A stretch of DNA of 13,472 nt from Endomicrobium sp. Lineage in GTDB: Bacteria; Elusimicrobiota; Endomicrobiia; Endomicrobiales; Endomicrobiaceae. The stretch is taken from assembly GCA_031260765.1 (NCBI GenBank), contig JAISKX010000151.1, positions 1 through 13,472 on the forward strand. Direction: 5' to 3'. Under the pieces are notes generated by a model. That model did not search any database. It was given only the letters and a program-made list of their open reading frames with translations, and was not told the DNA's origin. Positions within the stretch are counted from its first letter, which is position 1. Every line of letters begins with the position of its first letter. The position numbers and the translations under genes are program-made. This document shows, one piece after another, positions 1 through 13,472 of the stretch.

Positions 1-1353
1 CCCCTTGAAACTCGCTACCGAACCAGTGAAATATAGTCCGCCCCCGTATCCTGTAAATGCCGTATTGCTTGTCAATTCTACAATGCTTCCTGTGAAATTA
101 AAGGTTAAGTTCGGCAAATACAAAAATCCGCCATATCCTGCTTTGTTTCCTCGCGCTATCATCCTGCTAATATTGCTTATTTCCATACTCCCAGATATTA
201 GCGCTATATTTCCTACTGATGTTCCGAGACTTGAAAGATTATTTATAAATTCTATGCTGCCATAGTTAAATATTACCTTTGCGCTTGCATTGCCTAAATA
301 TATGATTCCTCCTAACTCAGCGGTATTCCCTGTAAAAACAGAAGTGGAATTAGTAAATCTTATCGTCGCGCCGCTATAAGCCGCTATAATTCCGCCATTG
401 TTTTTTGCCGTATTAGAGGTTGCGTCAATCGTTTGATTTGTAAAATTAAAAATATGACCACTTCCACTATTACTATGTATTATAGCTCCATGAGCTGCAC
501 TATAATTTTTAAAAAAAACTAAATTCCCGCCTCCTACATGAGCCGATGCATCAAGGTCAAATACAATATTATTGCCGCTATATATAAAAAATACCCCTCG
601 CTGATCATAACTCGTATTATTAAGAAAATATGCTTTTTTACCGTAAAAATTAAATCTTGAATTGTCGAAATTAATATAAAAAGCAGAGCCAAGCGACCCA
701 TATCCATTGCTAAACTGTGCGCTTGAAACGCTTGTCCCAAATTCCATTATAGAGCCTTCTGTTACCAAAGCAAAAGGTCCGTCTTGCGCGCTTTTATTGT
801 TATTGAAAATTACCGTAGCGGCATATATATACATTTTAGCGCCATCCCTTAAACGCACAGCGCCGCCGCCAGTCCAACCTTGTGCATAAGGATTTTCATT
901 GTTGTCAAATATCAATCTGTTTGCCCTTATTGTAATACTTGAAGCAGTCCCCATAGCAAATATTGCGCCGCCTCCGCGATCACTCCCATTGCGAGTAGCG
1001 GTATTATTAGTAAATGTAACAGTATTGTTTGGCAAATTTATAAGAAGAGAACCGTTGCCTTCTATGTATATAGCGCCACCTATTTGCGCAGAATTGTTGT
1101 TAAATGTCAGATTGTAATTTCCGCTTGCATTGAGAATTACATTTTGTCCTGTAATATAGATAGCGCCGCCATTGTTACCATTATAAGTATTTCCATTTTG
1201 AAAAGTCGTATTTGCAGATAATGTCTTAGGATTTGTCTCACTTGGAAATGTCCATCGCGTCTGCGCATTGCTCTCTACACAAAATAAGAAAAGCAAAGGC
1301 AAAGCAATAAGCATTAATTTAAGAAAAGATGACAAAGATTTTCTGTTTTTCAT
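1..1353 (-). CDS. Pmp-like beta-helical surface protein, 3' end beyond left edge
   Basis: An uninterrupted reading frame of 451 codons runs from an ATG at 1353 to base 1 with no stop, so the C-terminus lies outside the window. Residues 1 to about 30 form a classic signal peptide: KNRK, a Leu-rich core, and SNA before QT as the probable cleavage site. The rest is Asn/Gly-rich and built from repeated GGA(I/V)-type and FxxN-type motifs, for example NGGAIYITG, IGGAIYIEG, GGGAIFAMG, and FNNNS, FTNNT, FTGNT. This pairing characterises chlamydial polymorphic membrane proteins and related right-handed beta-helix passengers. The predicted role is a secreted or autotransported surface structure, probably adhesive. 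A C-terminal barrel is expected but not seen. It lies 23 nt after the metalloprotease autotransporter and has only a weak GGA ribosome-binding site, so it is probably in the same operon. The coding call is firm; the adhesin role is inference. Confidence 0.87.
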   Translation of the reverse strand, partial: MKNRKSLSSFLKLMLIALPLLFLFCVESNAQTRWTFPSETNPKTLSANTTFQNGNTYNGNNGGAIYITGQNVILNASGNYNLTFNNNSAQIGGAIYIEGNGSLLINLPNNTVTFTNNTATRNGSDRGGGAIFAMGTASSITIRANRLIFDNNENPYAQGWTGGGAVRLRDGAKMYIYAATVIFNNNKSAQDGPFALVTEGSIMEFGTSVSSAQFSNGYGSLGSAFYINFDNSRFNFYGKKAYFLNNTSYDQRGVFFIYSGNNIVFDLDASAHVGGGNLVFFKNYSAAHGAIIHSNSGSGHIFNFTNQTIDATSNTAKNNGGIIAAYSGATIRFTNSTSVFTGNTAELGGIIYLGNASAKVIFNYGSIEFINNLSSLGTSVGNIALISGSMEISNISRMIARGNKAGYGGFLYLPNLTFNFTGSIVELTSNTAFTGYGGGLYFTGSVASFKG

Positions 1354-1376
1354 TTTATTTCCATTTTATGTCTGTA

Positions 1377-4300
1377 TTAGAATTTGAATATTGCGTTTAA
1401 ATGAGTTATGTGTTTGACGGCGTTTTGGGAAATGTCGGCGTCAAAGTTTATGCCTAATGAGAATGCGCCGCTGAAATCATAGTATAAAACCGTTCCCACT
1501 TGACCTAAGAATGTATCTGTTTCTGTAGAGATATCGGAAATTGAACCGTATTGAGAGAATTCTTTATATGAAATGTCTCTGTTGAACTCTCCGCCTAAAA
1601 CTACATAAGAAATGCCCGCCCTAAGAGTCCATTTGAGATTTTCAATTGGGACTTCAAGAGAAAAACCTGCATTGGGAGCAAGTTTTGTATAGACGGCTTC
1701 TTCTATAATCAATTCTCTGCCGAGACCGTTTTCTTCAGTGATTTTTGGATTTTGGCTAAAACCCAATGAAAAACCTATATAAGGATATAAATTTATAGAT
1801 TGAGTTAAACTCGGCAATTGGGCTTGAGCTGAGAGATTGAGAGAGTATGAAGTCCAATCTGCATTTGGATAGATTGTATCTCCGCTATAATCTATCGTTC
1901 TTTTGACGCTGAAATCTTGCAGCCCTAAACCTAAATTGGCTTTTAACAAAACATTGGAAAATAAATGCGCGCTGTAAAAGCCTAATCTAATGTCTCTAAT
2001 ATCGGCTTTGTCTAAACTTTCTTTGGCTGTTTTTAAGGAAATCCCTGCATATATGCCGAAAAGATTTGAAGCTTGTAGAAATAGCGGAGTTCCAATGGAA
2101 AAACCAAAACCGTCTAAATTAAAGTCGCCTTCATTGCCTTCGTTTTTATATTGGAGAGCGCTGTAATTGACATCTGCCCAGAAAGAGTTTTTTATAATCT
2201 TTTGCGCTTTGGGAATAGATTGTTGAGTCTCATTGTTTTTTTCTTCGGGTTCTTTATTGTCAAGAAAAGAATCATAGTCCATATCCATAAATAAATAATT
2301 CCTTTTTTTCTTTTTGGCTTTTTTAGCCTTTGCTCCGTTTGCAGATTCTGAGGCTGATATATTTGAATATATAATAGGAGCCATATCGTCGGAAGCGCCT
2401 ATGGATAGAGTTTTGTAATAAATCAAACCGCCCAATTGATTTATGGCGCGCGCTATATCTTCAATATTAGACATCATTGTAAGCGGAGATATTATCTTTT
2501 GTTTTAAAATATCATTGTTATCAATCCCGTCAAAAAAATTAACGATTTTGTTTTGAGTAGGAGTTAAGCCTGCAATAGAAGATAAAGCGGATTTTATATC
2601 AACCCGTATTATCCATTGAGAACCGCCTGCATTAGAAATAGTCCAATTTCCCTTAGAAGCTTCTGAAACTATTGAGCCGCTCTGCCATAAATTATTTGGA
2701 TTGTCTAAATAAGAATCAAAGATTAAAGCCTCAACAGAGCCTATGCCGTAAGCTTTGATTATAAGACGGCTGTCAGCCTCTATTTTCATTTGAGTTGAAT
2801 GAATAATATCTGAAATTCCAAGAACACCAGAACTTGCGTCTATGGCAAGCTCTAATGTCCCGAAAATGTCAATATTTTGAGCATATAGAGTTTTGCGTTT
2901 TTGATTGTCCGACATTGAAAATTTGCCGACAGAACTTATTGTGAGATTATCTATATTCGCAGAGGATGATAAAACTTCAACAAAAGCAGATGGATGGTTT
3001 GGCGCAGAAGGGAGTCCGACAATCAAGTCTTTTATATTGATTTGAGAGTTTTCTGAAAATACTACCGTGCCTTTATTGATTTTAAATTCGCCTTGAAAAT
3101 TCGTTATTCCATCTAAAATCAAATTTGAATTCCCGTTTTTCTCAATGAAATTATTATTATTGGGCGCCGATATTCCGCCTTTCATTGTGATATTGGCTTT
3201 ATCGGCGTCTAATATAAGTTTAGAAAAGTTCTCCATATATATGTCATTTGGTTTTGAGTCAGCTTTATTTTCACTAAATAAAACGGCGGATTGTTTTGCC
3301 TTTATTGTTAAAAAAGCAAAATCAACAGAATCGCCGCTCATATATACAGCCCCGCCGCGATTTGCCGCAGTATTGCTGATAAAATTTAAACTGCGGCTTT
3401 CAAATTCAACGGTAGAACGGTCAATATAGAAAACTCCGCCGTCTTCTGAGGCAGTATTTTTTATAAAATTATCGCCATAGGAGCCGCTTTGAGCTTTGAC
3501 AATAGCCCCGTTTGACAAATAAACGGCGCCGCCTTTTTGCGCTGTATTGTTTTGAAAAACTATATCTTTAAATATAGACAAAGAGCTTGGATTTTGAGCG
3601 TATAAGACTGAGCCTTTTTGAGCATTGGCGCTTGTTATCTGTATGTTTTCAATAGTCAAAACAGTATTATTGGACAAATCAAAGAAAGAGCCTTGCGCGC
3701 CGCCGCCTTGAAAAATTAAGCCTGATATTGAATTCCTTTTATGAGTTGGAACAAATCTTGTATCGCCTATAATTTTAAAATCGCCGCTTGCCGCAGCCCC
3801 CAGACTTTCGCTTATAAAATATGGAGAGCCGTATTCTTGTATATCATCAGCCGACATATCAAAAATTCTGTTCCCGCTTTGAGAGTTTAAGGCGAGCAAT
3901 AAATCGCTTAAAGACACTTTTGTTTTTAACCAAAAATAACCGCTGTCTGCATAGCCGCCCGTCCAAGAAGAAGCGGAGAAAGAATATATATATCTGCCCT
4001 CTTGAAAAGTTTTATTATCATTATTGTAAAATTGCAAAGAGCCTGCTGATAAAATTTTAGTCCAATATATGCCCGTTCTTGTAAAACTTGAAAGAGATAT
4101 GCCGTCTAAATATAAGAAACCTGAACCGCTTGCCGCTTGCAAAGAATCGCCGTAAAGATTTTCCCCGCTATAAAACAAATTTATGCTCAAAGAACTCGCC
4201 GAAACCGCTATATTGGGAAAGGACACTGTTCTTGTAGAAAGCCCGTCTCTTAAATCCAAATGAGAATTTTCAAAAGAATATAAAGTTGAGCCGATTGTAT

Positions 4301-6776
4301 AATCTGAAATTGGGAATTTGAGCGAAGCATTTTTAAAAGAGACTGTATTGAAATTGGCATTGTATATAGGGGCTGACAATTTGTATTTGACTTTATATGA
4401 CGCTGGAGAATAACTATCAAATACAGCCTTGCCGTTTATGCCCGTGAATTTGATATTGGAGCCGCCGATTGCCGTCCAATCATCTGAATAAGTATTGTAA
4501 TGATTTAGCAAAGCGTCCGAGCCGATATTTAATTTATACCCTGCGCTGGAAGCATTGATATTTAAAATGCTGTTGGATATATTGTTTTCGCCGGAAAACA
4601 TTTTTGAATCAAGATTAAAAGTAGTTATGCCTGCGCTTTGATTGAAAACTCCATTGAAAACAGAACCATCTCCGCTCATAGTAAATAGCCCATTGCTTGT
4701 TTTGTTTATATTAGCTATGCCGGAAATTGAACCTGAAAGATTTAGATTGCCGCCTACTATATCAATATCCATAGAATAGCCGCCGCCTGCTTTTATATTG
4801 CCGCTATAATTGAAATTGAAAGAGGCGTCAATTTGAGAAGTTTTTTCTCCAGCCGCGTTTTTCCTATATCCGAATGTCAATTTTGTTTTTAAATCATTCA
4901 AATCGCCAAGCGTCATAACAGGCTGTCCGTTTATCCACCATCCTGCAAACCAATAATATTGAACATAATGAAAAATATCTGTGATTTGATTGAAATCAAA
5001 AGAAGGAGACCAATCTGAAATAATATCGCCCGATATTTGCGCGCCGCTCATAATATTTATTTCTTTGACGAAAGCATTTGGAGCTATATAAATAGCCGCT
5101 TTTGCGCCCGATATTGAGCCTGTGATGTCAAACTTTTCAACCAAGGCGCCTTCAAGTTCCGGCAATAAATCGTCCATATTCCAATAAAAAGGATTCCAAT
5201 AGGGATTGACGCCGGCATAGGGGTCAAAATTTGCATGGCGCCTCATATAAGAGCCGCGAAATTCATACATATCGCCCAATATATTGTCGCCGAAATCAAA
5301 TCGCGCGCCTATACCGCCGTCTCCTATTGCCGATAGAGTCCCCTGATGTATTATTTTGTGGTCTTTGCCGTAAGATACTAAAAGAGCCGCGCTTTTTTGT
5401 CCGTCGGAATGTATATTGCTAAAAATTGTCAGTTTATTGTTCCAGCCGTCTATTCTTATCCCGGCGCTCATAGAGCCGTTTGAAAGGACTTCTCCGCGCA
5501 TCTCAACTGTATTTGTAGTTCCGTAAATATGAAGACCTATGGTATAAGAAGTTGAATTGTATTGACCATTTAAATAATCTGTCGCGCTTAGATTTCTTGC
5601 ATAAAAATTAGCGCTTATATTGATATAGGCAATATCATCATTGTAAATAGAATGACCATACATATTCTTGCGGTCTAAGGCTATGCCTATATCTTGGAAA
5701 AGAGCGAGTTCAGCTTCCATAAAAGTATTCCAATTGCGGTAATTTTGATGGCTCATCATAGAATTGCGCAATTCCAAATGGCTTAAATCGGAATCCGACC
5801 CTTCAAAGCCATTGATAGGAATACCGCCTATATTGTTGGGATTATTGTTTTTGTGTATTGCTCCACTGAGAACAGACATAACATTAGAACCTTGAAAAAA
5901 AGCAAACCCACCGATTTCACTATCGTTTAAAGCTGGGTCGCCTTGTCTGATAACTCTAAAATCTGAAGACAAGCCTTCGTTTGAATCCGCAAGCCTGACC
6001 ACTTGATTTACAGTTGCCTGAGTCCCGAAAGAATCTACAAGCTTTTGGTCAAATTTATTCAAATTGACGCCGTCATATTCAAGAAAATAGAGTTTGCCGT
6101 CTCCTCTGAAATATTCAAAACTCATAATGCCCATAGCATGCGCCATCTCATGTATTATCACGGGAACCATACCGTCAATCAAATGATTATTGGGCAATAA
6201 TTCCATAGGTTTAAAAGACCAAGCGCTTGTATCGCCCCAAATATATTCAATCTGCTCAAAGCTTTGACCCATAAAATCCAAAAAAGGAAAAACCAAAGCT
6301 CCTATTCTTATTTGAGCATAAGCCCTTTGAGTATAATTGGGATTATAAGGCTCATAATAGTCGGCTGTATTGTCAAACAGAATGGCATTTGCAAGAGTGG
6401 TAAGCCCATTGCCGTTTGCGCCGTAATCGCTGATAGCGTCGTCGTTTAGATAATTGTAAATACCCATTGAAATTGTTACTGGGGAAGAATTTTGAGGAAG
6501 GGCGCCGAGCAATATCGCCCAATAATCGCCTGCATTTTTTATAGCGTCTATATGCTGAGGCACGAGAGTCCAGAAAAAATCATCGCCCGACGGATTGCTG
6601 CCGTCGGCGTAATTCTCGCCGCTTCCGATAGCTATATCAAAATTAAACAGAGGATTTCCATTTATGGAATTGGTAATCAAAGATTGGCGCGAAGGCATAT
6701 CGGCGTTTAAAGGGATATTTTGAACGCCGATAAATATAGCGAGTAAGAATAATGATATTCCAATTCCTTTTCTCAA
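1377..6776 (-). CDS. Autotransporter with N-terminal metzincin-like zinc metalloprotease domain
   Basis: This 1799-residue protein has a complete type V secretion layout. Residues 1-25 are a signal peptide (hydrophobic core, LNA before DM). Residues about 30-370 form a zinc protease domain: H209-E210-M-A-H213-A-M-G216 is the metzincin HExxHxxG motif. H333 followed by Met-Met at 340-341 and a segment ending ALFQDIG resembles the distal His, Met-turn and C-terminal helix of leishmanolysin-type (M8) enzymes. Residues about 375-1390 are a beta-rich passenger, with Pmp-like GGAV/FxxN repeats near 1045-1165. Residues about 1393-1460 are the usual helical linker (LTPTQNKI). A lysine-rich insert follows near 1480. 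Residues about 1528-1799 are the 270-residue barrel, ending in aromatic Phe. The start is TTG, supported by GGAG 6 nt upstream and by the signal peptide directly after it. Predicted role: surface-exposed or released metalloprotease. The substrate is unknown. Confidence 0.9.
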   Translation of the reverse strand: MRKGIGISLFLLAIFIGVQNIPLNADMPSRQSLITNSINGNPLFNFDIAIGSGENYADGSNPSGDDFFWTLVPQHIDAIKNAGDYWAILLGALPQNSSPVTISMGIYNYLNDDAISDYGANGNGLTTLANAILFDNTADYYEPYNPNYTQRAYAQIRIGALVFPFLDFMGQSFEQIEYIWGDTSAWSFKPMELLPNNHLIDGMVPVIIHEMAHAMGIMSFEYFRGDGKLYFLEYDGVNLNKFDQKLVDSFGTQATVNQVVRLADSNEGLSSDFRVIRQGDPALNDSEIGGFAFFQGSNVMSVLSGAIHKNNNPNNIGGIPINGFEGSDSDLSHLELRNSMMSHQNYRNWNTFMEAELALFQDIGIALDRKNMYGHSIYNDDIAYINISANFYARNLSATDYLNGQYNSTSYTIGLHIYGTTNTVEMRGEVLSNGSMSAGIRIDGWNNKLTIFSNIHSDGQKSAALLVSYGKDHKIIHQGTLSAIGDGGIGARFDFGDNILGDMYEFRGSYMRRHANFDPYAGVNPYWNPFYWNMDDLLPELEGALVEKFDITGSISGAKAAIYIAPNAFVKEINIMSGAQISGDIISDWSPSFDFNQITDIFHYVQYYWFAGWWINGQPVMTLGDLNDLKTKLTFGYRKNAAGEKTSQIDASFNFNYSGNIKAGGGYSMDIDIVGGNLNLSGSISGIANINKTSNGLFTMSGDGSVFNGVFNQSAGITTFNLDSKMFSGENNISNSILNINASSAGYKLNIGSDALLNHYNTYSDDWTAIGGSNIKFTGINGKAVFDSYSPASYKVKYKLSAPIYNANFNTVSFKNASLKFPISDYTIGSTLYSFENSHLDLRDGLSTRTVSFPNIAVSASSLSINLFYSGENLYGDSLQAASGSGFLYLDGISLSSFTRTGIYWTKILSAGSLQFYNNDNKTFQEGRYIYSFSASSWTGGYADSGYFWLKTKVSLSDLLLALNSQSGNRIFDMSADDIQEYGSPYFISESLGAAASGDFKIIGDTRFVPTHKRNSISGLIFQGGGAQGSFFDLSNNTVLTIENIQITSANAQKGSVLYAQNPSSLSIFKDIVFQNNTAQKGGAVYLSNGAIVKAQSGSYGDNFIKNTASEDGGVFYIDRSTVEFESRSLNFISNTAANRGGAVYMSGDSVDFAFLTIKAKQSAVLFSENKADSKPNDIYMENFSKLILDADKANITMKGGISAPNNNNFIEKNGNSNLILDGITNFQGEFKINKGTVVFSENSQINIKDLIVGLPSAPNHPSAFVEVLSSSANIDNLTISSVGKFSMSDNQKRKTLYAQNIDIFGTLELAIDASSGVLGISDIIHSTQMKIEADSRLIIKAYGIGSVEALIFDSYLDNPNNLWQSGSIVSEASKGNWTISNAGGSQWIIRVDIKSALSSIAGLTPTQNKIVNFFDGIDNNDILKQKIISPLTMMSNIEDIARAINQLGGLIYYKTLSIGASDDMAPIIYSNISASESANGAKAKKAKKKKRNYLFMDMDYDSFLDNKEPEEKNNETQQSIPKAQKIIKNSFWADVNYSALQYKNEGNEGDFNLDGFGFSIGTPLFLQASNLFGIYAGISLKTAKESLDKADIRDIRLGFYSAHLFSNVLLKANLGLGLQDFSVKRTIDYSGDTIYPNADWTSYSLNLSAQAQLPSLTQSINLYPYIGFSLGFSQNPKITEENGLGRELIIEEAVYTKLAPNAGFSLEVPIENLKWTLRAGISYVVLGGEFNRDISYKEFSQYGSISDISTETDTFLGQVGTVLYYDFSGAFSLGINFDADISQNAVKHITHLNAIFKF

Positions 6777-6782
6777 ATTGAA

Positions 6783-6786
6783 CTCC
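6783..6786 (-). promoter_or_regulatory. Ribosome-binding site fixing a TTG start
   Basis: On the minus strand the sequence ACGGAG lies 6 nt before TTG at 6776-6774. No in-frame ATG or GTG occurs between the upstream TGA and this TTG, and a good signal peptide begins directly at the TTG. A nearby ATG at 6792-6790 is in a different frame. Confidence 0.7.
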
Positions 6787-6788
6787 GT

Positions 6789-8420
6789 TCATTTTGCTGT
6801 GTTTTTATTGATTGAAAACTCAACAATCAAATTTTCATCATCTTTTTTGGCGGCAGATGATTTAGCTGCAGTTTTTGATTGGACAGCCGTCTTTTTAGCC
6901 GCAGGCTTTTTAACAGTTGTCTTTTTAGTAGTTTTTTGAGCTGTCTTTTGAGCTGGTTTTTGAACTGTCTTCTGAACTGTTTTCTGAACCGGCTTTTGGA
7001 CGGCAGCAGGCTCTTTTTCCTTTATAGAAGTTTCGGTAACAGTTTCAAGCATTCTATCAGACATCCAATCTTCACTTTGGACATCGTCTATATCTTCAAT
7101 ATAAACTCTATTGATAGGTCTATCAGGCTCTTGAGTTTGAATTCTAACGGGCTCTCGAGTTTGAGTTCTGATTTCTCTCTTTAATTCAACTTCTGTTTCA
7201 TAGGGATATGTATCCGGAGCTGTGCGGACTACTCTTCTTGTTTGTCTGACCGGTTTGGGCTTTTCATTTCCAAAACCAAGCTTTATGCCGCCTTGTATGA
7301 AAAAGCCTGAAAAATCGTCGGCTCTTGTGAAATCAGTATTTATATAAATTTCGGCTATATCGGATATTATCCGTCCCACCCCCAGATTTATTCCCATATA
7401 TACGCTGTCTGTGGGACTGTTGATTATGTTCATGCCGTATTGATTGGACTGTTGAAAAGACACGGTTTTTGAGAAATCAGAGCCCGCCATTATATATCCG
7501 CCGTAAAGAGAAGCGCTAAAATTAAAATTATAGGCGCGGGTCTGACCTCTTAAACCATAATTTATTATATTTTTTGTATAGGCTCCTCTTTCTATCATGA
7601 GATTTGCCGCGCCGCCGCCATTTTCTTTGATAGCGTCATAGGATTGATGAATGCCTCCGATGCCTATAAAAGGGCTTAAACGGTGATAGCCTTGATTTAA
7701 CATATTGACTTCAAATTCAAGCCCCCATTTAAAAGCATTGGAATTGAAATTGCTTTCCGGGCTAAGGCTTGCAAAACGAATTTGCCTTACTGTATGAAAT
7801 TTTTGTATTTCCAATCCCAAGTTTCCCAATATATTGATATATCTGTTTATGCTGGCGCCGTAAAGACCAAATTCAAAAAAACCTATATCGGCTTTATTTG
7901 CCCCTTGCTCTACATTGTTTGACCCATTTCCAATATATAAGCCAAGCGTGATACTGTCGCCTTTGAGCATATCAACCCCAGCCTGCCATTCGCTTTTGCT
8001 GGATTTAAAAGTTTTAGCGTCTTCGTCTTTATTTTCAAAAGAGTCAAAATCAAATTGAAACCATACAACTTGGTCTAATATATAGACATCGCTTTTATTT
8101 TTCTTTATTCTGTCAAAAAGTTTTAGATAATTCTTTAAATTCCCTTGCGCGCTTAAAACATTGATTAAGAAACCGCCGCTCAAATCCTCAAAAGCCGCTT
8201 TGACTCCTTCCCTATTGCCGTTTTCAGACATATTGGCAATAGCCACTTTGAAAACGTTTAAATCTGAACCTGCGCTGCCATGATAATTGTTGAAAAAATT
8301 CTGAACTTCATTCTGATTGTGAGAAATCGGAGATACATCTAAAATCGTAGAAGTTGAGGCGGCAAAACTTCCAGCCGCAAAGACGACAATTGCGGCTAAA
8401 ATTACTAATAGTCTGTTCAT
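6789..8420 (-). CDS. Autotransporter-type outer-membrane barrel with C-terminal basic tail
   Basis: This 543-residue protein starts at the ATG at 8420, chosen because AGAGGA lies 9 nt upstream and a textbook signal peptide (MNRLLVILAA, cleavage after GSFA) follows. An in-frame ATG at 8516 would add 32 residues that mask the signal and has no ribosome-binding site. Residues about 28-105 resemble the helical linker that precedes autotransporter barrels (HNQNEVQNFF, then AFEDLSGGFLINVLSAQG). Residues about 115-384 are alternating amphipathic strands typical of a barrel. There is no passenger before the linker. The final 159 residues (385-543) are charged and low in complexity: an Arg-rich part with two QTxEPxR copies, an acidic stretch (IEDIDDVQSEDW), then Lys/Thr/Gln/Ala repeats. 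The protein therefore does not end in the usual barrel Phe. Its function is unknown; a porin-like or scaffold role is possible. It is the first gene of the surface operon and has its own promoter. Confidence 0.85.
   Translation of the reverse strand: MNRLLVILAAIVVFAAGSFAASTSTILDVSPISHNQNEVQNFFNNYHGSAGSDLNVFKVAIANMSENGNREGVKAAFEDLSGGFLINVLSAQGNLKNYLKLFDRIKKNKSDVYILDQVVWFQFDFDSFENKDEDAKTFKSSKSEWQAGVDMLKGDSITLGLYIGNGSNNVEQGANKADIGFFEFGLYGASINRYINILGNLGLEIQKFHTVRQIRFASLSPESNFNSNAFKWGLEFEVNMLNQGYHRLSPFIGIGGIHQSYDAIKENGGGAANLMIERGAYTKNIINYGLRGQTRAYNFNFSASLYGGYIMAGSDFSKTVSFQQSNQYGMNIINSPTDSVYMGINLGVGRIISDIAEIYINTDFTRADDFSGFFIQGGIKLGFGNEKPKPVRQTRRVVRTAPDTYPYETEVELKREIRTQTREPVRIQTQEPDRPINRVYIEDIDDVQSEDWMSDRMLETVTETSIKEKEPAAVQKPVQKTVQKTVQKPAQKTAQKTTKKTTVKKPAAKKTAVQSKTAAKSSAAKKDDENLIVEFSINKNTAK
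6840..7007 (-). repeat. Imperfect tandem 4-residue (12-bp) repeats encoding a Lys/Gln/Thr-rich tail
   Basis: Residues about 472-527 of the barrel protein follow a four-residue period, roughly K-(P/T)-(V/A/T)-Q: KPVQ, KTVQ, KTVQ, KPAQ, KTAQ, KTTK. They then drift into AAKK/SKTAAK segments. At DNA level this appears as repeated 12-bp units. The encoded segment is strongly basic and probably disordered. Confidence 0.75.
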
Positions 8421-8429
8421 GATTAAATT

Positions 8430-8435
8430 TCCTCT
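8430..8435 (-). promoter_or_regulatory. Strong ribosome-binding site for the barrel protein
   Basis: AGAGGA on the minus strand sits 9 nt upstream of the ATG at 8420. It decides in favour of this start over the in-frame ATG at 8516, which has only AT-rich sequence in front of it. Confidence 0.75.
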
Positions 8436-8507
8436 CTTTTTTATGCGCTGTTTGCGCTTTATAGCTACCCCTGCCTCGCAAAGAGACAGAATGATTGAGA
8501 AATTGAT

Positions 8508-8525
8508 AAAAATCAATGATTTTTT
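8508..8525. promoter_or_regulatory. Palindromic AT-rich box, promoter-proximal leader copy
   Basis: Bases 8508-8524 read AAAAATCA-A-TGATTTTT, a perfect 8+1+8 palindrome. It lies about 25 to 40 nt downstream of the expected transcription start of the surface operon. The same box with one base changed occurs at 8586-8603 on the other side of the promoter. An operator for a dimeric regulator is plausible, but chance similarity in AT-rich DNA cannot be excluded. Confidence 0.4.
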
Positions 8526-8555
8526 TATATTTTTATCTTATTTTTGAGCTCGCGG

Positions 8556-8583
8556 ATTATAACATAATTTTTCAAAAACACAA
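8556..8583 (-). promoter_or_regulatory. Sigma-70-type promoter with extended -10 for the surface operon
   Basis: On the minus strand a perfect TATAAT (8561-8556) is preceded directly by TGT, giving an extended -10 element. A partial -35, TTGTGT (8583-8578), lies 16 nt upstream. The expected start is near 8549, giving a leader of about 130 nt before the ATG at 8420. It sits in the only sizeable intergenic gap, directly before the three surface genes. Confidence 0.65.
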
Positions 8584-8585
8584 AG

Positions 8586-8603
8586 AAAAATCAATCATTT
8601 TTT
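8586..8603. promoter_or_regulatory. Second copy of the AT-rich box, just upstream of -35
   Basis: AAAAATCAATCATTTTTT matches the box at 8508-8525 except for one base (C instead of G in the right half), so it is a degraded palindrome. It abuts the proposed -35 element. The two copies are 78 bp apart and bracket the promoter. Confidence 0.4.
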
Positions 8604-8655
8604 GGTTTTTATAAATTTATTTAGATTTGATTGTAACTTGGGTTTTGGCGTGGGG

Positions 8656-8684
8656 AAGAGATTAGACAAAATGCTTAATCTCTT
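8656..8684 (-). other. Inverted repeat overlapping the pheT stop codon
   Basis: AAGAGATTA (8656-8664) and TAATCTCTT (8676-8684) form a perfect 9-bp stem with an 11-nt loop that includes part of the pheT stop codon. In the minus-strand transcript the stem is followed by CCCCACGCC rather than a U-tract, so it is not a classic intrinsic terminator. It may protect the 3' end of the housekeeping transcript or weakly slow polymerase. Confidence 0.4.
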
Positions 8685-11038
8685 AATTTGATTTTTAATT
8701 CTTGATTTAGTTTTTCAAGGAGTGTATTGACATCCTGATTTACTTCTTCGTCTGTGAGAGTTTTTTCGTCATTTTTATAGGAAAGCCTGAGAGAATAACT
8801 TATTTTGTCTTTGCCGATTTTTTGAGCGTCTTTATAGACTGAAAATAGAGAATAATCTTTTAATATATTTGCGGATTTAGCCGTTTTTTTAATTACAGAT
8901 TCTATCTTTGTGAAAGGGATGTCGGCGTCGGCTATTATTGAAATATCTCTTTTTACCGAAGGGAAACGAGAGAAAGGATTAAAAATCACAGGATTTTCTT
9001 CATAAAAACTCTGTAAATCCTCAACATCTATTTCAAAATAGAATACTTCATTTTTTAAATCTTTGGCAATCTGAGGTTTTATTACGCCGAATTGTCCGAC
9101 GGCTTTGCCTCTATATACTATAGCCGCAGTTTTGCCTTTATGAAAATATGGATTGGGATTTAGATTTTCCGATATGGAAAAATATTTATCGGGAAGGATA
9201 TTCTTAACTATTCCGCCTCCGAAGTAGAAATCGTATTGAGGCTTGCAGCCTTTTGCCAACCAATCCCACCATTCTTGCCATAGAGAACCATACATAATCG
9301 CTCCGAAAGTTTTTCTTTCTCCAATATCGGTATAGATTTTACCGTATTCAAATAATGCAACCGACTCCGCCCCTTGTCCGATATTATTGACGATATTTTT
9401 GTATAAAGCAGGCAATAGAGAAGGTCTTAAAACTTCATTTTCTTTTGAGACGGGGTTGGCTATTTTATACTGATATTTGAGACCAAACATTTCAAGTTCT
9501 TTAATCTCGGAAAAACTATAATTGAGCGCTTCGCAAAAGCCAAGACCATATAATCTATGTCTAAAAGATTGGACAATTTTAGGAAAATAAGAATTTATGC
9601 CTATGGATTTCTTTGTCTGATTCTCGTCGGTTTGAGGGATATTTTCATATCCGTTTATGCGGACAATTTCTTCTATCAAGTCTATCTCGCCTTTGATATC
9701 GTTTCTCCAAGATGGGATAGAGCATAAAATCACTCCGAGACGAGGCTGTAAATCAATACCGAGAAATCTGAGAATTTGAGCGACTTTTTGTTCATCTATA
9801 GAATATCCTAAAACTTTTTCTATTTTTTCAAGCCTCAAAAGAACTTCAAGGCTTTTATAGTCTATATTTTTTACATCCTCTCTCTTTTCAAGATGACCGC
9901 CTGCAAGCTGGGATATTAAATTCTCTGCGCGCCAAGACGCTTGTTCGCATATATCCCAACTGACGCCTCTTTCATATCTGTATGAAGAGTCGCTCATAAG
10001 TTTTAATTTTTTTGAGGTTTTCCTAATAGAGCTTGAGTCAAAAATCGCGCTTTCTAAAAAGACTGTATTGGTGTTTTCATCTATGCCTGAATATTCCCCG
10101 CCCATCACGCCGGCTATCGCTATGGGTTTTGATTCGTCGGCTATGACGAGCATTTCATTATCAAGAGAATATTGTTTGCCGTCAAGAGCTGTGATTTTTT
10201 CATTTTCATTTGCATTTCTAACTATGAGTTTATTTGAAGCTAATTTGCTCATATCAAAAGCATGAAGAGGCTGTCCTAATTCCAACATAACAAAATTTGT
10301 TATGTCCACTATATTATTGATTGGTCTTATACCGCATTTTTCCAAAGAGTCGACAAGCCATTTCGGCGATGGAGCAACTTTGACTCCCGTCAATACAGCG
10401 CCTATATAACGAAGACAAAGTTTGGATTCAACTTTAATATTATTGATAACGGAAACTCTATATGCTTGTTTTATAATAGGCATATTGATAGGCTTTTTTA
10501 ATTTAGCCGCGATTTCTCTGACTATGCCCAAATGGCTGAGGCAATCGCCTCTATTGGGAGTGATTTCAATTTCAAAAATAGTATCGGGTTCTAAAACCGT
10601 TTCTAACGGAACGCCGACTTTTGTATTTTCCGGCAAAACCATAATGCCGTCTGACTTTTGGGCAAGACCGAGCTCGGCTGCCGAGCATATCATACCTTCC
10701 GATTCTATGCCTCTTATTTTTGATTTTTTAATTTCAAAACCGCCGGGAAGAACCGCACCTATCAAAGAAAGAGGAACAATTTGACCTGCGGCTATATTTT
10801 TTGCGCCGCAGACTATATGATAATCATTTGTATCGTCATTGATTAGACAGAGAGAGAGTTTGTCGGCATTTGGATGTTTTTCTACAGAGACGACTTTTGC
10901 AGTAATTACTTTAGTCCAATTAAAACCAGACGACGCTATATTCGTCTCTATGCCTATAAAGGTGAGAATATCAGCGATTTCCTGAGGATTTGACTTAAAA
11001 TCAACAAACTTTTTTAACCAATTGTAAGATATTTTCAT
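8675..11038 (-). CDS. pheT: Phenylalanyl-tRNA synthetase beta subunit
   Basis: This 787-residue cytoplasmic subunit forms the alpha2-beta2 enzyme that charges tRNA-Phe. Its domains appear in the standard bacterial order. The N-terminal B1 part has an EMAP-II/OB-fold tRNA-binding insert at about 39-150 (KHPNADKLSLC, KIRGIESEGMICSAAELGL). ITPNRGDCLSHLGI follows at 159-172. The B3/B4 editing domain spans about 205-375, with LGQPLHAFDMSKL at 254-266 and YRYERG at 353-358. B5 covers about 395-475, ending in EEIVRINGYENIP. The synthetase-like core comes next, and the C-terminal ferredoxin-fold anticodon-binding domain starts near 689 (RFPSVKRDISI). Length and architecture are ordinary. The ATG has AAGGG upstream and lies 22 nt after pheS, so the two are co-expressed. 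Stop is TAA. Confidence 0.98.
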   Translation of the reverse strand: MKISYNWLKKFVDFKSNPQEIADILTFIGIETNIASSGFNWTKVITAKVVSVEKHPNADKLSLCLINDDTNDYHIVCGAKNIAAGQIVPLSLIGAVLPGGFEIKKSKIRGIESEGMICSAAELGLAQKSDGIMVLPENTKVGVPLETVLEPDTIFEIEITPNRGDCLSHLGIVREIAAKLKKPINMPIIKQAYRVSVINNIKVESKLCLRYIGAVLTGVKVAPSPKWLVDSLEKCGIRPINNIVDITNFVMLELGQPLHAFDMSKLASNKLIVRNANENEKITALDGKQYSLDNEMLVIADESKPIAIAGVMGGEYSGIDENTNTVFLESAIFDSSSIRKTSKKLKLMSDSSYRYERGVSWDICEQASWRAENLISQLAGGHLEKREDVKNIDYKSLEVLLRLEKIEKVLGYSIDEQKVAQILRFLGIDLQPRLGVILCSIPSWRNDIKGEIDLIEEIVRINGYENIPQTDENQTKKSIGINSYFPKIVQSFRHRLYGLGFCEALNYSFSEIKELEMFGLKYQYKIANPVSKENEVLRPSLLPALYKNIVNNIGQGAESVALFEYGKIYTDIGERKTFGAIMYGSLWQEWWDWLAKGCKPQYDFYFGGGIVKNILPDKYFSISENLNPNPYFHKGKTAAIVYRGKAVGQFGVIKPQIAKDLKNEVFYFEIDVEDLQSFYEENPVIFNPFSRFPSVKRDISIIADADIPFTKIESVIKKTAKSANILKDYSLFSVYKDAQKIGKDKISYSLRLSYKNDEKTLTDEEVNQDVNTLLEKLNQELKIKLRD

Positions 11039-11060
11039 TTTTTAACCCTTGTATTGTAAT

Positions 11061-12083
11061 TTAAAATTGTCTTAAAAATCTCAAATCATTTTCATAAAAA
11101 AGCCTTATATCGTCTATGCCGTATTTGAGCATTGCTATCCTCTCAACTCCTATGCCGAAAGCATAACCTGTATATTTTTCAGAATCATATTTGACGGCTT
11201 TTAAAACATTCGGATGAACCATGCCGCAGCCCAAAATCTCAATCCAGCCTGTGCCTTTGCATACGCCGCAGCCTTTGCCTTTGCAAAAAAAACATTGGAC
11301 ATCCATTTCCGCAGAAGGCTCTGTAAAAGGAAAATACGACGGTCTAAACCTGATATCTAAATCAAAACCAAAAAAATTGCGGGCATATAAAGTCAAAGTG
11401 CTTTTTAAATCTATAAAAGTGACATTTTTGTCCACAGACAAACCCTCTATTTGATGAAATGTTGAAGAATGAGAAGCGTCGGACGCCTCATTTCTATAAA
11501 CTCTGCCCGGAACTATTACTTTTATGGGAGGTTGTTGATTTTCCATAACATGGATTTGTCCCGGCGAAGTATGAGTTCTTAAAAGATTTTTCATCCCTTC
11601 AAGATAAAATGTGTCTTGAATATCTCTGGCGGGATGATCGGCGGGATGATTTAAAGCCTCAAAATTATACCAATCGGTTTCTATTTCTGGACCTTGAGCG
11701 GTCTCAAAACCAAGAGATTTAAAAATTGCGCTTATATCTTCTATGGTTTGAGAAATTGGATGCAAATGTCCTTTTGGAAAATTGAAAGAAAATGCGGAAG
11801 AAAAATCCGTTCTTTCTTTTTTCATATTCTCTTCTGTTTCAAAAGAGGCAAAAAATTCTTTTCTCTTTTCTATCTCGGCTTCTATATCTTTTTTTGCGCA
11901 ATTTAACAAAGCGCCGATTTTCTTTTTTTCTTCTACTGAATATTCAGACAGAGATTTTAAAAGTTTTGTAATCTCTCCGCTCTTGCCGAGATATTGCGTT
12001 TTTAGAGCTTCAACAGCCTCTAAATTCTGCGCTTTTTGTATTTGTTCCGACGCTTTTTTAACAATTTCTTCTATATTATTCAT
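11061..12083 (-). CDS. pheS: Phenylalanyl-tRNA synthetase alpha subunit
   Basis: This 340-residue class II catalytic subunit activates phenylalanine with ATP and, with PheT, transfers it to tRNA-Phe. Residues 1 to about 88 form the helical coiled-coil arm. The core shows motif 1 (GPEIETDWYNFEALNHPADHP, around 131-151), motif 2 (GRVYRNE then FHQIEG, 193-214) and motif 3 (GIGVERIAML, 310-319). The Phe-pocket segment FPFTEPS is at 251-257. A Cys-rich CFFC...GCGVC element (Cys 264, 267, 272, 275) precedes GTGWIEILGCGMVHPNV, a variant also found in other bacterial PheS proteins. The start overlaps the end of the TPR gene by 8 nt (ATGAATAA), which suggests translational coupling. No T-box or leader-peptide attenuator can lie directly upstream, because coding sequence is there. 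Confidence 0.98.
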   Translation of the reverse strand: MNNIEEIVKKASEQIQKAQNLEAVEALKTQYLGKSGEITKLLKSLSEYSVEEKKKIGALLNCAKKDIEAEIEKRKEFFASFETEENMKKERTDFSSAFSFNFPKGHLHPISQTIEDISAIFKSLGFETAQGPEIETDWYNFEALNHPADHPARDIQDTFYLEGMKNLLRTHTSPGQIHVMENQQPPIKVIVPGRVYRNEASDASHSSTFHQIEGLSVDKNVTFIDLKSTLTLYARNFFGFDLDIRFRPSYFPFTEPSAEMDVQCFFCKGKGCGVCKGTGWIEILGCGMVHPNVLKAVKYDSEKYTGYAFGIGVERIAMLKYGIDDIRLFYENDLRFLRQF

Positions 12084-12363
12084 CTTTTTCTATCCCCATG
12101 AGATTATTTAATTTTTCAGATGCTATTTTATAATCCTTTTTTATGCTTAAAGCCTGCAAATACATAGCCTTAGCCTCTTCTATTTTATTTGCGCTTTCTT
12201 TGATTAAACCTATATTGTAATAGGCTTCGGCATTTGCGGGATTTATTTTTAAAACAGATTCAAATTGCGCTACTGCTTCGGCAAAATTATTGTTTAGAAA
12301 ATAGAATTTACCCATTTCCATAGTTTCATATTCTTGAGACGGAACTTCTTTTGTTTTAGCCAT
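12076..12363 (-). CDS. Small tetratricopeptide-repeat protein
   Basis: This 95-residue soluble protein has no signal peptide or membrane segment. After a short polar N-terminus it holds about two TPR units. The first (about 12-45) has FYFLNNNFAEAVAQFESVLKINP; the second (about 46-79) has AEAYYNIGLIKE followed by EEAKAMYLQALSI. The spacing of small and aromatic residues and the Asn-Pro end of the first unit fit the TPR consensus. Such proteins are protein-interaction scaffolds; the partner cannot be named from sequence. It lies 14 nt after ktrA, has AGAGG overlapping the ktrA end as ribosome-binding site, and its stop overlaps the pheS start. A link to either potassium uptake or PheRS is unproven, and it may only be a passenger gene of the operon. 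Confidence 0.88.
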   Translation of the reverse strand: MAKTKEVPSQEYETMEMGKFYFLNNNFAEAVAQFESVLKINPANAEAYYNIGLIKESANKIEEAKAMYLQALSIKKDYKIASEKLNNLMGIEKDE

Positions 12364-12377
12364 TTATAAAAAGCCTC

Positions 12378-13070
12378 TTATATATTTTTCATTTTTTCTA
12401 TAGATTTTTGATGTCCTATTACAATCAAAATATCGTTTTGATTTATCTCTCTGTCGGCGGAAGGATTGACTATCATCTCATCTTTTATATCATTTTGTCC
12501 TTCATCGTTAATAAAAGGCTGCCGTCTCTTTATCGCTATCACATTTATATCGTATTCGCTTCTTATACCCGTATCTTTTAAAGGTTTGCCCCAATACTTT
12601 TGAGGGGCGACTATTTCCACAAGATTGTATCCTTTTGAAATTTCTATTTGCTCTAAGATATTGGGATTTATTATGCCGTCGACTAACTTTTGAGCCATTT
12701 CAAATTCTGGATAAATCACTCGGCTTGCTCCGAGTTTAGCGACGACTTTTAAATGCCATTTGCTTGTGCATTTTACTATAACATTATTTACGCCGAGGTC
12801 TTTTACTATAAGAGTAGATAGTATGCTTGTCTCTATATTGCCGCCTATGGCAATTATAACCGTATCGCAATCGGCTACTCCCGCGTCTTTTACGGCTTTC
12901 TCGTCTGTAGCGTCTAATACAAAAGCTTGAGTGACGCTGCCGCTAATCTTGTCAATTATTTCCTCATCATTATCAATAGCCAAAACTTGCATGCCTTTGC
13001 TTGCAAGCTCTACGGCTACGCTATATCCAAAAGTTCCAAGACCTATTACGGCAAATTGTTTATTTTTCAT
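12378..13070 (-). CDS. ktrA: KtrA/TrkA-type RCK regulator of potassium uptake
   Basis: This 230-residue cytoplasmic protein contains one RCK_N and one RCK_C domain, the length typical of KtrA rather than the double-length enterobacterial TrkA. Residues 6-40 form the first Rossmann unit with GLGTFG (10-15) and acidic residues D33/D35 at the end of the second strand, fitting nucleotide binding (ATP/ADP or NAD(H) in the family). VLDATDEKAV (51-60), the glycine-rich VIIAIGG (71-77) and LGASRVIYPE (113-122) are standard RCK_N signatures. Residues about 147-230 are the RCK_C lobe. It should form a ring that gates the membrane subunit encoded 9 nt upstream. AAGGA overlaps the end of ktrB as its ribosome-binding site. 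Naming it ktrA instead of trkA rests on its length and on its neighbour. Confidence 0.93.
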   Translation of the reverse strand: MKNKQFAVIGLGTFGYSVAVELASKGMQVLAIDNDEEIIDKISGSVTQAFVLDATDEKAVKDAGVADCDTVIIAIGGNIETSILSTLIVKDLGVNNVIVKCTSKWHLKVVAKLGASRVIYPEFEMAQKLVDGIINPNILEQIEISKGYNLVEIVAPQKYWGKPLKDTGIRSEYDINVIAIKRRQPFINDEGQNDIKDEMIVNPSADREINQNDILIVIGHQKSIEKMKNI

Positions 13071-13079
13071 ATTTTTTCC

Positions 13080-13472
13080 TTATCCAACCAACAGCCTGTC
13101 TTTGGGATATTTGATTGCGCTGATTTTTTTATTGTTATTGATGACAGAAAGCAATAGAGTAAGTATTCCTATTCTTCCCGTCAGCATAGTAAGAATTATT
13201 ACAACTTGTCCGCCGGAACTGAGATTGGGCGTCAAATTGATTGATAGTCCGGCGGTGGCAAAAGCCGACACTGTCTCAAAAAGCAAATCTATCGGTTTTT
13301 GCGACGGCTCAAAAGAGATTAAAACAGCTGTAAATAGAGCTATTGATAAAACAAATAGAATAAAAATGACTACAGCTTTTTTGACGAGGTCGTCGGGAAT
13401 TCTCTTTTTAAATAAAACGACTTCATCTTCGGAACGGACAAAACTTCTTATAAAAACAATTACTATAGCAAA
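13080..13472 (-). CDS. ktrB: KtrB/TrkH potassium transporter subunit, C-terminal part
   Basis: The frame is open to the right edge, giving the last 130 residues; the true start lies outside. A membrane segment (about partial residues 35-53) is followed by the fourth P-loop, SAFATAGLS, whose Gly lies at the selectivity filter of this family. LTPNLSSGGQ and the conserved last helix with MLTGRIGILTL come next, then a short tail ending YPKDRLLVG. These are hallmark features of the SKT (Ktr/Trk/HKT) superfamily of potassium uptake channels in the inner membrane. The TTG codon near 13286 is an internal Leu, not a start. Pairing with the adjacent single-RCK protein favours KtrB over TrkH. Stop is TAA. 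Confidence 0.93.
   Translation of the reverse strand, partial: FAIVIVFIRSFVRSEDEVVLFKKRIPDDLVKKAVVIFILFVLSIALFTAVLISFEPSQKPIDLLFETVSAFATAGLSINLTPNLSSGGQVVIILTMLTGRIGILTLLLSVINNNKKISAIKYPKDRLLVG

What the first reader, a model, noticed from the sequence alone, without database searches (positions are those of the whole stretch)
1377..6776. Metzincin-like metalloprotease carried on a classical autotransporter
Sequence shows signal peptide, HEMAHAMG zinc motif (nt 6152-6126), long beta-rich passenger, LTPTQ-type linker and a C-terminal barrel ending in Phe. Known autotransporter proteases are mostly serine proteases (SPATE/S6 and subtilisin/S8 types). A leishmanolysin-like metzincin at the tip of a 1799-residue type Va protein is an uncommon combination and may define a distinct secreted protease family.
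Basis: partly seen in the sequence, partly recalled or inferred. Interest (0 to 1): 0.72.

Follow-up and report, generated by a model that had tools for sequence, protein, structure and literature searches.

The report
Widespread surface metalloprotease on autotransporters
A termite-gut bacterium carries a large self-exporting surface protein tipped with what looks like a zinc protease related to leishmanolysin, and the same unannotated arrangement turns up in many gut and plant-associated bacteria.

Summary
ORF 1377-6776 (-) encodes a cysteine-free 1799-aa protein: signal peptide, zinc motif HEMAHAMG (aa 209-216), conserved stem, PMP repeats, LTPTQ linker and PF03797 barrel ending in Phe. The reading is largely right, but the combination is not rare. 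One genome scan gave 79 loci (best 80 of 131 relatives kept), labelled as six phyla. All 79 carry HExxHxxG and a third-ligand block H-x-E-L-x-N; 77 keep the Met-turn Met; all 67 ORFs of at least 900 aa that reach a stop carry the barrel. No Pfam or NCBIfam model fits the window's domain above cut-off. Profile comparison puts it nearest bacterial M8 (leishmanolysin), outside the zinc helix too; M10 matches only at that helix. Against: no significant PDB match for two confident models, and no Pfam M8 hit. I read it as a divergent M8-like insertion metzincin on a type Va autotransporter, a new widespread family. Proteolysis is inferred, not shown.

The parts
1377..6776 (-). 1799-aa autotransporter with N-terminal metzincin domain
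   Evidence: PF03797 barrel and PMP repeats
6702..6776 (-). signal peptide, aa 1-25 (by inspection)
   Evidence: charged start, hydrophobic core; no signal-peptide program was available
5643..6701 (-). metzincin domain, aa 26-378
   Evidence: AlphaFold2 on aa 25-400 with 54 rows: mean pLDDT 86.8, pTM 0.88; conserved block
6129..6152 (-). zinc-binding and catalytic motif HEMAHAMG, aa 209-216
   Evidence: HExxHxxG in 79 of 79 loci; lies in predicted helix, model residues 179-191
5781..6128 (-). stretch of 116 residues between the motif glycine and the third histidine (aa 217-332)
   Evidence: 95-169 residues in 79 loci, median 105
5745..5783 (-). third zinc ligand H333 and Met-turn M341 (SHLELRNSMMSHQ, aa 332-344)
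   Evidence: invariant in A1; aligned to H-W..NELMTG of bacterial M8 proteins
5685..5717 (-). C-terminal helix EAELALFQDIG, aa 354-364
   Evidence: aligned to the DLGY helix of M8 proteins
4557..5642 (-). conserved stem, aa 379-740, presumed beta-helix (not modelled)
   Evidence: about 300 residues align among 19 members of several phyla; shared by endomicrobial relatives
3027..3641 (-). PMP-type repeats, about aa 1046-1250
   Evidence: PF02415 and TIGR01376
2427..2567 (-). linker LTPTQ...INQLGG, aa 1404-1450
   Evidence: resemblance to the usual autotransporter linker is recalled
1380..2183 (-). outer-membrane beta-barrel, aa 1532-1799, ends in Phe
   Evidence: PF03797 E 6.1e-20, aa 1532-1779

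Best explanation
The gene encodes a type Va autotransporter whose N-terminal tip is a zinc endopeptidase of the metzincin clan, built like leishmanolysin: HExxHxxG, then a long insert, then a third histidine and a Met-turn. The likely course (from recalled knowledge of autotransporters) is as follows. The signal peptide takes the chain through Sec. The barrel inserts with the help of the genome's BamA-like Omp85 protein. The cysteine-free passenger threads out C-terminus first and stacks into a beta-rich stem. The metzincin at the N-terminus then emerges last, folds outside and takes up zinc. No cysteine-switch propeptide is evident, so export itself may keep it inactive inside the cell. It then cuts proteins at or near the cell surface: those of the host or partner organism, or other autotransporters on the same cell. 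Shown: domain order, conservation, spread and M8-like profile. Inferred: zinc binding, proteolysis, surface exposure and substrates.
For: Barrel and repeats. H209, E210, H213, G216, H333 and M341 invariant in 13 endomicrobial domains not picked by motif. HExxHxxG in 79 of 79 loci, third-His block in 79 of 79, Met-turn Met in 77 of 79. Barrel in 67 of 67 ORFs of at least 900 aa that reach a stop, 61 of them ending in Phe. Confident models with the zinc motif in a helix. M8 profile score 59.0 against a maximum of 23.3 in 50 shuffles. Halves without the zinc motif: M8 25.1 and 28.1 (maxima of 60 shuffles 18.8 and 15.0), M10 13.9 and 9.1 (maxima 17.0 and 17.4). Against P. reticulitermitis, the first 700 residues are 69-89% identical per 100-residue block and the rest 50-67%. 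Zero cysteines. BamA-like Omp85 in the genome.
Against: No significant PDB match for either model (best E 0.12 and 0.13), and leishmanolysin is not among the 50 rows listed in either. No Pfam M8 hit in the window protein; 1 of 54 domains at E 0.042. M10 scores almost as high over the whole domain, 52.3. The two M8 half-domain matches, though above all shuffles, have hhalign probabilities of only 14% and 35%, and the default local alignment with M8 reported just a 25-column N-terminal helix. Only five M8 and six M10 comparators were used. Met-turn conservation in the 79 loci is partly circular, because the scan patterns used that block. Two of 79 have Leu at the Met-turn. Three of 79 are short closed frames without a barrel in frame. 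No activity data exist.
Confidence: 0.8

Rival explanations
1. The domain is a metzincin of another kind (M10/MMP-like or astacin-like, or its own line) that gained its long insert independently of M8.
For: Full-domain hhalign score with M10 is close (52.3 against 59.0). Pfam M10 is the commonest weak hit, 22 of 54, best E 8.3e-4. The top 11 PDB matches for the Enterobacter member are karilysin and MMPs, none significant.
Against: Without the zinc helix, M10 falls within the shuffle range while M8 stays above all 60 shuffles in both halves. The third His is about 100 residues behind the motif, not three, as in M8.
Confidence: 0.17
2. A metzincin-derived pseudo-enzyme: it binds zinc or a ligand as an adhesive tip and does not cut proteins.
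For: No activity data. One own-genome paralogue (L004) has lost the motif glycine, most of the insert and the Met-turn His yet keeps an open 873-aa frame. Many autotransporters are adhesins (recalled).
Against: The catalytic Glu is kept along with both His in 79 of 79 loci; binding alone would not need Glu.
Confidence: 0.1
3. A question of role, not exclusive of the best explanation: the protease acts mainly on its own cell, releasing or maturing this and neighbouring autotransporters, rather than on foreign proteins.
For: Seventeen other places in a 63%-complete genome match the barrel. Autotransporter-like genes lie on both sides, and the upstream barrel gene is also next to it in P. reticulitermitis. 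SphB1 and NalP are recalled precedents among serine-type autotransporters.
Against: No cleavage site or partner was identified. Members also occur beside unrelated genes in one E. coli chromosome and on two plasmids viewed.
Confidence: 0.3
4. Chance HExxH in an adhesin.
For: The motif is short.
Against: Invariance across 13 unselected endomicrobial domains and presence in 79 of 79 loci.
Confidence: 0.01

Closest known systems
Peptidase family M8 (leishmanolysin, PF01457), bacterial members
   Same: HExxHxxG, long insert, third His followed by N-x-L-M, C-terminal D-x-G-Y helix; profile match in both halves
   Different: No PF01457 hit in the window protein, 1 of 54 domains at E 0.042; longer insert; no cysteines in the window protein; on a barrel in 67 of 67 ORFs tested; invariant His and Gln after the Met-turn
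NF038122 family metalloprotease
   Same: Best named NCBIfam match: 38 of 54 domains at E up to 0.1, best E 2.7e-7, but none for the window's own domain
   Different: Of eight full-length members examined, three match, with 30.0 bits at best against a cut-off of 80, around the zinc helix only
SPATE (S6) and subtilisin (S8) autotransporter proteases
   Same: Same secretion type; a protease in the passenger; three of eight members examined match the C-terminal part of the EprS model, far below its cut-off
   Different: Zinc metzincin instead of a serine protease; no S6 or S8 hit
PMP-type and other type Va autotransporters
   Same: PF03797 barrel, PMP repeats
   Different: N-terminal enzyme domain with its own conserved stem

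Membership tests
Type Va autotransporter | C-terminal PF03797 barrel ending in Phe | tested here: met
   (E 6.1e-20); 67 of 67 homologous ORFs tested have the barrel, 61 of 67 end in Phe
Type Va autotransporter | N-terminal signal peptide | tested here: met
   by inspection only; no signal-peptide program
Type Va autotransporter | passenger exposed outside the cell | not testable with these tools
   needs protease shaving or microscopy
Metzincin clan MA(M) | HExxHxxG with catalytic Glu | tested here: met
Metzincin clan MA(M) | third ligand and Met-turn behind it | tested here: met
   by sequence: H333 and M341 invariant in A1; Met in 77 of 79 loci; geometry not measured
Metzincin clan MA(M) | fold matches solved metzincins | tested here: inconclusive
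   no PDB match at E <= 0.001; the window model's top nine are zincins, the Enterobacter model's top 11 are all metzincins
Peptidase M8 (PF01457) | score over the family's curated cut-off | tested here: not met
   no hit in the window protein or its domain; 1 of 54 domains at E 0.042
Peptidase M8 (PF01457) | long insert between motif Gly and third His | tested here: met
   116 residues, 95-169 in 79 loci
Peptidase M8 (PF01457) | profile similarity outside the zinc helix | tested here: met
   above all 60 shuffles in both halves, but hhalign probabilities only 14% and 35%
Peptidase M8 (PF01457) | disulfides and cysteine-switch propeptide (recalled for leishmanolysin) | tested here: not met
   0 Cys in the window protein; 28 of 79 domains have none
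NF038122 | 80-bit cut-off | tested here: not met
   no hit for the window's domain; 30.0 bits at best among eight members
SPATE / S8 autotransporter protease | serine protease domain | tested here: not met
   no such hit in Pfam

The most novel reading that the evidence does not exclude
A whole class of type Va secreted metzincins, spread over several phyla of two-membrane bacteria and defined by an M8-like tip on a conserved stem and barrel, has gone unrecognised. The tip has no cysteine switch and is kept inactive by export itself, becoming active only after it emerges last and folds outside.
Probability: 0.5. Interest if true: 0.72.

Novelty: new variant of a known kind. Interest (0 to 1): 0.62.

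Why it matters
The autotransporter proteases usually described are serine proteases (recalled; the two surveys seen in passages name no metalloprotease). A metzincin counterpart adds an enzyme class to type V secretion and gives a likely function to proteins now named only by their barrel or as hypothetical, among them proteins of Enterobacter, Pandoraea, Bradyrhizobium, Campylobacter, Helicobacter and a few E. coli. It also raises a testable question: how a secreted metzincin does without a cysteine-switch propeptide. In termite guts it offers a molecular handle on how Endomicrobia interact with flagellates or the host.

Tried and rejected
Chance motif: rejected on conservation. Direct M8 membership by Pfam: not met. 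NF038122 membership: far below cut-off in the members examined. M10-type: zinc helix only. PDB sequence search: no hit for the single domain; the profiles' best was myroilysin (E 0.0068 with A1, 0.0045 with A2), around the zinc helix only. Viral relatives: none confirmed among 109 pattern matches in viral contigs. Foldseek against viral models gave two hits at E <= 0.001, to a Cafeteria roenbergensis virus protein and an Indivirus protein, not followed up. M8 comparators: none in 247 Elusimicrobiota genomes or 14 controls; five of 299 genomes of another phylum. M10 comparators came from 119 Elusimicrobiota genomes; of seven loci tried, six gave a usable sequence. Alignment A5 holds one protein and its own part; it served only as a weak comparator.

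In print: PMC full-text searches for autotransporter with metzincin, HEXXH, leishmanolysin, metallopeptidase or metalloproteinase, and for six fixed phrases, listed nothing that, from titles and abstract starts, describes a metalloprotease autotransporter; most of those papers were not opened. Passages were looked up in PMC8111173 (matrix metalloproteases of the host only) and PMC5861075 (peptidases of other secretion systems); in PMC12940168 my three terms had no occurrence, and its nine 'metalloproteinase' mentions were not looked up. Two autotransporter surveys were seen in passages only: PMC3419190 (no 'metallo' or 'zinc'; 12 of 22 places shown) and PMC9289746 (no 'metallo', 'zinc' or 'leishmanolysin'). 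Searches on Elusimicrobia and autotransporters gave no paper on such proteins by title. Subscription papers are not covered.

Full report
WHAT IS THERE. The ORF at 1377-6776 (-) is intact and encodes 1799 aa from a TTG start. By inspection it opens with a signal peptide of about 25 residues. Pfam finds the autotransporter barrel at aa 1532-1779 (E 6.1e-20) and PMP repeats, and no peptidase; NCBIfam gives only repeats. The domain alone gives only M64 at E 0.21 in Pfam and nothing in NCBIfam. The zinc motif HEMAHAMG is aa 209-216, nt 6152-6129. The protein has no cysteine.

WHOSE GENOME. The window is contig C236 of a 1.25-Mb genome, 63% complete. The only same-genus genome is G001. Three of its contigs agree in length and match with Candidatus Parendomicrobium reticulitermitis records, so the genus is Parendomicrobium by inference. 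[quoted passage not shown] The window may be the second species, P. porotermitis. The same paper says BamBCD is absent from Endomicrobiaceae; the window's genome does have a BamA-like Omp85 protein.

CONSERVATION. Whole-domain searches found relatives in 8 of 60 genomes, the window's own included, all in its family, and with a profile in 12 of 247 Elusimicrobiota genomes: 8 in its family, 4 in one other, one of those weak and partial. The own genome has three further paralogues. Fourteen domains were aligned. In 13 of them (the degenerate L004 left out; a 60-residue fragment, L020, was never aligned), H209, E210, H213, G216, H333, M341 and H343 are invariant, among 41 invariant of 238 ungapped columns. 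L004 has HELTHLMS, a shortened insert and MSG for MSH.

SPREAD. One scan of the genome collection found 131 relatives; the best 80 gave 79 loci. By record title they are Pseudomonadota 56, Elusimicrobiota 9, Thermodesulfobacteriota 8, Campylobacterota 3, Bacillota (Phascolarctobacterium) 2, and a single MAG placed in Myxococcota; many are MAGs, whose bins can be wrong. HExxHxxG stands in 79 of 79; it was not in the scan patterns. The third-His block stands in 79 of 79 and the Met-turn Met in 77 of 79, with Leu in L052 and L078; that block was in the patterns, so its conservation is partly circular. Of 79 loci, 9 run off the contig at the 3' end and 3 are short closed frames without a barrel in frame (L053, L057, L060; cause not tested). 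The other 67, of which 65 are closed at both ends, all carry PF03797, and 61 end in Phe. An alignment of 19 members, a chosen sample, shows that about 300 residues after the protease are also shared across phyla, so the family is defined by protease plus stem. Alignment A2, used for modelling, holds the window and 53 of the 79 loci; L052, L078 and L037 are among the 26 left out. In a quick tree of 85 domains the Elusimicrobiota loci named form one side of a branch (support 93), but two members from another Elusimicrobiota family (L114, L115) fall elsewhere on a long branch.

WHICH METALLOPROTEASE. The best named matches are weak. NF038122 is hit by 38 of 54 domains (E up to 0.1, best 2.7e-7; not by the window's), but in eight full-length members only three match, with 30.0 bits at best against a cut-off of 80, around the zinc helix only. 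Pfam M10 is hit by 22 of 54, best E 8.3e-4; Pfam M8 by 1 of 54, E 0.042. I therefore fetched five bacterial M8 proteins and M10 proteins, six of them usable, and compared profiles. Over the full domain M8 scores 59.0 and M10 52.3; 50 shuffles each reach at most 23.3 and 21.3. Without the zinc helix, M8 stays above all 60 shuffles in both halves (25.1 against 18.8; 28.1 against 15.0) and M10 does not (13.9 against 17.0; 9.1 against 17.4). The M8 half matches have hhalign probabilities of only 14% and 35%, and the default local alignment shows just an N-terminal helix; the forced alignment pairs zinc helix, third His, N-x-L-M Met-turn and final D-x-G helix end to end. The insert of 116 residues (95-169 in the family) is the M8 type of build. 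A single related-looking protein (L122) scores like M8 in its C-terminal half, 25.0, without a shuffle control.

STRUCTURE. AlphaFold2 gives confident models for the window domain (pLDDT 86.8, pTM 0.88) and for the Enterobacter cloacae member (88.5, 0.87), with HExxH in a helix. Foldseek finds no PDB match at E <= 0.001 for either. The window model's first nine hits are zincins, and the Enterobacter model's first eleven are all metzincins of the MMP kind, karilysin first. Leishmanolysin is not in the 50 rows listed of 88 and 71. So the fold search agrees with a zincin but does not confirm M8. The structural-alignment library was not available.

SURROUNDINGS. Upstream lies a 575-aa protein with a barrel at aa 151-393, also adjacent in P. 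reticulitermitis (63% identity); further on are pheT, pheS, a TPR protein and trkA/trkH; downstream is another PMP-repeat protein cut by the contig end. Compared with P. reticulitermitis, the first 700 residues are the best conserved part of the protein. Elsewhere, relatives of the Enterobacter member sit on 16 of 72,556 plasmid records, and relatives of the Citrobacter member in 6 of 5,426 E. coli genomes, beside transposase genes in the E. coli region and the Erwinia plasmid viewed. In the annotated records they are named by the barrel only or as hypothetical proteins.

HOW IT WORKS. Shown: the order of domains, conservation of the catalytic residues, and linkage to a barrel wherever a long ORF reaches its stop. 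Inferred: Sec export, Omp85-assisted insertion, folding of the tip outside, zinc binding and cleavage of surface proteins. Substrates are unknown. Processing of other autotransporters and attack on flagellate or host proteins are both open.

NOVELTY. Both parts are known kinds; the combination and the family were not found in the searches, which cover openly licensed PMC papers only.

Noticed in passing
window 6789-8516 (-): Autotransporter-type barrel (aa 151-393) followed by about 180 residues of charged, Lys/Thr/Pro-rich tail; an unusual C-terminal extension behind a barrel. Syntenic in P. reticulitermitis.
   Followed up: partly
window 1-1353 (-): Another PMP-repeat protein with a signal-like start, cut by the contig end.
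   Followed up: no
L004 (G000:C250): Own-genome paralogue with degenerate zinc and Met-turn motifs but an open 873-aa frame; may be a pseudo-enzyme.
   Followed up: no
own genome G000: Seventeen other places match the autotransporter barrel (the window's own neighbour among them) although the genome is only 63% complete.
   Followed up: no
The genome search, genus g7: The 12 genomes of genus g7 (1.0-1.3 Mb) listed lack the protease; if g7 is the intracellular genus Endomicrobiellum, which was not checked, the gene may track life outside the flagellate cell.
   Followed up: no
L036, L037: The non-Elusimicrobiota rows that group with the endomicrobial ones in the quick tree are MAGs labelled Deltaproteobacteria and Rickettsiales (L037 has a long branch); gene exchange or misbinning is possible.
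   Followed up: partly
model md1c912c41e2d: Foldseek links the domain to uncharacterised giant-virus proteins of Cafeteria roenbergensis virus and Indivirus (E under 1e-4).
   Followed up: no
L122 (Bradyrhizobium embrapense genome): A protein with HELMHGFG, an insert and LMNG Met-turn that looks like another insertion metzincin below the NF038122 cut-off.
   Followed up: partly
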